A model generated the notes under the pieces. That model saw nothing but the letters and a program-made list of their open reading frames with translations, had not been told where the DNA came from and made no database searches. From NCBI GenBank assembly GCA_003278425.1, contig QCFE01000008.1, positions 1-64,000 of the forward strand: 64,000 nucleotides of DNA, written 5' to 3'. Of this stretch, positions 1 to 64,000 are shown in pieces; within the stretch, counting starts at the first letter, position 1; every line of letters starts with the position of its first letter. The translations under genes and the position numbers were made by a program. This DNA comes from Prochlorococcus sp. AG-363-B11 (GTDB lineage Bacteria > Cyanobacteriota > Cyanobacteriia > PCC-6307 > Cyanobiaceae).

Positions 1-144
1 GGAAGAGATCTCGTAAAAATTTTTAACTGACAAAAAGTCCAAAACCTATATTAAAATATACACAAACTCATATCAATCAAAAACCATGTCGTGATGAGAT
101 GAACTTGGTTAGTCCACAATGTGCAATTATTTTGTTTAAATGAA

Positions 145-162
145 GAGTCCCTTTAAGGACTC
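145..162. repeat. Small perfect hairpin before tRNA-Gln
   Basis: A 6-bp perfect inverted repeat (GAGTCC / GGACTC) with a 6-nt loop ends 9 nt before the tRNA. No T-run follows, so it is not a classical terminator. It could be part of the tRNA 5' leader or the end of an upstream transcript. Nothing else is recognisable in positions 1-171. Confidence 0.35.
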
Positions 163-171
163 ACCTCTTAA

Positions 172-243
172 TGGGGCGTCGCCAAGCGGTAAGGCACCGG
201 GTTTTGGTCTCGGCATTCCTAGGTTCGAATCCTAGCGCCCCAG
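172..243 (+). tRNA. tRNA-Gln (anticodon TTG)
   Basis: A complete cloverleaf can be folded. The acceptor arms TGGGGCG (172-178) and CGCCCCA (236-242) pair fully and are followed by discriminator G. The anticodon stem CCGGG/CTCGG encloses loop TTTTGGT, giving anticodon TTG at 204-206. The T arm carries TTCGAAT between CTAGG and CCTAG. No CCA is encoded. A HAD-family gene starts about 15 nt downstream. Confidence 0.97.
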
Positions 244-258
244 TTTTTGAATTATCTT

Positions 259-1029
259 GTGAAAAAGAAGCTTATTGTAGTTTTTGACTTTGACGGAGTC
301 ATTGTCGATGGATTGGTTGAATACTGGAATAGTGCGAGAGAAGCATGTTTGCAATTGGTTGGAGATGAGAAGTATGAAGAACAATTGCCCCTAAAAGCCC
401 CAGATACTTTTCGAAAAATACGACCTTGGGTCAAAGATGGCTGGGAGATGGTTCTTCTCGCAGCTGAGTTACTGAGAGATGACAGCCCTATCAAACATCC
501 AAAAAAGTTTTCTGACGAATATCAAAACAACTGCCATAAGGCACTCAAATTTTGGAATTGGCATCCAAAGCAATTACAAATTGCACTTGATGATGTTCGC
601 AAAAAGGCAATTCATAAAAATAAAGCGAAATGGTTAGCCAGCCATTATCCATTTTCAGGAGTAGTTGAAAGAATTAAAAAACTAAATACTGAACACATTG
701 AATGGGCAGTCTTAACTACAAAAAGCACTGAATTCACTGCACAACTTCTAAACCATTTCAACCTTTCTCCAACGCTTCTATATGGTTACGAAGGAGGGAG
801 TAAACCAGATGTTTTACTAAAAATTTCAAAAAATTATTTAATCAAAGGATTCATAGAAGATCGTAGATCCACTCTAGAAACAGTCTTAGATACCCCTAGT
901 ATTAATTGGATCCCCTGTTATCTAGCTAATTGGGGCTATCTCAAAAACAATGATGCTCAAGCACTTCCCACAGGGATTCAATTGCTAAAACAAGAAGATT
1001 TTATGTATCCAGTAGCAGATTGGCCTTGA
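259..1029 (+). CDS. HAD-family hydrolase
   Basis: 256-aa protein of the haloacid dehalogenase superfamily. Motif I, DFDGVIVDG, lies at the N-terminus and supplies the nucleophile and acid aspartates. A later LTTKSTEF segment fits motif II (conserved Thr), with a following Lys (GGSKPD) and a C-terminal FIEDR acidic motif IV, so the catalytic set looks complete. The substrate is unknown; such enzymes are usually phosphatases of small metabolites. I chose the GTG at 259, which leaves only Lys residues before the first beta strand; a TTG at 247 would almost touch the tRNA. No clear Shine-Dalgarno sequence is visible, and it may be cotranscribed with tRNA-Gln. Confidence 0.8.
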   Translation: MKKKLIVVFDFDGVIVDGLVEYWNSAREACLQLVGDEKYEEQLPLKAPDTFRKIRPWVKDGWEMVLLAAELLRDDSPIKHPKKFSDEYQNNCHKALKFWNWHPKQLQIALDDVRKKAIHKNKAKWLASHYPFSGVVERIKKLNTEHIEWAVLTTKSTEFTAQLLNHFNLSPTLLYGYEGGSKPDVLLKISKNYLIKGFIEDRRSTLETVLDTPSINWIPCYLANWGYLKNNDAQALPTGIQLLKQEDFMYPVADWP

Positions 1030-1037
1030 CTCGCTAG

Positions 1038-1051
1038 CGTACGTGTGTACT
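1038..1051. promoter_or_regulatory. Putative LexA (SOS) box upstream of recA
   Basis: The sequence GTAC-GTGT-GTAC occupies 1039-1050. The cyanobacterial LexA operator as I know it is RGTAC-N3-D-GTWCB; this site matches everything except the first R (here C). It lies about 90 bp before the recA start, where a repressor would overlap a promoter. Binding is inferred from the motif and from recA being a canonical SOS gene. Confidence 0.7.
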
Positions 1052-1142
1052 AATAGCAGAAGAAGTTCGATCCCTTGGCTCAGATTCCTAATCCGCTAAG
1101 ACCTGCGAAAACTTTCTTTTTAAACTCACACAAATAATCAAA

Positions 1143-2279
1143 ATGTCAGCTGAAATTAGACCAGGTCAATCTTTAGCTTCAGCCAATCGAGCAAGTGATA
1201 CTCAATCAGGAGAAAGAGATAAAGCCTTAAACCTTGTTTTGGGTCAAATAGAAAGAAACTTCGGCAAAGGTTCAATTATGAGACTGGGAGATGCATCCAA
1301 GATGCGCGTAGAAACCATCTCAACAGGCGCCCTAACTCTTGATCTTGCACTAGGTGGCGGATACCCCAAAGGAAGAGTCGTAGAAGTATATGGGCCAGAA
1401 AGTTCAGGCAAAACAACATTAACGTTACATGCGATAGCAGAAGTTCAGAAACGTGGAGGGGTCGCAGCTTTTGTCGATGCAGAGCATGCGCTTGACCCAG
1501 TGTACGCAGCTTCTCTGGGTGTTGACATTGAAAATCTTCTCGTCTCACAACCAGATACAGGGGAAATGGCTTTGGAAATTGTCGACCAATTAATTAGATC
1601 CACAGCAGTGGATCTAGTGGTTGTTGACTCCGTTGCCGCACTTACTCCTAGATCAGAAATTGAAGGGGAGATGGGGGATCATGCAGTAGGTAGCCAAGCA
1701 AGATTAATGAGTCAAGCGATGCGAAAAATTACAGGTAACATTGGCAAGTCTGGCTGCACGGTAATCTTCCTAAATCAGTTACGTCTCAAGATAGGAGTCA
1801 CATATGGCAATCCTGAAACAACTACCGGTGGGAATGCTCTAAAGTTTTATGCCTCTGTTCGCCTCGACATACGAAGAATTCAAACATTAAAAAGAGGTAC
1901 AGAGGAATATGGAATACGCGCGAAAGTAAAAGTTGCAAAAAATAAAATTGCTCCACCATTTCGAATTGCTGAATTCGACATCCTCTTTGGAAAAGGTATT
2001 AGCACATTAGGATGTCTACTTGACATGGCTGAGGAAACAAACATTGTCACTCGTAAAGGTGCTTGGTATAGCTATGAAGGTGACAATATAGGGCAAGGTC
2101 GTGATAATACAATTACTTGGCTTGAAGAGAATTCTGATGCAAAAGAAGTAATCGAAAAACTAGTCCGACAAAAACTCACCGAAGGCTCTGAAGTTAGTGC
2201 GAATTCTATGCGACCTCTTGCTGCAGCCGCTCGTACAGCAAGCACAACACCAGTTATTAAAAAAATTAACGCTGCCTAA
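1143..2279 (+). CDS. recA: Recombinase A
   Basis: 378-aa RecA, the ATP-dependent strand-exchange protein of homologous recombination and co-protease for LexA. Walker A GPESSGKT is near residues 84-91 and Walker B is [12 protein letters not shown]. Loop L2 and its neighbourhood ([24 protein letters not shown]) are intact, as is the C-terminal KNKIAPPF region. Length is slightly above the E. coli protein because of an N-terminal extension of about 15 residues. The ATG start fits the family. A LexA-box-like palindrome lies upstream, so SOS induction is likely. The gene ends 4 nt before the convergent DUF2839 gene. Confidence 0.98.
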
Positions 2280-2283
2280 TTGA

Positions 2284-2535
2284 TTAATGTAGGTCTGCAG
2301 GGATCCACCAACCCGCAGCAGGGCCTATAAAGCGTACAACTACCCATATCAAAACCAATACTCCTATTCCTACCCAACCAGCCTTAACACTTATGTCAAA
2401 GAATTGATCTCTTTGTTTCTGTGTGACAGGTAACCATTCAATAATACGAGGGGAATCATCTACTTTATTCATTGTTTTGCTTTTGGTTTGTCGTGGTAAA
2501 AGGCCTTCTTGGGCTCTACGGCGAGCTTCTCCCAT
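2284..2535 (-). CDS. DUF2839-type small membrane protein
   Basis: 83-aa protein with a basic N-terminus (MGEARRRAQEGLLPRQ) that is typical of the cyanobacterial DUF2839 family, then a soluble segment containing WLPVTQKQRDQF. One strong membrane helix spans about residues 52-73 (VKAGWVGIGVLVLIWVVVRF), followed by a short tail. Function is unknown. It converges on recA with a 4-nt gap. The family call rests on memory of the N-terminal motif and overall architecture. Confidence 0.75.
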   Translation of the reverse strand: MGEARRRAQEGLLPRQTKSKTMNKVDDSPRIIEWLPVTQKQRDQFFDISVKAGWVGIGVLVLIWVVVRFIGPAAGWWIPADLH

Positions 2536-2584
2536 GTGTTGCTTGAGAATCTAATCTCAGTCTAAGCAATGAACAACAAATGGC

Positions 2585-4015
2585 TTAATCTGGTAAAAGG
2601 CGATCTAGAGGAATCCAGGGTTGAAGAACATCAAATACTTTGTTTCCCCATGAACGTGCACGCAAACGACCATCTAAAATAGCAAGTCTTCCTTGATTCC
2701 GTCTGAGAGGCAAGGCCAGTCTTGGCAAAAGGCTAAGAAGTTCTGGTAGAAGCAAATTTCTAAACCAATCAAGTCCTTGCTTCTTGAATGCCTCCACCCT
2801 TGCTGCAGTTAACGGTGATTCCAAACTACTAATTGGCAATAACGCAATGATCAATTGTTCTGGATCAGGTAGTTGCTCAAAAGATTCAAGCCACCATGTA
2901 GAAGTACAGCAAATAACCCCATTCGAATCTGGAGTAGTGGAGCAAAAAAGAACTCTTTTGCCAAATTCAGCAGCAAGCTCAGATGTTAATTGTCTAAGCA
3001 ATTGGTCATCATCCAAAAGGATGATGGTCAAGCCCTGTCTACCTAAAATAAGGCGGCGAGATTGATCTAATACATGCTCAGCGAAGCACTCTGCATTAGG
3101 CATAGGCTGCCTAAAAGGTACAAACAATCTGATAGGTTCTTCATGGCTTGGGGAACCTAGTTTAACTCTGACATCAATGATTTCTTTAAAGGACGAGAAT
3201 GCATTTTCATATGAGGCGCTCAGTGTAATAAATGGGTTATCGACAAATAGTTGGCGAAGAATTTGTAATGGTTCTAATGGCTGTAGATGCCATGTCCATT
3301 CAAGGACCTTATAGTCCAGCTGCGCCCAACTCGCCCACCCACCAGTTGTTGCATTCAAAACAGCAGCCCATGGTTTAGGGGGTTGAGAAAATACACCTAA
3401 TAAATCTCTTAATGCAAATATGTCAGTCAAATTCAATCTGATTAATGCCTCAGGTCTAATTGCTAATGAAAAAAGTTTCTGACTTAACTCCTCATACAAA
3501 TCAACCAATGCTGAGGATGCTGAAGGATATGCTCGTCGCAAGCAATCCCAATCAGATGATGAAACTTGAATAGACATTGCTTCTCTTAATCGTCTAGTTA
3601 AAAGTTCTACTTCTGTAAAAATAAATTGCTTGGAACAAAGGTTATTTTGGGCATAAGCAATCCAGAAATCTTCATAACTAAGAACCCAAACCTTCTCATC
3701 AGTAGGCATATCCAATCCTTCCCAAACAGCAAGATGAAACCCTTCCTCCTTTAATCTTGGAATTTCAACCTGAAATAACCTTTGTTTTTGCAAAGTTGTA
3801 ACAACTAGAACAGCACCACAACTGTTTAAACATAGTGGGACAAGTAGCCCTAACCAATAGTCATTATGATTAACTCCTTCAAGCTCAAAAATGGATTTAT
3901 CTCGTCGTCGCAAACTTCTTGCAACTAATCTACTTAGTGTTAAATTATGTGGCCAAAGCAAAGCATCCTTCTTCAAAAGACTCTTCATATATTTATGGGC
4001 ATATACTTCAATCAT
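2585..4015 (-). CDS. DinG/XPD-like helicase-related protein, lacking Walker A
   Basis: 476-aa protein. The C-terminal third resembles the second RecA-like domain of DinG-type helicases: a LPISSLESPLTAARVEAF segment, a KKQGLDWFRNLLLPEL segment and a QGRLAILDGRLRARSWG segment where motif VI would lie. I find no GxGKT Walker A motif, and the usual arginine-rich motif VI (QGxGRLIR) is reduced, so ATPase activity is doubtful. Met at about 4015 is preferred because homologues begin near LLWPHNLTLSRLVARSLRRRD; an upstream Met at 4069 adds 18 residues. It is divergent from tyrA. Either a decayed helicase or one repurposed as a non-catalytic DNA-binding protein. Confidence 0.5.
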   Translation of the reverse strand: MIEVYAHKYMKSLLKKDALLWPHNLTLSRLVARSLRRRDKSIFELEGVNHNDYWLGLLVPLCLNSCGAVLVVTTLQKQRLFQVEIPRLKEEGFHLAVWEGLDMPTDEKVWVLSYEDFWIAYAQNNLCSKQFIFTEVELLTRRLREAMSIQVSSSDWDCLRRAYPSASSALVDLYEELSQKLFSLAIRPEALIRLNLTDIFALRDLLGVFSQPPKPWAAVLNATTGGWASWAQLDYKVLEWTWHLQPLEPLQILRQLFVDNPFITLSASYENAFSSFKEIIDVRVKLGSPSHEEPIRLFVPFRQPMPNAECFAEHVLDQSRRLILGRQGLTIILLDDDQLLRQLTSELAAEFGKRVLFCSTTPDSNGVICCTSTWWLESFEQLPDPEQLIIALLPISSLESPLTAARVEAFKKQGLDWFRNLLLPELLSLLPRLALPLRRNQGRLAILDGRLRARSWGNKVFDVLQPWIPLDRLLPD

Positions 4016-4097
4016 TGGATGAGTTCGTTTAACTAATAAAATTTCTACCCTATATTGAGCAGAAGACAAACGTGAAGAAAGAGGAGTTTAAAGATTA

Positions 4098-4943
4098 ATG
4101 GAAATTGACCGTATTGGCATAGTTGGTCTGGGTCTCATTGGCGGTTCAATAGGTTTAGACCTGCAACAAAAAGGTTACGAGGTCTATGGTCTTGTCAATA
4201 AAACCAAAACAGCAGAAAGGGCTAGAGAAAGAGGCCTCGCTCATTCTATTAGTACCAACTCAAATATAATTTCAAATTGTTCAATGGTGATCTTAGCTAT
4301 GCCATTGGAACAACTTCTCAATCCAACGTCAGACCTTGTAGATGCGTTACCTAAAAATGCAGTAATTACAGATGTAGGTTCTGTGAAAAAACCTATATTA
4401 GAAGTTTGGAAAGAATTACATCCTCGTTTTATAGGCAGTCATCCTATGGCCGGAACGATTCAGACTGGTGTAGAAGCTGGTCAAATAAACTTATTTAAGA
4501 ATCGTCCATGGGTAGCAACTCCTGAAGAAAGCGCTGATAAAGAAGCACTAGAAGCTGTACATCAACTGGCTATGACTCTTGAGAGTCAATGGATTACTAC
4601 TAATTCTGAAACACATGACCAGGCCGTAGCCTTAATCTCTCATTTACCTGTTTTTATAAGTGCCGCATTACTTCATACAGTTATCAAAGAGCCCAATAAA
4701 GCCTTACTGAAGCTCGCAAAGACAATTGCATCTAGTGGTTTCGAAGATACAACACGAGTAGGTGGTGGCAATCCTGACCTTGGAGTAGCAATGGCATCAA
4801 ATAATACATCTGCTGTATTAAATGCAATTCGTTCTTACCGTTCATCATTAGATAAATTAGAAAAAATTATTCAAGCAAAAGCATGGCCTCAATTAAAAAA
4901 TGAATTATCAGAAAATCAACTTAGTCGACCAGATTTTTTATAA
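4098..4943 (+). CDS. tyrA: Prephenate/arogenate dehydrogenase
   Basis: 281-aa enzyme of tyrosine biosynthesis that oxidatively decarboxylates prephenate or, as in characterised cyanobacteria, L-arogenate. The N-terminal Rossmann motif GLGLIGGS (residues 10-17) is clear, followed by DVGSVKKPI and GSHPMAGT, which form the substrate pocket. The segment HDQAVALISHLPVF matches the helical domain of the family. There is no fused chorismate mutase or ACT domain. It ends 6 nt from the convergent crtD gene. Specificity for arogenate and NADP is family knowledge, not visible here. Confidence 0.93.
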   Translation: MEIDRIGIVGLGLIGGSIGLDLQQKGYEVYGLVNKTKTAERARERGLAHSISTNSNIISNCSMVILAMPLEQLLNPTSDLVDALPKNAVITDVGSVKKPILEVWKELHPRFIGSHPMAGTIQTGVEAGQINLFKNRPWVATPEESADKEALEAVHQLAMTLESQWITTNSETHDQAVALISHLPVFISAALLHTVIKEPNKALLKLAKTIASSGFEDTTRVGGGNPDLGVAMASNNTSAVLNAIRSYRSSLDKLEKIIQAKAWPQLKNELSENQLSRPDFL

Positions 4944-4949
4944 CAAGAA

Positions 4950-6458
4950 TCATTTAGTTAAATTGAGTTCTTTACCATCTTCAGACATTAGTTGCCTACA
5001 TGCCATAACAGCAGATTGCGTAACTCCAGCTGTGCCCTCCCCAGGGTAAATAGAATCTCCACATAACCAAAGACCTTTCATAGGCGTTCGACTTGGCAAT
5101 CCAAAAGGACCAAATGTTGTGGGTGTCTGTCCCAATCCTCCAACAATACCTTGTGGTCTCCCCGTCCATCTTGCAAAGCTTCTGGGAGTAGCCAATTCTT
5201 TATGAAGCCATTGGTTAGACTCAATAGCAAATTGGGCATTTAATGCTTTCAGAATTTTTTCTAGGATCATGTTTTTATGCCTTCGATACTCAGCTGGAGT
5301 ATAAGTAGACCAAGAAGTCACATCTGTAAAAATACTTGCAATGACTGTTGCCTGACCAATAGGGGCACGTCCATCTCCCTCAAAACTAATAGAAGTAAAC
5401 ATTGATCCAATTTCTTCTACTAAAAGTTGTAAATGCCCTGAGCAGTGTAATGGAAGATGACTACGAATAATCGCACCAAAGAAAACAATAGCGCCGCTAG
5501 GTTGAGATAATTTTTCCAATCTATTTCGATAATCCTTAGGCAGACCACTACAAGTATTGGGCATTAATTCCAAAAGAGATTGAGGGGGCAGAGTGAAGAC
5601 GACACTTTTTGCTCGAAAATTTAAAGGCAATTTTTTCTGAGCAGTGACTTCTAATTCCCACGCATTATTAGTTTTGAATAAGCCTACAACCTTATGATTT
5701 AAGAGTAATGTTCCTCCATCTCTTAGAAAGCAAGAAAGCAATTGATCACTAAGTTTCTGCATTGATCCTTGAAGATGCCACAGGCCTAGTGGAGCCTGTG
5801 CCATTTGAAGTACAGTGGCACCATATAAAGCTGCAGTTTGATCGCTTGGTCCTTGAGAATAAAGTTTTAACTGACAATCCAAAAACTTTCTTAATCGTAG
5901 ATCATGGTGACATGAGCAAAGCCAAAGCAAATCAGCAATAGATGACATGCTGAATATTCCAGTTAATAAATTCATAGACCGAGTGGAATTCAGAAATTGC
6001 TTGAAATCCCAAAAATTTTGAATCGGTAAGATGGGATCGCTTCCTGCAAATGACCAATTACTACGATGTAATTGATTACATAGGGTCCAAAAACGTTCAC
6101 TCCCAGGAAAATGTTTGTTTCTTTCTACTTCCCATTTCAAAGGGTCGTGCCAAAGGTGAATGGGCTCCTGCCCATCTCCAAGATAAACTGTGCAAGCTGG
6201 ATCTAACACTTCAGCATCAGGCTTAGAACAATTAAGGTGTCTAAATATTCGATCATGAATACCACCATTCTCCAAACCTGCTACTTGAGTAGCTCCTACA
6301 TCGAAAACATAAGGGCCGCGGCTGAATGTTCCAGCACACCCTCCCGTTTGAGTATGAGCTTCCAGCAAGATGACTTCATTTCCTTCATAAGCAAGAAGGG
6401 CACTGGCTGTTAAGCCAGCGATCCCTCCGCCAACAACAATTACCGATTTCTCTGTCAT
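4950..6458 (-). CDS. crtD: CrtD-type carotenoid desaturase (FAD)
   Basis: 502-aa flavoprotein of the phytoene desaturase/CrtD family. The dinucleotide-binding motif VVGGGIAGLTASALLAYEG and the TGGCAGTF segment are at the N-terminus, followed by FDVGATQVAGLENGG, which is characteristic of cyanobacterial CrtD. The C-terminal GLWLCGDSIYPGEGTAGV closes the FAD site. CrtD acts on the 3',4' bond in myxol synthesis in other cyanobacteria. Prochlorococcus is not known for myxoxanthophyll, so the substrate here is uncertain. The ATG at 6458 places the FAD motif right at the N-terminus; an in-frame codon at 6476 adds six residues. Confidence 0.8.
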   Translation of the reverse strand: MTEKSVIVVGGGIAGLTASALLAYEGNEVILLEAHTQTGGCAGTFSRGPYVFDVGATQVAGLENGGIHDRIFRHLNCSKPDAEVLDPACTVYLGDGQEPIHLWHDPLKWEVERNKHFPGSERFWTLCNQLHRSNWSFAGSDPILPIQNFWDFKQFLNSTRSMNLLTGIFSMSSIADLLWLCSCHHDLRLRKFLDCQLKLYSQGPSDQTAALYGATVLQMAQAPLGLWHLQGSMQKLSDQLLSCFLRDGGTLLLNHKVVGLFKTNNAWELEVTAQKKLPLNFRAKSVVFTLPPQSLLELMPNTCSGLPKDYRNRLEKLSQPSGAIVFFGAIIRSHLPLHCSGHLQLLVEEIGSMFTSISFEGDGRAPIGQATVIASIFTDVTSWSTYTPAEYRRHKNMILEKILKALNAQFAIESNQWLHKELATPRSFARWTGRPQGIVGGLGQTPTTFGPFGLPSRTPMKGLWLCGDSIYPGEGTAGVTQSAVMACRQLMSEDGKELNLTK

Positions 6459-6493
6459 ATAAGTCAGACTATTCAATTTTTCCAGAAAACCAA

Positions 6494-7387
6494 ATGGATT
6501 TGAATCTTCAAAAACAAATCTCAGAAGCCAAAGGTCCTCTATCTGGAGAGAAAATTTTAAAAGTTTCTCCTGTTACTGGAGGGTGTATTCACAATGCCTG
6601 GAAAATAAAGTTGTCAACAGGTCAAAAGCTTTTCGCAAAAACATCATCCATAGAACGTTTCCCAATGCTGGAATTTGAAGCAAATGGACTTGAAGTGCTC
6701 AATAGTTATTTCGATCAGGATCATCTAATAATTCCAAAGCCTATAGCTATTCAAAAATTAGAATTCTCTGCAATATTAATTTTGCCTTGGATAGATTTAG
6801 TTCAAGGAGATGAAAAGAAACTTGGCCAAGGACTTGCAATCCTTCACCAAGAATCCTCAAAACAGCATCCAAGAAGTTTTGGATGGGGAACAGATGGCTT
6901 CATTGGATCAAACCCCCAGATTGGTGGATGGGAAAAAAATTGGGGAGAATGTTTCGTAAAACTTCGTCTAGCTCCTCAATTAGAGATGGCAAAACAATGG
7001 AATCTAAGTCTTGATCAAAAAAGATTTAAAACTAAGCTGATTAAATATTTCGAACAACATAACCCACTACCTTCTATAGTCCATGGAGATCTATGGAAAG
7101 GGAATACTGCTATTCACAAAAACGGGAAAGGAATAATTTTTGATCCAGCTACATGGTGGGGAGATAGGGAGGTTGATATTGCAATGAGCAAATTATTTGG
7201 TGGTTTTTCTCAGAAATTTTACGAATACTATGAAAAGACTTGGGAACTTCCAAAAGGACACAATGAAAGAATTGAAATATACAATCTTTACCACATATTA
7301 AATCATGCAAACCTCTTTGGCGGAGAGTATAAGAGCAGAGCAATTGCAAGTATCAAAAAAATAAATAACCTAATAAATCAATATTAA
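6494..7387 (+). CDS. Fructosamine kinase family protein
   Basis: 297-aa kinase-like protein of the fructosamine/ketosamine-3-kinase family. Members phosphorylate sugars attached non-enzymatically to protein amines so that the adducts fall off (deglycation). Visible marks are an N-terminal GGCIHNAW loop, FAKTSS (ATP-binding Lys), the catalytic HGDLWKGN (His-Gly-Asp), and DPATWWGDREVDIAMSKLFGGF supplying the metal-binding Asp. Length matches the bacterial family. It is divergent from crtD and convergent with the CAAD gene. The physiological substrate is unknown. Confidence 0.88.
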   Translation: MDLNLQKQISEAKGPLSGEKILKVSPVTGGCIHNAWKIKLSTGQKLFAKTSSIERFPMLEFEANGLEVLNSYFDQDHLIIPKPIAIQKLEFSAILILPWIDLVQGDEKKLGQGLAILHQESSKQHPRSFGWGTDGFIGSNPQIGGWEKNWGECFVKLRLAPQLEMAKQWNLSLDQKRFKTKLIKYFEQHNPLPSIVHGDLWKGNTAIHKNGKGIIFDPATWWGDREVDIAMSKLFGGFSQKFYEYYEKTWELPKGHNERIEIYNLYHILNHANLFGGEYKSRAIASIKKINNLINQY

Positions 7388-7393
7388 TTTGAC

Positions 7394-7759
7394 TTAGTCA
7401 ATATATTCCTTCCTAATATTTTGAACCTTCTCAAGAACTGCATTGCGTTTCTCGCTTGTCGTAAGATTTTGCCAACTCCACTGACCAACAACAACTATCC
7501 CCAGCAATTCTAATAGGCCTGGCAAAATTGGGAAGAAATTGACCGTATCCACAACTACTTTAATAACAATTTGGGCAACAATTACAACTGCAATAATTCC
7601 TGCAGCTTTACCATATTTGCCCATTTGTGACCAATCGACTTTACCAAGCATTTCATTTGCTTGGCTCATAAAGTCACTAGCACGGTCTGAGATGGATGGA
7701 CCAGCGGGGGCTGTCTCATTGTTAGAGTCTTGATTAGACTCAGGACTGGCTTCGCTCAT
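7394..7759 (-). CDS. CAAD-domain (CurT-like) thylakoid protein
   Basis: 121-aa membrane protein. A Ser/Asn/Gln-rich N-terminal tail is followed by an amphipathic stretch (DFMSQANEMLGKVDW), two membrane helices at about residues 52-73 and 77-97, and a charged C-terminal helix (KRNAVLEKVQNIRKEYI). This is the layout of the CAAD family, which includes CurT/CURT1 thylakoid-curvature proteins and the membrane anchor of some cyanobacterial aminoacyl-tRNA synthetases. As a free-standing protein it more likely bends or organises thylakoids. The ATG at 7759 is preferred to one six bases upstream. Confidence 0.8.
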   Translation of the reverse strand: MSEASPESNQDSNNETAPAGPSISDRASDFMSQANEMLGKVDWSQMGKYGKAAGIIAVVIVAQIVIKVVVDTVNFFPILPGLLELLGIVVVGQWSWQNLTTSEKRNAVLEKVQNIRKEYID

Positions 7760-7836
7760 TACCAATTGCTTACAATTGAATGTTGAGCTGAGTGTATCTA
7801 AATAATCTTTTGAGTGCCAACATTAATCTAGAGATA

Positions 7837-8088
7837 ATGCCGAACCCTGATAGGGAGAAGACCGAACAAGCACTAGTAAATCAAGGACCTGAGCAAATTC
7901 AATTCGATAACAATTCAGAAAGAATTATTCGTTACAATTCTTTGTTGCAACTACTCAGGGACGTAATGTGAGTTTTGAAGCCTATCAAAAACTTTTCAAA
8001 TAAAGCAGATATTCTTCAAAAATTAATTTGGCAATTGGGAAAAAGTAGATTATCAAAAAATATTATTCAATTTGCGCTTATAACTTGA
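7837..8088 (+). pseudogene. Possible small gene interrupted by an in-frame TGA
   Basis: From ATG 7837 a 44-codon frame (beginning MPNPDREKTEQALVNQ) runs to TGA at 7969-7971. The same frame stays open for 38 more codons (beginning VLKPIKNFSNKADILQK) to TGA at 8086-8088. Both halves have plausible, lysine-rich amino-acid usage. Options are a decayed gene with one nonsense mutation, a genuine 44-aa protein, or chance. I do not recognise the protein. Confidence 0.25.
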
Positions 8089-8245
8089 CTTGGGAAAGTT
8101 TTGAAAAGAATTGGTTCAATTTAAATAGGTTTTCTTTGAATATATAGAATAACAATGATTCAAAAATTGGGATGGATCAAGAATTCCAGATATTGCCTTG
8201 AGCAGGTACAAGCGATTTGACTATATGAATGGCATTAGAGAAAAG

Positions 8246-8286
8246 TATCAAAAAAGTTTTCTTTAGAAAAAAATACTTTTTTGATA
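8246..8286. repeat. 12-bp perfect inverted repeat (A/T-rich stem-loop)
   Basis: The arm TATCAAAAAAGT (8246-8257) is exactly complementary to ACTTTTTTGATA (8275-8286), with a 17-nt loop. The six-T run on each strand makes it a weak terminator candidate in either direction. It lies just before a strong ribosome site and the MoeB-like gene, so it may also act in that mRNA leader. Confidence 0.55.
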
Positions 8287-8308
8287 TAGTAAAAGGAGGG
8301 TAAATTAG

Positions 8309-8398
8309 GTGAAATATTTTTCGTATTACAAAACAAGGCGATTTCCGCTAATAATCACAGTAAAGACGGAATTATTGGATCAAATACAATGCATTTAA
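8309..8398 (+). CDS. Possible 29-aa leader peptide overlapping the MoeB-like gene
   Basis: A GTG at 8309 is preceded by AAGGAGGG (8293-8300), one of the strongest Shine-Dalgarno sequences in the window. The frame encodes MKYFSYYKTRRFPLI and continues to a TAA at 8396-8398, overlapping the ATG of the next gene (8389) by 10 nt. Such an overlap favours translational coupling. It could be a leader peptide, or the ribosome site could be coincidental. No homologue is known to me. Confidence 0.3.
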   Translation: MKYFSYYKTRRFPLIITVKTELLDQIQCI

Positions 8399-9531
8399 AA
8401 GATAAAAAATTTTCTACATTTAGCTCAGATGAGTTAGAAAGATATTCAAGGCATATGTTATTGCCTGAAATAGGAGAAAGGGGACAAAAGAAACTTAAAT
8501 CTAGCTCTGTTCTTTGTGTAGGTTGTGGTGGTCTGGGCTCTCCTTTACTTATGTATCTTGCAGCCGCTGGAATAGGGAATATTGGGATAGTTGATTCAGA
8601 TCAAGTTGAGAAATCTAATCTACAAAGGCAAGTAATTCATGGCTCAAATTGGATTAACAAGCCAAAAATCGAATCGGCTAAGTCAAGAATATTAGAAATA
8701 AACCCTCATGCAAAGGTAGAAGCATTTGACATGATGTTAAACAATGAAAACGCCTTAGAGATAATTAAGCCATTTGATCTTATTTGTGACTGTACAGATA
8801 ATTTTCAGAGCAAATTTCTAATTAATGATGCAAGTTTAATACTAAATAAACCAAATGTTTATGGCGCAGTTTCGAAATTTGAAGGACATGCAACAATTTT
8901 TAATCTTAACAAAAATAGTCCAAGCCTTAGAGATCTCTTACCTGAGCCACCGCCTGAAAATCTATTACCATCATGCTCTGATGCAGGCGTAATGGGGATA
9001 TTACCAGGGATAATAGGCTTAATTCAGGCTACAGAGGTCATAAAAGTTATTACTAATATAGGCGAGGCATTAGATGGAAGACTATTAGTATTTGATGCTC
9101 TTAAGATGAGATTTAAAGAATTAAGTCTAGCCAGGAATCCAGATCAAATAACCATCAAGGAATTAATCAATTACAAACAAGCTAAATATGAAAAAGATAC
9201 TACAGCATTACCAATAGAGCATATTTCTGTTAATGAGCTTAAGAAACTACTTAATAACGAATATTCAAATATTGTATTGTTAGATGTACGGACACCATTA
9301 GAGGCAAAGATAGAATCTATTGAGAAATCTATATTAATTCCACTTATAAATATTGAGAAGGGAGATGATATCGAGAAAGTTAAACGAATATCATCAAACA
9401 AGAAAATCTACATTCACTGCAAGTCAGGCTCTAGATCTATAAAAGCTATAAAGATATTAAGAAGACATGGCATTTACGCAATAAATGTAAAAGGTGGTAT
9501 TGAGCAATGGAAGAAAGAAGAGTTTAAATAA
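8389..9531 (+). CDS. MoeB/ThiF-type E1-like protein with C-terminal rhodanese domain
   Basis: 380-aa two-domain protein. Residues about 1-250 form a ThiF/MoeB adenylation domain: VGCGGLGSPLLMYLAAAG nucleotide loop, DSDQVEKSNLQRQ, and the adenylate-site DCTDNF. Residues about 270-380 form a rhodanese domain with active-site CKSGSRS. Such proteins adenylate and thiolate the C-terminus of a ubiquitin-like sulfur carrier (MoaD or ThiS). The zinc-binding CxxC pairs of MoeB are missing: the segment before PEPPPE reads SLRDLL and the later site reads ARNPDQ, with no cysteines. No moa, mob or thi partner is adjacent. The carrier it serves is therefore unclear. Confidence 0.85.
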   Translation: MHLKDKKFSTFSSDELERYSRHMLLPEIGERGQKKLKSSSVLCVGCGGLGSPLLMYLAAAGIGNIGIVDSDQVEKSNLQRQVIHGSNWINKPKIESAKSRILEINPHAKVEAFDMMLNNENALEIIKPFDLICDCTDNFQSKFLINDASLILNKPNVYGAVSKFEGHATIFNLNKNSPSLRDLLPEPPPENLLPSCSDAGVMGILPGIIGLIQATEVIKVITNIGEALDGRLLVFDALKMRFKELSLARNPDQITIKELINYKQAKYEKDTTALPIEHISVNELKKLLNNEYSNIVLLDVRTPLEAKIESIEKSILIPLINIEKGDDIEKVKRISSNKKIYIHCKSGSRSIKAIKILRRHGIYAINVKGGIEQWKKEEFK

Positions 9532-9539
9532 TAAGACAT

Positions 9540-10748
9540 CTAATAATCAACCCCACGTTTTAACTCAATGCCTTTTTCAGCATAATGTTTATGGCAAACC
9601 ATTTCTGAATGGACACTGGCAAGGTCAAAATACGATGGATAATTCTTACATCGACCAGTAATGATTACTTCTGTTTCTAAGGGCTTTCTAAGTAAAGTTT
9701 CAACAATAGGTTCTACTGGAAGCAATTCCAAATCAACAGTTGGATTTAATTCATCAAGAATTACTGTCTTATAGAGACCACTAGCAATTGCAGCTCGTGC
9801 AATTTCCCAGGCTCGTTCTGCCTCCACATAATCAATCGGCTGTTGTTGGCCACGCCAAACAATTGCATCTCGTCCTGAACGAAGATGATCTACTAAATGA
9901 GGGTAACTTTCTCTAAGTGCAGCAATCGCAGCATCTTCTGTATATCCATTGCCTCCTTTTAGCCATTGCAAAATTAAAACGCGGTGGCTTTTATCTTGGC
10001 TGATGCCTTTACCTATGGCTTGTAAAGCCTTACCTAAAGCACTGGTCGACTTACCTTTACCTTCTCCAGTGTATATTTCAATCCCACCAGGAGAACCTGT
10101 TGAATAAGAATCAGAATTATTTCCATCAGATCGACGATGAGCTCTCATCTCAGAATGTAATTCTGCAACTTTTATAAGCTCGCGTGGAGCAGCACGACCA
10201 GTAACTATTACTTCCATTCCTTCAGGGCGCGAAACAATTGCCTTAATAACTTCATCTAGAGGAAGAAGACCTAAGTCTAAAACTGGATTTAATTCATCAA
10301 GCACTACTACTGAATAAAGAGCACTAGCTATAGCCCCTTTAGCAATATCCCATCCTCGCTTAGCTTCACTCTCATCAAATTTATTTGATTCATCTGCGGT
10401 AAAAAAATCAGCCCTCCCTGTCCTCACTTGATCAATCAAATGAGGGAACCCTTGTTGTAAAGCTTCTATCGCTGCATCTTCGTCATATGAACGACCAGGT
10501 CCCTTAAGGAACCTAAGTAATAAAACTCTCGTCCTTCGTTTTTCACAAATGCCCAAACCAATGGTTCTTAAAACAACACCTAGTGCAGCTTGGCTTTTCC
10601 CCTTACCTTCTCCATCGTAAACATGTAATTGACCGTAGACACGCTCTTTACTATCAGAAGCAGTGACTATTCCAATAGATTTTCTATTACCAGGAGAAGA
10701 AGTTTTATCCTGTTTTGCTGAAGTCTTTAACTTTTGATTTAACTCCAT
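9540..10748 (-). CDS. cobO: Tandem CobO/CobA-type cob(I)alamin adenosyltransferase
   Basis: 402-aa protein made of two copies of the CobO/BtuR P-loop domain. Copy 1 (about residues 37-205) has DGEGKGKSQAALG, VVVLDELNPVLDLGLL and VTGRAAP; copy 2 (about 220-402) has TGEGKGKSTSALG, VILDELNPTVDLELL and ITGRCKN. Single-domain CobO is about 200 aa and works as a dimer, so the fusion may form an intramolecular pair. The reaction would be transfer of adenosyl from ATP to the corrinoid cobalt, fitting the corrinoid synthesis of these organisms. Only copy 2 keeps the terminal KHYAEKGIEL-like tail typical of single-domain enzymes, so copy 1 may be regulatory. It is divergent from larE. Confidence 0.85.
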   Translation of the reverse strand: MELNQKLKTSAKQDKTSSPGNRKSIGIVTASDSKERVYGQLHVYDGEGKGKSQAALGVVLRTIGLGICEKRRTRVLLLRFLKGPGRSYDEDAAIEALQQGFPHLIDQVRTGRADFFTADESNKFDESEAKRGWDIAKGAIASALYSVVVLDELNPVLDLGLLPLDEVIKAIVSRPEGMEVIVTGRAAPRELIKVAELHSEMRAHRRSDGNNSDSYSTGSPGGIEIYTGEGKGKSTSALGKALQAIGKGISQDKSHRVLILQWLKGGNGYTEDAAIAALRESYPHLVDHLRSGRDAIVWRGQQQPIDYVEAERAWEIARAAIASGLYKTVILDELNPTVDLELLPVEPIVETLLRKPLETEVIITGRCKNYPSYFDLASVHSEMVCHKHYAEKGIELKRGVDY

Positions 10749-10819
10749 TAAAAAATCGTTCCTAAAAAGAGCTTACATAGTTCAATCAATAAGACAGCCT
10801 TTAGGGAAAGGCCTAAAAC

Positions 10820-11662
10820 ATGATGCTAAAGCTTCAAGAGCAACTTGCAAAATCACACCGTGAGCAACTTGATCATATAAGAGATTTTCTGAAAAATCGG
10901 AAAAGAGTTTGTGTTGCATATTCAGGGGGTGTAGATAGCTCTCTAGTAGCAGCAATTGCAGAAGAGCAATTAGGTTCTTCTGCAATTGCAATTACAGGTG
11001 TCTCACCATCACTTGCACCACATCTGCTAGAAGAGGCTCGATTTCAAGCCAATTGGATTGGTATAGAACATAGAGAATGTCATACCAATGAGCTTGATGA
11101 TCCTAATTATTCAGAAAATCCACAAGATAGATGTTTTGCTTGCAAAAGAGAGCTTCACAGTCATCTAATGATAATTGCTAAAAACTTTTCAAGTGCACTA
11201 GTTGTAGATGGAGTAAATGCAGATGATTTAAATGACTATCGACCAGGGATAGAAGCAGCAAAGCTTGCAGGTGTTCACTCTCCATTAGCAGAGCTAGGAG
11301 TGAACAAAGATTCTATTCGTGCTATTTCAAAGGCACTAGGATTCCCCTGGTGGGACAAACCAGCTCAACCTTGCCTGGCCTCAAGATTCGCCTATGGTGA
11401 TCCAATAAGTTCCAAACGACTCAAGCAAGTAGCTAAAGCAGAGAAGTGGTTAATTGACCGTGGATTCCAAAAAGTAAGAGTTCGCTTACAAGGATTTTCA
11501 GGAAGAATTGAAGTGCCCTCTCATCAAATCGATGATTTAATAATGAGTTCCAATCGCAAGGAATTGGTAGAGTTTTTCTTATCAATTGGATTTTCTTCAA
11601 TTAGTGTTGACCTCGAAGGATTAGTAAGTGGGAAACTAAACAGAGACAAAGATGTAATTTGA
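10820..11662 (+). CDS. larE: LarE-like PP-loop ATPase / sulfur transferase
   Basis: 280-aa ATP-pyrophosphatase of the LarE family. The PP-loop SGGVDSS is at residues 35-41. Three cysteines sit at family positions: CFAC (105 and 108) and PCLASRF (185). LarE proteins provide sulfur for the nickel-pincer cofactor of lactate racemase, either by sacrificing a cysteine or with a three-cysteine [4Fe-4S] cluster; I cannot tell which applies. No larA, larB or larC is in the window, so it may serve another pathway. ATG codons at 10820 and 10823 are equally possible. Confidence 0.8.
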   Translation: MMLKLQEQLAKSHREQLDHIRDFLKNRKRVCVAYSGGVDSSLVAAIAEEQLGSSAIAITGVSPSLAPHLLEEARFQANWIGIEHRECHTNELDDPNYSENPQDRCFACKRELHSHLMIIAKNFSSALVVDGVNADDLNDYRPGIEAAKLAGVHSPLAELGVNKDSIRAISKALGFPWWDKPAQPCLASRFAYGDPISSKRLKQVAKAEKWLIDRGFQKVRVRLQGFSGRIEVPSHQIDDLIMSSNRKELVEFFLSIGFSSISVDLEGLVSGKLNRDKDVI

Positions 11663-11678
11663 AGTCAATTTAAAGAAA

Positions 11679-12149
11679 TCATGGTTCCCTTGATAAAACA
11701 TTGATTGAAGCTGGGGTCTCTCTTCGAAAACTCTTTAAAGAGTAAGTTTTAGCAGCAAATTCCCTAAACAATAATTTACAAGCTTTTTCAGGCATGGTTT
11801 GTTGACCGCAGGTAAAAACATCTATGGCTGCATATTTACTCTCAGGCCACGTATGTATTGAAATATGAGATTCAGCCAACAGAGCTAAACCGGTAACTCC
11901 TTGAGGCTCAAAACTATGAGTAACCATATTAAGAAGCGTTGCACCTGCAATTTTGGATGCAGAAGTAAGACTTTTTCTAATAAATACCTCATCATTCAAT
12001 TTGAACTGATTACATTCATATAATTCAAGAATGCAATGCTTCCCAATCATTTCATCAAGACCTTCATATGGGAAATCAGGCTCATCTTCTAAATCACACC
12101 CATTCCATCCAGGATTTGGATGCAAACAAGAAAGAGTTTCTTTCATCAC
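11679..12149 (-). CDS. speD: S-adenosylmethionine decarboxylase proenzyme
   Basis: 156-aa precursor of the pyruvoyl enzyme that decarboxylates S-adenosylmethionine for spermidine synthesis. The self-cleavage site is in [20 protein letters not shown]: cleavage before the Ser of ESHIS would generate the pyruvoyl group. The following [15 protein letters not shown] matches the catalytic Cys region of the short bacterial (SpeH-type) family. The N-terminus is about 30 residues longer than the shortest family members. It lies 22 nt downstream of recF on the same strand, so cotranscription is possible. Confidence 0.92.
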
Positions 12150-12171
12150 AAGCTAATAAACGATGATTAGA

Positions 12172-13272
12172 TTAACCGACTTCCAGAATTCCATCGTTCT
12201 GCCGTTCTAATTCAAGGATTTGGGAATTCTTCCTCCAATTACCTTCAAATGCATCCAAATGCGTTGCACTGATTAAACATTGATGGTTATCACCAACTGC
12301 TTCAAGAAGTAAGAATTGTCTAATGGGATCAAGCTCAGCAAACACATCATCGAGAAGCAACAAAGGAGGCTCTCTAAATGTCGATCCCACTAATTCGAGC
12401 TCAGCTAATTTGAGCGACAAAACAAGAGTTCTTTGTTGGCCAGCAGAGCCAAATTTCCTTGCTGGAGCACCATTCAGTAGAAAAGAAACTTCATCTCGAT
12501 GAGGTCCAACTTTGCAAGACCCTAGTCTTTCTTCATCATGACGTTGCGCAGCAAGCTGTTCTTCAATGGCTAATCTCCATGAAAGTTCTGTTTCCTCAGT
12601 TTCCAACACACTTCCAGGGAGATAATTAAGCTCTAAATCTTCGGTCCCTTTACTTAGTCGTTTCTGCCATTTTGCGGCAAGAGGCTGTAAATGCTTTAAA
12701 GCTCTATTGCGACGACGATGTATACGGGTACTGACTAATGCCATTTGAGCATCAAAAGCATCTAAAAGAACATCCTGATTCTTCTGCATAGAATCTTTCC
12801 AGTAACGCCATAGCTGATTTCTCTGCCGCAACAACCTATTAAACCTAGTTATTAAATCTCCATAGACTGGCTCAAGTTGTTGAACCACTCGATCCAACCA
12901 ACTGCGACGCAATAATGGTTCTCCCCTCACAAGATTTAAGTCTAATGCACTAAAACCTACACATCTAACAGAATTTAGTAAGTCCAATTGTCGTGATAAG
13001 GGCTTGCCATTCTTCATCACTTTTCTTCCTCCTACAGTTCTGAATTCCAAAGAAAGATGTTGATCATCACTGGTAGACGCTCGAATAATTGCACTGTCAT
13101 TATTCCAATGAATCAGCTCTTGATCACTACTCGAACGATGAGAGCGAAGACTTCCTAATAATTCAACAGACTCTAAAAGGTTTGATTTACCAACCCCATT
13201 TGGACCTATAACTAAAAGACGTCTTTCACTAAATTGCAGCTTAAGACGTTTGAAACTGCGAAAAAAATGCAA
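12172..13272 (-). CDS. recF: DNA replication and repair protein RecF (start uncertain)
   Basis: 366 aa from the TTG at 13272. RecF is the ABC-type ATPase that, with RecO and RecR, loads RecA at gaps. Walker A is [11 protein letters not shown]; the signature region reads [20 protein letters not shown]; Walker B is [14 protein letters not shown]. The TTG start removes most of the conserved first beta strand: the frame remains open upstream and encodes [10 protein letters not shown] before the TTG, matching the N-terminus of other RecF proteins. No ATG, GTG or other TTG lies between there and the upstream TAA, so the true start may be ATA (about 13305) or the sequence may have an error. Confidence 0.93.
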
Positions 13273-13372
13273 TTCTAGTTCTTGGAAGCTGATCTTAGTT
13301 ATGGCACCTTCAGCTAAGCTAGCGCTATTGAGACATTATTAGTTCTCTTATTTCGGCTTTAAGCCGGTTTGT

Positions 13373-13446
13373 GGGCATGTAGCTCAGTTGGATAGAGCAT
13401 CAGATTCCGGTTCTGAGAGTCGGGGGTTCGAGTCCCTCCATGCTCG
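13373..13446 (+). tRNA. tRNA-Arg (anticodon CCG)
   Basis: The acceptor strands GGGCATG (13373-13379) and CATGCTC (13439-13445) pair with one G-U, followed by discriminator G. The anticodon stem TCAGA/TCTGA holds loop TTCCGGT, giving anticodon CCG for CGG codons. The T loop TTCGAGT is standard. It lies between divergent recF and convergent GNAT genes. Confidence 0.97.
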
Positions 13447-13463
13447 TTAAAAAAAAGTAATAT

Positions 13464-13916
13464 TTATCGAATTCGAAAGGCCATGCTTCGTATACCACCT
13501 GGATCAATAATAAAGCCCTCATTTTCTATGACCTTCAAGGCAATAGGTGGTGCAGAAACAGAAACACTACATCCAGGAAGTTTTTTTTTAATAATCAAAA
13601 GAGAATGGTGGATTAATACAGCTAAAAACTCTCGCTGATACTCCCCTGGAGATGATGCAAGGTCCCATAGGTTCGCATTTAAACCCTGATCAGTAGTAAT
13701 GCGAACAAAAGCTAATAATTTCCTCGTTTTCTCTTCCAAAATAGACAGATTACAAAAACTATTTTTTAAGGCAATAGCTAATTTATGAGAAGCATAGGTC
13801 TCAGAATTACATCTTGAAAGCAACCTATTTAATTCTTCTGGAGAAGGAGCCTTGCTTACTTCCAGAAGATAACCAGAAGGGAGCTTAGAAAATTTAGAGT
13901 TCTGTAACGAAAACAA
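13464..13916 (-). CDS. GNAT-type acetyltransferase-like protein
   Basis: 150-aa protein with the fold pattern of GCN5-related N-acetyltransferases: SETYASHKLAIAL, then KLLAFVRITTDQGLNANLWDLASSP (beta strands 2-4), a helix with YQREFLAVLIHHSLLIIKKKL, and a C-terminal IENEGFIIDPGG strand. The acetyl-CoA pyrophosphate loop (Q/RxxGxG/A) is poorly conserved, so catalysis is uncertain. It sits 3 nt downstream of ppc as the last gene of the trpE-gshA-ppc operon. Its substrate is unknown. Confidence 0.65.
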   Translation of the reverse strand: MFSLQNSKFSKLPSGYLLEVSKAPSPEELNRLLSRCNSETYASHKLAIALKNSFCNLSILEEKTRKLLAFVRITTDQGLNANLWDLASSPGEYQREFLAVLIHHSLLIIKKKLPGCSVSVSAPPIALKVIENEGFIIDPGGIRSMAFRIR

Positions 13917-13919
13917 ATC

Positions 13920-16900
13920 TCAACCTGTATTCCGCATTCCTGCTGCAATGCCATTAATTGTTAACAAAGCCCCTCTCAATAACTCACTTCTACTATAAGT
14001 GCGTCCAACTTCCCCTTCACTCCGTAAAGTTTCACTCATAGGAGGCTGACGATTTTGATCACGCAATCTGCGAAGTAAAGCTACCTGAAGAAATCCTAAG
14101 GGAATAATTGTTCGATTACGCAAACCAACAGATAACTGCAAGGCCGGGTCTGCACTTAAAAGCTTTGATTTACCAGTTATTTGAAGAACTAATTTCCTAG
14201 TCAATTTATATTCGGACGAAATAATCTCAAAGATACTATTAAAGGCTTCTCGGTTTTCAAGACTACCCAAGCTAGTCATATAATGATGAGCTACCTCTAG
14301 ATCGACTTTAGAAAGAGTCATTTCTACTTTAGAAATCAACATACGGAAGAAAGGCCAGCGCTGATTAAGCATTCTCAACAAGTCCAATTGACTAGGGTCT
14401 GAGCTAAGTTCTTTTTGTAAAGCAGTGCCAACACCAAACCAACTAGGCAATAGGAAGCGGCTCTGTGTCCAGCCAAAGACCCAAGGTATCGCTCTTAAGC
14501 TAGAAAGATCTTTTGCACCTGTCTTTCTTCGTGCAGGGCGACTAGATATTTGAAGCTTACTAATTTCTTCAATTGGAGTTACTTCTTGGAAAAATGCAAC
14601 TAAATCAGGATTATCATGAACCAAAGCCCGATAATGTTGCCGAGAAGTAGCCGCTAATCGGATCATGAGCTGATTCCAACTAGGCGTCGCATCTAATTGA
14701 TTTCTAACCAAACTATTCTGTAGAACAGCAGTTGTAACAGTCTCAAGATTATAAAGAGCAAGCTCAGGGAGACTATATTTCGAGGCAAGAACTTCTCCTT
14801 GCTCAGTGATTTTTATCCGACCTTTTAATGTTCCACTAGGTTGAGCAAGTATTGCTTGGTAAGCAGGCCCTCCACCTCTCCCGACAGATCCACCACGTCC
14901 ATGAAATAAACGCAGAGCAATCCCATGGCTACTTGCAAGATTCTGAAGTGCAATTTGAGCTTGATGAATCTCCCAATTACTTGATAAAAAACCAGAATCT
15001 TTATTGCTATCAGAATAACCAAGCATTAACTCTTGTAATGGCTGTTGTTTTTCACCAACTCTCGGCAACAACTTTAGATACATTGTTGATTTAAACAACT
15101 CCTCCATTACTGAGGGAGCACGTTGAAGATCTTCAACCGTCTCAAAAAGAGGTATTACTAGCAAATCAGAAAACTCTGAGGATATATCAACTAAACCAGC
15201 TTCCTTAGACAAAAGCAGAACTTCCAGCAAGTCCGAGACGGAATGACTCATGGAAATTACATATGATCGACAAATACGGCTACCAAATTCTTTTTGTAAA
15301 CGATGAAGCATCCTAAATACAGAGAAAGTTTCTTCAGTACTGTCTGACCAACTAACAGCAGGAGGAATCAACGGTCTTAATGTCTTTAATTCATCTATTA
15401 ACCATTTAACCTTTTCCTCTTCTTTCATATCCAAATAATTCTTATCTAGATTGAGATAATTAGTTAATTCGTCTATAGCATCGCTATGTCGTGTGCTTTC
15501 TTGCCGTATATCAAGACTGGCAAGTGAAAAGCCAAAAATATGCACTTGTGTTAAAAGAGTATCAAGATGCTCACAACTCAAGTTTGTTGCCACCAAACTA
15601 CTACGAATAAGCTCCAAATCACTTCTGAATTCATCTATAGAGCAATAATGCAAAGCCTCTAAAGAGCTGTTAGAAATACTTGAACTAGCAGTTTGCTCAA
15701 GCGATGTTTGCCAGCCTGCTTCAGAAAGATCTTGATTACGTTTTTGAGTCAACTTCAAGCGTTCCAAAACATAACTTAATTTCAAGCGATATGGTTCCAA
15801 CCTATGTCTTGCAGCCCTGTCCTCATATACATCTGGGAAACGAACTCTGTCCATTTCGAGAGATTCAAGAAGCTGAGAACTTACTTGACTCCATTGCATA
15901 GAAATACTCAATTGATTTCTCAATTCTTGAACAGAGTGAATATAAAGTTCAAGCATCAATTTCCTCTGATAACAAGCTGTTCGCCATGTGATTTCTGGAG
16001 TTACAGAAGGATTACCATCTCTATCTGAACCAACCCAAGAACCAAATGAACAGAAAGCCTCCTGAGGTATTTCTACATCTGGGTAGCTATATGAAAGAGC
16101 TGAACAAATTCGACGACGCAATTGGGGCATTGCATGAAATAAAACTCTTTGAAAATAATGGAGTGCATAATCAACTTCATCTAAAACTGTAGGTTTAAAC
16201 TGATGCAATTCATCGGTCCTCCACCACAATCTTATTTCTTCCTCTAATTGCAATCTTAAATTATCTCTTTCGGATAAAGAGCCAACTACATCAGACTGCA
16301 ACTGTTGAAGAAGACTTGCAACTCTAGTTTGCTTATGACGAACTGTATGCCTAACAATTTCAGTAGGATGAGCTGTAAAGACTAATCGAACATCCATTTC
16401 TCTCAATAACTCTTCCAATTGACCTGGAGGTACATTTAAACGACGTAAACGATCAAAGAGTTCACTAAAAGTTGCCGGCGCCGATTGACTAGCAAGTGGA
16501 GGAGCAAAAGGGTCGATAGAATGTGCAGACTCATGGATTTTCCCATGACCAATACTTTCTAAATAACTATCTTCTTCGATTCGTTGTTCAAGGATATTTA
16601 CTAATTGGAAATATAAGGAAAATGCTCTTGCTGCAGAAATAGCTTCTGCTAAATCCATTTCTCCAATCAATATCACAATTTCATGAATTTGATTACTCTT
16701 TTCTTCTTGCATAGCATTCGCATTGCTTAATTTCTTTAATCTGAGAAGCCTTTCTGCCTGATCTAATGGACATTCACTGCGTACTACCGTTTCCCACAAA
16801 TCTTCAACCAATTCCAACCGATCCTGCAACAAACGTGCAGAAACATGCTCAGATAACAAAGGACTAAACTCATTAGCCAAAGGTGTTGAGCTCGATGGTT

Positions 16901-16931
16901 GTTTCATAGACAAGTTTTCAGACTCAGTCAT
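13920..16931 (-). CDS. ppc: Phosphoenolpyruvate carboxylase
   Basis: 1003-aa enzyme that fixes bicarbonate onto phosphoenolpyruvate to give oxaloacetate, replenishing the carbon skeletons used for amino acids. The catalytic His188 lies in [13 protein letters not shown]; the glycine-rich [16 protein letters not shown] and the segment [21 protein letters not shown] are intact, as is the C-terminal [11 protein letters not shown] with the conserved final Gly. Length is normal for cyanobacterial enzymes. The start overlaps the gshA stop by 4 nt, so translation is probably coupled. Confidence 0.98.
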
Positions 16932-18064
16932 AAATATCCCTCTTGCTTCAAAGCAAAATCTTCTTCAATTTCCATTGCTTTCATCGAATCACTAAGCAAT
17001 ATTGGCAACGAGGTACCTGCATTAAAGGATTGCAACCATTTCATCGACTGATTCCCGTTATCTAATACTTCTTGAATACCTGAAAGAATATCGAGAATAT
17101 CTAAATCAATTGCCAAAGGCTTTACGTCCTCTAATATTTCAGAAATCCAATCCCTGCAAGAAATCACACGCCCATCCATCCAATGATGCAAAGTTGCATC
17201 CAAACTGTTCTTAGCTGCTGCAACTTCATTCATATCACATAATTCAGCTAGCTCTTCATGGCTTAATTTACTAAGTTTAGCTGGGTCTAGTTTGCTCGGA
17301 TTATTCATAAGACTAATAACTCTTAATTCAAGCAAAGCCGTAATGGCTAAAAGTAAATCGCAATCTGTGACCAAATCACAGATTCTCAGTTCTAGTCGAT
17401 TTAATTCATAAGGCCTTCTTTGACCATTAGGGCGAACAGCAGTCCATAAATGACGTTCATTGCACATATGTCCTTCTCTTAATTGTTTTTCTATCCAGTT
17501 CACATAATGAGAATGGTTTTTAAACAATGGTACTTTTTCAGGCGTTTTAGGAAACTGAATCCATCTTTGAGAATGAGCTCCAGTAGGAAAACCATCTAAA
17601 AACGGCGAACTTGCACTTAATGCTAAAAAAAGAGCAGCCTCACATCTCACCAGGCTAAGAGCAGAAAATATAAGTGATAAATCATCAATACCTAAATTAA
17701 TGTGAATACTTGATGTAACTACTTTTGTACCATAGTTTAATTCAATAAATTCATGATATGGATTAGAGATATCTGATCTTTGAAATTTCCCACTATCCCC
17801 TAAGCTCAAAGTACTTCCAGGCACAATCGTTAAATCCCTCTGATTCAACCAACCTCTTAATCGCCTTCTAGGTTCCAAGAGTAATTCCTTTAAGTTTTTA
17901 TATTGTTTTTCAGGCTGAGTAATATATTCAAGATTACGCTGATCTGGTTCCTTTACAAAATCAGAAAACTCATTAGAAACAGAAGCAGATACACCTACAT
18001 GCTCTCCTGTCTTCAAACCTGTAAAAAGTTCTACTTCAAATCCTTTAAGTAAAAATTCTTTCAT
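16928..18064 (-). CDS. gshA: Glutamate-cysteine ligase (cyanobacterial GCS2 type)
   Basis: 378-aa enzyme for the first step of glutathione synthesis, joining glutamate and cysteine with ATP. It belongs to the cyanobacterial/GCS2-like group: [48 protein letters not shown] carries the ATP-grasp-like substrate region and [14 protein letters not shown] the metal ligands. It has a 3-nt gap from trpE and a 4-nt overlap with ppc, so the three genes appear to be one transcript. The unusual pairing of thiol, tryptophan and carbon-fixation genes is seen in other picocyanobacteria. Confidence 0.9.
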
Positions 18065-18067
18065 AAA

Positions 18068-19585
18068 TTAAAGTGAGGTCTCAAGGCAGCCCAAAGCAGT
18101 AAGCATACCTTTTGCTTTATTTAAAGTTTCTTGAAATTCATTTTCAGCAATTGAATCTGCTACGACCCCAGCACCTGATTGCACTTCAACCTTGCAAAGT
18201 CCATCTGAATAGTCTGAAACAAGCATCGTACGAATAGTAATAGCTGTATTTAATGCTCCATTAATATCCATAGATCCATATACACCAGAATAGGGCCCTC
18301 TAACATTATTCTCCAACTCATGAATCAATTGCATTGCTCTAATTTTAGGAGCACCTGAAACTGTGCCAGCAGGGAATGCTGCCATTAATAAATCCAAAAC
18401 ATCCATGTCATCGTCTAAACATCCATGCACTTCACTAACTATGTGCATTACATGAGAATATTTTTCAATAAGCATTAAATCATGCACAGAAACTGTGCCA
18501 GGTCTACATACACGTCCGAGATCATTTCTTCCTAAGTCTACCAACATTACATGTTCAGCTATTTCTTTTGGGTCTGAGAGGAGATCTTTTTCCAAGGTTG
18601 CATCTTCTTGAACAGTTTCACCTCGAGGTCTTGTTCCTGCTATTGGGCGAAGACTAGCCCTAATTCCATTTTCAAAAGGTTTGGCCTGAACCATCACTTC
18701 AGGACTTGAACCAATAAGCTGCCAGTCACCAAAATCATAAAAAGCCATAAAAGGCGAAGGATTTACTATTCTCAAGCTCCTATATAAATCCAAAGGAGAA
18801 TGACGGACTTTAGTATTAAACTTCTGACTCAAAACAAGTTGAAAGATATCTCCCTTTGCAATGTAATCTTTGGCTTTTTCAACAGCATTTTGAAAGTTAA
18901 TTTGACTCCAGTTACTCTTAGATGACTTTGGTATTCCGCCTGTTGGATTCCAATCCAAAGGTTTAATCGAAGGTAAAGGTTTTGCCATCTGAGCTTTGAA
19001 TTTCTTTATTCCTGAATGGGCTTGATCAAATGCATCTGAAGGGGATTGATTAGTTGTTAAATCACCATATGAAATTGCTGTAATCAATCTTTTTACTTGA
19101 TCAAAAATTAAAACCTTATCCATAAACATCCAAACTCCATCTGGTAAATCATCCAAATTTCTTTCACAAACTGGCACTGTAGGCTCAATCCATTTAATCA
19201 ATTCATATCCCCACATCCCATAAAGCTGACCTAAAGATGGCATCCCAGGGATTAATTCAGATTTATATGGAGATAGAAACTTTCGAAGAAACTCAAAAGG
19301 GTTTCCTTGAAATTCTTCACAACGTAGGTTCCTCCAGGTACGAGTTATCTTGTCTCCTCTTACTGTTAGCACCCACAAGGGATCACTAGCTACAACACTC
19401 CATCTGCCTAAGGTATCTCCTCCTTCTACTGATTCTAATAAGACCCCAGGGGAAGAGTGTTGGCCAACCTTTAACCATGTTGACAAAGGAGTTTCAAGAT
19501 CTGCAGGCCAACTGCTTACAAGGGGTATAAAATTTATGTCCCTAGAAGCTGCTTCTAAAAACGAATCACGATCAGATATTGGCAT
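18068..19585 (-). CDS. trpE: Anthranilate synthase component I
   Basis: 505-aa chorismate-using enzyme of tryptophan synthesis; it needs a glutaminase partner (TrpG), which is not in the window. The chorismate-binding domain shows [28 protein letters not shown] and [15 protein letters not shown]. The N-terminal LLES at about residues 50-53 is the tryptophan feedback-binding motif, so allosteric inhibition is likely. It is the first gene of an operon with gshA and ppc. Confidence 0.95.
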
Positions 19586-19648
19586 TCATATATCATTGCA
19601 GCCTGCACAGGTAAAAAGACACTCGGAGGCTACATTTAGGTTTTCAGA

Positions 19649-20074
19649 TTAGGAATCAAAAGTGTTTTTATCAGTGAACTTGATACTTGCAGGGTTTGGA
19701 TTCTGGCCAATCCTACGAGAATTATGATTTATAATTGACCTTCCTTCATTTACTTTTTCAGGGAAAACTCCATCTTTTGGATGAAGAAACTCAGTATCTC
19801 CTCCTGGGAAAATCCTATAAATTTTATAATCCTCCATTCTTGGCTTAAAGCCTCTCAATTGAGTTCCTAAGGCTAAGCATTGCTCTTTTCTCGCAAAGTA
19901 CATAATATTCTGCCCCTCATTCATTACTGCTGCACCACCAGTAGGGAGCTCAAACGCCTGAGACTTTTTACTCGTCCAGGTAATTGCATATTTCTCTTCT
20001 GTTTCAGCAGAGTTAAGAAGACCTCCGGTACTACCGATATTTTGAGGGAGGCTACCATTAAGAGCTTCAGTCAT
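19649..20074 (-). CDS. psaD: Photosystem I subunit II (PsaD)
   Basis: 141-aa peripheral stromal subunit of photosystem I that docks ferredoxin and stabilises PsaC. Family marks include [20 protein letters not shown]-like N-terminal text (here [16 protein letters not shown]), [59 protein letters not shown] and the terminal NPASIKFT. It stands 63 nt downstream of the trpE start on the other side of a gap, so it is probably transcribed separately. Confidence 0.97.
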
Positions 20075-20187
20075 TGCTGTTCCTAAGAATATGCATTTAG
20101 CGGTAAGTTGAAACTAGCACTAACTTTTGTACCTTTTATCACTTTCTCTATAGAACCTTCACACGAGTCAACATTCCTAAAAACAAT

Positions 20188-21573
20188 TTAAAGTTCTTCT
20201 GCCGTTGGAAAAAAAATTGTAATCCCTCTATCACGGCTTCTAGTGAGCCTTCCACCAAGACTTTCTAACAATCTTTGAGTAGCAGCTTGAGTCAATTGCA
20301 AACTTCCTGTATTTGGATTCCAACTCAAAACTGTCCCAAGCTCAGAATTTTGATCCTGACTACTTTCATAAAACTCTGTTGAAGAAAATGCATTACTGGT
20401 AATTTTTAACTTTAAACGTTGTCCTGCTGGTCGCAATTCCAAATTCAAAGATCCACCAGGCTGAATACCCCTTGTATTTCTATCTATCAAGCCACTAAGC
20501 ATTAACTCAAGCTTCTGAGAATCACTAAGGACAGGTGGCAAATCTGGTGTGAGATCTAAATTTAGTTTGATCCCACGTCGTTCAAGTTGCATCTCCCAAG
20601 CTGGGGAAAGGATCTCAAGAATCTTAACTAGATCAGTTTTTGCTAAATCTGACTTATGAGATTGATTCCTTTCAAGTTCAACAGCATTAAAAATCAAACC
20701 AAACCTATCAATTTGTTCTGTACATTCTGTATCAATTTCTTTGAGCCTAGATATCGCCATATCAGGCAAATCGCTTCTTCTCAAAAGTGAGCGAATAAGC
20801 GTTCTGATAGTCGCCAAAGGAGTCCTAATTTCATGCGTGAGGGCTTCTAATAATGAGATCTCGCTACTAGCTTTAGGCGCTAATCGTTCTTCTTGATTCT
20901 TGAGAACATCGTCTTGAGAGGTTTGAATATTTACACTGGGTGCCATTTCAGCCAATCTTGAGGCAATAAGAGGCCAAAAAACCTTACCTATATCAGCATT
21001 ACTCCTTAGTTGACCTAAATCAGCCAAAGAATCACGAATTTCCTTAGCCTTTTCTGGAGTCTCCAGATCTAATCTCTTATCCAATATTTTCAACAGATCA
21101 GCTAATGTTTCCGGGTCACTTCTCATCAACAAGTTTCGTTCTCCTGGTTTACCTTGCAATGCAAGAGCAATCTGAACCTCTTGAGTAATTATTATTAGTA
21201 ATGGGTCATACCCATCCTCTTCTCTTAAAGGCAATCTCTTAAATCTGCTGATACTCTGAATATTCTGATGATTAATTGATCTAACAGAAGTAGGTAATAA
21301 TAATCCTGTTTTAGAAGTATTAATTAGTGGTAGTTCCTCAGGTACCCAGACCCATCCTTCAAGTTGTTCTAACAATTTGGATTCATAAAGTGCAGGCAAA
21401 GGGGAAGCAAGCCATAAGCCTTTTTTGAAATCCATCGGCAATAGAATCTGATCTTGCAAAGTATCCAATGCTGCCCACCACAACCTCCTCGCAATTTGCT
21501 CATCAACTCGGCCGATAGGGACTCCAACAGCCATTCGCTTATGAATAGATCTAATTGAAGCTTGATTAATCAC
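20188..21573 (-). CDS. Soluble histidine-kinase-like protein
   Basis: 461-aa protein with a phosphoacceptor motif THEIRTPLATIRTLI (His247) and a HisKA dimerisation helix, preceded by about 235 residues of unrecognised sensor region with no membrane helix. The ATPase half is atypical: an N-box-like LMLSGLIDRNTRG is visible, but the G1 (DxGxG) and G2 boxes are missing or unrecognisable after LKLKITSNAF. It may be a degenerate kinase or a phosphotransfer protein. The GTG start shares one base with the rodA stop (TAGTG), so it is coupled to the mrp-rodA operon and may respond to cell-wall or growth status. No response regulator is adjacent. Confidence 0.75.
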   Translation of the reverse strand: MINQASIRSIHKRMAVGVPIGRVDEQIARRLWWAALDTLQDQILLPMDFKKGLWLASPLPALYESKLLEQLEGWVWVPEELPLINTSKTGLLLPTSVRSINHQNIQSISRFKRLPLREEDGYDPLLIIITQEVQIALALQGKPGERNLLMRSDPETLADLLKILDKRLDLETPEKAKEIRDSLADLGQLRSNADIGKVFWPLIASRLAEMAPSVNIQTSQDDVLKNQEERLAPKASSEISLLEALTHEIRTPLATIRTLIRSLLRRSDLPDMAISRLKEIDTECTEQIDRFGLIFNAVELERNQSHKSDLAKTDLVKILEILSPAWEMQLERRGIKLNLDLTPDLPPVLSDSQKLELMLSGLIDRNTRGIQPGGSLNLELRPAGQRLKLKITSNAFSSTEFYESSQDQNSELGTVLSWNPNTGSLQLTQAATQRLLESLGGRLTRSRDRGITIFFPTAEEL

Positions 21574-22853
21574 TAACTTCTAGTAAATAGTTTTGTTCTA
21601 CGAGAAACAGATAGGCAAAAACCTAAGCAAATAAAAGCCACAATTAAAGCAGTTCTTCCATAACTCATAAATGGTAAAGGAATACCAGTTATTGGTCCAA
21701 GACCAATCGTCATAAAAATATTTACTACAACCTGAAACATAATCATTGTTGTTATTCCAATTACAACTAAAGATTCATATTTTGTTCGTGCATCTCTGGC
21801 AATATTTAAAAGACGAAGAATTAAAAGTAAAAAAACAACTGAAACAAATGTTGTCCCCAAAAAACCTAATTCTTCGCCTAAGGCACTAAAAATAAAATCT
21901 GTATGTTGTTCAGGAATAAACCTTAATTTTGTTAATTGACCTTGTAATAATCCAGTCCCAAATAGTCCTCCTGAACCAATACCTATAGTGCTTTGGATTA
22001 GATGATAACCGCCGCCAAGAGGATCCTTACCAGGGTCAAGAAATAAAATCAATCTTTCTCTTTGATAATCCTTAAGAAAATTGCTCCAAAGCCATGGAGA
22101 GAGAAATGAAATTACACCTAAACTTCCCATAATTAGTAAAGAGCTTAAATACTTTTTAGGTAATGAGCGATAAGCTAAAAATCCCATAAATGGAATCCAC
22201 AAAATTAAGCCCCAGTGGAAAATACCTACTAAAATAGAAGTACAAATTCCGGAGATAAAAAGCAAAACCCATTCCAGAGGCATTCCTGACCAATAGAGCA
22301 TCACTAATAACACTGCTCCGAAAACCAAAGAAGTCCCTAAATCAGGCTGAGTAAAAACTAAAATCCAAGGAATAAAAATTGCTCCAAATGGTCTCCATAA
22401 GTAAATTGGTGAATCAAATTTTTGATGATCAAGAATTGACGCAAGAGTAATGATAACAATTATTTTAGCAATCTCAGATGGTTGAATATTGAAACCTGCA
22501 ATATTCAACCATCGTTGCGCTCCTAAAGCAGAACTTCCAAAGAACTTTACAGCAAAAAGGGTTAAAATAGTTAGTAAATATAAGGGGAATAAGAACTTGC
22601 GAATTCTTTCTAGATCGAGTTGAGAGATAATGTATGTACAAGTAATACCAACTCCTGCAATAATTAAGTGTTGGGGCCAAATCGTATAAATAATCTGACG
22701 TTGTGTACTAGCAATTAATATACTTGAGAGAACTACAAGTATTAATGGACAAAACCAAATTATAAATTCAAAATCTTTAAAATTATTCTTTTTAGTTCCT
22801 CCTTTTAAAAAATTATTATATTTACTAATAGGCGAAAAAAAGCTTGCAGGCAT
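21573..22853 (-). CDS. rodA: Rod-shape SEDS glycosyltransferase RodA
   Basis: 426-aa integral membrane protein with about ten helices of the SEDS (FtsW/RodA) family, which polymerises lipid II into glycan strands with a partner PBP2. Family marks are INIAGFNIQPSEIAKI-like text (NIAGFNIQPSEIAKI), QPDLGTSLV, and GIPLPFMSYGRTA near the C-terminus; EQHTDFIFSALGEELGFLG is the conserved extracytoplasmic loop. The RodA rather than FtsW assignment is by overall similarity and operon position. Its ATG shares one base with the mrp stop. Confidence 0.88.
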   Translation of the reverse strand: MPASFFSPISKYNNFLKGGTKKNNFKDFEFIIWFCPLILVVLSSILIASTQRQIIYTIWPQHLIIAGVGITCTYIISQLDLERIRKFLFPLYLLTILTLFAVKFFGSSALGAQRWLNIAGFNIQPSEIAKIIVIITLASILDHQKFDSPIYLWRPFGAIFIPWILVFTQPDLGTSLVFGAVLLVMLYWSGMPLEWVLLFISGICTSILVGIFHWGLILWIPFMGFLAYRSLPKKYLSSLLIMGSLGVISFLSPWLWSNFLKDYQRERLILFLDPGKDPLGGGYHLIQSTIGIGSGGLFGTGLLQGQLTKLRFIPEQHTDFIFSALGEELGFLGTTFVSVVFLLLILRLLNIARDARTKYESLVVIGITTMIMFQVVVNIFMTIGLGPITGIPLPFMSYGRTALIVAFICLGFCLSVSRRTKLFTRS

Positions 22854-23944
22854 TATGATTTATTTAATCGAATTTTTTCAACGACTTCATTAACAAGTCT
22901 TCTAAATGCTTTTGCAGTTATAGAATTAGGATATTGAAGAACAATTGGGAAATAATCTTTATGCTCCTTTTCATTATGAATCTCTAGAGGCAATTTTGCT
23001 AACAAAGGTACAGAATTTTCCTTTGACAAAGTTTGACCGCCACCTTTACCAAACAATGGATATTCCTTATCTGGTTGATCTGGCGGAATAAACACAGACA
23101 TATTTTCAACAACTCCTAGAATTGGTACATTCATTTGCTTAAACATAGCTAAACCTCTACGCGAATCTTGAAGTGAAACTTGCTGAGGTGTTGTAACTAT
23201 CAAAACACCACTCATGGGAACAGCTTGAGCAAGGGAAAGTTGCGCATCACCTGTGCCAGGAGGCAAGTCAACTACAAGAAAGTCTCTCTCTCCCCAATTA
23301 GCTTGATAAAGAAATTGCCTAATAATGCCATTCAACATAGGTCCACGCCAAATAACAGGTTGATCATCATCAATCAATAAGCCCATAGATACCATTGCAA
23401 TTCCAGAAGCCTCTATTGGAATAATTTTTTGATCTGGACCACTTCCTATTACTTCTGGAGTTGTATCAGAAACTCCAAGCATTATTGGAATATTCGGACC
23501 ATATATATCTGCATCAAGCAACCCTACTCTATATCCATTTTGCGACAAGGCACATGCAAGATTCAAGGCAACAGTACTTTTGCCAACTCCACCTTTTCCA
23601 CTACTAACAGCAACAACATGCTTCACATTAGGTATTGACTTAAGAGAAGGTGCAGATTGACCGTGTCCACCATGTCCAATTTCTCCTTGATTAGAATTAG
23701 GAGCAGTATTACTAAGCTCAATCTGAACTGAAGCAATATCATCTAAACCCTCAAGAATATCGGTAATTTCTTTAGCTATACGATCTCTTTGAGCTTGCGC
23801 ATATTTTGGGAGATTTAACCGGACAATCACCTTAGGAGAACGAACAATTAACTGATCTATCCAACCAAGTTCCAATAAAGAACGATCACTCCCAGAGTCT
23901 TTTAAACCTGACAGTGCCTTCAATGCTTCCTTATCAGTCAACAT
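22853..23944 (-). CDS. mrp: Mrp/ApbC-type iron-sulfur carrier ATPase
   Basis: 363-aa P-loop NTPase that delivers [4Fe-4S] clusters to target proteins. Residues about 1-90 form the DUF59/FSCA domain (LLELGWIDQLIV, VRLNLP); the deviant Walker A is SSGKGGVGKST, with DADIYGPNIPIMLG and VVDLPPGTGDAQL following. The usual CxxC near the C-terminus is not seen. I placed the start at 23944 (MLTDKEALKALSG), where the DUF59 domain begins; an in-frame ATG at 24001 adds 19 unlike residues. The gene is first in the mrp-rodA-kinase operon and diverges from hemF. Confidence 0.92.
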   Translation of the reverse strand: MLTDKEALKALSGLKDSGSDRSLLELGWIDQLIVRSPKVIVRLNLPKYAQAQRDRIAKEITDILEGLDDIASVQIELSNTAPNSNQGEIGHGGHGQSAPSLKSIPNVKHVVAVSSGKGGVGKSTVALNLACALSQNGYRVGLLDADIYGPNIPIMLGVSDTTPEVIGSGPDQKIIPIEASGIAMVSMGLLIDDDQPVIWRGPMLNGIIRQFLYQANWGERDFLVVDLPPGTGDAQLSLAQAVPMSGVLIVTTPQQVSLQDSRRGLAMFKQMNVPILGVVENMSVFIPPDQPDKEYPLFGKGGGQTLSKENSVPLLAKLPLEIHNEKEHKDYFPIVLQYPNSITAKAFRRLVNEVVEKIRLNKS

Positions 23945-24021
23945 AATTTCAAAACATCTTTCAGTAATCTTAATGAGGGTATTCCAATGACCTAGCCTCA
24001 TAGAGAAATAAAAATAAAGCT

Positions 24022-25062
24022 GTGCAATCTTTAAACTTGCCGCATCCTCCCTCAGAGTCTCGACAAAGAGCTAAAGCTTTTTTACTAGAGCTGCAAGATA
24101 CGATTTGTTCAGGGCTAGAAAGCATTGATGGTGAAGGTAAATTTCTTGAAGAGTCTTGGGAAAGACCTGAAGGTGGAGGTGGTCGATCAAGAGTAATGAA
24201 AGAAGGCAAAATTTTTGAGCAAGGAGGGGTTAACTTTTCAGAAGTTCATGGTGAAGAATTACCTCCTTCAATAATCAAACAACGTCCTGAAGCAAAGGGC
24301 CACAACTGGTTTGCCACTGGTACTTCCATGGTTCTTCATCCACGAAATCCTTATATCCCAACAGTTCATTTAAATTATCGATACTTCGAAGCAGGGCCAG
24401 TTTGGTGGTTTGGAGGCGGGGCTGATCTTACTCCCTACTATCCATACTTAAGTGACACTCGACATTTTCATAAAGTTCACAAAGAAGCATGCGATTCTAT
24501 AAACCCTGAACTTCACACAATCTTCAAGCCGTGGTGTGATGAATATTTTTTCTTAAAACATCGCAATGAAAGTAGAGGAGTAGGGGGAATATTCTTCGAT
24601 TATCAAGATGGTTCAGGATGCCTCTATAAAGGACAAGACCCTAATGGAATTGCCTCCATAACTGCAAAAAAATTAGGCGAACTTACACTCTCTTGGGAAG
24701 AGCTCTTTTCACTAGCTAAAGCTTGCGGAGGCGCATTTTTACCCTCGTATGTTCCAATTATTGAAAAACGCCAAAACCAAGTTTTTTCAGAAGTTGAAAG
24801 AGACTTTCAGCTTTATAGACGAGGAAGATACGTTGAATTTAATTTAGTTTGGGATAGAGGTACTATTTTTGGGCTTCAAACAAACGGAAGAACAGAATCA
24901 ATACTTATGTCTTTACCACCCCTTGCAAGATGGGAATATGGATATAAAGCCTCTGTAAATTCTAGAGAATCGCTTCTTACAGATATCTTCACGAAAGCAC
25001 AAGATTGGTTTACAGATAAAAGTCTTGAAGAAAAATGTCGCCCTTTTGATGCAATAGATTAA
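24022..25062 (+). CDS. hemF: Oxygen-dependent coproporphyrinogen III oxidase
   Basis: 346-aa enzyme that oxidatively decarboxylates two propionates of coproporphyrinogen III, on the shared path to chlorophyll, haem and bilins. Typical segments are [20 protein letters not shown]-like text, [39 protein letters not shown] and [13 protein letters not shown]. Length is normal. A GTG at 24022 is used as start. It is divergent from mrp with a gap of about 77 nt, which must hold both promoters. Confidence 0.97.
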
Positions 25063-25143
25063 AAAATTAGGTATGACACCTCTAAATATAAAAAATTCTA
25101 TAATTTTCTTATTTAACCAAATAAATCATCAAATAATAAATTC

Positions 25144-25698
25144 TCATATTGGGGAAGAAGTTAAATTACCGTCACTAGCCAGCTTGAGGCTTTTTGCGAG
25201 CCCAATATCTATCGCAATCAATTCATCTCGATGAGCCCTTACTCGTAAAAGAGTTTCAGAATCATTAAATGAGCTAATGAGTCTCATTTCAAGAGATTCT
25301 GTCCGGGCGGATCTACTTCGATAAAACAAGCCCGCACAAGGTCCGAAACCCGAAAGAATTAATGGCCACCAATTCAAATCTGGATATAACTGAAAAATAA
25401 CTAAGCCTAAGCAAGCACCTCCTAAGCTACACAAGACTGAGAGAAAAACAGCAAGAATGGGGCTCGATGAAACAGTGCCATTAAAGATAAGAATTCTCCG
25501 ATCAACATCTCCTCCTTCTCTCCTCCACCCTCTCTCTTCCAACCAATCACTTAAACCTTTAAGAACGCGCAGAGGTGGTAAAGGAGAGGCAATATTAACA
25601 ACAGTTGTTCGATCTTTACTTGCAGCCCGAATGAAAAATCCTAGACCAATGGCTAATAATATAGTTAAAGTAAATGTCGAATAATATGATGGCTGCAT
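25144..25698 (-). CDS. Cofactor assembly of complex C subunit B (CCB2/CCB4-like)
   Basis: 184-aa membrane protein with one N-terminal helix (about 8-24) and two more at about 79-100 and 108-124. This layout, with LLAIGLGFFIRAASKDRTT near the start and a C-terminal soluble segment, matches cyanobacterial and chloroplast CCB2/CCB4 proteins that attach the covalent haem ci to cytochrome b6. The target would be the b6f complex of the thylakoid. The assignment is from overall pattern. It converges on hemF, an apt neighbour. Confidence 0.7.
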   Translation of the reverse strand: MQPSYYSTFTLTILLAIGLGFFIRAASKDRTTVVNIASPLPPLRVLKGLSDWLEERGWRREGGDVDRRILIFNGTVSSSPILAVFLSVLCSLGGACLGLVIFQLYPDLNWWPLILSGFGPCAGLFYRSRSARTESLEMRLISSFNDSETLLRVRAHRDELIAIDIGLAKSLKLASDGNLTSSPI

Positions 25699-25899
25699 CT
25701 CTAAATAATTAAAAGGTCTTAATTAAATTTACTTGAAGATCTTAACTTGCTACAAATCAAGGAATATGTTGGGAAAAGATAACAACTTACAAAAAATAAT
25801 ACAGCGAATGTACAAACAACTAAATTTAAAAAGCTATAGAAGGAAGAATAGGAAAACTTTCTTCATAAATACTCTAGGGTCAATTGTCTCTATCAAACT

Positions 25900-26544
25900 A
25901 TGAGCAACTTTGCCAAAAAACCTGCAAGTTTTAAAATTTTCACGCAAGACCTTGATGAAGATATCACAAGCAAGTTAAGCAAAAAAACAGCATTAGCAAT
26001 TGATTCAGAAGCAATGGGTCTAATACATGGTCGTGACAGGCTCTGCTTAGTACAAATTTGCGATGATGAAGATAATGTCGCTTGTATAAAAATTAATCAA
26101 GATCAGAACAAAGCACCAAGATTAAAGTCCCTCATGGAGAAAAAGTCCATTGAAAAAGTTTTTCATTTTGCAAGATTTGACGTCGCTGCTCTAGCAAGTA
26201 ATCTGAATATCGACGTGGATCCAATTTTCTGTACAAAGATAGCTAGTAAAATTGGTAGAACCTATTCACCAAGGCATGGACTAAAAGAAGTTATTTCAGA
26301 ACTTTTAGGCGTAGAGCTCGATAAACAAGCCCAAAGTAGTGATTGGGGAAGGGTCGATGAACTTTCTGAAAAACAATTGGAATATGCAGCTAATGATGTT
26401 CGATTCCTCCTCCCAGCAAAAGAAAAGCTAAAGAATATGTTAATCAGAGAGAACAGATGGGATATCACAAAAGAATGCTTTGAATGTCTTCCAGTGATTT
26501 GTAAACTAGACAGATTAAGATTCAATAATATTTTTGAACATTGA
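25900..26544 (+). CDS. rnd: RNase D-like 3'-5' exonuclease
   Basis: 214-aa protein comprising only a DEDDy exonuclease domain. The catalytic residues are visible: DSEAMGL (Exo I, D and E), HFARFDVAAL (Exo II, D), and QLEYAANDVRFLL (Exo III, Y and D). E. coli RNase D is about 375 aa with HRDC domains after this; those are absent here, which is usual for short cyanobacterial versions. It probably trims tRNA or other RNA 3' ends. It converges on the small gene at 26571. Confidence 0.88.
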   Translation: MSNFAKKPASFKIFTQDLDEDITSKLSKKTALAIDSEAMGLIHGRDRLCLVQICDDEDNVACIKINQDQNKAPRLKSLMEKKSIEKVFHFARFDVAALASNLNIDVDPIFCTKIASKIGRTYSPRHGLKEVISELLGVELDKQAQSSDWGRVDELSEKQLEYAANDVRFLLPAKEKLKNMLIRENRWDITKECFECLPVICKLDRLRFNNIFEH

Positions 26545-26570
26545 TAAATGAAAAATCTTTTCAACAGATA

Positions 26571-26840
26571 TTAATCCTCTACCATAAAATTTTCATCTTC
26601 AGCCAGAGCTTCTAATAAATTGTCTAATTGATTAGTCATTGCATTCTCATCCGATAAAGATTTTTCACGTGTTTCTGCTAATAATGTTTCAGCTATTTTT
26701 TTTCGCGAAGAAATGTCTCTCAACCCTTTTTTGGCAGCTAGAACATCTATTTTCTTTTTTGCAGCGGCAATACTAATGGTTAATAAAGATGCTAATTCAG
26801 CACAGGTTTTCAAATAATCATGTTCCTTAATACTTGACAT
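26571..26840 (-). CDS. Small conserved-type hypothetical protein
   Basis: 89-aa charged, helical protein. An N-terminal EHDYLKTCAELASLLTISIAAAKKKIDVLAAKKG segment is followed by an acidic C-terminus (LLEALAEDENFMVED). There is no membrane helix or known motif. Good ORF length, normal start and position between rnd and the glycosyltransferase gene support it as real. I do not recognise a function. Confidence 0.6.
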   Translation of the reverse strand: MSSIKEHDYLKTCAELASLLTISIAAAKKKIDVLAAKKGLRDISSRKKIAETLLAETREKSLSDENAMTNQLDNLLEALAEDENFMVED

Positions 26841-26898
26841 GCATCGACGAAATAAACTCTAAGTAACTATCTTATTGGAAAGTGTCTCAAATATTTAA

Positions 26899-28167
26899 TT
26901 ATTTGCTATTTAGAAACTGCAAAATCATTTTCGCCAAAGCTTCACTCCCTCCAGAAGAACCCATCCGCTTTTTTCCTATCACTGATAAGCGCTCCCTTAG
27001 CCTGGAATCTTGAAGTAATAGCTGGACTCTTTTAGCCATTTGAGCAGAGCTCTTACAAGGAATTACACTGCCACCTAATAATCGACTTTGTCTGATTGCA
27101 AACCCATGTTTAAATTGCGGTCCCTTACCAGGCAAGGAGACACAAGGGACTCCAAGCCCAACTAATTGTTCTGTAGCCGTTCCAGCATTGGCAATGCCAA
27201 TCTCAGCAAATCTTGACCACTCCTCAAATTTTCCAGCACCAATAACAAGTTTCAAACCATTCTTCTCAAAAACACTATTTACATCTAGTTGAGTTAGCGA
27301 CGATTGGACTTTTCTATAACCTTTTTCGTTTAAAGAATCCTCAACTAAACCTATAGAAGGTTCAGCACCAATCGCTACAAATACCATTAAAGAAGCCTTA
27401 TTTTCAATTTGTTGAACAGCATTAAGCAATCGTTTGAAATTAATAATAGCCTCAGGCATGCGACTCCCACAAAGCAAAATCACACGTCTAAAATTCTTCA
27501 AATAGATAGGCAAGTCTACTGGAAGAAATCCATCCATCATTGGGTTCCCTGGAGCTATAACCCTTACATTTTTTTTTCTTAAACCTCTGGCCGTTAATTG
27601 ATCTCTTACTGCAACTATCTTGCATCGAAATGCCTTCATCAAGTTCCATTCCCAAGGCTCCCATTCACTACCTTTCAGTGAATGGTAATAATCACTAAGT
27701 GAGTAGCGTCTTGAAGTTTTCCATGTGTAATCACTTTTTGGGGTACCTACAAATGCATAGTTCCCTCCACTACTCCACGCAATAAAAAGCGGTAGCAAGT
27801 CACCTACAGCAACAATAAAACTTCCATCTTTGGCTGCACGTCTCACACATAACCAATTTTTCCAATTTACCCACAAAATGCCTGCAAACAAATCTTGAAT
27901 CAAACCGCTTAAACTTTGATTACTAAAGCCACCACTAGGTAATCGAAGTGCACTTCCTGATTTAACCAACCATAGGTCCTGAATAGCATCAAAAAAAACC
28001 TTTCCCTCTCCTACTAAAGAAATAACTTGCAACTTTAATTCAGGATTCAAACGATGCAAAGCTTCCAATATTCTTAAAGCAATGAGGTCTTCACCATGAC
28101 CATTCGAAAGCACTAAAACATTTTTATTCTTTGGACTGATACGATCCAAAGGGGGGAGATTTTTCAC
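26899..28167 (-). CDS. LpxB-related glycosyltransferase
   Basis: 422-aa protein related to lipid-A-disaccharide synthase but in the separate cyanobacterial group. The N-terminal LVLSNGHGEDLIALRILEAL marks a GT-B fold start; later EEWSRFAEIGIANAGTATEQLVGLGVPCVSLPGKGPQFKHGFA forms the nucleotide-sugar binding part. The open frame continues upstream to 28320, but that part crosses tRNA-Cys on the opposite strand and encodes the well-known false peptide AAPRFELG. The first credible start is GTG at 28167, which lies only 6 nt from the tRNA gene. Its product is unknown. Confidence 0.8.
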   Translation of the reverse strand: MKNLPPLDRISPKNKNVLVLSNGHGEDLIALRILEALHRLNPELKLQVISLVGEGKVFFDAIQDLWLVKSGSALRLPSGGFSNQSLSGLIQDLFAGILWVNWKNWLCVRRAAKDGSFIVAVGDLLPLFIAWSSGGNYAFVGTPKSDYTWKTSRRYSLSDYYHSLKGSEWEPWEWNLMKAFRCKIVAVRDQLTARGLRKKNVRVIAPGNPMMDGFLPVDLPIYLKNFRRVILLCGSRMPEAIINFKRLLNAVQQIENKASLMVFVAIGAEPSIGLVEDSLNEKGYRKVQSSLTQLDVNSVFEKNGLKLVIGAGKFEEWSRFAEIGIANAGTATEQLVGLGVPCVSLPGKGPQFKHGFAIRQSRLLGGSVIPCKSSAQMAKRVQLLLQDSRLRERLSVIGKKRMGSSGGSEALAKMILQFLNSK

Positions 28168-28173
28168 TCTCTG

Positions 28174-28244
28174 GGCGGCATGGCCAAGCGGTAAGGCAGA
28201 GGATTGCAAATCCTTTATCCCCAGTTCGAATCTGGGTGCCGCCT
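28174..28244 (+). tRNA. tRNA-Cys (anticodon GCA)
   Basis: Acceptor strands GGCGGCA (28174-28180) and TGCCGCC (28237-28243) pair fully, followed by discriminator T, as expected for tRNA-Cys. The anticodon stem GAGGA/TCCTT holds loop TTGCAAA, giving GCA. It is divergent from the glycosyltransferase gene with almost no space, so each promoter must lie inside the other gene or the RNA must be read through. Confidence 0.97.
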
Positions 28245-28927
28245 TTATACCAAATCTCATGGTATTTCTATAGATCCTCTCCAGTAATTTTCTTGTTCTA
28301 TATAGGAAGACAAATCTCAAGAGTATTTCATAGCAAGAAAAGTAATCGCAAGGGATTTCAGATCAATCTTAGTTGAAATACCAAATAAATTTCGAATTAT
28401 TCTGAATCCCATTATCACCTAAAAGTTTCAATTGTTCAAAAATAAGCAACTAAGGATGTAGAGCAATGATGGATGCACATACTCAGAACCTTGCTAAGCA
28501 ACACTTTTGTCCTAATAAGAAGACAAAAAAAGAGCGCCCTCAACGAGCAGCGCCCTATTGGACAAGTCTGTGAGGAGTGTCCACTATGAATATATACCAA
28601 AAAAAGGATATTTAAAAATTTCTAAAAACTATGCAGTTCCCAAAATACCTATATAAACGTAGAAGAAGCTATTGCTTGGTGAGCAAGAAAATCAGTTTAA
28701 TATAGAAAAGTTTCTAATCAATGAAAGAAGCTTAAATAGCCTTTGCTTTAAATTGAGATAATGGCAATCAATTTATGAGAGATAATTCAACAAAATTAAT
28801 AGTTTATCAAGTTTCAAACAAATCCTCCCCTACCCCTCAAGATCCACTAACACTTCTGAATTGTTAAGATGTTTACCATTGTATAAAAGAGCCTTATATA
28901 GTCTTTAAAAAGAAATTAATCAATTTC
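28245..28927. other. Gap with small-RNA candidate
   Basis: About 680 bp between tRNA-Cys and a small membrane-protein gene. It contains the small-RNA candidate at 28525-28582 (minus strand) and, opposite it, a weak 35-codon frame at 28466-28573. I see nothing definite in 28245-28460 or 28600-28925, which are AT-rich. Confidence 0.6.
28525..28582 (-). ncRNA. Candidate small RNA with Yfr1-like motif
   Basis: On the minus strand the sequence ACTCCTCACA lies at 28578-28569, matching the core ACUCCUCACA(C) of the cyanobacterial small RNA Yfr1 except for the last base (G here). It sits within a GGACA/TGTCC stem (28582-28578 with 28564-28560). Then comes an 8-bp stem (28556-28549 with 28538-28531; loop of 10) followed by seven T (28531-28525), an intrinsic terminator. 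A TATATT -10 element is at 28594-28589. The resulting transcript of about 58 nt is the length reported for Yfr1. Identity with Yfr1 is inference; Yfr1 usually lies elsewhere (near trxA/guaB). Confidence 0.42.
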
Positions 28928-29059
28928 ATGGCGCCAAAAGTACAACCTCAAGATCTAACCTACTCTCTATTTGGAGTAGTTCAAATTTCTGCCGTTATCA
29001 TAGCCTCGCTTGGTGCCCTCATTGGCTTTGAAAAGGTCTTTTTCCCATTTTCAGGTTAA
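28928..29059 (+). CDS. Small single-helix membrane protein (43 aa)
   Basis: An ATG frame encodes a 43-residue protein starting MAPKVQPQDLTYSLFG and ending KVFFPFSG. A hydrophobic helix covers about residues 14-35 (GVVQISAVIIASLGALIGF). The size and topology resemble the small subunits of photosystem or NDH-1 complexes, but I recognise none of them. It has ordinary codon use and a free-standing promoter region. Probably a real gene missed by length cut-offs. Confidence 0.65.
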   Translation: MAPKVQPQDLTYSLFGVVQISAVIIASLGALIGFEKVFFPFSG

Positions 29060-29120
29060 TTTTTAGATTGTTTATTTCTTTCAATTCATAATTTAGATCT
29101 ATAATTAAATAATATTGTTA

Positions 29121-29276
29121 TTAATATTCACTATCAGCTACGCACTTTCCAATGCAGGATAAACCATTGTTTTTAGTTCTTTTACAATGCAAGCAAAGAA
29201 TTTTGTTTTCGTTGTAATCAATATTATTTTTATTTAATTTACCTTCCTCAGAGAATTTCAACTGATTGCTAATCAT
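29121..29276 (-). CDS. Small cysteine-motif protein (51 aa)
   Basis: A 51-codon frame on the minus strand ends with CLHCKRTKNNGLSCIGKCV followed by ADSEY: two cysteine pairs, CxxC and CxxxC, able to bind a metal. The N-terminal half is lysine- and asparagine-rich and unstructured. Similar short proteins with a CKRTxxNGxxCxGxCVADSxY pattern occur in marine picocyanobacteria as far as I recall. It lies just downstream of the hypothetical gene at 29289, possibly cotranscribed. Confidence 0.65.
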   Translation of the reverse strand: MISNQLKFSEEGKLNKNNIDYNENKILCLHCKRTKNNGLSCIGKCVADSEY

Positions 29277-29288
29277 ATAACTCTCAAA

Positions 29289-29897
29289 TTAATCAGTTAT
29301 TAAAACTGAAGAAGTTGCACTTGCTTGAGGTAAATCAACAATTTTTACTGGGGGAGAAGTTTCTTTAGAGACCTCTGGTGGAGGACTATTTTTTGCATCT
29401 TCTTCTTTTGCACAAGCCTCCAAAGCCTCCCTTAATAATGAATCAAAAGTTGCTCCTGGCAATCGATGACGAGCAACTTCAAGAAATGTTCTAGGTAAAG
29501 ACTCCGTTGCTGCATCTTTTAAAGCAGGATTATTTCGTCGGTGATCTTGCTCACCTTCAATTGCTCTAATAAACCTCAAGGTAACCTCATGTTTAGTAGA
29601 GGCCTTAATCAAAGTATCATTATCTTTATTGGAATTATCCCCTTCTAAATCCGTAATCCTTCTTTCAAGACTAGTTAAAACCTCTTCTGCTTCTTTAGTA
29701 ATATGAGCTAATTGTCCATCTGAAAGATTTGGCAAGTCAGCAACATATACCTTCCCATGGTCTCTAAGGGTAAGAAACGTTGGCCTAGGGCCTTGCCTGC
29801 TATCAAGCATAGGACCATTGCCAAAAGGCCTTTTAGGAGGCACTGGACCTGCTGAACTACGCCTACGCGTTACTCTTGGTTGATTTTCTGGTGACAT
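29289..29897 (-). CDS. Picocyanobacterial hypothetical protein
   Basis: 202-aa soluble protein. The first 35 residues are basic and proline-rich (VTRRRSSAGPVPPKRPFGNG); residues about 40-150 look folded and helical (YVADLPNLSDGQLAHITKEAEEVLTSLERRI, then LRFIRAIEGEQDHRRNNPALKDAATE); the C-terminal 40 are proline/serine-rich and disordered. No catalytic motif is visible. It lies upstream of the 51-aa cysteine protein and downstream of purM on the same strand. Confidence 0.65.
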   Translation of the reverse strand: MSPENQPRVTRRRSSAGPVPPKRPFGNGPMLDSRQGPRPTFLTLRDHGKVYVADLPNLSDGQLAHITKEAEEVLTSLERRITDLEGDNSNKDNDTLIKASTKHEVTLRFIRAIEGEQDHRRNNPALKDAATESLPRTFLEVARHRLPGATFDSLLREALEACAKEEDAKNSPPPEVSKETSPPVKIVDLPQASATSSVLITD

Positions 29898-30025
29898 TGA
29901 TTAATTCAAAATCTAATTTCACAGCTTCCGAAATAATATTCGGCTTGCATCATGAGAATTTTAGTATCTACCATCATTAACTTTAGGTCAAGTAGCGTTC
30001 TTTATTTAACTACGAAAATAAGTAA

Positions 30026-31084
30026 TCAAGAGTAAGAAGTTTCCTCTGAGGTAGGTAAACCAATTACTCTTGAGTTCAGATCTTGAGAATGATCTTCAAT
30101 CTGACCAATCTTCCAAGCATTACAAGAATTTGCATGACAAATATCTAAAACATCTTGAGAATCTTCTGAGGAGACAACTATGCAAAAGCCAATACCAAGA
30201 TTAAAAGTATTCCATAAATCAATTTCAGGGATGTCACCTTCACGACTGAGCCACTTGTAAATAGAAGGCTTTTCCCAAGAGCTTGTATTAATAGATGCCC
30301 TTAATCCATCTGGTAAACACCTTGGTAAATTCTCAGGCAAACCTCCACCAGTTATATGTGCCATACCTTTAAGAGCTATTTTTGCTTGAAGTAATTCATG
30401 GACCAAATTGACATATAACTTTGTTGGCCTAAGCAAAAAATCAATCAAAGGCTTTTTTTCATGCCCAAAACAAGTGTCCCTGTTAACGTTTTTTAATGCA
30501 ATCACCTTTCGAATCAAACTAAAGCCGTTGCTATGAATTCCACTACTTTCTAAACCAATAATCTGATCCCCAGGTTTAATTTTCTTTCCATCAATAAGAT
30601 CTTTTTCATCAACTACTGCTACACAAAATCCAGCCAAATCATATTGACCTGCTCCATAAAAACCAGGCATTTCAGCCGTTTCTCCTCCTAGTAAAGAGCA
30701 TTTTGATTGCTTACATCCATGAGCAATGCCTTCAATTACTTCAGTTAAAGCTTCGGAAGATAATTTACCTGTAGCAATATAGTCAAGGAAGAAAAGTGGC
30801 TCTGCACCACTTGTAATTACATCATTAACACACATTGCCACTAAATCGATCCCTACCCCATAGTGAGATTGATAATCTTGAGCTAATTCAAGTTTTGTCC
30901 CTACCCCATCGGTTCCAGAAACCAACACTGGGTTAATTAACCCCTTTGGCAAACGTATAAAGCCACCGAAACCACCTATCCCACCAATAACTTCAGGGCG
31001 AGAAGTTGACTCCACAGATGATTTGATTCGATTAACGAAGGCTCTGCCTGCCTCAACATTTACTCCTGAAGACTTGTAATCCAT
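30026..31084 (-). CDS. purM: Phosphoribosylformylglycinamidine cyclo-ligase
   Basis: 352-aa AIR synthetase, which uses ATP to close the imidazole ring of the purine precursor. Family marks are the N-terminal [64 protein letters not shown] and [11 protein letters not shown], all intact. Length is normal. It is divergent from panC-cmk, with a 138-bp gap. Confidence 0.97.
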
Positions 31085-31222
31085 GGTTTTAATAATTATG
31101 CTTTTGCTTACATCTCTGATATTGATTTGTAATCAAAGATTCAGCCAGTATCGAAGAAATACTATTTTTCAATCAAAACAGATTATCAGGCACAAACTTC
31201 AAATGCTTGATATAAATCCATT

Positions 31223-32779
31223 GTGAACTTCACTGTCCTAAGAACCAAGTCCGATTTAGCAACTTGGCAAAAACAAATTCAAAATGAACAAATTCATTTT
31301 GTGCCAACAATGGGCTGCCTACACCAAGGACACAAAGCACTAATCAAAGCAGCCAAAAAATTTTCAGCTAAGAAACCTTCCACAGTATTAGTTAGCATTT
31401 TTATCAATCCATTGCAATTTAGTGAAGGCGAAGACTTCTCAAAATATCCCAGAAATTTAGAGCAGGATTGCCAAATAGCATTGGGTGCAGGAGCAAATGC
31501 TATTTGGGCTCCGTCTTTCGAAACTCTTTTCCCTAAAGGGAAAGAAAATCATTTTGTCATTCAAGCTCCTTCCTCACTTAAAGAAAATTTATGTGGTGCA
31601 AAGCGACAAAACCATTTCGATGGTGTCGCAACTATCGTCTTAAGATTATTGAACTTTGTTAAACCAAAGCAACTATTTTTAGGTGAAAAAGACTGGCAAC
31701 AGTTAGTAATTATAAGGAAATTGGTTAAAGACTTAGGGTTGCAAGTTGAAGTTCAATCAATCCCAACTGTAAGAGATAAAGATGGCCTTGCTTGTAGCTC
31801 AAGGAATGAGTATTTAACAAACCAAGAAAGGAAAAAAGCGTTAACTCTTCCAAAATTACTCTTCGAGCAATCCATGCTATTTGAATCCAATAAAAGCATT
31901 GATTTAAAAAACTTACGCTTAGACTTAGAACAAAAAGGCTTAAATGTTGAATATTTAGAGATAGTAGATTTAAAAAGTTTAGCTCCGGTTAATTATTATA
32001 AAACCAAGCTTTGCTTACTTGCTGCAGGTGTTTACTGCGGGAAAACACGTCTTATAGACCACATCTTTTTAATGAATCGAAAACCAATCGTAGCAATTGA
32101 TGGGCCCGCTGGTGCAGGCAAAAGCACTGTAACTAAAAGGTTTGCAAAACAACTGGGGCTAATTTACTTAGATACTGGTTCAATGTATCGAGCTGTGACC
32201 TGGTTTATTCAAGAGCAAAAGATAAATCCTGATGATGAAAAGGAGCTAGTTAAAGCTTTAAGTAATATCAAACTTGATATCCATTTGGCAGATTCGGGAA
32301 TTCAGCAAGTCTTGCTAAATGGTCAAGATATTAGTAAAGAAATTCGTACGCCAAAAGTGACTGCTGCAGTTTCAAATATTGCTTCCAAAGCAGCTGTTAG
32401 AGAAAAGCTGACAGCACAACAAAAAGCTATAGGGTTAAAAGGTGGCATAGTTGCAGAAGGTAGAGATATTGGTTCCACTGTCTTTCCAGATGCTGAATTA
32501 AAAGTATTTCTTACTGCAAGTTCAAAAGAAAGAGCAAAAAGAAGAGCAGATGACCTGGCGAATCAAGGTTTTGAAGTACCAAATCTAAAAGAACTAGAGC
32601 ATCAAATACAAGAAAGGGATAAAATCGATAGTACTAGAGAAATAGCTCCTTTAATACAAGCCATGGATGCCAAAGAATTAGCAACTGATGGAATGACCAT
32701 CGACGAAGTAATAGATACCTTGACAAGAATGTTTAGGGAAGAAATACCAGAAGAAGTTTGGCCTTCTAATCAACTTTAA
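31223..32779 (+). CDS. panC/cmk: Bifunctional pantothenate synthetase / cytidylate kinase
   Basis: 518-aa natural fusion typical of cyanobacteria. Residues 1 to about 280 are PanC, joining pantoate and beta-alanine with ATP: FVPTMGCLHQGH (HxGH), FINPLQFSEGEDF, LFLGEKDWQQ. From about 285 on is CMP kinase: AIDGPAGAGKSTV P-loop, LDTGSMYRAVT, GRDIGSTVFPDAELKVFLTAS. It links coenzyme A and nucleotide metabolism. The 3' end overlaps the convergent phosphatase gene by 14 nt. Confidence 0.97.
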   Translation: MNFTVLRTKSDLATWQKQIQNEQIHFVPTMGCLHQGHKALIKAAKKFSAKKPSTVLVSIFINPLQFSEGEDFSKYPRNLEQDCQIALGAGANAIWAPSFETLFPKGKENHFVIQAPSSLKENLCGAKRQNHFDGVATIVLRLLNFVKPKQLFLGEKDWQQLVIIRKLVKDLGLQVEVQSIPTVRDKDGLACSSRNEYLTNQERKKALTLPKLLFEQSMLFESNKSIDLKNLRLDLEQKGLNVEYLEIVDLKSLAPVNYYKTKLCLLAAGVYCGKTRLIDHIFLMNRKPIVAIDGPAGAGKSTVTKRFAKQLGLIYLDTGSMYRAVTWFIQEQKINPDDEKELVKALSNIKLDIHLADSGIQQVLLNGQDISKEIRTPKVTAAVSNIASKAAVREKLTAQQKAIGLKGGIVAEGRDIGSTVFPDAELKVFLTASSKERAKRRADDLANQGFEVPNLKELEHQIQERDKIDSTREIAPLIQAMDAKELATDGMTIDEVIDTLTRMFREEIPEEVWPSNQL

Positions 32780-33242
32780 TATCTCTAATTAATTCATCAA
32801 TAGAAACATCAAGAAGATCTAATACTAGATCAAAGCCATTATCTCCTCCATAATATGGGTCCGGCACTTCTATAATATCTTTATCAATAGCATATTCGAG
32901 TAAGGGCTTAATTTTAGCTTTAAATCTAGGATCTAAATCTTTAGAAAGTGATTTAACATGTTCTAAATTAGCATTATCCATCGTCAGAATTAAATCAAAA
33001 TTCTTAAAGTCATCCAATGATATTTGCCTTGCCCTACTTTTAATATTAATGCCTCTATTTAATGCAGCTTCTCTCATTCTAGAATCTGCCATTTTTCCTA
33101 CATGCCAGTTACCAGTACCAGCAGAGTCAACTTCAAATTGATCAAGTAATTTTAGTTCTTTAAGTTTATATAAAAGAATAGCTTCTGCTGCTGGAGAACG
33201 GCAGATATTGCCTAAGCAAACAAATAGGATCCTTTTTTTCAT
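32766..33242 (-). CDS. Low-molecular-weight protein-tyrosine phosphatase
   Basis: 158-aa phosphatase. The P-loop FVCLGNICRSPAAEAI (C-x5-R-S) is at residues about 7-20 and the acid loop VPDPYYGG near residue 127 gives the catalytic Asp. Length matches the family. In cyanobacteria such enzymes may act on exopolysaccharide kinases or on stress proteins, but the target here is not shown. It overlaps the end of panC-cmk on the opposite strand. Confidence 0.93.
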   Translation of the reverse strand: MKKRILFVCLGNICRSPAAEAILLYKLKELKLLDQFEVDSAGTGNWHVGKMADSRMREAALNRGINIKSRARQISLDDFKNFDLILTMDNANLEHVKSLSKDLDPRFKAKIKPLLEYAIDKDIIEVPDPYYGGDNGFDLVLDLLDVSIDELIRDIKVD

Positions 33243-33333
33243 TAGATATTTTAGAAGAAATAAAACTATTTACTAATAATTATATAATAATTTCATTAAA
33301 ACGAATCAATGCATGAGTAAATTAGAGTTTAAA

Positions 33334-34116
33334 TTAAGACTGGTCCATGTTAAAAAGAACTTTGTGAATATAGTCCTCAGCCCAGACCTTTCCATAAAAA
33401 CGGGTCAGCATTCCCCTCGCAGGATCTTTTTGAGATCTATAATTTAAATAAGATTTTTGTCCCGCAAGAAGTTTTAAAGAGAATTTTGTAGATACTCTCT
33501 CAGCATTCAAGACCAGTTGAAGGTATAAAGAAAGATATTCTCTAAATGCTGGCTTAATGACTTTTTGAATCATCAAATTACCCTCTCTTCCTAAAGGTAA
33601 TCTTGTCCATAAAAATCCAGGAGAGAAATAAGGTCTTGCTTCAAAAGGAATATCTCCACCATCAGGAACTAAAGCTTGCCATTTCTCATGAATAGGTATC
33701 AACCTAGTCCAAACATCTTCTGTATGAAATCGATCACGACTCAAAACAGGTTGTAAGTCTAATGCAAGCAAATGACCATTAGGTAATGTCACGAAGTCAG
33801 CGCCAAAAAAAGGAAGATTATAATCATTCGAGGGTTTAATTACTAAGTTAAAAACTGATAAAGAGCTACTGCTCTGAATACAAGCAGCACGAACCTGTTT
33901 AATCTTATTGAATTTACATGCCCATGTTGAAGTAGTCACTTCAACTGATTTTTTGGGAGTTCCAGTAACAACTTTCTTATATAAGAACTCAGCAGGTATT
34001 GAATAAGTTTCAAGCTTAAAAATAGATAGCATATCAAGCATATCATTAAAAAAGGGCTGCCATAACCATTCTTTTAAATCTAAAGGTGATAAACTATTTG
34101 ATCTTATTAAGTTCAT
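33334..34116 (-). CDS. pebB: Phycoerythrobilin:ferredoxin oxidoreductase
   Basis: 260-aa ferredoxin-dependent bilin reductase that converts 15,16-dihydrobiliverdin to phycoerythrobilin. Family segments visible include LKEWLWQPFFNDML, TWACKFNKIKQVRAACIQ, FFGADFVTLPNGHLLALDLQPV and DPARGMLTRFYGKVWAEDYI. Assignment to PebB rather than PebA rests on the N-terminal and on order after ho1 and pebA. There is an 8-nt gap to pebA. It supplies a chromophore for the small phycoerythrin remnant known in low-light strains. Confidence 0.93.
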   Translation of the reverse strand: MNLIRSNSLSPLDLKEWLWQPFFNDMLDMLSIFKLETYSIPAEFLYKKVVTGTPKKSVEVTTSTWACKFNKIKQVRAACIQSSSSLSVFNLVIKPSNDYNLPFFGADFVTLPNGHLLALDLQPVLSRDRFHTEDVWTRLIPIHEKWQALVPDGGDIPFEARPYFSPGFLWTRLPLGREGNLMIQKVIKPAFREYLSLYLQLVLNAERVSTKFSLKLLAGQKSYLNYRSQKDPARGMLTRFYGKVWAEDYIHKVLFNMDQS

Positions 34117-34124
34117 TTTTATAT

Positions 34125-34829
34125 TTAGTTATGACACTGGGGGAACAAAAAGTATTGTATAAAATCATCTGCCCATTGCTTCCCAAAATAACTCTTAAAT
34201 AAGCCATGAGCAGGATCAATCTCTGCATTATAATGATCATAGTCAACTTGTAATTTATTAACCTCGAGAGAAGATAATTTTCTATTATTCTGGTCATTAA
34301 TTAACTGTAGTGACCAATATTTATCCAAGAAATCTAAAACAACTTCTGTTAAAGAATAATTAAAATTATTCCCATCTCCTATATAAAAAAGTACCCATGG
34401 AGAAAAGTATTTTTTTGAATCATATAAATTCATTGGTTTATTAGAGTAAAACTCAGGATAATTCTCCTTTAAGGCCTTAAGGCCTTCAAAATACCTTTTG
34501 AAGTAATAATCGTTTTGTATAAGAGGCTGGAAATCAAGCACTGCTACAAGTTTACCCTTTTTCCCAAACCATAAAAGATCAATGCCCAAAATTGGGTAAT
34601 CATTAGAGTAATTAGGATAGGCAACAGAATTAAGGACTTGAAGTTTATCCCCAGCATCCATCCTTGTTACTCTCCATCGTCTAAAGCCAGGGACATCCCA
34701 CAAAAAACTTCTAATAACAGTGTCTTTTTTCGTAGAATAGTATTCCTTAAACCTGCTCTCAACTTCAACCTTTAAACCTCCATGGGCAACAATACTAGAA
34801 TTTAATTCCTCTAAAATTTGATTAAACAT
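34125..34829 (-). CDS. pebA: 15,16-dihydrobiliverdin:ferredoxin oxidoreductase
   Basis: 234-aa bilin reductase performing the first two-electron reduction of biliverdin IXa; the product passes to PebB. Visible marks: SFLWDVPGFRRWRVTRMDAG, ILGIDLLWFGKKGKLVAVLDFQPL and a C-terminal DPAHGLFKSYFGKQWADDFIQYFLFP that matches the corresponding region of PebB. Its start lies 9 nt from a perfect hairpin (34838-34870) in the gap after ho1. Confidence 0.93.
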   Translation of the reverse strand: MFNQILEELNSSIVAHGGLKVEVESRFKEYYSTKKDTVIRSFLWDVPGFRRWRVTRMDAGDKLQVLNSVAYPNYSNDYPILGIDLLWFGKKGKLVAVLDFQPLIQNDYYFKRYFEGLKALKENYPEFYSNKPMNLYDSKKYFSPWVLFYIGDGNNFNYSLTEVVLDFLDKYWSLQLINDQNNRKLSSLEVNKLQVDYDHYNAEIDPAHGLFKSYFGKQWADDFIQYFLFPQCHN

Positions 34830-34837
34830 AAGTATCC

Positions 34838-34870
34838 ATTTCTATATAAGATCTAAATGTATATAGAAAT
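34838..34870. promoter_or_regulatory. Perfect 11-bp inverted repeat in the pebA leader
   Basis: ATTTCTATATA (34838-34848) and TATATAGAAAT (34860-34870) are exactly complementary with an 11-nt spacer. On the minus strand it ends 8 nt before the pebA start codon, so as RNA it would sit next to the ribosome site; as DNA it could be an operator. There is no T-run, so termination is unlikely. Confidence 0.5.
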
Positions 34871-34936
34871 ACAAAAGAACATATGAAAATTTCATTTGTA
34901 AATTCCAAAAGAAAATAATTTAGAATTGTAATAGAG

Positions 34937-35650
34937 TCAAGGGTGCTCAGTACTCCCAATACGTGATTTACTTGTTAAAAAGGAAAAGAATAGTTTACCA
35001 ATGACTGCAATAAGATTACCTTCAAGTTCTTTAAACATGTCCATATTATATTTAAAAGCTAAATTAGCTTCATCTACAATCAAATCAGCCATCTTTTGTT
35101 CTATAGGTAATGAATTTAGTGTTTTACTATATTTTAATTTAAACTCTTTTTGATCTTTTATCTTTTCAAAATCATAAAATTTTAAACCATCATTTCCTGT
35201 TATATTCATTGCCTTTTTAGCAATTCTTCTAAGAATCTGACCGCCTGACAAATCTCCTATATATCTTGTATAGTGATGGCCTATTAATAATTCAGGCTGT
35301 GCAACAGCAATATGCTTAATCCTATCTTGATAAGCTTTGGCCGAAGAAGAGGCAGATAATAAATTCTCCCAATTTTCTCCAAAGTAAAAGATTAGGTCTT
35401 CTTTAAGAGATTGACATCTATTAAGTTCCTCAAAGTCAATTAAAGAAATTACAGGGTGTTCTTCTTGGATTAGTCTAGAAAACTCATCTTCCATTGCCAA
35501 GTAAATAAAATATAAGTCTGAAATCAATTTCCTATAAGTTGATTTATCAACTACACCTTTTAAAAAACAACTTACAAAGCCTGTATTCTCAGCCATTGTA
35601 TGGGACTTTTTTGTCCCTTCTCTAAGTTGTGTTGCAAGAGCTACTGGCAT
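34937..35650 (-). CDS. ho1: Heme oxygenase
   Basis: 237-aa enzyme that opens heme to biliverdin, iron and CO with ferredoxin electrons. The proximal His lies in LREGTKKSHTMAENTGFVSCFLKG; the distal-helix region is YTRYIGDLSGGQILRRIA. The start at 35650 (MPVALATQLREG) agrees with homologues; the open frame extends 38 unlike residues upstream. It is the first gene of ho1-pebA-pebB, which together make phycoerythrobilin from heme. Confidence 0.95.
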   Translation of the reverse strand: MPVALATQLREGTKKSHTMAENTGFVSCFLKGVVDKSTYRKLISDLYFIYLAMEDEFSRLIQEEHPVISLIDFEELNRCQSLKEDLIFYFGENWENLLSASSSAKAYQDRIKHIAVAQPELLIGHHYTRYIGDLSGGQILRRIAKKAMNITGNDGLKFYDFEKIKDQKEFKLKYSKTLNSLPIEQKMADLIVDEANLAFKYNMDMFKELEGNLIAVIGKLFFSFLTSKSRIGSTEHP

Positions 35651-35741
35651 TGGGAAACTTGCAAAAGGCTTGAGGTTTAAAAATACATAATCTACTCTAA
35701 TAAGCTTTCTGAAGAAAAAGAAGAGGTTCCAAAACTTGCAC

Positions 35742-36164
35742 TCAATCTGAAGGAAATAGAGCAAATATTTCCCGAGTTAAAGAATGCAACTGATCCATTG
35801 CAGAAGGCTGAGGTAAGTGTGAGCCCGTTAGCTTCCAATCACCTATGGTTGCGAACCTCCATCTTTCTCCATGAAATGTCACTCCTCTCATAATTACACC
35901 TAATAATCGAGGAGGTCCATTTGGCTGACTTTTAAGAACAATAAGTTGTATCAAAAGACTCCTGCATTGAAGTCTGGGACTCCAACCAGGAAAATCAATT
36001 GCTAAATCAAGGCTATCTTCTTCAAACCATAATCTCGTAATAGGGTCTTCTCTCCAAGGACTGAAATTAATAGATGCAGCAGGAAAAAAATGCTTTAGAA
36101 GATTCTCTGAAGAAACTAAAACCTGAGCAAACCCCAAGCTTTCTATTTGATCCGCAGCATTCAA
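35742..36164 (-). CDS. Conserved-type hypothetical protein upstream of ho1
   Basis: 140-aa soluble protein, rich in tryptophan (INFSPWREDPITRLWFEE, DFPGWSPRLQCRSLLIQL, GVTFHGERWRFATIGDWKLTG). No catalytic or membrane feature is visible. It lies before the bilin genes on the same strand and is divergent from icd. I do not recognise a function; a role linked to bilin or thylakoid metabolism would be a guess from position only. Confidence 0.65.
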   Translation of the reverse strand: MNAADQIESLGFAQVLVSSENLLKHFFPAASINFSPWREDPITRLWFEEDSLDLAIDFPGWSPRLQCRSLLIQLIVLKSQPNGPPRLLGVIMRGVTFHGERWRFATIGDWKLTGSHLPQPSAMDQLHSLTREIFALFPSD

Positions 36165-36196
36165 GAAAATGTCCTCCCCATCGGACTGAAGATGCC

Positions 36197-36217
36197 ATGC
36201 AAATCAACTCTTTGCAT
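36197..36217. promoter_or_regulatory. Operator-like palindrome ATGCAAA-N7-TTTGCAT
   Basis: A perfect 7-bp inverted repeat with a 7-nt spacer in the divergent gap between the hypothetical gene (36164) and icd (36327). Its spacer and right arm (CAACTCTTTG, 36205-36214) are also complementary to CAAAGAGTTG at 36266-36275, so two exclusive structures are possible. It has the size of a dimeric repressor site. Confidence 0.4.
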
Positions 36218-36285
36218 ATTTCATCAAGAAAGTATTAAAGATCGGTTCTGAAATGCGCATTTATTCAAAGAGTTGCCAAAAAGTC

Positions 36286-36316
36286 ATATTCTCTAGAAAG
36301 ATCATATAGAGAATAT
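36286..36316. promoter_or_regulatory. 10-bp inverted repeat just before icd
   Basis: ATATTCTCTA (36286-36295) pairs with TAGAGAATAT (36307-36316) around an 11-nt spacer, ending 10 nt before the icd ATG. Position, arm length and spacer resemble the repeat before pebA (34838-34870). No T-run follows. It may shape access to the icd ribosome site or be a protein-binding site. Confidence 0.45.
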
Positions 36317-36326
36317 TCAAATTTCA

Positions 36327-37751
36327 ATGGCTAATTTTGAAAAGCTCTTTCCCCCAGAAAAAGGAAAAAGGATTGAATTTAAGAATGGATTGCCATTAGT
36401 TCCTAACAACCCAATTATTCCCTATATTCGAGGAGATGGTACCGGGGTAGATATCTGGCCTGCAACACAAAAAGTAATTGATAACGCAGTAAGTAAAGCT
36501 TATGGAAATTCACGAGAAATTGAATGGTTCAAAATATTCGCAGGTGACGAAGCATGTGATCTCTATGGCACTTATCAGTATCTTCCGAATGACACCATAG
36601 ATGCAATTAAAGAATATGGCGTGGCCATTAAAGGACCATTAACAACCCCAATTGGTGGAGGGATTAGATCTTTAAATGTTGCCTTAAGGCAAATCTTCGA
36701 CCTATATAGCTGCGTGCGTCCATGTCGTTACTACAAAGGTACACCAAGCCCTCACAAACATCCAGAAGACTTGGATGTAATTGTTTATCGTGAGAATACT
36801 GAAGATATATACATTGGCATCGAATGGGAAGCAAATGATCCAATTGGGAAACAGTTAATTGATCATCTTAATAATAAAGTTATACCTTCTAGTGAATCAA
36901 TTAAAAGTAGAAGAATTCCTCATGGTTCGGGTATTGGAATTAAACCAGTAAGCAAGACTGGAAGCCAAAGACATATTAGAAAAGCAATTCAACATGCTCT
37001 AACACTTGAGGGAAAGAAAAGACATGTAACTCTTGTCCACAAAGGTAATATTATGAAATTTACAGAAGGTTCATTCCGAGACTGGGGTTATGAATTAGCA
37101 ACAACTGAATTTCGTAATGTTTGTATTACCGAAAGAGAAAGCTGGATACTCTCAAATCTTGAAAAAGATCCTGGATTAAATATAGAGAATAATGCAAAAA
37201 AAATTGAGCCTGGGTTTTCATCATTGACCCAAGAAAAAAAAGATATTATCTGCAATGAAGTTCAATCAGTGATTAACAATATTAATAAAACACATGGGGA
37301 TGGCAAGTGGAAAAAAATGGTTTTAGTAGATGACCGAATAGCAGATAGTATTTTTCAACAAATTCAAACAAGACCTCAAGAATATTCAATCCTTGCAACA
37401 TTAAATCTTAATGGTGATTATATCTCAGATGCCGCTGCTGCAATAGTTGGGGGTTTAGGTATGGCACCAGGTGCAAATATTGGGGATAAAGCTGCAATAT
37501 TTGAAGCAACGCATGGCACTGCTCCCAAGCATGCAGGGCTAGACAAAATTAATCCAGGGTCAGTAATACTTAGTGGCGTTATGATGCTTGAGTTTTTAGG
37601 GTGGGAGGAAGCAGCAAATCTAATTACCAACGGTTTAAGTCAATCCATTTCTGAGAAAAAGGTGACTTATGATCTTGCTAGGCTTATGGAACCGCCTGTA
37701 ACTCCCTTGTCTTGTAGTGAATTTGCTGATGCTATTATTGAAAGATTCTAA
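36327..37751 (+). CDS. icd: Isocitrate dehydrogenase (NADP+)
   Basis: 474-aa enzyme that makes 2-oxoglutarate, the carbon skeleton for ammonium assimilation and the nitrogen-status signal in cyanobacteria. Marks are IPYIRGDGTGVDIWPA, GGIRSLNVALRQ (substrate Ser/Asn/Arg), YRENTEDIYIGIEW, LVHKGNIMKFTEG, and NLNGDYISDAAAAIVGGLGMAPGANIG. It is longer than the E. coli enzyme by an insert around residues 295-345, as in other cyanobacteria. The leader holds several inverted repeats. It is convergent with the sugar-kinase gene. Confidence 0.97.
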   Translation: MANFEKLFPPEKGKRIEFKNGLPLVPNNPIIPYIRGDGTGVDIWPATQKVIDNAVSKAYGNSREIEWFKIFAGDEACDLYGTYQYLPNDTIDAIKEYGVAIKGPLTTPIGGGIRSLNVALRQIFDLYSCVRPCRYYKGTPSPHKHPEDLDVIVYRENTEDIYIGIEWEANDPIGKQLIDHLNNKVIPSSESIKSRRIPHGSGIGIKPVSKTGSQRHIRKAIQHALTLEGKKRHVTLVHKGNIMKFTEGSFRDWGYELATTEFRNVCITERESWILSNLEKDPGLNIENNAKKIEPGFSSLTQEKKDIICNEVQSVINNINKTHGDGKWKKMVLVDDRIADSIFQQIQTRPQEYSILATLNLNGDYISDAAAAIVGGLGMAPGANIGDKAAIFEATHGTAPKHAGLDKINPGSVILSGVMMLEFLGWEEAANLITNGLSQSISEKKVTYDLARLMEPPVTPLSCSEFADAIIERF

Positions 37752-37774
37752 AAATTTCTTAAAAGTTAATAACT

Positions 37775-39139
37775 TCAAGCAGATTCCATAATTTTAAAAG
37801 ACTCTAATAGAGTCTCTTTATTACCTAGGTTCCCAGGAAAAGTAATTATTGGTAAATCTTCTTTATCTTTTTCACAAGGACATACAACAGATAAGCCTGG
37901 CAAAATTTGTCCTTTCAAATTAACAGATTTAATTCCTAAACCTTCAGATATTAATATATGAGTAGTAATACCTCCTTTACTAATAATATATCCCAACCTA
38001 TTAGAAACTCTATCTACTAAGCGACCCATCAATTTCGCTAGGAAAACACCAAATATCATTCTTTGTTTCATTGAAGAGAAAGAAAGTTCACCTCTACTAG
38101 TAAATAAAACTGGTGTCTTTTTCTTATCGAGAATATCTAGTAACTGCTTATTCCATAGATTCTCTAAATCAGAGAGAAAGGATTCATTTGACGATTCCTC
38201 AAAAATTCTAGCGATTTTTTTGACTGGTAATTGAACACCAATACAGGAACTTTCTTCCAATAAAAGTTGTAGTTGATCATCTGCTAACTGTACATGAGAA
38301 CCAACAAGTACAATACCTGGTTTAAAATTACCATCTTTACCTCTAAGCCTTAAAGTAGAAAAATTTTTGAGACTATTATTCTCAGAATAAATTTGAGATA
38401 AAGAATTAATTAAACTTGCTGCTGAGCGAAAAAGGAACCTTTTTTTATTACCTAAGGACCGTATAGCTGATCCAAGAATATCAAAATCAAAAGAAGATTG
38501 GCCATCAACCACAACGCTCTTATTAGATGATAATGTCAATAAAAAGTCAATTAATTTTTCTTTACCTACTAGAGATTTATTTGCATCTCTCAATTGGTTA
38601 ATATTAATAGAAGCTATATCTTTGGCCTTTATTTCAAAATTACTTTTTTCTTCTATCCAAGAGATTAAGTGACTTGTAGAGAATCCAAATATTTTATCTT
38701 TAGCGAAAATAGTTTGATGGACTGGAATATTATTTAGTAAATGAATACCATTTACTGTAGTTCTCCCTCCCTCAAAAAATGCTGGAACATGGAAAGTTGC
38801 ATCAAAAGGCCCTAGTTCTTGATTAATTATTTTTGGTTCTAAAATCGAATGCCCTCTTAATGTTGAATCTCCTCTACTAATAAAAAGTATTTCATCTAAT
38901 CCTAAATTATTTTCTTTAAATACTTCCTTCAGATTATTACATATATCTCTTAGCCTTTTCTCAGCATGTTGAGGGGATAAAGATCTAGTATTAGTTAATA
39001 AAAAAAGTAATGGAGAAGGATCATTGATTCCCTTATTCAGTATTTCTTTATCCCAATGAAAGAGTAAAGGGCATCCATAAACAGTTTGAGATCCAGTTGG
39101 GTCATCATCAAAAACAATAATCTTCCTTGAATTTTTCAT
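37775..39139 (-). CDS. Four-carbon acid sugar kinase family protein (DUF1537)
   Basis: 454-aa protein of the YgbK/OtnK/DtnK family, whose characterised members phosphorylate D-erythronate or threonate at the 4 position. The N-terminal FDDDPTGSQTVYG motif and FISRGDSTLRGH mark the substrate domain; the C-terminal ISKGGITTHILISEGLGIKS and PGLSVVCPCEKDKEDLPIITFPGNLGN mark the nucleotide-binding domain. The start at 39139 (MKNSRKIIVFDDD) puts the motif at the N-terminus; 39166 would overlap the upstream gene. It lies directly downstream of an FMN-dependent hydroxy-acid dehydrogenase, not the usual PdxA2 partner. Confidence 0.85.
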   Translation of the reverse strand: MKNSRKIIVFDDDPTGSQTVYGCPLLFHWDKEILNKGINDPSPLLFLLTNTRSLSPQHAEKRLRDICNNLKEVFKENNLGLDEILFISRGDSTLRGHSILEPKIINQELGPFDATFHVPAFFEGGRTTVNGIHLLNNIPVHQTIFAKDKIFGFSTSHLISWIEEKSNFEIKAKDIASININQLRDANKSLVGKEKLIDFLLTLSSNKSVVVDGQSSFDFDILGSAIRSLGNKKRFLFRSAASLINSLSQIYSENNSLKNFSTLRLRGKDGNFKPGIVLVGSHVQLADDQLQLLLEESSCIGVQLPVKKIARIFEESSNESFLSDLENLWNKQLLDILDKKKTPVLFTSRGELSFSSMKQRMIFGVFLAKLMGRLVDRVSNRLGYIISKGGITTHILISEGLGIKSVNLKGQILPGLSVVCPCEKDKEDLPIITFPGNLGNKETLLESFKIMESA

Positions 39140-39156
39140 TAATCGCCATATACAAG

Positions 39157-40329
39157 CTATTTCCAACTATCAGGAATAGTTACATAAGAATCATCTAAAT
39201 CCTTCACAGATTTACAACCTAGTAATTTCATTGTCCGTAAAACATCGGTTTTAATAATCTCTATTGCTCTAGCAACCCCAGGTCCACCAGCTGCTGCCAA
39301 TCCATATGCATATGCCCTACCAATCAAAACGCCTTTAGCCCCAAGACACAAAGCTTTAACAACATCAGCTCCACGCCTAACTCCCCCATCTAATAAAACA
39401 TCTACTTTCCCATTTACTGCATTTACAACTTCAGGCAACACCCTAATAGTTGGTGCAACACTATCTAGCTGCCTAGCTCCATGATTAGATACAACAATGG
39501 CATCTACACCTAAATCAACCGCTTTCCGGGCATCATCGCCAATATGAACGCCTTTAACTACAATGTTTCCTCCCCATGCTTCTCTAATCCATTTGAGATC
39601 ATCCCATGTTACAACTGATGCTTCTAATGCAGGTCCAATTTCTGTATAACCCATCGGACCATCTTCTAGTTCAACATTCGGAAAATCCATTAAGCCTCCA
39701 TCTCCTAACCACTGAGTCATCCAACATGGCTTAACAAGAATCTGAGCAAGATAAGGAAGCATCTTGATCGGATTCATTGAAAGCAATTCTTTGGTGCCAT
39801 TTCGCAAGTCCCGTTCACGCAATCCTGAAACAGGGGTATCAATTGTTACAACTATGGCAGAAAAGCCTGCTCTCTTTGCTCTCTCAATTGTTTTTAAGGC
39901 AACATCACGCCCACCAAGCAAATAAAGCTGATACCAAGCAGGGAATTTTGTAGCTTCCTTCACTTCTTCCAACCTACATCCAGATAAAGTAGAAAGTGTA
40001 TAACCTGTTCCAGCAATACCAGCCTCACGCGCTGCAACAATTTCCCCCTTAGGGAAAAACAAGCGACTACTTCCTACTGGGGCAAGCATGAAAGGCAGTT
40101 GAAACTCCTGATTTAAAACGGAGGTAGTTAAATCACAAGATGGGGTTGCAACAGCGCATCTTGGACGAAAAAATATTTCTTGAAATGCTGAGCAATTCTG
40201 AGATAATGTTTGCTCTCTGTCAGCACCACTATCTATATAGTCAAAGACCATTCTGGGAACTCTTTTTTCTGCTAAGAGACGAAGATCACTAATATTTACG
40301 ACTGCAGGTGATGAAACATTAGCTTCCAT
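39157..40329 (-). CDS. lldD: FMN-dependent 2-hydroxy-acid dehydrogenase (L-lactate dehydrogenase type)
   Basis: 390-aa TIM-barrel flavoenzyme that oxidises (S)-2-hydroxy acids such as L-lactate or glycolate. N-terminal RVPRMVFDYIDSGADRE holds the FMN/substrate Tyr region; APVGSSRLFFPKGE, YQLYLLGGRDVA, VVTIDTPVSGLRERDLRNG, KGVHIGDDARKAVDLG, VSNHGARQLDS (active-site His) and DGGVRRGADVVKALCLGA follow. Lactate versus glycolate or another hydroxy acid cannot be decided by eye. It lies 17 nt before the four-carbon sugar kinase, a probable operon, with D-lactate dehydrogenase next upstream. Confidence 0.88.
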   Translation of the reverse strand: MEANVSSPAVVNISDLRLLAEKRVPRMVFDYIDSGADREQTLSQNCSAFQEIFFRPRCAVATPSCDLTTSVLNQEFQLPFMLAPVGSSRLFFPKGEIVAAREAGIAGTGYTLSTLSGCRLEEVKEATKFPAWYQLYLLGGRDVALKTIERAKRAGFSAIVVTIDTPVSGLRERDLRNGTKELLSMNPIKMLPYLAQILVKPCWMTQWLGDGGLMDFPNVELEDGPMGYTEIGPALEASVVTWDDLKWIREAWGGNIVVKGVHIGDDARKAVDLGVDAIVVSNHGARQLDSVAPTIRVLPEVVNAVNGKVDVLLDGGVRRGADVVKALCLGAKGVLIGRAYAYGLAAAGGPGVARAIEIIKTDVLRTMKLLGCKSVKDLDDSYVTIPDSWK

Positions 40330-40451
40330 ATCAATAAAGCTAGGCTGAATAAAAGATTATTCTAAGATAAGAGTGTCAATAAAGAAAATAGAGAAGAATT
40401 AAGTGAATTATTCTTATCATAAATATTAAAAATCTTCATTGTATAAGTAAA

Positions 40452-42158
40452 TTATGCATAATTCCTCCTTTTCGACATTTTTCCTATACCTGCATTAAAG
40501 GTGTTTGTAGGGTCAAGTTCTCGGTAGAAATTAACTAATGATAGATCTGCCTTATACAAATGTCCTACATTATGTTCAGCAGGGTATTTAGCATTGTTTA
40601 AATCTAAAATCTTTAGAATCTTATCTTTCAAGACTTCTGATTCTTCACCCTTTCTAACAACAAAATCTATATGAAATACCATGCATAAAAAATGAGCCAT
40701 CTGAAATGAATTAGACATTTGATCATAAATTTCTTTAGGAAATATTTTGTTCCAATCTTTATAGTTACGAGGCAGAGCAATATCTAAAGGTAAAAGATCT
40801 CCTGATGAAAATTGATTGATAATTTTATATCTATTAGGTGCTGCTCCAGCAACATATCTGTGTAGGAGAGCATCTTTACCTTCATCCTCAGAGCATTCTA
40901 TATATTCATAGTCTTTCGCATCTTTAGTTAGAGAGTTAAGCAAATTTCTGATCTCATCAATGGATTTATCACTAGCTAAAAGTATCATATAATGCTCAAA
41001 TCTATTTCTGTATTCAATTAACCTCTTAGGTAAATGGTTAGGAATAATATCAGCAAGAAACTGCAATATTTTATCAGATAAATGTAATGGTAAAAATCCA
41101 ATTTTATTAATAATCTGATCAAAATTTCTTTTTAATTCTAGAAGCATTGGCAATGATTTTGTTCCAAAATATTTAATAAACAAGAAAGTGTCCTTACAAT
41201 ATTTAGCAGAGCCGTCAAAATAACTAGAATGCATATACTCACCCATATCGGGTAAAAAGTTATTTTCTGTAAGTATCTTTTCTCTAAGATAAGTAAAATT
41301 TTCAGGAATATTTGTACCAACAAAAAATACTTTCTCATTCTTAGAAATCGGGAAAGTGTCTATTCTCACAGCAAATACAGCTATTTTTCCAGCACATCCA
41401 CTGGATTCATAAAGACGCCTTGGATCAGAATTAAACCTTGCAGGTGACATGGAATGAATTTCTCTAATACGAGATTTATACTCTCTATCAGATGCCATAC
41501 TTGTTGAATTTGGGACCTGGTTAATACTAAAATTACTTTCTTCCAGATTCTTTAAAATAATCTCCGGGGATGAACCTAAATCAATTCCTAAATGGTTAAT
41601 CAATTCCAACTTTCCTTGTTTGTTTAATCTTGCATATAAAGAGAGCTCTGTATAAGCAGGTCCACGGTTAACTAAATTACCACCTGAATTATTACATACT
41701 CCTCCAATCACTGATGCACCAATACAAGAAGATCCAATAACTGAATGCGGAGCTCTATTATAAGGCAAAAGTTCTTCTTCTAATGAATATAAAGTTGTTC
41801 CAGGAAATGCAATTACTTGCGAAGCATGATTAAGCAAGGTTAATTTTTTAATATTAAGACAATTAATAATTACTACATCTCTATCATAATTTTCACCATC
41901 TGGAGTGGAGCCACCCGTTAATCCAGTATTTGCAGCTTGCATAATTATTATTTTATTAAAAGAAATACATTCCTTTAGTACTTCCCAAAGTTGAAGCAAT
42001 GTCTTTGGAAAAACAACAATAGACGCAAAGCCTCCTCCTACTCTTATACCAGTGCTATAAGGAAGTATTTTTTCTTTATCTAATAAAATATTACTTCTAC
42101 TTACAATTGAGATCAATTTTTCAGTGAAAAGTGAAGAAGAAACATTTTCCATATGCAA
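40452..42158 (-). CDS. dld: Quinone-dependent D-lactate dehydrogenase
   Basis: 568-aa FAD protein similar in length and motifs to E. coli Dld (571 aa). The FAD-binding part contains MQAANTGLTGGSTPDGE, IAFPGTTLYSLEEELL, and HSVIGSSCIGASVIGGVCNNSGGN. Later PAEHNVGHLYKADLSLVNFYRELDPTNTFNAGIGKMSK is the typical C-terminus. Such enzymes oxidise D-lactate at the membrane and pass electrons to quinone. It has no transmembrane helix, as in E. coli. The codon content looks more A/T-rich than that of neighbouring lldD by eye, but I have not measured it. It is probably transcribed on its own, 122 nt upstream of lldD. Confidence 0.9.
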   Translation of the reverse strand: MHMENVSSSLFTEKLISIVSRSNILLDKEKILPYSTGIRVGGGFASIVVFPKTLLQLWEVLKECISFNKIIIMQAANTGLTGGSTPDGENYDRDVVIINCLNIKKLTLLNHASQVIAFPGTTLYSLEEELLPYNRAPHSVIGSSCIGASVIGGVCNNSGGNLVNRGPAYTELSLYARLNKQGKLELINHLGIDLGSSPEIILKNLEESNFSINQVPNSTSMASDREYKSRIREIHSMSPARFNSDPRRLYESSGCAGKIAVFAVRIDTFPISKNEKVFFVGTNIPENFTYLREKILTENNFLPDMGEYMHSSYFDGSAKYCKDTFLFIKYFGTKSLPMLLELKRNFDQIINKIGFLPLHLSDKILQFLADIIPNHLPKRLIEYRNRFEHYMILLASDKSIDEIRNLLNSLTKDAKDYEYIECSEDEGKDALLHRYVAGAAPNRYKIINQFSSGDLLPLDIALPRNYKDWNKIFPKEIYDQMSNSFQMAHFLCMVFHIDFVVRKGEESEVLKDKILKILDLNNAKYPAEHNVGHLYKADLSLVNFYRELDPTNTFNAGIGKMSKRRNYA

Positions 42159-42265
42159 TTCAGGTTTTTAGATATTAAAACTATTGTATTATGATCTTAA
42201 AAGGAGATTCTTATAAAGCTAGTTCATTTTGTATTTAATCCTAATAAATGCAGCAACATTAGCAG

Positions 42266-43126
42266 CTACATAATTCTGAAACTACATGAAAATTCTTGAA
42301 GTTCTCCTGGATTAAGAGTTAACTTTTTCTCCTCTATATTCACTGCGTTTCGAGAGCTAGTCCAAGGTTCCAAGCAAAGCATTGGTCTAGGTGGATCAGT
42401 CCAAACAACTGTCTTTTCAAAAGAAGCTTGGGATTTCATCTCAATACTTTTTAACGCTAATAAATCATTTAATACAACAAGCCCTTCACCTTCACTATCA
42501 GAGATAAAATCAACGCCTTCACAGAGGCTATTTAACTGCTTAGATGTAATATCTTGTTTCATCTTCAAATGATTAAAACAAGTTTGAGATAATCCTTTGA
42601 TGGAAACTTTTTCCAAGTTAACAACATTAAAATACGGATGAAGTCCAATACTAAAAGGCATACTTTGTTCACCAAGGTTATGAAGAGTAATTTTTATCTC
42701 TAAACAATCACTTGAAGGTCGAACCTGCATTTCAAGCAAAAAGCTATATGGATATGAAGCCCTTGTTATCGCTGAATCATTTAAACTTAAATTAAAACCT
42801 CGTTGATCTTCAAGAGGGTAAAAATTCCAAGAAAGATCTCTGGCAAAGCCATGTTGATTAATAAGAAAATCTCCCTGAGGTAATCGCAAGCAGTTTCCAG
42901 GTAAATCTCCACAAATTGGAAATAAGACAGGGATTCCTCCTCGAATACTCAATTCATTTTGCTTAAAACGTTCTAAATCGAAATAAAGAACATCGTAGTC
43001 CTCAACAAGCCATTCACTAATCAATCCTCCCCTTTCAGGAACTACCCGTAATCGACATGTATTGTTTTTATCGCGACATTCCCAATGAGAATAAGGGTCT
43101 GTCTTCTTTTTAAAATCAAACTGCAT
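42266..43126 (-). CDS. Galactose mutarotase-like (aldose 1-epimerase family) protein
   Basis: 286-aa beta-sandwich protein of the aldose-1-epimerase/hexose-6-phosphate mutarotase family. Visible: VPERGGLISEWLV, IRGGIPVLFPICGDLPGN (conserved Arg), DFLINQHGFARDLSW (His), PFSIGLHPYFNV (second catalytic His), and VVWTDPPRPMLCLEPWT (acidic Glu base). The full catalytic set appears present. Its sugar is not known. It stands in a run of minus-strand genes between dld and an alpha/beta hydrolase. Confidence 0.85.
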   Translation of the reverse strand: MQFDFKKKTDPYSHWECRDKNNTCRLRVVPERGGLISEWLVEDYDVLYFDLERFKQNELSIRGGIPVLFPICGDLPGNCLRLPQGDFLINQHGFARDLSWNFYPLEDQRGFNLSLNDSAITRASYPYSFLLEMQVRPSSDCLEIKITLHNLGEQSMPFSIGLHPYFNVVNLEKVSIKGLSQTCFNHLKMKQDITSKQLNSLCEGVDFISDSEGEGLVVLNDLLALKSIEMKSQASFEKTVVWTDPPRPMLCLEPWTSSRNAVNIEEKKLTLNPGELQEFSCSFRIM

Positions 43127-43144
43127 TCCTTTAAAATTTATTAT

Positions 43145-44050
43145 CTAAAGAGTTTTTAACCAATCAATAAGAACAGAATTAACCTTTTCAGGGACTTCAT
43201 CATGAGGACAATGACCAGCATTTAGAACTACCTCTTTTGTAGCAGAGGGGACATAGCGTGAATACATAGCTCGTTTACTTGGAGCATTCATCCAAGGATC
43301 TTGGTTGCCCCAAAGAAGAAGAAGTGGCGCCGATAACTCTGAAAATAACTCATCTAAAGGCTTGCCTTGTGGTCCAGCCGGTTCAAATACGCTACGGAAA
43401 ACACCAAATGCGCCTTTATCAAGAGAAGGTCTTCTGATCGATTCAACAAGTGCATCATCAACATTTTTACTATCGATATAAACCTGATTCAATGTTCTTC
43501 TAATAGTGGAAGGTTGCCTCAGATTCTCAAAAAGTATTCTCTGAAAGAGAGCATTCTTCAAAAAAATTTCACCAACTGTTTTTCGAGCAGTCGACCAAAA
43601 CCCCTGAACAGAAACTTTTTCTTCACTAAATCTGCCAGCTGCATTTAGTAATACAACACCAGCAGCTTCATCTCCCAATGCACATCCTGCAGCCAAGGCA
43701 GCATATCCTCCCAAAGAATTACCAACTAAGACAGTTGGTCTCCCAATTCTTTCTTGAACATAAGCGCTAACTTGATCTTTCCATAAAGGCCCTCCATAAT
43801 CGAGGCTGGCTGGTTTTGAACTTCTTCCAAATCCAAGTAAGTCAATAGCATGTACTTCACAAAAATTACTAATTACAGGAATATTGTGCCTCCAATGATC
43901 AGTAGAAGCTCCAAACCCATGAATCAAAAGTACTGCAGGAGACTTTGCTAAATCATCTCTGGAGAGATCTGGTGTAGTACTACAGCAATAAACCGAATGG
44001 CCTAAATAACTCCAAAAATTATTTTTTTCTTGAGTTTGAACAGACGTCAC
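43145..44050 (-). CDS. Alpha/beta-fold hydrolase
   Basis: 301-aa protein with the full triad: oxyanion loop HGFGASTDHWRHN, nucleophile Ser in VGNSLGGYAALA, Asp in LLWGNQDPWMNAPS and His in NAGHCPHDEVPE. The fold and length match cyanobacterial hydrolases of the haloalkane dehalogenase/esterase group. No signal peptide. Its substrate is unknown. It lies 18 nt upstream of the mutarotase gene, so cotranscription is likely. Confidence 0.9.
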   Translation of the reverse strand: MTSVQTQEKNNFWSYLGHSVYCCSTTPDLSRDDLAKSPAVLLIHGFGASTDHWRHNIPVISNFCEVHAIDLLGFGRSSKPASLDYGGPLWKDQVSAYVQERIGRPTVLVGNSLGGYAALAAGCALGDEAAGVVLLNAAGRFSEEKVSVQGFWSTARKTVGEIFLKNALFQRILFENLRQPSTIRRTLNQVYIDSKNVDDALVESIRRPSLDKGAFGVFRSVFEPAGPQGKPLDELFSELSAPLLLLWGNQDPWMNAPSKRAMYSRYVPSATKEVVLNAGHCPHDEVPEKVNSVLIDWLKTL

Positions 44051-44170
44051 AACAAAAAAAAATAAATAAATTGAATAAAATTTTACTTACTTTCTTGACC
44101 AGATTGCAAAAAAGAATAGCAAACTCAATGCTTCTAAATCCTTTACAAGATTTTCAAAATAAATATCTTT

Positions 44171-45544
44171 TTAAACTAAACCCACTGGATCAGCTGCTAC
44201 TTCATCAGGAATTGAGTTACCCCCACCAGGTTTCTTATCTTTAAGAACAATCCTAAGTAGAACAGGCGCCAAGAAAGTTGTCCCAATTACCATTAACAAA
44301 ATTGCAGCTTCTAAAGAAGGTGTAAGCAAACCAGCACTAGTACCAAGTCCTAGAAAAATTAAGCCCACTTCTCCACGAGGCATCATTCCTAATCCAACAA
44401 CTAATCGATCAGTTGGCTTATCAATGACAAATGACCAGCCAGCTGCAATTTTCCCAATAATTGCAACAACCAAAAGGAAACCTGCAACAATCAAAGCGGA
44501 ACGACTAGCAGGATCTAAAGGGTTAATAACTGAAAGATCCATTCCAGCTCCAACTAAGACGAAGAAAATCGTCGCAAATAGCGAAACTAAAGGAAGAACA
44601 GATTGTTGAATTGCGTGATTATTTTTCGAACTGCTCAAGATCAAACCAGCTGCGAAAGCACCCAACGCTGCCTCCAAGCCTATTGCTGTAGCGACAAAAC
44701 AACTAAGGACAAGTATTACAAAAGAAGCCACTACGACTGCACCGGGAGCCTTCAATCGTTCCAGCAACCAATCAAACGCCGGAGCAGCAGTCCGACTTAA
44801 AGCAATAGCGGCTATGACAAAAACCGTTGCGGCTACAACTAGTTTGACAATTGGTGCAATTTCTAGTGAGCCCCCTGTAGCTAATGCAACTACAACAGCA
44901 AGAATTACAATCCCTAAAATATCGTCAAGAACTGCAGCACCAATGACTATCTGACCTTCTCGAGTCTTTAGATAACCTAACTCTCCGAAAACACTTGCAG
45001 TAATTCCAATACTAGTTGCTGTCATAGAAGCACCAGCAAAAATTGCAGGTATTAATTCCACTTGAAAAATGAACATAAGACCAAATGTACCAAATGCAAA
45101 AGGTAAAATTACCCCTGCCATAGCAACCGTAAAAGCCTGAGCTCCAACTGCAACCAATTCCTCTAATTCACTTTCTAAACCAGTAAGAAAGAGCAATGCA
45201 TACAGTCCAAGAGTTGCAACAGCTTGCAAGGAAGGGAAAGTCTCAAAATACAAATCTGGAACTGCCTCTTTAGGAATCGCAGCAAGAGAACTAATTACAT
45301 TAATAAAACCTTGATTCAAAGCTACATGAGCACTAGGTGGAATAAGTAAATGCAATCCAGAAGCACCAATCAAGACACCTGCTAAAAGTTCTCCTACAAT
45401 TGTTGGCAAGCTAAGTCGAACTAAAAGCTCAGCTAAAGTCCTAGCTGCCAGAAAAATCAGTAAAAAGCGGATAACCCCAATTAATGTTTCTGCAACTTCT
45501 ATCTCGTGGGTACTTAATACAGAAAAAACTGGCGATAACAACAT
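44171..45544 (-). CDS. CPA2-family Na+/H+ antiporter (NhaS3-like)
   Basis: 457-aa protein with about 12 membrane helices. Family marks are the N-terminal LPTIVGELLAGVLIG, LFLTGLESELEEL, ASMTATSIGITASVFGELGYL, VLDDILGIVILAVV (conserved DD), and MPRGEVGLIFLGLG near the C-terminus. It exchanges Na+ (or K+) for H+ across the cytoplasmic or thylakoid membrane; the Synechocystis homologue NhaS3 is in the thylakoid. The C-terminal tail is short with no TrkA regulatory domain. It is divergent from glgP. Confidence 0.88.
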   Translation of the reverse strand: MLLSPVFSVLSTHEIEVAETLIGVIRFLLIFLAARTLAELLVRLSLPTIVGELLAGVLIGASGLHLLIPPSAHVALNQGFINVISSLAAIPKEAVPDLYFETFPSLQAVATLGLYALLFLTGLESELEELVAVGAQAFTVAMAGVILPFAFGTFGLMFIFQVELIPAIFAGASMTATSIGITASVFGELGYLKTREGQIVIGAAVLDDILGIVILAVVVALATGGSLEIAPIVKLVVAATVFVIAAIALSRTAAPAFDWLLERLKAPGAVVVASFVILVLSCFVATAIGLEAALGAFAAGLILSSSKNNHAIQQSVLPLVSLFATIFFVLVGAGMDLSVINPLDPASRSALIVAGFLLVVAIIGKIAAGWSFVIDKPTDRLVVGLGMMPRGEVGLIFLGLGTSAGLLTPSLEAAILLMVIGTTFLAPVLLRIVLKDKKPGGGNSIPDEVAADPVGLV

Positions 45545-45709
45545 GATCTGAAAATTCAGGCCTTAATTATATCTGAAGCATAAATTACTAGATAACCATT
45601 TTTGACAAAGGTGCTTAAAAAAAGTTTGAAGCATTCAGGTGTTGATCTGAAGTTACTAAAGATATGAAACGAAAACTTTAGCTAGCGTCCATCAATATAA
45701 ATCTCGAAC

Positions 45710-48232
45710 ATGAGCAGCTCACAGCCTAAAGATCTGCGTCTGCCCACCCCAGGATGCTACGCAGATCCAATAAAGGCAGGTATTGATGCAGATGCAGTCT
45801 TTGATGGTATGACTGAGCATCTATTTTTTACTCTTGGCAAACTGGCTACTACTGCAAGTCTTAGAGATCTTTATATGGCATTGAGCTATGCCGTTAGGGA
45901 TAGACTAATGACTAGATATCTTGCATCTCAAGAAGCAATTAGAGCTAAACCTCAAAAAACAGTTGCGTATCTGTCAGCTGAATTTTTAATAGGTCCTCAA
46001 CTAAACAATAATCTCCTTAACCTTGGAATAACTAAAGAAGCTGAAGAGGCAGTACGTAGATTTGGCATTGAATCTTTAAGCCATATTCTTGAAGTAGAAG
46101 AAGAGCCTGGATTAGGCAATGGAGGTTTAGGAAGACTTGCTGCTTGTTACATGGAATCACTTGCCAGTTTGCAAGTGCCTGCAATTGGTTATGGAATTCG
46201 TTATGAATTTGGAATATTTAATCAAATCATTAGAGATGGTTGGCAAGTAGAAGTAACAGACAAATGGCTTAAAGGTGGCTGGCCCTGGGAGTTACCTCAA
46301 CCCGATGAATCATGTTTTGTAGGATTTGGTGGTCGTACAGAAAGTTATATAGATGACAAAGGTAAATATCGTTCTAGATGGATTCCTTTAGAGCATGCAA
46401 TTGGTGTTCCGCATGACATACCAATTCTTGGCTACAGAGTAAACAATTGCGATCGACTGCGACTTTGGAGAGCAGACGCAACAGAAAGTTTTGATTTTTA
46501 TGCTTTCAATATTGGTGATTATTATGGCGCAGTCGAAGAGAAAGTTGCTTCAGAAACTATTTCCAAAGTTCTTTATCCAAATGATGGAACTGATGAAGGC
46601 AGGCGATTGAGGCTAAAACAACAACACTTCTTTGTAAGCTGTTCACTTCAAGACATGTTGAGAAGCCTTGAAAAACGAGGGATTGAAGTTGCCAATTTCT
46701 CAGAACATTGGACAGTCCAACTTAACGATACTCATCCAGCAATCGCAGTAGCAGAACTAATGAGATTGCTAATTGATCATTATCACTTCGAATGGGAAAA
46801 AGCCTGGGAAATAACTACAAGCTCTGTTGCATATACAAACCACACCTTGCTTCCAGAGGCACTCGAAAAATGGGATTTAAATTTATTTCATAGTCTTCTA
46901 CCAAGGCACTTAGAAATAATTTACGAAATAAACAAAAGGTTCCTTCAACAAGTTCGTCTTCGTTATCCAGGGAATGATTTGGTCTTGAGGAAGCTCTCAA
47001 TAATTGATGAAGATGGATGCAAAGCAGTGCGAATGGCACATTTGGCCACAATTGGTGCTCACCATGTTAATGGAGTAGCAGCATTACATTCGGATCTTAT
47101 TAAAAGACAATTGATGCCTGAATTTGCTCAATTATGGCCAGAAAAATTTACCAATATTACTAATGGAGTTACTCCTCGCAGATGGGTTGGCTTAGCAAAC
47201 CCTGAGTTATCTTCCCTACTTGATAAAGAAGTTGGAAAAGATTGGATCACCAAAATGGAACTACTGAAAAAACTAGAAGCAAAAGAAAACGATGCTGATT
47301 TCCTAGATTTATTTGCTAAAACAAAACTTTCTGGAAAAAGAAAACTTGCAGGTTACATTCATAGGCAAACAGGTGTCCTCGTAGATCCATCTAGCTTATT
47401 TGATGTTCAAGTAAAAAGAATTCATCAATATAAGCGTCAACACCTCAATGCCTTGCAAATCATTACACAGTATCTACGCATTAAGAATGGATGTACTAAA
47501 GATATTGCACCGAGAACGGTAATTTTTGGAGGAAAAGCAGCACCTGGATATTTCATGGCAAAACTAATGATTCGGTTCATTAATGGAATTGCTGAAGTTG
47601 TAAATGCAGACCCTGATATGGATGGTCGATTAAGAGTGATATTTCTACCAGATTATAATGTCAAGCTTGGTGAGCAAGTCTATTCTGCTACTGATCTTTC
47701 AGAACAAATTTCTACAGCAGGTAAAGAGGCATCGGGAACAGGTAATATGAAATTTGCAATGAATGGTGCTCTTACAATCGGAACACTTGATGGGGCAAAT
47801 ATAGAAATTCGTGACAGAGTTGGTCCAGAAAATTTCTTTCTATTTGGTAAAACTGAAAGCGAAATAATGAAACTAAGAGATGAAGGTTATAATCCTAAAA
47901 AATATATTGAAAACTGCCAAGAATTATCTGAGGCGTTGAGATTGGTAGAAGTAGGTCATTTTAGTAATGGAGATAATGAATTATTCTTACCATTACTTCA
48001 TAGCTTGACGGGAAATGATCCATTTTTTGTGATGGCTGATTTTACAGATTATCTTAGAGCTCAAGATGAAGTAAATAAAGCGTGGCAAAATCCTCAAGAT
48101 TGGAATCGAATGGCGCTTCTAAATACTGCTCGATCAGGTTTCTTCTCCTCAGACAGATCCATTCGAGAATACTGTAAATCAATATGGAAAGTGAATCCTT
48201 TAGATGTCGAGATATCCTGCGATATCAGCTAG
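45710..48232 (+). CDS. glgP: Glycogen phosphorylase
   Basis: 840-aa PLP enzyme that releases glucose-1-phosphate from glycogen, giving night-time energy in a photosynthetic cell. Marks: AYLSAEFLIGPQLNNNLLNLG, GNGGLGRLAACYMESLA, TVQLNDTHPAIAVAELMRLL, NGVTPRRWV, and the PLP-lysine motif in EASGTGNMKFAMNGALTIGTLDGANIEI. Length is normal. It ends one base before a convergent hypothetical gene. Confidence 0.98.
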   Translation: MSSSQPKDLRLPTPGCYADPIKAGIDADAVFDGMTEHLFFTLGKLATTASLRDLYMALSYAVRDRLMTRYLASQEAIRAKPQKTVAYLSAEFLIGPQLNNNLLNLGITKEAEEAVRRFGIESLSHILEVEEEPGLGNGGLGRLAACYMESLASLQVPAIGYGIRYEFGIFNQIIRDGWQVEVTDKWLKGGWPWELPQPDESCFVGFGGRTESYIDDKGKYRSRWIPLEHAIGVPHDIPILGYRVNNCDRLRLWRADATESFDFYAFNIGDYYGAVEEKVASETISKVLYPNDGTDEGRRLRLKQQHFFVSCSLQDMLRSLEKRGIEVANFSEHWTVQLNDTHPAIAVAELMRLLIDHYHFEWEKAWEITTSSVAYTNHTLLPEALEKWDLNLFHSLLPRHLEIIYEINKRFLQQVRLRYPGNDLVLRKLSIIDEDGCKAVRMAHLATIGAHHVNGVAALHSDLIKRQLMPEFAQLWPEKFTNITNGVTPRRWVGLANPELSSLLDKEVGKDWITKMELLKKLEAKENDADFLDLFAKTKLSGKRKLAGYIHRQTGVLVDPSSLFDVQVKRIHQYKRQHLNALQIITQYLRIKNGCTKDIAPRTVIFGGKAAPGYFMAKLMIRFINGIAEVVNADPDMDGRLRVIFLPDYNVKLGEQVYSATDLSEQISTAGKEASGTGNMKFAMNGALTIGTLDGANIEIRDRVGPENFFLFGKTESEIMKLRDEGYNPKKYIENCQELSEALRLVEVGHFSNGDNELFLPLLHSLTGNDPFFVMADFTDYLRAQDEVNKAWQNPQDWNRMALLNTARSGFFSSDRSIREYCKSIWKVNPLDVEISCDIS

Positions 48233-48233
48233 C

Positions 48234-48698
48234 TTAATTTGAACTTTTGTCAGGTAGGTCAGGAGTCTGGTGCAAAAGACGGTTCAATCTAAGACGATCA
48301 GGATTTAAGGGATCAGGGGCTAATTCTCCAGCTAATTCTTTGAATTTATCCTCTACAACCTCTGGGACTCTGACATCAAATATTTTTTCCATTAATACTT
48401 CAATAGAAAAAAGATGGGCATTAATATTTTCTAGATCAGTTAAGGCTTGATGTAATTCCTCATTCATTTCATCTTCACCAGAAAATTCTCCATTAGATCC
48501 CAAAGTAGATTCATTATTTTTATAGCCATATTGCTTTTGCAAATCCTCTAAAACTCTTCCAGCCAAAGTCCTAAAAGACTGTAGAGCTGCCCAATTCAGC
48601 TCTTGTTGTTGACGAAGTGTAGGAAATTCTCGAACTAAGCGGTCATGTTCTTTATAGAACCTTTGGCAGTCAGGGCATTGGCAAGGTTCTTCAGGCAC
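48234..48698 (-). CDS. Hypothetical protein with CxCPxC motif
   Basis: 154-aa soluble, acidic, helical protein. The N-terminal CQCPDCQRFYKEHDRLVREFP may bind a metal. A middle part (EEMNEELHQALTDLENINAHLF-like) looks coiled-coil; the C-terminus has KELAGELAPDPLNPDRLRLNRLLHQ. No catalytic motif is visible. It converges on glgP at a distance of one base. Confidence 0.65.
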   Translation of the reverse strand: MPEEPCQCPDCQRFYKEHDRLVREFPTLRQQQELNWAALQSFRTLAGRVLEDLQKQYGYKNNESTLGSNGEFSGEDEMNEELHQALTDLENINAHLFSIEVLMEKIFDVRVPEVVEDKFKELAGELAPDPLNPDRLRLNRLLHQTPDLPDKSSN

Positions 48699-48780
48699 CT
48701 GATTCCCTATATCTCATTACCATCATGACATCATGAAGGCCACTAAAAACAAAAATCTAAGAATTAACTTAATTTTATGT

Positions 48781-49071
48781 CTACTCTGATTCCTCTGAAC
48801 ATTCTGGGATTGGGACCTCAATACTAGTAACAACTTGAATCACATCTCGCAATCTCATTGAATCAGCAAACCAACCCATGGCCTGCTCTGTATCACCTCT
48901 TGATTCTGCCTCAGTTGCCTGATCTTCATGTGCTTCCGCCAAAAGGGCTAACCAACACAAGCATCTAGCCTGCACTATCGAAAGATCTAAATCAGGAGGA
49001 TGAGATTTAGCAATTTGCTCACTCTCTTGTTGAACCAAAAGACGAAGTCGTAAATCGTGAAGCTGTGTCAT
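48781..49071 (-). CDS. Small hypothetical protein
   Basis: 96-aa helical, acidic protein. Two helices with DLDLSIVQARCLCWLALLAEAHEDQA and TEQAMGWFADSMRLRDVIQVV suggest a TPR-like or helical-bundle fold. Function is unknown. It lies 82 nt upstream of the CxCPxC gene on the same strand and might share a transcript. Confidence 0.6.
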   Translation of the reverse strand: MTQLHDLRLRLLVQQESEQIAKSHPPDLDLSIVQARCLCWLALLAEAHEDQATEAESRGDTEQAMGWFADSMRLRDVIQVVTSIEVPIPECSEESE

Positions 49072-49238
49072 CTAATCTCTTTCCCTAAATACACGCTAGC
49101 GAGAGAGTTAGGGGTTTGGCCACCTACTACATATAGGTTGTGCAACTATTTTTATCATTTAAGTAGATAAGGAGATTCGAAGAAATTGCCTACGTTTAAG
49201 GAACCTTTGTTAGAGGTCTTTCATACCAGGAGTTCTCA

Positions 49239-49361
49239 GTCTGAATAATTAGTCTTACTGCGGTGAAATTATTTCAACCTTATATTTTGGAAGATTTTAG
49301 AAAATTTGAAGAGGTATACCTGTCAAGGTTATTCAGATTCCGCCTTTAGGAAAGGCTTTTC
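49239..49361 (+). ncRNA. Candidate structured RNA ending in a terminator
   Basis: TCTGAATAA (49240-49248) is exactly complementary to TTATTCAGA (49329-49337), extendable by a G-U and an A-T pair; between them is the palindrome AGGTATACCT. Immediately after, GCCTTT-AGG-AAAGGC (49342-49356) is followed by TTTTCTT, a fair intrinsic terminator on the plus strand. The 5' end is unknown. No known RNA family is recognised; a 6S-type fold is possible but unproven. Confidence 0.25.
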
Positions 49362-49363
49362 TT
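49342..49363 (+). terminator. Intrinsic terminator-like hairpin
   Basis: A perfect 6-bp stem GCCTTT/AAAGGC with loop AGG is followed by TTTTCTT. No plus-strand gene precedes it for over 1 kb, so any terminated transcript would be a non-coding RNA starting in the gap. Confidence 0.5.
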
Positions 49364-49596
49364 ATTGAGAGTAAAACTCTTACTTAAATTCAGTTCAAAA
49401 GATACTTGCATCAGATAAAGCTAAGCAAAGTAAAGATGCACGTTTTATAAATCGCTGTTTGCTCAATCATGGCAAACCTTTGAGTCAGGAGGTTTGAGCC
49501 CAGGAACTTCAATAGCAAAATTCTTTCTAGCTATTTATTACGAGTTCTTCTTCTCCATATGTTTTTTATTTCTTAAACATTGCGAATGGAGATGAT

Positions 49597-49725
49597 TCAA
49601 TAGTGAGGCGGCTTTGATTCATTTAAAGGGAAATATGGTTCAATCTCTTCATCAGGATTTTGCTCTCTCCAGTATTCCTCTGAAGGATCTAATGAGTCAT
49701 TGTCAGGATATATTTTTTCGTTCAT
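49597..49725 (-). CDS. Small acidic protein (42 aa)
   Basis: A 42-codon ATG frame starting MNEKIYPDNDSLDPSEEYWR and ending NESKPPHY. The protein is strongly acidic, proline-rich, with no membrane helix or cysteine. Its coherent, non-random composition in an otherwise non-coding gap supports a genuine gene. I recognise no function. Confidence 0.6.
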   Translation of the reverse strand: MNEKIYPDNDSLDPSEEYWREQNPDEEIEPYFPLNESKPPHY

Positions 49726-50105
49726 TGCTTTTAGTCTAGCAATCAAGATTGAATGTATTGCAGACCTTCTTTAACTATCCCCAAATTTTATAGCTTCCTG
49801 CCTAGATATATTTTTAATTTCCTGGATTACGACATATGGAGGTACTCCATGCAGGGATAGGTTTTTACAAAAAGCACAAAAATCATATGACATAAATTTT
49901 TCATGGAGATCGCCTTACAACTCATAGAGAATGATCTGCCAGGCTTAAGTAACCAGAATGCCTTTTGTTTTCTTTGATGGATTGATCCACTATGCAGCTT
50001 TAGGGGTAAGAGAGTTTTTGAAAAAGCAAATCAAAGCTTTTACCTAACAATTGGCTCACCCATCTTGTGGGGAAAGCCTGAAAAACTAACCATCTTGGAA
50101 TCTAA
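49726..50105. other. Gap before tRNA-Arg
   Basis: About 380 bp. A 24-codon frame at 49904-49978 (starting MEIALQLIENDLPGL) is the only frame of note and has no clear support. No repeat or terminator is evident. Confidence 0.4.
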
Positions 50106-50179
<74 letters not shown>

Positions 50180-50215
50180 CTGGAAGATTTCCCTCCTTCA
50201 AGGCATTATGGAATC

Positions 50216-50622
50216 TGAAAGCAGGAGAGGTGATCGCAATCGAGATTTGTTGGATTTCCACAATAAAGCCTCGATTGAGGAAAGTCCGGGCTCCCAAATG
50301 GTCGAACTTGCTGGGTAACTCCCAGTGCGGGTGACCGTGAGGATAGTGCCACAGAAACACACCGCCGATGACTTTTATGAGCAATGCTCATAACAAGAAC
50401 AGGCAAGGGTGCAAAGGTGCGGTAAGAGCGCACCAGCAGTATCGAGAGGTACTGGCTTGGTAAACCCCGGTTGGGTGCAAGGCAAAGGTTTTAGGATGAC
50501 CATCTTGCCTATCTCCTATATAAAGGCCGCTAGAGGCTGTTGGCAACAACAGTCCCAGACAGATGATTGCCCACTATCTAAGATTAGATAGTGAACAGAA
50601 CCCGGCTTATGCCCTGCTTTCA
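50216..50622 (+). ncRNA. rnpB: RNase P RNA
   Basis: The catalytic RNA that trims tRNA 5' ends. Conserved regions are visible in order: GGAAAGTCCGGGCTCC (CR I) after the P1/P2 helices, CCACAGAAACA, AAGGGTGCAAAGGTGCGGTA followed by AGAGCGCACCAGCAG, AGACAGATGATTGCC, and ACAGAACCCGGCTTAT (CR V). The ends are set by the P1 helix: TGAAAGCAGG (50216-50225) pairs with CCTGCTTTCA (50613-50622). About 407 nt, normal for cyanobacteria. No T-run follows, suggesting processing. Confidence 0.95.
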
Positions 50623-50669
50623 CTTAATTTCATTATTAATAACCAAATAAATGTACCTAATAATAAAAA

Positions 50670-51416
50670 ATGGCTCTTAAGAAAAAAGAAGCTATAACAG
50701 TTTCACGAATTAAAAATATTTATATGTTGCTTAAAGATAGCAATTTGCATGTCAAAGATTTAAATAAAATCAAAGAGAATGAATCTGCAAATATGAAAAT
50801 TCTTAATGAAGCCTTAACCCATACTTCTAAAAACTTATCAGTGAATCATGAAAGACTAGAGTTCCATGGAGATGCAGTTCTAAGACTAGCTGCCTCAGAA
50901 TATATTCATAGTCATTTTCCTAAGCTTAAAGTAGGAGATAGATCAGCATTAAGAGCTCAATTAGTTAGTGACGAATGGCTGGCTAAAGTAGGAAATAAAA
51001 TAAAAATCAAAGAAGTAATGCGAATAGCACCTAAAGCATTAAAAGATGCAGCTGCTGCAGAAACAATTTGTGCAGAGGGTACTGAAGCATTAATTGGAGC
51101 ATTATATGAATGTTTAAATAGTATTAAATCAATACAAGATTGGCTAGAACCCTATTGGAAAATTGAAAGTAGAGAAATCCTTTCTGATCCTCATAAGCAA
51201 AATGCTAAATCAGCTCTTCAAGAATGGAGCCAGAGTAAAGGGTTAAATCAACCTATATATGAAATTAAAGAAATCTCAAAACAACATGGTGACTTAAGAA
51301 GGTTCTATTGCAAAGTACTCATCAGGGAAGATCTAATGGGGGAGGGATGGGGTAGTTCAAGAAAAAAAGCTGAAAAAGAAGCTGCAAAAGAAGCACTTAA
51401 AAGTTTAAATAACTAA
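50670..51416 (+). CDS. rnc: Ribonuclease III
   Basis: 248-aa double-strand RNA endonuclease. The signature HERLEFHGDAVL gives the first two acidic residues and Asp; the second acidic set lies in CAEGTEALIGALYE, where the usual Asp (E. coli D114) is Glu while E117 is kept. The C-terminal 70 residues form the dsRNA-binding domain (SRKKAEKEAAKEALKSL). It lies 47 nt after rnpB and overlaps ndhS by 4 nt at its 3' end. Confidence 0.92.
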   Translation: MALKKKEAITVSRIKNIYMLLKDSNLHVKDLNKIKENESANMKILNEALTHTSKNLSVNHERLEFHGDAVLRLAASEYIHSHFPKLKVGDRSALRAQLVSDEWLAKVGNKIKIKEVMRIAPKALKDAAAAETICAEGTEALIGALYECLNSIKSIQDWLEPYWKIESREILSDPHKQNAKSALQEWSQSKGLNQPIYEIKEISKQHGDLRRFYCKVLIREDLMGEGWGSSRKKAEKEAAKEALKSLNN

Positions 51417-51598
51417 ATAAGTTCGAGTTCTTTTAATGGAATAGTCAACAACTTATCCCAATTACCTCCTTCAAAAAGAACGGCTGCTTTGTTTTCAGTA
51501 ATGCGTTGTACAAAACCTTTGTATCCATTATAAATAGAAGCAGGGTTATTTACAATGACAGATGATCCTGGAAGGATTATGTCTTCTGAATTGCTCAC
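51413..51598 (-). CDS. ndhS: NDH-1 subunit S
   Basis: 61-aa SH3-like subunit of the cyanobacterial NDH-1 complex that forms the ferredoxin docking site for cyclic electron flow. The core IILPGSSVIVNNPASIYNGYKG and QRITENKAAVLFEGGNWDKLLTI match the family well; the C-terminal tail of longer homologues is absent. It converges on rnc with a 4-nt overlap and is divergent from rimM. Confidence 0.88.
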   Translation of the reverse strand: MSNSEDIILPGSSVIVNNPASIYNGYKGFVQRITENKAAVLFEGGNWDKLLTIPLKELELI

Positions 51599-51644
51599 GT
51601 TTATAGTTCAATCAATTGTTATTTTAAATCTCTCTTAACTAAAG

Positions 51645-52175
51645 ATGTATAAAGAAAACATTTGGTTAATCATTGGAGAGATTGTTGCTCCCCAAGGTCT
51701 CCGTGGAGAAGTAAGGATTAATCCTAGTAGCGACTTCCCAGAACGATTTTTAAAGTCTGGTCAAAGATGGCTACAGAGCAAAGATGAAGAGCCTCAAAAA
51801 GTTGAATTACTCTCTGGGAGGCAAATCCCAGGTAAATCTATTTATGTTGTCTCTTTTCTAGGTATAGATGATCGTGCTAAAGCAGAATTATTAGTTGGTA
51901 AAAAAGTATTGGTTAATTCAAATCAAAGGCCTAAACTTCAGGAAGGAGAATTCCACCTTTTAGACCTTGTTGGGTTAAAAGTAAAGCAAGTTTCAGATGG
52001 TCTTGAAATTGGAGAGATAGTGGACCTAACAAGTCCTGGAAATGATCTTCTAGAAGTTCAGTTAACTTCAGGCAAAAAAGTTTTAATACCCTTTGTAAAA
52101 GAAATTGTGCCTAAAATTGACCTTCTGGAAGGATGGGCAATTATTTCTCCACCGCCAGGTCTCTTAGATCTATAG
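51645..52175 (+). CDS. rimM: 16S rRNA processing protein RimM
   Basis: 176-aa assembly factor for the 30S head that binds S19. N-terminal GEIVAPQGLRGEVRINPSSDFPERF and the middle GIDDRAKAELLVGKKVLV are typical, as is the C-terminal PRC-barrel (LLDLVGLKVKQ, GNDLLEVQL, VLIPFVKEIVPKID). Length is normal. It is not next to trmD or rpsP, its partners in many bacteria. Confidence 0.95.
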   Translation: MYKENIWLIIGEIVAPQGLRGEVRINPSSDFPERFLKSGQRWLQSKDEEPQKVELLSGRQIPGKSIYVVSFLGIDDRAKAELLVGKKVLVNSNQRPKLQEGEFHLLDLVGLKVKQVSDGLEIGEIVDLTSPGNDLLEVQLTSGKKVLIPFVKEIVPKIDLLEGWAIISPPPGLLDL

Positions 52176-52323
52176 AAAAAATAACCTTAAAATTTTAAGT
52201 TAAAGATCTAAACTTATAAGTTCAATTAAAACATTTTTATTTAATAGAAATACAAATGAAAGCTCTATTGAAGAAGATGATATTGTGAGATTTAATGATA
52301 CTAATTGCCATTTATATTAATCT

Positions 52324-54228
52324 TTATTCAACTGTTACACTTTTTGCTAGATTTCTTGGCTGATCAACATCTAGTCCACGATGAGCTGCTATATGATAAC
52401 TCAATAATTGTAAGGGAATTACTGTTAATAATGGGCTGATCCATTCACTTACTTTTGGGATAGGTAGCAAATGATCAAATATTTCCGTTTCTGATGATTC
52501 AGGTGCAATTCCAATTAAGCAAGCATCTCTAGCTTTGGCCTCTTGTGCATTGCTCAAAACTTTCTCAAACACAACTCCTTGAGTGGCAATTGAAATAACA
52601 GGAACTTTATAATCTAACAACGCGATAGGGCCATGCTTCATTTCCCCTGCAGGAAAACCTTCAGCATGTATATAACTTATCTCCTTAAGTTTCAACGCCG
52701 CCTCTAATGCTATTGGATAATTAATACCTCGACCCAAAAATATAACATCTTTAGTATTGACAAATTGATGGGCTAACTTTTCAGTCAATTTATTATGTGT
52801 TTTTATTAAATCTCTTAATTGATTTGGAACTAACCTCAGCTGACAACAAATTTCATTTATTTCTTTCGAAGATCTCCTTTTTTTCTTTGCTGCAAACATT
52901 ATGGCTAAGCCATAAAAAGTCAATAATTGACCAAGAAAAGTTTTTGTAGCAGCAACTCCAACTTCTAATCCAGCTCCTATATCAATAATATTACTGACTT
53001 GACGTGCCAAAGAACTCTCTATTCTATTAGTTATCCCCAATTGTCTAGAAGAAAATAGATTGTTCTTTAAAGAAGAACGTCTCTCAGATTCCATTATTAA
53101 AGCCGCAAGAGTATCGGCCGTTTCTCCAGATTGAGTAACGCCAATAGTCAAAACATTGGGAGCTAAAGGAGGAGGTGCATATCGAAATTCACTAGCAAAG
53201 AAAACTGTTGAGGGAATACCAGCAAATTGTTCCAAAAGATGAGCGCCAACCATTGCTGCATGACGACTCGTGCCACAAGCTAAAATTTGAATCGCTTCTA
53301 TCGATTCATAAAAGGAATCCTCAAATGACAAAGCAATTGGAGAAGAAGGTGATAATCCATTAGGCAAAAATCTTCTAATCCATTGATCAGCAGTTTCAGA
53401 CTGCTCATAAATTTCTTTAAGCATAAAATGTCTAAACTGACCTTTCTCGACATCTTTTTCTGATCCAACAATCAATGAAGGGGTTCTATGTTGACGTTTC
53501 CCCAACGAATCATAAATCTCAACTCCTAAAGGTGTAAGCAAAGCTAATTCTCTATCTTCCAAAGGAAGAATAGTTCTTGTAAATCCTGCAAAAGCTGAAG
53601 TATCACTTGCACAAAGGAACTCTCCCTGAGCAAATCCTATTACCAATGGGGCTTTATTCTTGGCAACAATTAAAACATCTGGGGTCTCGGCCCAGATAAC
53701 TGCAAGAGCGTAAGATCCCTGCAACAAGTCCAGAGTCTCCCTAACAGCTAAAAAAAGCATTTCCTCCTTAGCAGTAACACCCTCCTCTTGTAATCGAATC
53801 AATGCTTCTGATATCAAATGAGGAATAACCTCGGTATCAGTCTCAGAACAAAATTGAATTCCTTGTTTCTGAAGATTGTCTCTCAATACAGTGTGGTTCT
53901 CAATAATCCCATTTTGAACAACAGCCACCTGACTTAAAGTATCAACATGAGGATGAGCATTCTTAACATCTGGCTTACCATGCGTAGCCCATCTTGTATG
54001 GCCTATGCCTATATGACCAGGTGCACCATCTGTAGCAATTAAATTTAAAAGATTAACTAATTTACCTTCAGCCTTTTTACAGGTAATAAAACCTTTTTTA
54101 CTACCTTTATGAGTACTTACAGTTGCTAACCCAGCAGAGTCATAACCCCTGTATTCAAGCTTTCTTAGCCCTTCAACAAGAATGGTAGATGCTTCCCTAG
54201 AACCAACTAATGCGACTATTCCACACAT
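52324..54228 (-). CDS. glmS: Glutamine-fructose-6-phosphate aminotransferase
   Basis: 634-aa enzyme that makes glucosamine-6-phosphate for peptidoglycan and lipid A. The N-terminal MCGIVALVG gives the glutaminase Cys; GHTRWATHGKP and ENHTVLRD follow. Two SIS domains carry ACGTSRHAAMVGAHL, SQSGETADTLAAL and EISYIHAEGFPAGEMKHGPIALL; the C-terminal DQPRNLAKSVTVE is canonical. No glmS ribozyme is visible upstream. It is downstream of psaC on the same strand. Confidence 0.97.
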   Translation of the reverse strand: MCGIVALVGSREASTILVEGLRKLEYRGYDSAGLATVSTHKGSKKGFITCKKAEGKLVNLLNLIATDGAPGHIGIGHTRWATHGKPDVKNAHPHVDTLSQVAVVQNGIIENHTVLRDNLQKQGIQFCSETDTEVIPHLISEALIRLQEEGVTAKEEMLFLAVRETLDLLQGSYALAVIWAETPDVLIVAKNKAPLVIGFAQGEFLCASDTSAFAGFTRTILPLEDRELALLTPLGVEIYDSLGKRQHRTPSLIVGSEKDVEKGQFRHFMLKEIYEQSETADQWIRRFLPNGLSPSSPIALSFEDSFYESIEAIQILACGTSRHAAMVGAHLLEQFAGIPSTVFFASEFRYAPPPLAPNVLTIGVTQSGETADTLAALIMESERRSSLKNNLFSSRQLGITNRIESSLARQVSNIIDIGAGLEVGVAATKTFLGQLLTFYGLAIMFAAKKKRRSSKEINEICCQLRLVPNQLRDLIKTHNKLTEKLAHQFVNTKDVIFLGRGINYPIALEAALKLKEISYIHAEGFPAGEMKHGPIALLDYKVPVISIATQGVVFEKVLSNAQEAKARDACLIGIAPESSETEIFDHLLPIPKVSEWISPLLTVIPLQLLSYHIAAHRGLDVDQPRNLAKSVTVE

Positions 54229-54306
54229 ATATAAAAGTATGAACTTAAATCCATAGACTTACGGACTGTAAAGAACATACCCGAAAACCTAATTTTGCAA
54301 AAGGAG

Positions 54307-54558
<252 letters not shown>

Positions 54559-54686
54559 CTATAGATAACGTTGCATGTAAAAAACTTTACTCAATTTGGT
54601 ACAACATAAAGAGATTCATGCATCTGGCTTCACTCTTGTTAACTCGCGACCATTAACTCGTAGGATAAGAACAAATATCCAGAATT

Positions 54687-54929
54687 ATGTCTCAAGAAGC
54701 AATTCTCGAAAAAGTTCGTTCCATCGTTGCAGAGCAACTAAGTGTTGATTCTGGCGAAATCAAACCAGATTCAAATTTCCAGAACGACCTTGGAGCAGAC
54801 TCTCTTGACACCGTCGAATTGGTGATGGCTCTCGAAGAAGCATTTGATATCGAGATTCCAGATGAAGCTGCAGAAGGCATTGCCACAGTTGGAGATGCCG
54901 TTAAATACATAGAAGACAAGCAATCCTGA
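54687..54929 (+). CDS. acpP: Acyl carrier protein
   Basis: 80-aa acidic carrier of growing fatty-acid chains. The phosphopantetheine Ser lies in [17 protein letters not shown]. It is the first gene of acpP-fabF-tkt; fabF starts 7 nt downstream. Confidence 0.98.
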
Positions 54930-54936
54930 GGATCTA

Positions 54937-56184
54937 ATGATGGAGAACCTCCATCGAGTTGTAATAACTGGTCTTGGCGCTATTACGCCTATTGGCAATA
55001 CCGTCAAAGATTATCTCGTAGGATTACAGTCTGGCCTCAATGGGGTCGGGCCTATAACCCTATTCGATGCTTCTAAGCATGCCTGTAGGTTTGCTGCTGA
55101 AGTTTCCAACTTTGATCCAACTGGAATTCTCGAACCTAAAGAATCAAAAAGATGGGATCGATTTTCAAAGTTTGGTGTTGTGGCTGCAAAGCAAGCACTT
55201 GCAGATTCAGGGCTAACAATTAATGAAACAAATGCGTCGCGTATTGGAGTAATTATTGGTTCTGGGGTAGGTGGATTACTGACTATGGAAACACAAGCCC
55301 AAGTTTTGAACATTAAAGGTCCAGGAAGAGTAAGCCCCTTTACCGTTCCAATGATGATCCCCAATATGGCAACTGGCCTAACAGCTATTGCTCTTGGTGC
55401 GCAAGGTCCAAGCTCAGCCGTATCAACAGCTTGTGCAGCAGGGTCTAATGCAATTGGTGATTCATTTAGGCTTCTTCAGCTTGGTAAAGCAGATGCAATG
55501 ATATGTGGTGGAGCAGAAGCCAGTATTACTCCATTAGGAGTTGCAGGATTCTCTAGCGCCAAGGCTCTTTCATTCCGAAATGAAGATCATTGCTCAGCAA
55601 GCAGACCTTTCGATGCAGATCGAGATGGTTTTGTAATAGGTGAAGGCTCCGGTGTACTAATGCTTGAAACTCTTGAACACGCTCAGAAACGTGGAGCTGA
55701 AATCTATGCGGAAGTTATTGGATATGGTTCTACATGTGATGCTCATCACATAACTGCACCTTCTCCAGAAGGTATTGGTGGAGCGAAAGCCATTAAAGAG
55801 GCTCTTCAAGATGGGAAACTTAACCCCGAAGACGTTGATTATGTAAATGCTCATGGCACTAGCACGCCAGCCAATGATCGAAATGAAACTTCTGCTATCA
55901 AAACAGCACTTGGGGAAAGGTCAAAGCAAATCCCAATTAGCTCAACAAAATCTATGACAGGTCATCTTCTTGGAGGATCTGGTGGCATTGAAGCCGTAGC
56001 ATGTGTACTTTCTATCAAGAATGGTTTAATCCCGCCTACAATTAATTATTCCAAACCAGATCCTGACTGTGATCTGGACTATGTACCAAACAATGCTAGA
56101 GACAGCAAACCAAATGTTGTACTCTCTAACTCGTTTGGTTTCGGCGGACACAATGTTTGCCTGGCATTCCGTAAAATGACTTAA
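54937..56184 (+). CDS. fabF: 3-oxoacyl-[acyl-carrier-protein] synthase II
   Basis: 415-aa condensing enzyme of fatty-acid elongation. The catalytic Cys is in [16 protein letters not shown]; the two histidines are in [14 protein letters not shown] and [24 protein letters not shown] closes the active site. It is coupled with acpP, its substrate carrier. The start may be either of two adjacent ATG codons. Confidence 0.97.
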
Positions 56185-56233
56185 CGAGAAAAACCCTCAA
56201 TCAGTCAGAATCTTTCAATCACAAACTAACAAA

Positions 56234-58243
56234 ATGGTCGCTGCGCCCGCCTCCCTTGAATCACTCTGCATAAATAGCATCAGAATGCTTGCAGTTGACG
56301 CTGTAAATAAATCTAATAGTGGCCACCCAGGTCTGCCAATGGGCTGCGCTCCTATGGGTTATACACTATGGGACCAATTTCTCCGTCATAATCCCAAAAA
56401 TCCAAAATGGTTTAACCGAGATCGTTTTGTTTTGTCAGCTGGACATGGCTGCATGTTGCTTTATGCACTTTTACACCTCACTGGTTATGACTCAGTAACT
56501 ATTGAAGATATAAAACAGTTCAGACAATGGGGAGCCAAAACACCAGGTCATCCAGAAACATTTGAAACTCCTGGAGTTGAAGTAACAGCAGGACCATTAG
56601 GAGCTGGTATCTCTAATGCAGTAGGGCTAGCCATAGCAGAAAAGCATCTGGCTGCAAAATTTAATAAACCGGATTCAAAAATTGTTGATCACTTCACCTA
56701 CGTGATCATGGGAGATGGATGCAACCAAGAAGGAGTAGCTTCAGAAGCATGTTCACTAGCAGGGCATCTTAAATTAGGAAAATTGATTGCTCTTTATGAC
56801 GACAATCACATAACAATTGATGGAAGAACTGATGTTTCTTTTACTGAAGATGTACTCAAAAGATATGAATCTTATGGGTGGCATGTTCAACATGTCCCTG
56901 ATGGAAATACAGACGTCAAAGCAATTGCTAATGCTATTCAATTAGCAAAAGAAGTTACTGATAAACCCTCAATAATCAAAATCACTACAACTATCGGGTA
57001 TGGATCGCCGAACAAAAGTGATACTGCAGGGGTGCATGGTGCTCCACTTGGTTCAGAAGAAGCGGATTTAACTAGAGAATCATTAGGTTGGTCTTACGGT
57101 CCTTTCGAGATACCAGAAGATGCATATAAAGAATTTAGAAAAGCCATAGAAAAGGGTGCAGCACTAGAACGCGATTGGAATGAACAATTAAAGAACTATC
57201 GAGCCAAGTATCCTCTAGAAGCAAAGGAATTTGAACGTTCACTGAGAGGAGAACTTCCTGAAAACTGGGACAAAGACCTACCCACTTATACATCTGAAGA
57301 TAAAGGTTTAGCTACAAGAAAACATTCACAAATTTGCCTAGGTGCTCTTGGGCCAAATCTACCTGAATTAATTGGTGGTTCAGCTGACCTAACTCATTCA
57401 AACTATACCGACATTCAAGGAGAGACTGGTTCTTTCCAAGCAGATACTCCAGAAAAAAGATACCTTCACTTTGGAGTAAGAGAACATGCTATGGCAGCAA
57501 TTCTAAACGGTATTGCATATCACGACAGTGGTTTAATTCCTTATGGTGGAACATTCCTTGTCTTCGCTGACTATATGAGAGGGTCAATGCGATTATCTGC
57601 GTTGAGCGAGCTAGGCGTAATTTATGTACTTACTCATGACTCAATTGGAGTTGGTGAAGATGGGCCAACTCACCAGCCTATTGAAACTATTCCATCTCTG
57701 CGTGCAATACCAAACATGATGGTTTTCCGACCTGGGGATGGTAATGAAACTAGTGGCGCTTACAAAGTAGCAATTAGCAATCGCAAACGTCCAAGTTCAC
57801 TCTGCTTAAGTAGGCAGGGGATGCCAAATCAAGCCAATTCATCAATAGAAAAAGTCGCTTTAGGTGGCTATATACTTGAAGATTGCTCTGGAACTCCTGA
57901 GTTAATCTTTATTGGGACCGGTAGTGAATTACATTTGTGCGTGGAGGCTGCCAAGGAGTTAAGAAATCAAGGTAGAAAAGTTAGAGTAGTTTCAATGCCT
58001 TGTATAGAACTTTTCGAAGAGCAAAGTGACTCTTATAAAGAAGAAGTTTTACCGTCGAATATAAGAAAAAGGCTTGTTGTAGAGGCAGCTGAAACCTTTG
58101 GATGGCATAAATATATTGGTCTTGATGGCGATAGTGTCACTATGAGTAGTTTTGGAGCTTCTGCCCCAGGAGGAACATGTATGGAGAAGTTTGGATTTAC
58201 AGTTGAGAATGTATTAAATAAAGCGAATAAACTTCTTACTTAA
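56234..58243 (+). CDS. tkt: Transketolase
   Basis: 669-aa thiamine-diphosphate enzyme of the Calvin cycle and pentose phosphate pathway. Marks are [39 protein letters not shown] (ThDP motif, GDG then N), [24 protein letters not shown], and [18 protein letters not shown]. The cofactor is ThDP, the vitamin made by the thiamine pathway to which the next gene thiC belongs. It ends at a strong terminator. Confidence 0.98.
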
Positions 58244-58260
58244 GTTTCATTAAAAGAATA

Positions 58261-58300
58261 AAAAGGGGGATTAATTCAAAGAATTAACCCCCCTTTTTTT
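58261..58300. terminator. Bidirectional intrinsic terminator between tkt and thiC
   Basis: A stem of about 16 bp pairs 58262-58277 (AAAGGGGGATTAATTC) with 58281-58296, with one A-C mismatch and an AAA loop; the T-run at 58294-58300 serves tkt and the A-run at 58261-58264 serves the converging thiC on the other strand. The thiC stop lies one base after it, so the thiC mRNA ends almost at its stop codon. Confidence 0.9.
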
Positions 58301-58301
58301 G

Positions 58302-59720
<1,419 letters not shown>

Positions 59721-59749
59721 TTACAACCATGCCGTGATCACTCTCTTTC

Positions 59750-59834
59750 ACTTTCCTTCGCCGGGTTTAACCGTATCAGGTTCAGAGGGTGTGATCTCAG
59801 CCAAAAGCAACAGCTTATATATGGCACCCCTAGT
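59750..59834 (-). promoter_or_regulatory. TPP riboswitch (THI element) of thiC
   Basis: On the minus strand the conserved regions appear in order: ACTAGGGGTGCC (59834-59823), GGCTGAGATCACACCCTCTG, then AACCTGATACGGTTAA, then CCCGGCGAAGGAAAGT. These match the CTGAGA, ACCTGAT and GCGNAGGGA consensus elements. The flanks ATCACT and AGTGAT extend the P1 helix. The region between it and the thiC start (about 60 nt) would be the expression platform; no clear T-run is visible there, so translational control is more likely than termination. Confidence 0.92.
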
Positions 59835-59893
59835 GATTTATTCAAACTAGCGATTTTTCAAGCAATAGTTCCTTTTCTGTAAAATAAAAATTG

Positions 59894-60112
59894 TTAATTC
59901 AAAGTATTTCTACTATTGAGCATTTGATTTAACAATTTTTTCCTACGATTAGTTCTGCGATAAGCACTAGAAACAATGAGTCCCATTCCAACAACTAAAG
60001 CTGGTATTGCTTGAACTCGATCATTTTGTTTGCGATGAAAAAAGCCAAGAATTGCAAGAAGAACTAAGACTGGCGCAGCTAAAGATAACCAAAACTTTTT
60101 AGGTTTTTTCAT
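59894..60112 (-). CDS. Small membrane protein (DUF3188-like)
   Basis: 72-aa protein with two hydrophobic helices (about residues 9-25 and 36-51) separated by HRKQNDRVQAI, and a basic, arginine-rich C-terminus. The IPALVVGMGLIVSSAYRRT segment fits the cyanobacterial DUF3188 family as I recall it. No known function. It starts immediately after the stop of the M20 peptidase gene, so it is the last gene of the ruvB operon. Confidence 0.65.
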   Translation of the reverse strand: MKKPKKFWLSLAAPVLVLLAILGFFHRKQNDRVQAIPALVVGMGLIVSSAYRRTNRRKKLLNQMLNSRNTLN

Positions 60113-61309
60113 CTATAAGGTATCTCTAGAATGAAACTGTTGCTTGTTCATCCAAAGCATTAGAGTTTGAAAAATCACACGGATTCCAATCTCAATACTT
60201 TTTTCATCAGGAGAAAAAGAACCATTATGTAATGGAGCACACCCTTCAGGAGGTGCTACACCAAGGCGAAACATTGTCCCAGGAACATCCTCTAACAATT
60301 CTGCAAAATCCTCTGCACCCAATGAAGGCAATTCTAAGTGCTTCACATTTACTTGTCCGAGCAAAGATTGCCCTGCTTGAGCAACTAACGATGTTAAGCC
60401 AGGATCATTAAAAACAGGAGGTGCAATAGATGTATATGTAACCAAAGCCTCTGCCCCTAGGCTACGAGCAATCCCCTGAACAGTATCTTCTATCCATTTT
60501 GGAAGCGTTTCATTTAAACTTGAATCCAAGCAACGAACTGTGCCTAAAAGCTTAACTCGATCAGCAATTACATTAAACGCTTTGCCACCTTCAATTTTTC
60601 CAAAACTTACTACAACTGGCATCTGTGCATCAAGTTGCCTTGCAATCGCTTCTTGAATTCCACTGATAACCTTTGATGCAATCCAAATGGAATCAATAGT
60701 CTGATGTGGCCTAGCACCATGCCCTCCATTACCAATAATTTCTACTTCCAACTTACCTGCAGCTGCCGTTAATGTTCCACTGCGAACACCAATGCTACCA
60801 ATAGGAAGTTCTGGGTAAACATGAACACCGAAAAGAGCATCTAATCCCTTTGTTGCTCCATCTTTCTTCATCCATCTTGCACCAGACGCAATCTCTTCAG
60901 CAGGTTGAAACAAGAGTCTTATACCAGTTACTTGACTTTTATTTTCTGCAAATAGTCTTGCAACACCTAAACCTATACAAGTATGAATATCATGGCCACA
61001 TGCATGCATCACTCCTTGCGTTAACGAAGAATAGGAAAGATCTGTTTTTTCTTCTACAGGCAAAGCATCCATATCTACTCTTAACCCAACTAAAGGACTA
61101 GATATCTTTCCTAATTCAGCAATTAATCCTGTTTTTCCTATTGACTCTGTGACCGTCCATCCATATTTCCTTAATTCACCTGCAATAAGTGCAGCAGTTT
61201 GATGCTCTTCACCACTTAATTCAGGATGTGCATGTAAGTGCCTCCTAAGTTCAATTAATTCAGGCAAAAAAGATTCTAAACTCACAACTGGCTGCTTAAG
61301 AACACTCAT
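60113..61309 (-). CDS. M20-family amidohydrolase / metallopeptidase
   Basis: 398-aa zinc enzyme of the hippurate/IAA-amino acid hydrolase group. Metal ligands are in VMHACGHDIHTCIG (Cys, His, Asp), LFQPAEEIASGARWM (Glu) and LPSLGAEDFAELL (His/Asp region); the dimerisation domain contains GNGGHGARPHQTIDS. It removes acyl groups from amino acids or small amides; its substrate is unknown. It overlaps the upstream TPR gene by 4 nt. Confidence 0.92.
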   Translation of the reverse strand: MSVLKQPVVSLESFLPELIELRRHLHAHPELSGEEHQTAALIAGELRKYGWTVTESIGKTGLIAELGKISSPLVGLRVDMDALPVEEKTDLSYSSLTQGVMHACGHDIHTCIGLGVARLFAENKSQVTGIRLLFQPAEEIASGARWMKKDGATKGLDALFGVHVYPELPIGSIGVRSGTLTAAAGKLEVEIIGNGGHGARPHQTIDSIWIASKVISGIQEAIARQLDAQMPVVVSFGKIEGGKAFNVIADRVKLLGTVRCLDSSLNETLPKWIEDTVQGIARSLGAEALVTYTSIAPPVFNDPGLTSLVAQAGQSLLGQVNVKHLELPSLGAEDFAELLEDVPGTMFRLGVAPPEGCAPLHNGSFSPDEKSIEIGIRVIFQTLMLWMNKQQFHSRDTL

Positions 61310-62100
61310 ACGCTCTTCAAATCCAAAAATGCCATCAAATCACTTATCGGCTCCGAGGGCCATCGTCGCACATTTGTAAGCCATTCTTCTTCCCTATATC
61401 TACTATCTAATCCTAATACTGCACTCCAATGACTTTCCGCCTCACCAAGTGATCCTTCCCTCCATAAAAGAGCCGTTAAGGCTGCCCTTGCATCTGCAAA
61501 CATTGGATATTTGCGAATCAATCCTCTGAGCTCTTTTTCCGCCTGACCAAATTGATGTAATTGATAAGAAGCCAATGCTTTACTAGATCGAGCCATAATA
61601 TCTCCTGGACTAGCTATTGATGCCTGATTAAAGAACTGTTTTGCTTGAAACCAATCACCTCGTACAGATCCCATAACATTGCCTAAATTATATAAAGCAA
61701 AGGAATTCTCAGGCTCTCTAGAAAGAACCAATTGATAATCATTAATAGCTTCATTCCATTGCCCTAAAGTTTCCTCAGCAATACCTCGATTTAAATAAGG
61801 GTCAGTTTCCAAAGGGAGAATCTTGATCGCACTTGTTTGGTCAAGAATCGCACCTTTAGAATCACCTAAAACTAAACGAACATTGCCACGGTTACTTAAA
61901 GCAGCAGAATCGTTTGGTGACGACATTAGAAAAAGATCCCAACTTTCTAATGCATCTACAAAATTCCCTTGTCTACTTTCATTTAAAGCCTTTTCAAATA
62001 ACAACGAATTCGATTCATATCCTGCTAGCTCAGCAGCACATAAAGGGAAAGCTAGGCAAAATAAGCAACATACAAAAAAAGTAAAGCAAATATTCTTCAT
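61306..62100 (-). CDS. Secreted or membrane-anchored TPR-repeat protein
   Basis: 264-aa protein with an N-terminal signal peptide (FTFFVCCLFCLAFPLCAAE; cleavage likely after CAA) and about five TPR-like repeats: NESRQGNFVDALESWDLFL, AALSNRGNVRLVLGDSKGAILDQ, DPYLNRGIAEETLGQWNEAI, FALYNLGNVMGSVRGDWFQA, then ALASYQLHQFGQAEKELRG. It probably scaffolds proteins in the periplasm or thylakoid lumen. It is 3 nt downstream of ruvB and overlaps the M20 gene, so it belongs to one operon. Confidence 0.85.
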   Translation of the reverse strand: MKNICFTFFVCCLFCLAFPLCAAELAGYESNSLLFEKALNESRQGNFVDALESWDLFLMSSPNDSAALSNRGNVRLVLGDSKGAILDQTSAIKILPLETDPYLNRGIAEETLGQWNEAINDYQLVLSREPENSFALYNLGNVMGSVRGDWFQAKQFFNQASIASPGDIMARSSKALASYQLHQFGQAEKELRGLIRKYPMFADARAALTALLWREGSLGEAESHWSAVLGLDSRYREEEWLTNVRRWPSEPISDLMAFLDLKSV

Positions 62101-62103
62101 GAT

Positions 62104-63174
62104 TTAACTAGACACCCGCATAGATTCATCAAAGTTAAGATGCTCTATGGCTGCAGACGTAACAATTCTTCCACGAGGTGTTCTTTTTAAAAAACCAATC
62201 TGTAAAAGAAATGGCTCCACAACAGTTTCCAATGTCGAACTTTCCTCTCCTAATGCCGCAGCCAGAGTTTCTAATCCAACAGGGCCACAATCATGCGCTT
62301 CAATAATGAATGACAAGAACCGTCTATCTGTTTGATCTAGTCCACACTCATCTACTCGATGCAACTTTAAAGATTCATCCACAACAGATTTATCAACAGT
62401 TTGGATATTCTCCTTAACAGTGGCAAAGTCTCTTACTCTACGAAGCAATCTATTAGCAATACGTGGGGTACCTCTACAACGACGTGCAATTTCCAAACTT
62501 CCAGCTGCTGATAATGACAAGCCTAAGAGATCTGCTGCTCTTTGAATAATCTTCTCAAGATCTTCCAAATGATAAAAATTCAATCGATGTGTAATACCAA
62601 AACGGTCTCTTAAAGGTGAACTAATGGAAGCAGGACTAGTAGTTGCACCAACCAAAGTAAAACGAGGCAGTGCTATTTCTCTTGTTCTTGCTGTTGTACC
62701 TTTACCAACAGTTAGGTCTAGTCGAAAATCTTCTAAGGCAGGATATAGAAGCTCTTGCGCAACCTTTGTAAGTCTATGAATTTCATCAATAAACAATAGT
62801 TGATGAGGTTTTAAGTTAAGCAATAAACCAATAATGTCCCTTGGTCTTTCTAAAGCTGGCGCACTTGTAATACGACATTCAACCCCTAGCTCCTTTGCTA
62901 AAACCAAAGCCATAGTTGTTTTTCCCAATCCTGGGGGTCCATATAACAAGACATGATCTAATGCTTCCTGTCTTGATAAAGATGCTTTAACGGAAATGGA
63001 AAGCACTTCTTTTAATTCAGACTGTCCTATAAATTCATTCCAGCATTGTGGCCTCAAAGAATCATCTTTACGTTTTTTTGTTTCCGCCTCAAGCCTCTTT
63101 GGATCTAATAACCTTGTCTTTCCATTAAGGTTGTATGAAGAAGATTTTTGAGAGCCAGAAGACACAATTGCCAT
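62104..63174 (-). CDS. ruvB: Holliday junction branch-migration ATPase RuvB
   Basis: 356-aa AAA+ motor that drives branch migration with RuvA. Walker [12 protein letters not shown], Walker [11 protein letters not shown], sensor 1 [20 protein letters not shown] and the arginine-rich LLRRVRDFA winged-helix region are present; the C-terminal RTPRGRIVT matches. The ATG at 63174 (MAIVSSGSQ) fits the family length; an in-frame start at 63207 adds 11 residues. It is the first gene of a four-gene operon and diverges from smpB. Confidence 0.97.
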
Positions 63175-63198
63175 ATTCAAAGGATAGTGACAGTTGTG

Positions 63199-63214
63199 TA
63201 CTCTCAAAAGAGTA
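63199..63214. promoter_or_regulatory. Palindrome between ruvB and smpB
   Basis: A perfect inverted repeat TACTCT-CAAA-AGAGTA in the 50-bp divergent region, ending 10 nt before the smpB start. As RNA it would put a hairpin against the smpB ribosome site; as DNA it could bind a dimer. It contains one GTAC half-site (63198-63201) but not the full LexA box. Confidence 0.35.
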
Positions 63215-63224
63215 ATGTCGGGAA

Positions 63225-63722
63225 ATGGCTAAAGCGCGTAATAAAAAAAAGTCACAGAGATCAAAAGCCAAGGTCAACAAAAACTTGGCTGAGAACCGAT
63301 ATGCTAGATATCAATATGAAATCTTGGAAACAATAGAGACAGGTATTGAGCTTTTGGGAACAGAAGTTAAATCAATACGTGCAGGAAATATTAATTTAAG
63401 AGATGGATTTTGTTTAATTCGTGATGGCAATCTTCAGTTACATAATGTTCATATATCGAAATTTAATAATGCAGGTAATTTTTTCAATCATGAACCACTA
63501 AGAGTTCGTCAATTATTAGCCCACAAAAAAGAAATAAATAAATTAGAGTCAAATCTAACTAAAAAAGGACTAGCTCTTATCCCAATTAAAGTATATCTAA
63601 AAGGCTCATGGATCAAAATAACAATTGGCCTGGGCAAAGGTAAAAAACTTCATGATAAAAGAGAAACTGAAAAAAGGAAACAAACTGCTAAAGAAACAAA
63701 AGAAGCTCTTTCACGCTACTAG
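63225..63722 (+). CDS. smpB: SsrA-binding protein SmpB
   Basis: 165-aa RNA-binding protein that delivers tmRNA to stalled ribosomes. [54 protein letters not shown] and the basic tail [21 protein letters not shown] are all typical. The ssrA gene is not in the window. The ATG at 63225 is 50 bp from the ruvB start on the opposite strand. Confidence 0.97.
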
Positions 63723-63755
63723 AATAAGTCAATTAATATATTATTATTGTTCAAG

Positions 63756-63986
63756 ATGCAAAGAGAGCAAAAAAGAATGATTTTAAAGTTGCAACGAGAA
63801 AAACTAATTGAGCAACTAGATAAAGTATACAAAAATGCATTTGATAAACTTTGTAATCTAGATATAGAAGAAGGTTCATTAGCAAAACTTTCACAAAGAT
63901 TTCTTTTATCTAGAGAAGCAGCTCTTAATGCATTAGAAAAAGAAATAGAAAAACCAATCATCACTCAATCACCTCAAAAAGAATAA
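63756..63986 (+). CDS. Small charged hypothetical protein
   Basis: 76-aa protein, strongly helical and basic at the N-terminus (REQKRMILKLQREKLIEQLDKVY), then NLDIEEGSLAKLSQRFLLSREAALNALEKEIEK. This could form a coiled-coil helical pair. ATG at 63756 is chosen; a TTG at 63747 is in frame. It follows smpB at 33 nt on the same strand and may be cotranscribed. No function is recognised. Confidence 0.6.
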   Translation: MQREQKRMILKLQREKLIEQLDKVYKNAFDKLCNLDIEEGSLAKLSQRFLLSREAALNALEKEIEKPIITQSPQKE

Positions 63987-64000
63987 GCCTGATTGAGAGT

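Follow-up and report, generated by a model that had tools for sequence, protein, structure and literature searches.

Does the spacer behind the tRNA-Cys gene of this Prochlorococcus genome encode a small RNA and, if so, is it a displaced Yfr1 or a member of another family with the same motif? The window, by which we mean the whole stretch of 64,000 nucleotides analysed, covers positions 1-64000 of contig C8 of genome G000 (1.49 Mb in 47 contigs, estimated to be 82% complete). A sequence-only reading had proposed here a small-RNA gene of about 58 nt with a promoter-like box and a terminator, and had taken it for a diverged or relocated Yfr1. Such a gene is indeed probable, because the unit is conserved and shows compensatory changes; what we find is very probably a well-supported sRNA gene of Yfr10 type, though its score lies below the Rfam threshold.

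Anatomy of the spacer

The features of the locus are collected in Table 1. On the minus strand ACTCCTCACA stands at 28578-28569 with G as the eleventh base, one base short of the 11-mer, just as had been described. The short stem proposed around this core can form (GGACA at 28582-28578 with TGTCC at 28564-28560), and the 8-bp hairpin (28556-28531) with its tail of seven T (28531-28525) was also correctly placed. The upstream TATATT is present, but the position that aligns with the box of the relatives is TATATA (28596-28591). Among 12 syntenic sequences this -10-like box has the consensus TTGGTATAnAGT and reads TTGGTATATATT in the window, TTGCTATA in four relatives and TTAGGATA in G008; their alignment contains no conserved -35 element. 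A promoter scan picks TATATT with a match of 9/12 (6 such sites found, 2.8 in shuffles), and a terminator scan recovers the upper part of stem 2 (1 found, 0.3 in shuffles). Judging from the sequence, the transcript would start near GGACA.

Table 1. Features at and around the candidate sRNA gene (positions in the window)
Feature	Position	Strand	Basis
Very probable Yfr10-type sRNA gene, ~58 nt	28525..28582	-	Model R1 and conservation in relatives
Yfr1/Yfr10 motif ACUCCUCACA in loop	28569..28578	-	Direct reading; invariant in 26 A1 copies, which had been selected on ACTCCTCAC
Stem 1, GGACA (28582-28578) with UGUCC (28564-28560), 13-nt loop	28560..28582	-	RNAalifold consensus
Stem 2, G+C hairpin, intrinsic terminator	28531..28556	-	Fold; 8 bp and 3 bp above a one-base bulge
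Seven-T terminator tail	28525..28531	-	Direct reading
-10-like hexamer TATATA, 8 nt before GGACA	28591..28596	-	Alignment of 12 syntenic sequences
tRNA-Cys(gca), syntenic neighbour on the opposite strand	28173..28245	+	ARAGORN
43-aa ORF, far side of spacer, flank outside the sRNA	28928..29059	+	ORF list

The Rfam scan at gathering thresholds reported nothing at the place of the sRNA, and the 43-aa ORF beyond the spacer has no Pfam match. Elsewhere in the window, a TPP riboswitch (59736-59841, minus strand) and a class A RNase P RNA (50218-50624, plus strand) exceed their Rfam cut-offs. Other readings of the spacer were rejected. A protein-coding one finds only short overlapping ORFs, including a 54-aa minus-strand ORF without a Pfam match, and most matches in relatives end near the T run. 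For a phage or viral origin, the spacer has no match in phage records and the sRNA pattern none in viral contigs. A Yfr2-like RNA on the plus strand was discarded as well: RF01701 (Yfr2/Cyano-1) has no hit in the window, nor any up to E 10 at 28000-29100, and the T run lies on the minus strand.

The minimum free energy of 28522-28582 is -19.8 kcal/mol (z -1.91), and 11 of 200 shuffles are as good; therefore, folding alone is no proof of an sRNA. The 10-mer motif, found 8 times in the genome compared to 3 for a reversed control, and 5 times in the window with one mismatch allowed compared to 3.3 expected, is weak evidence by itself. The candidate is raised above chance because promoter, sRNA and terminator are conserved together in relatives, with compensatory changes.

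Conservation in relatives and further copies

Used as a query, the spacer finds matches in 13 of the 14 genomes of the genus, its own included. In 11 of 13 same-genus relatives the contig with the tRNA-Cys match also bears the sRNA block, 0.08 to 5.1 kb away and with unchanged relative orientation. The two exceptions are G007, whose contig stops 384 bases past the tRNA-Cys match, and G013, which has no match. The conserved part in the 12 syntenic sequences consists of the TTGGTATAnAGT-like box (variants occur), the sRNA and the terminator.

Genus-wide, 27 copies were found with a pattern that required ACTCCTCAC and a downstream GGGCGC, the copies on contigs C15 and C35 of G000 being counted apart. 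Alignment A1 (26 sequences) contains all of these except the identical C35 copy, leaves aside the weaker R1 hits of the genus and was assembled without any structure model; model R1 was built from A1 only. At 28525-28582 (minus strand) R1 scores 86 bits (E 1.2e-20), a high value that is expected because the window copy is among the 26 sequences building the model; the next score in the window is 9.1 bits. At least four T follow in all 26 copies, though the extraction script demanded that. A second alignment, A3, has 49 rows, 17 of the 26 from A1 and 32 from other genera, the latter found with R1. It covers only part of the R1 hits of the family scan: duplicates (e.g. L136, the same sRNA as L135), L141 (missed by the picking script), L167 and L168 (by hand) and R1 hits in L169 and L170 (unmatched by the script) are left out, and L152 was put in by hand.

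In the RNAalifold consensus a 5-bp stem closes a 13-nt loop that contains the motif, and the terminator stem comes next. Compensatory changes, expected of aligned orthologous tRNA-Cys spacers if the gene were real, are present: both sides change in 3 of 16 pairs within the genus (A1 alone) and in 8 of 15 once other genera are added (A3). In A1 these changes involve 7 cells, the pair and cell counts being reached by 17/500 and 0/500 shuffles, respectively, and the covariation score is attained by none of 500. The covariation score of A3 is 0.240. Shuffles give 0.114, with 0/500 attaining the A3 value, and slid controls do not exceed 0.096. The cells of A3 pair in 98.6% of cases (shuffles 91.6%, slid controls no more than 63.4%), a percentage that leans on selection because R1 rewards pairing and the script demanded TGTC, TCTC or GTCG on the 3' side together with a GG..T-run pattern; both-side changes in stem 2 were not among these requirements. 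The measure of further pair types in A3 is attained by 88/500 shuffles. The outer pair of stem 1 is C-G in 27 and G-C in 22 of the 49 rows, its fourth pair is C-G in 46, G-C in 2 and unpaired in 1, and in stem 2 both sides change in 6 of the ten pairs counted.

All 50 stretches matching the sRNA pattern in genome contigs are assigned to Prochlorococcus. At E up to 0.01, R1 has matches in 74 of 300 genomes. Scores of at least 73 occur, among the matches listed, in g1 (13/14), in three g16 and in three g39 genomes; in other genera R1 reaches 23-70 bits, with up to five hits per genome. Linkage to tRNA-Cys extends to all six g16 and g39 genomes tested (0.15 to 7.9 kb) and to 2 of 8 genomes tested from other genera, namely the Yfr1-bearing G016 and G064. 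Over the three genera that yielded no Yfr1, the Yfr10-type gene was found in 19 of 20 genomes examined.

The 27 pattern-found copies comprise 12 linked to tRNA-Cys and 15 others. Twelve of these 15 have a Yfr2 core at +175 to +179, i.e. they lie upstream of Yfr2, and a palindrome-like TGNCAYATGTGNSA site is present at +76 to +79 in 13; of the three lacking a Yfr2 core, one (G007) sits at a contig end. For the window copy and its tRNA-Cys orthologues, a Yfr2 core within 350 nt downstream was found in 0 of 12. Five of six Yfr2-like RNAs examined are Cyano-1 above the Rfam cut-off, and the one on contig C6 of G000 scores 36.9 of 41 bits. Because an inverted-repeat search seeded with 9 bases failed to recover the palindrome in three cassettes, the evidence for it is a loose pattern match. 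Yfr2 promoters carry the CGRE1 motif, bound by a GntR regulator (PMC6778093), and our guess is that the palindrome of the cassettes is CGRE1. The sRNA-palindrome-Yfr2 cassettes of L121 (G000:C15:7000-9900) and L122 (G000:C35) are 100% identical over 300 bp and have no match beyond, which may reflect a recent duplication, gene conversion or an assembly artefact.

Further motif carriers were seen. In a second motif-hairpin class (L100 from 1162 on G000:C6, L099 from 2472 on G000:C13, L117 and L120), a long stem (AUCAGAGCC..GGUUCUGAU in L100) carries ACTCCTCACA in its loop, and the next hairpin lacks a T run. By reading, L100 (36.9 bits with RF01701), L117, L118 and L120 have a Yfr2-like antisense sequence about 160 nt off; L118 is predicted to fold without the long stem. 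Another motif sRNA (UUAGGRCACUCCUCAC..UUAGUCCUAA hairpin), at L083:1151-1223, in L084 near 1216 and in L098 near the start (minus strand), reaches 30.5-35.4 bits against Rfam Yfr10; L083 and L084 have it downstream of a Yfr2-like RNA, giving the order Yfr10-like, Yfr2, Yfr10-like. Finally, L091 (G012:C12:27800-29300, minus strand) contains a decayed-looking copy with ACTCGTCACAC, to which R1 assigns 41.2 bits at G012:C12:28517-28572.

Relationship to Yfr10 and Yfr1

Yfr10 presents its motif in a loop on a stem, and in high-light strains it sits upstream of Yfr2 (PMC6778093). A further mark of Yfr10 is that it is expressed as a separate sRNA responding to light or darkness. The corresponding Rfam model (RF02362) scores 22.5 bits at the place (E 1.3), aligning the motif and both stems, and genome-wide the place of the sRNA tops the list. 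This hit is not significant by itself, because its genome-wide E-value is 0.42, a second place is nearly equal (21.8 bits) and hits occur in unrelated control genomes (10/14 at E up to 10, 3/14 at E up to 1). The gathering score of 43 bits is reached neither in the window nor in any of the 14 genomes of the genus; we have therefore lowered the membership to 'Yfr10-type'. As a control, 9 of 10 genomes searched pass, namely all nine of g17, and one of g56 fails. We infer that g17 is the high-light clade, partly from these very Yfr10 scores. RF02362 is taken as a narrow model that misses the low-light branch at its cut-off, since Yfr10 homologues are called poorly conserved outside the motif (PMC6778093).

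In the opposite direction, R1 detects the Yfr10 gene with 20.8-26.7 bits in eight of nine g17 loci and with 9.4 in the ninth. In the family scan 6 of 8 g17 hits of R1 coincide with Rfam Yfr10 hits above the cut-off; R1 hits in G195 and G221 (g17) and in G068 (g56) miss the Yfr10 genes. A convergent invention, that is, a separate sRNA family having only the motif in common with Yfr10, would fit the Rfam score far under the cut-off and the same poor conservation of homologues (PMC6778093), but it has to contend with the architecture shared with Yfr10, with paralogues most of which lie 5' of Yfr2 as Yfr10 does, and with the reciprocal, albeit weak, hits between R1 and Rfam Yfr10; we regard it as unlikely. 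Scores of R1 near 25 bits can be noise and are weak alone, given that a hit of 25.4 bits in L229 has no motif.

Genome G001, which we take to be SS120, has 15 CTCCTCACA sites, and the two-hairpin anatomy occurs only at 1596048-1596056, in the orthologue of the window gene. This orthologue is one of two ACTCCTCACAC sites there; the window copy reads ACUCCUCACAG. Two such sites were counted in SS120 and its two 11-mers judged to be without comparable structural context (PMC2190773); Yfr10 was later detected in SS120 and suggested to let a Yfr1-less strain survive (PMC6778093). Being the sole two-hairpin site and one of the two ACTCCTCACAC sites, the orthologue in G001 is probably the RNA detected, and the window gene is probably an orthologue of the SS120 Yfr10. 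A second structured site in G001 makes this identity less than certain: in L114 (G001:C1:1401590-1402040, minus strand) an 8-bp hairpin with eight T behind it has CTCCTCACA, the motif without its leading A, as its loop, possibly a minimal motif carrier or a 3' end. Two R1 copies are present in G082, presumably MIT9313. An RNA of MIT9313 that carries the Yfr1 motif has been named Yfr104 (PMC6778093), and either R1 copy might be this RNA.

In Yfr1, the motif is unpaired between two stems, and two strains without Yfr1, SS120 and MIT9211, have been reported (PMC2190773). The candidate departs from this architecture (an unpaired stretch of 16-20 nt with ACUCCUCACAC between two stem-loops) in having the motif inside stem-loop 1, with G as its eleventh base. 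A Yfr1 covariance-model search found nothing at the place (E up to 10) or anywhere in the genome (E up to 0.001), and R1, applied to Yfr1 in 11 loci, gave 12.1 bits (L239), 9.2 bits (L236) and no listed hit in the other nine. RF01116 at E up to 0.01 is positive in 249 of 300 family genomes, and in 0 of the 14 of the genus; G028, G077 and G104 (g16) and G051, G089 and G114 (g39) are likewise absent from the positives. An unmistakable Yfr1 elsewhere in G000 was sought, and none was found in this genome estimated to be 82% complete. At the usual location of Yfr1, genes resembling guaB, trxA and hisH follow one another in G000, G001, G002, G003, G051 and G089 (the latter presumably MIT9211), with a spacer lacking the motif (L233 in G000); therefore, the missing Yfr1 in these six genomes is not due to incompleteness. 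The guaB search rested on matches below the cut-off of the family, and the names trxA and hisH are presumptive. In the control genomes G016, G064 and G082, Yfr1 is found at the guaB-trxA spacer. That Yfr1 is missing from this lineage agrees with the sequence-only reading.

In G016 and G064 a copy of the sRNA lies 3' of tRNA-Cys in addition to Yfr1 at guaB-trxA. This coexistence suggests that the Yfr10-type sRNA is hardly a moved Yfr1 and, because the tRNA-Cys place is occupied in two Yfr1-bearing genomes, that the tRNA-Cys-linked gene was probably already present, together with Yfr1, when the latter was lost. The claim that the candidate is a diverged Yfr1 which left guaB/trxA for the tRNA-Cys spacer could draw on the shared core motif, the similar size and the absence of Yfr1 from its usual place, but it is largely refuted by the coexistence and further weakened by the motif lying in a loop, the silent Yfr1 model and the near-failure of R1 to recognise Yfr1; we hold it to be very improbable. 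Least credible of all is that the spacer merely terminates some longer transcript or forms its 3' end, the motif upstream being due to chance: no element is stronger than the terminator hairpin, the 10-mer by itself is no rarity and promoter-like boxes are common in such AT-rich DNA, but the whole unit of upstream box, stem 1 and loop is conserved, stem 1 shows compensatory changes, and the unit recurs elsewhere behind different upstream sequences.

Pairing with Yfr2 and possible role

We strongly favour a stand-alone gene for a 58-nt trans-acting Yfr10-type small RNA, acting in the following way. Transcription would probably run from its own -10-type promoter to its own terminator, as the arrangement of the sequence suggests, and the loop of the first hairpin would present ACUCCUCACA, which is anti-Shine-Dalgarno-like. 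In MED4, Yfr1 and Yfr10 bind ppa mRNA and UCCU mutants do not, and Yfr2 blocks this binding (PMC6778093). By analogy, the loop would most likely pair with GUGAGGAG-like sites of mRNAs, changing their translation or stability, and most likely also with Yfr2-family RNAs (Cyano-1) at their 5' end, whose role would be that of a sponge. The action on ribosome-binding sequences envisaged in the sequence-only reading is, by the same analogy, probable.

The window loop is perfectly complementary over 12 nt to the Yfr2-like RNA on C6 and over 9 nt to that on C15/C35, and none of 500 shuffled loops equals its binding to either RNA. Across 20 loop-Yfr2 combinations (15 distinct) complementarity spans 9 to 12 nt, and binding of equal strength is seen in no more than 2 of 500 shuffled loops. 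Only this loop-level test discriminates: full-length sRNA-Yfr2 duplex energies are not clearly above those with shuffled Yfr2, and changing UCCU to UGGU gives no consistent weakening of full-length Yfr2 duplexes. Two inner pairs may form in the window loop, bases 7 and 8 having unpaired probabilities of 0.38 and 0.43.

In this lineage, in which Yfr1 was not found, the sRNA and its paralogues bear the Yfr1 motif and would probably take over part of the work of Yfr1. The data point to a probable stand-in gene for Yfr1, found in both Yfr1-less strains if G001 and G089 are SS120 and MIT9211 as we assume. A wider scenario, which we offer tentatively and rate at somewhat under an even chance, is that a multi-copy Yfr10-type family replaced Yfr1 in low-light Prochlorococcus. 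The solitary gene at tRNA-Cys would then supply a steady pool, the sRNA-Yfr2 cassettes would multiply as units, and the loss of Yfr1 in the SS120/MIT9211 clade would have been tolerable because the gene pre-existed. Within this replacement scenario, each cassette would consist of a regulator followed by its own sponge, with the palindromic site between them. The low-light branch with its several Yfr2-linked copies offers concrete loci for testing such an sRNA stand-in.

RNAs of the Yfr10 kind are known from ocean cyanobacteria, and the interest of the present one lies in its evolutionary setting: the tRNA-Cys-linked gene, the loss of Yfr1 and the Yfr2 cassettes. A tRNA-Cys-linked or multi-copy low-light form is not described in the available portions of PMC6778093 (supplements aside), PMC2518516, PMC7368042, PMC5069720 and PMC2190773. 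With Yfr1 (RF01116; PMC2190773) the candidate shares the core motif and the size range of 54-69 nt, whereas in Yfr1 the motif stands between two stems and the gene at guaB-trxA. Yfr10 (RF02362; MED4; PMC2518516, PMC6778093) differs from it in length (78 nt in MED4, compared to 58), in stem length (8 bp, compared to 5) and in terminator sequence, and the window copy stands alone at tRNA-Cys. Nevertheless, in both the first stem carries ACUCCUCACA in its loop and a second hairpin has a U tail, most paralogues of the candidate lie upstream of Yfr2 as Yfr10 does, and the R1 and Rfam Yfr10 models find each other's genes, if weakly.
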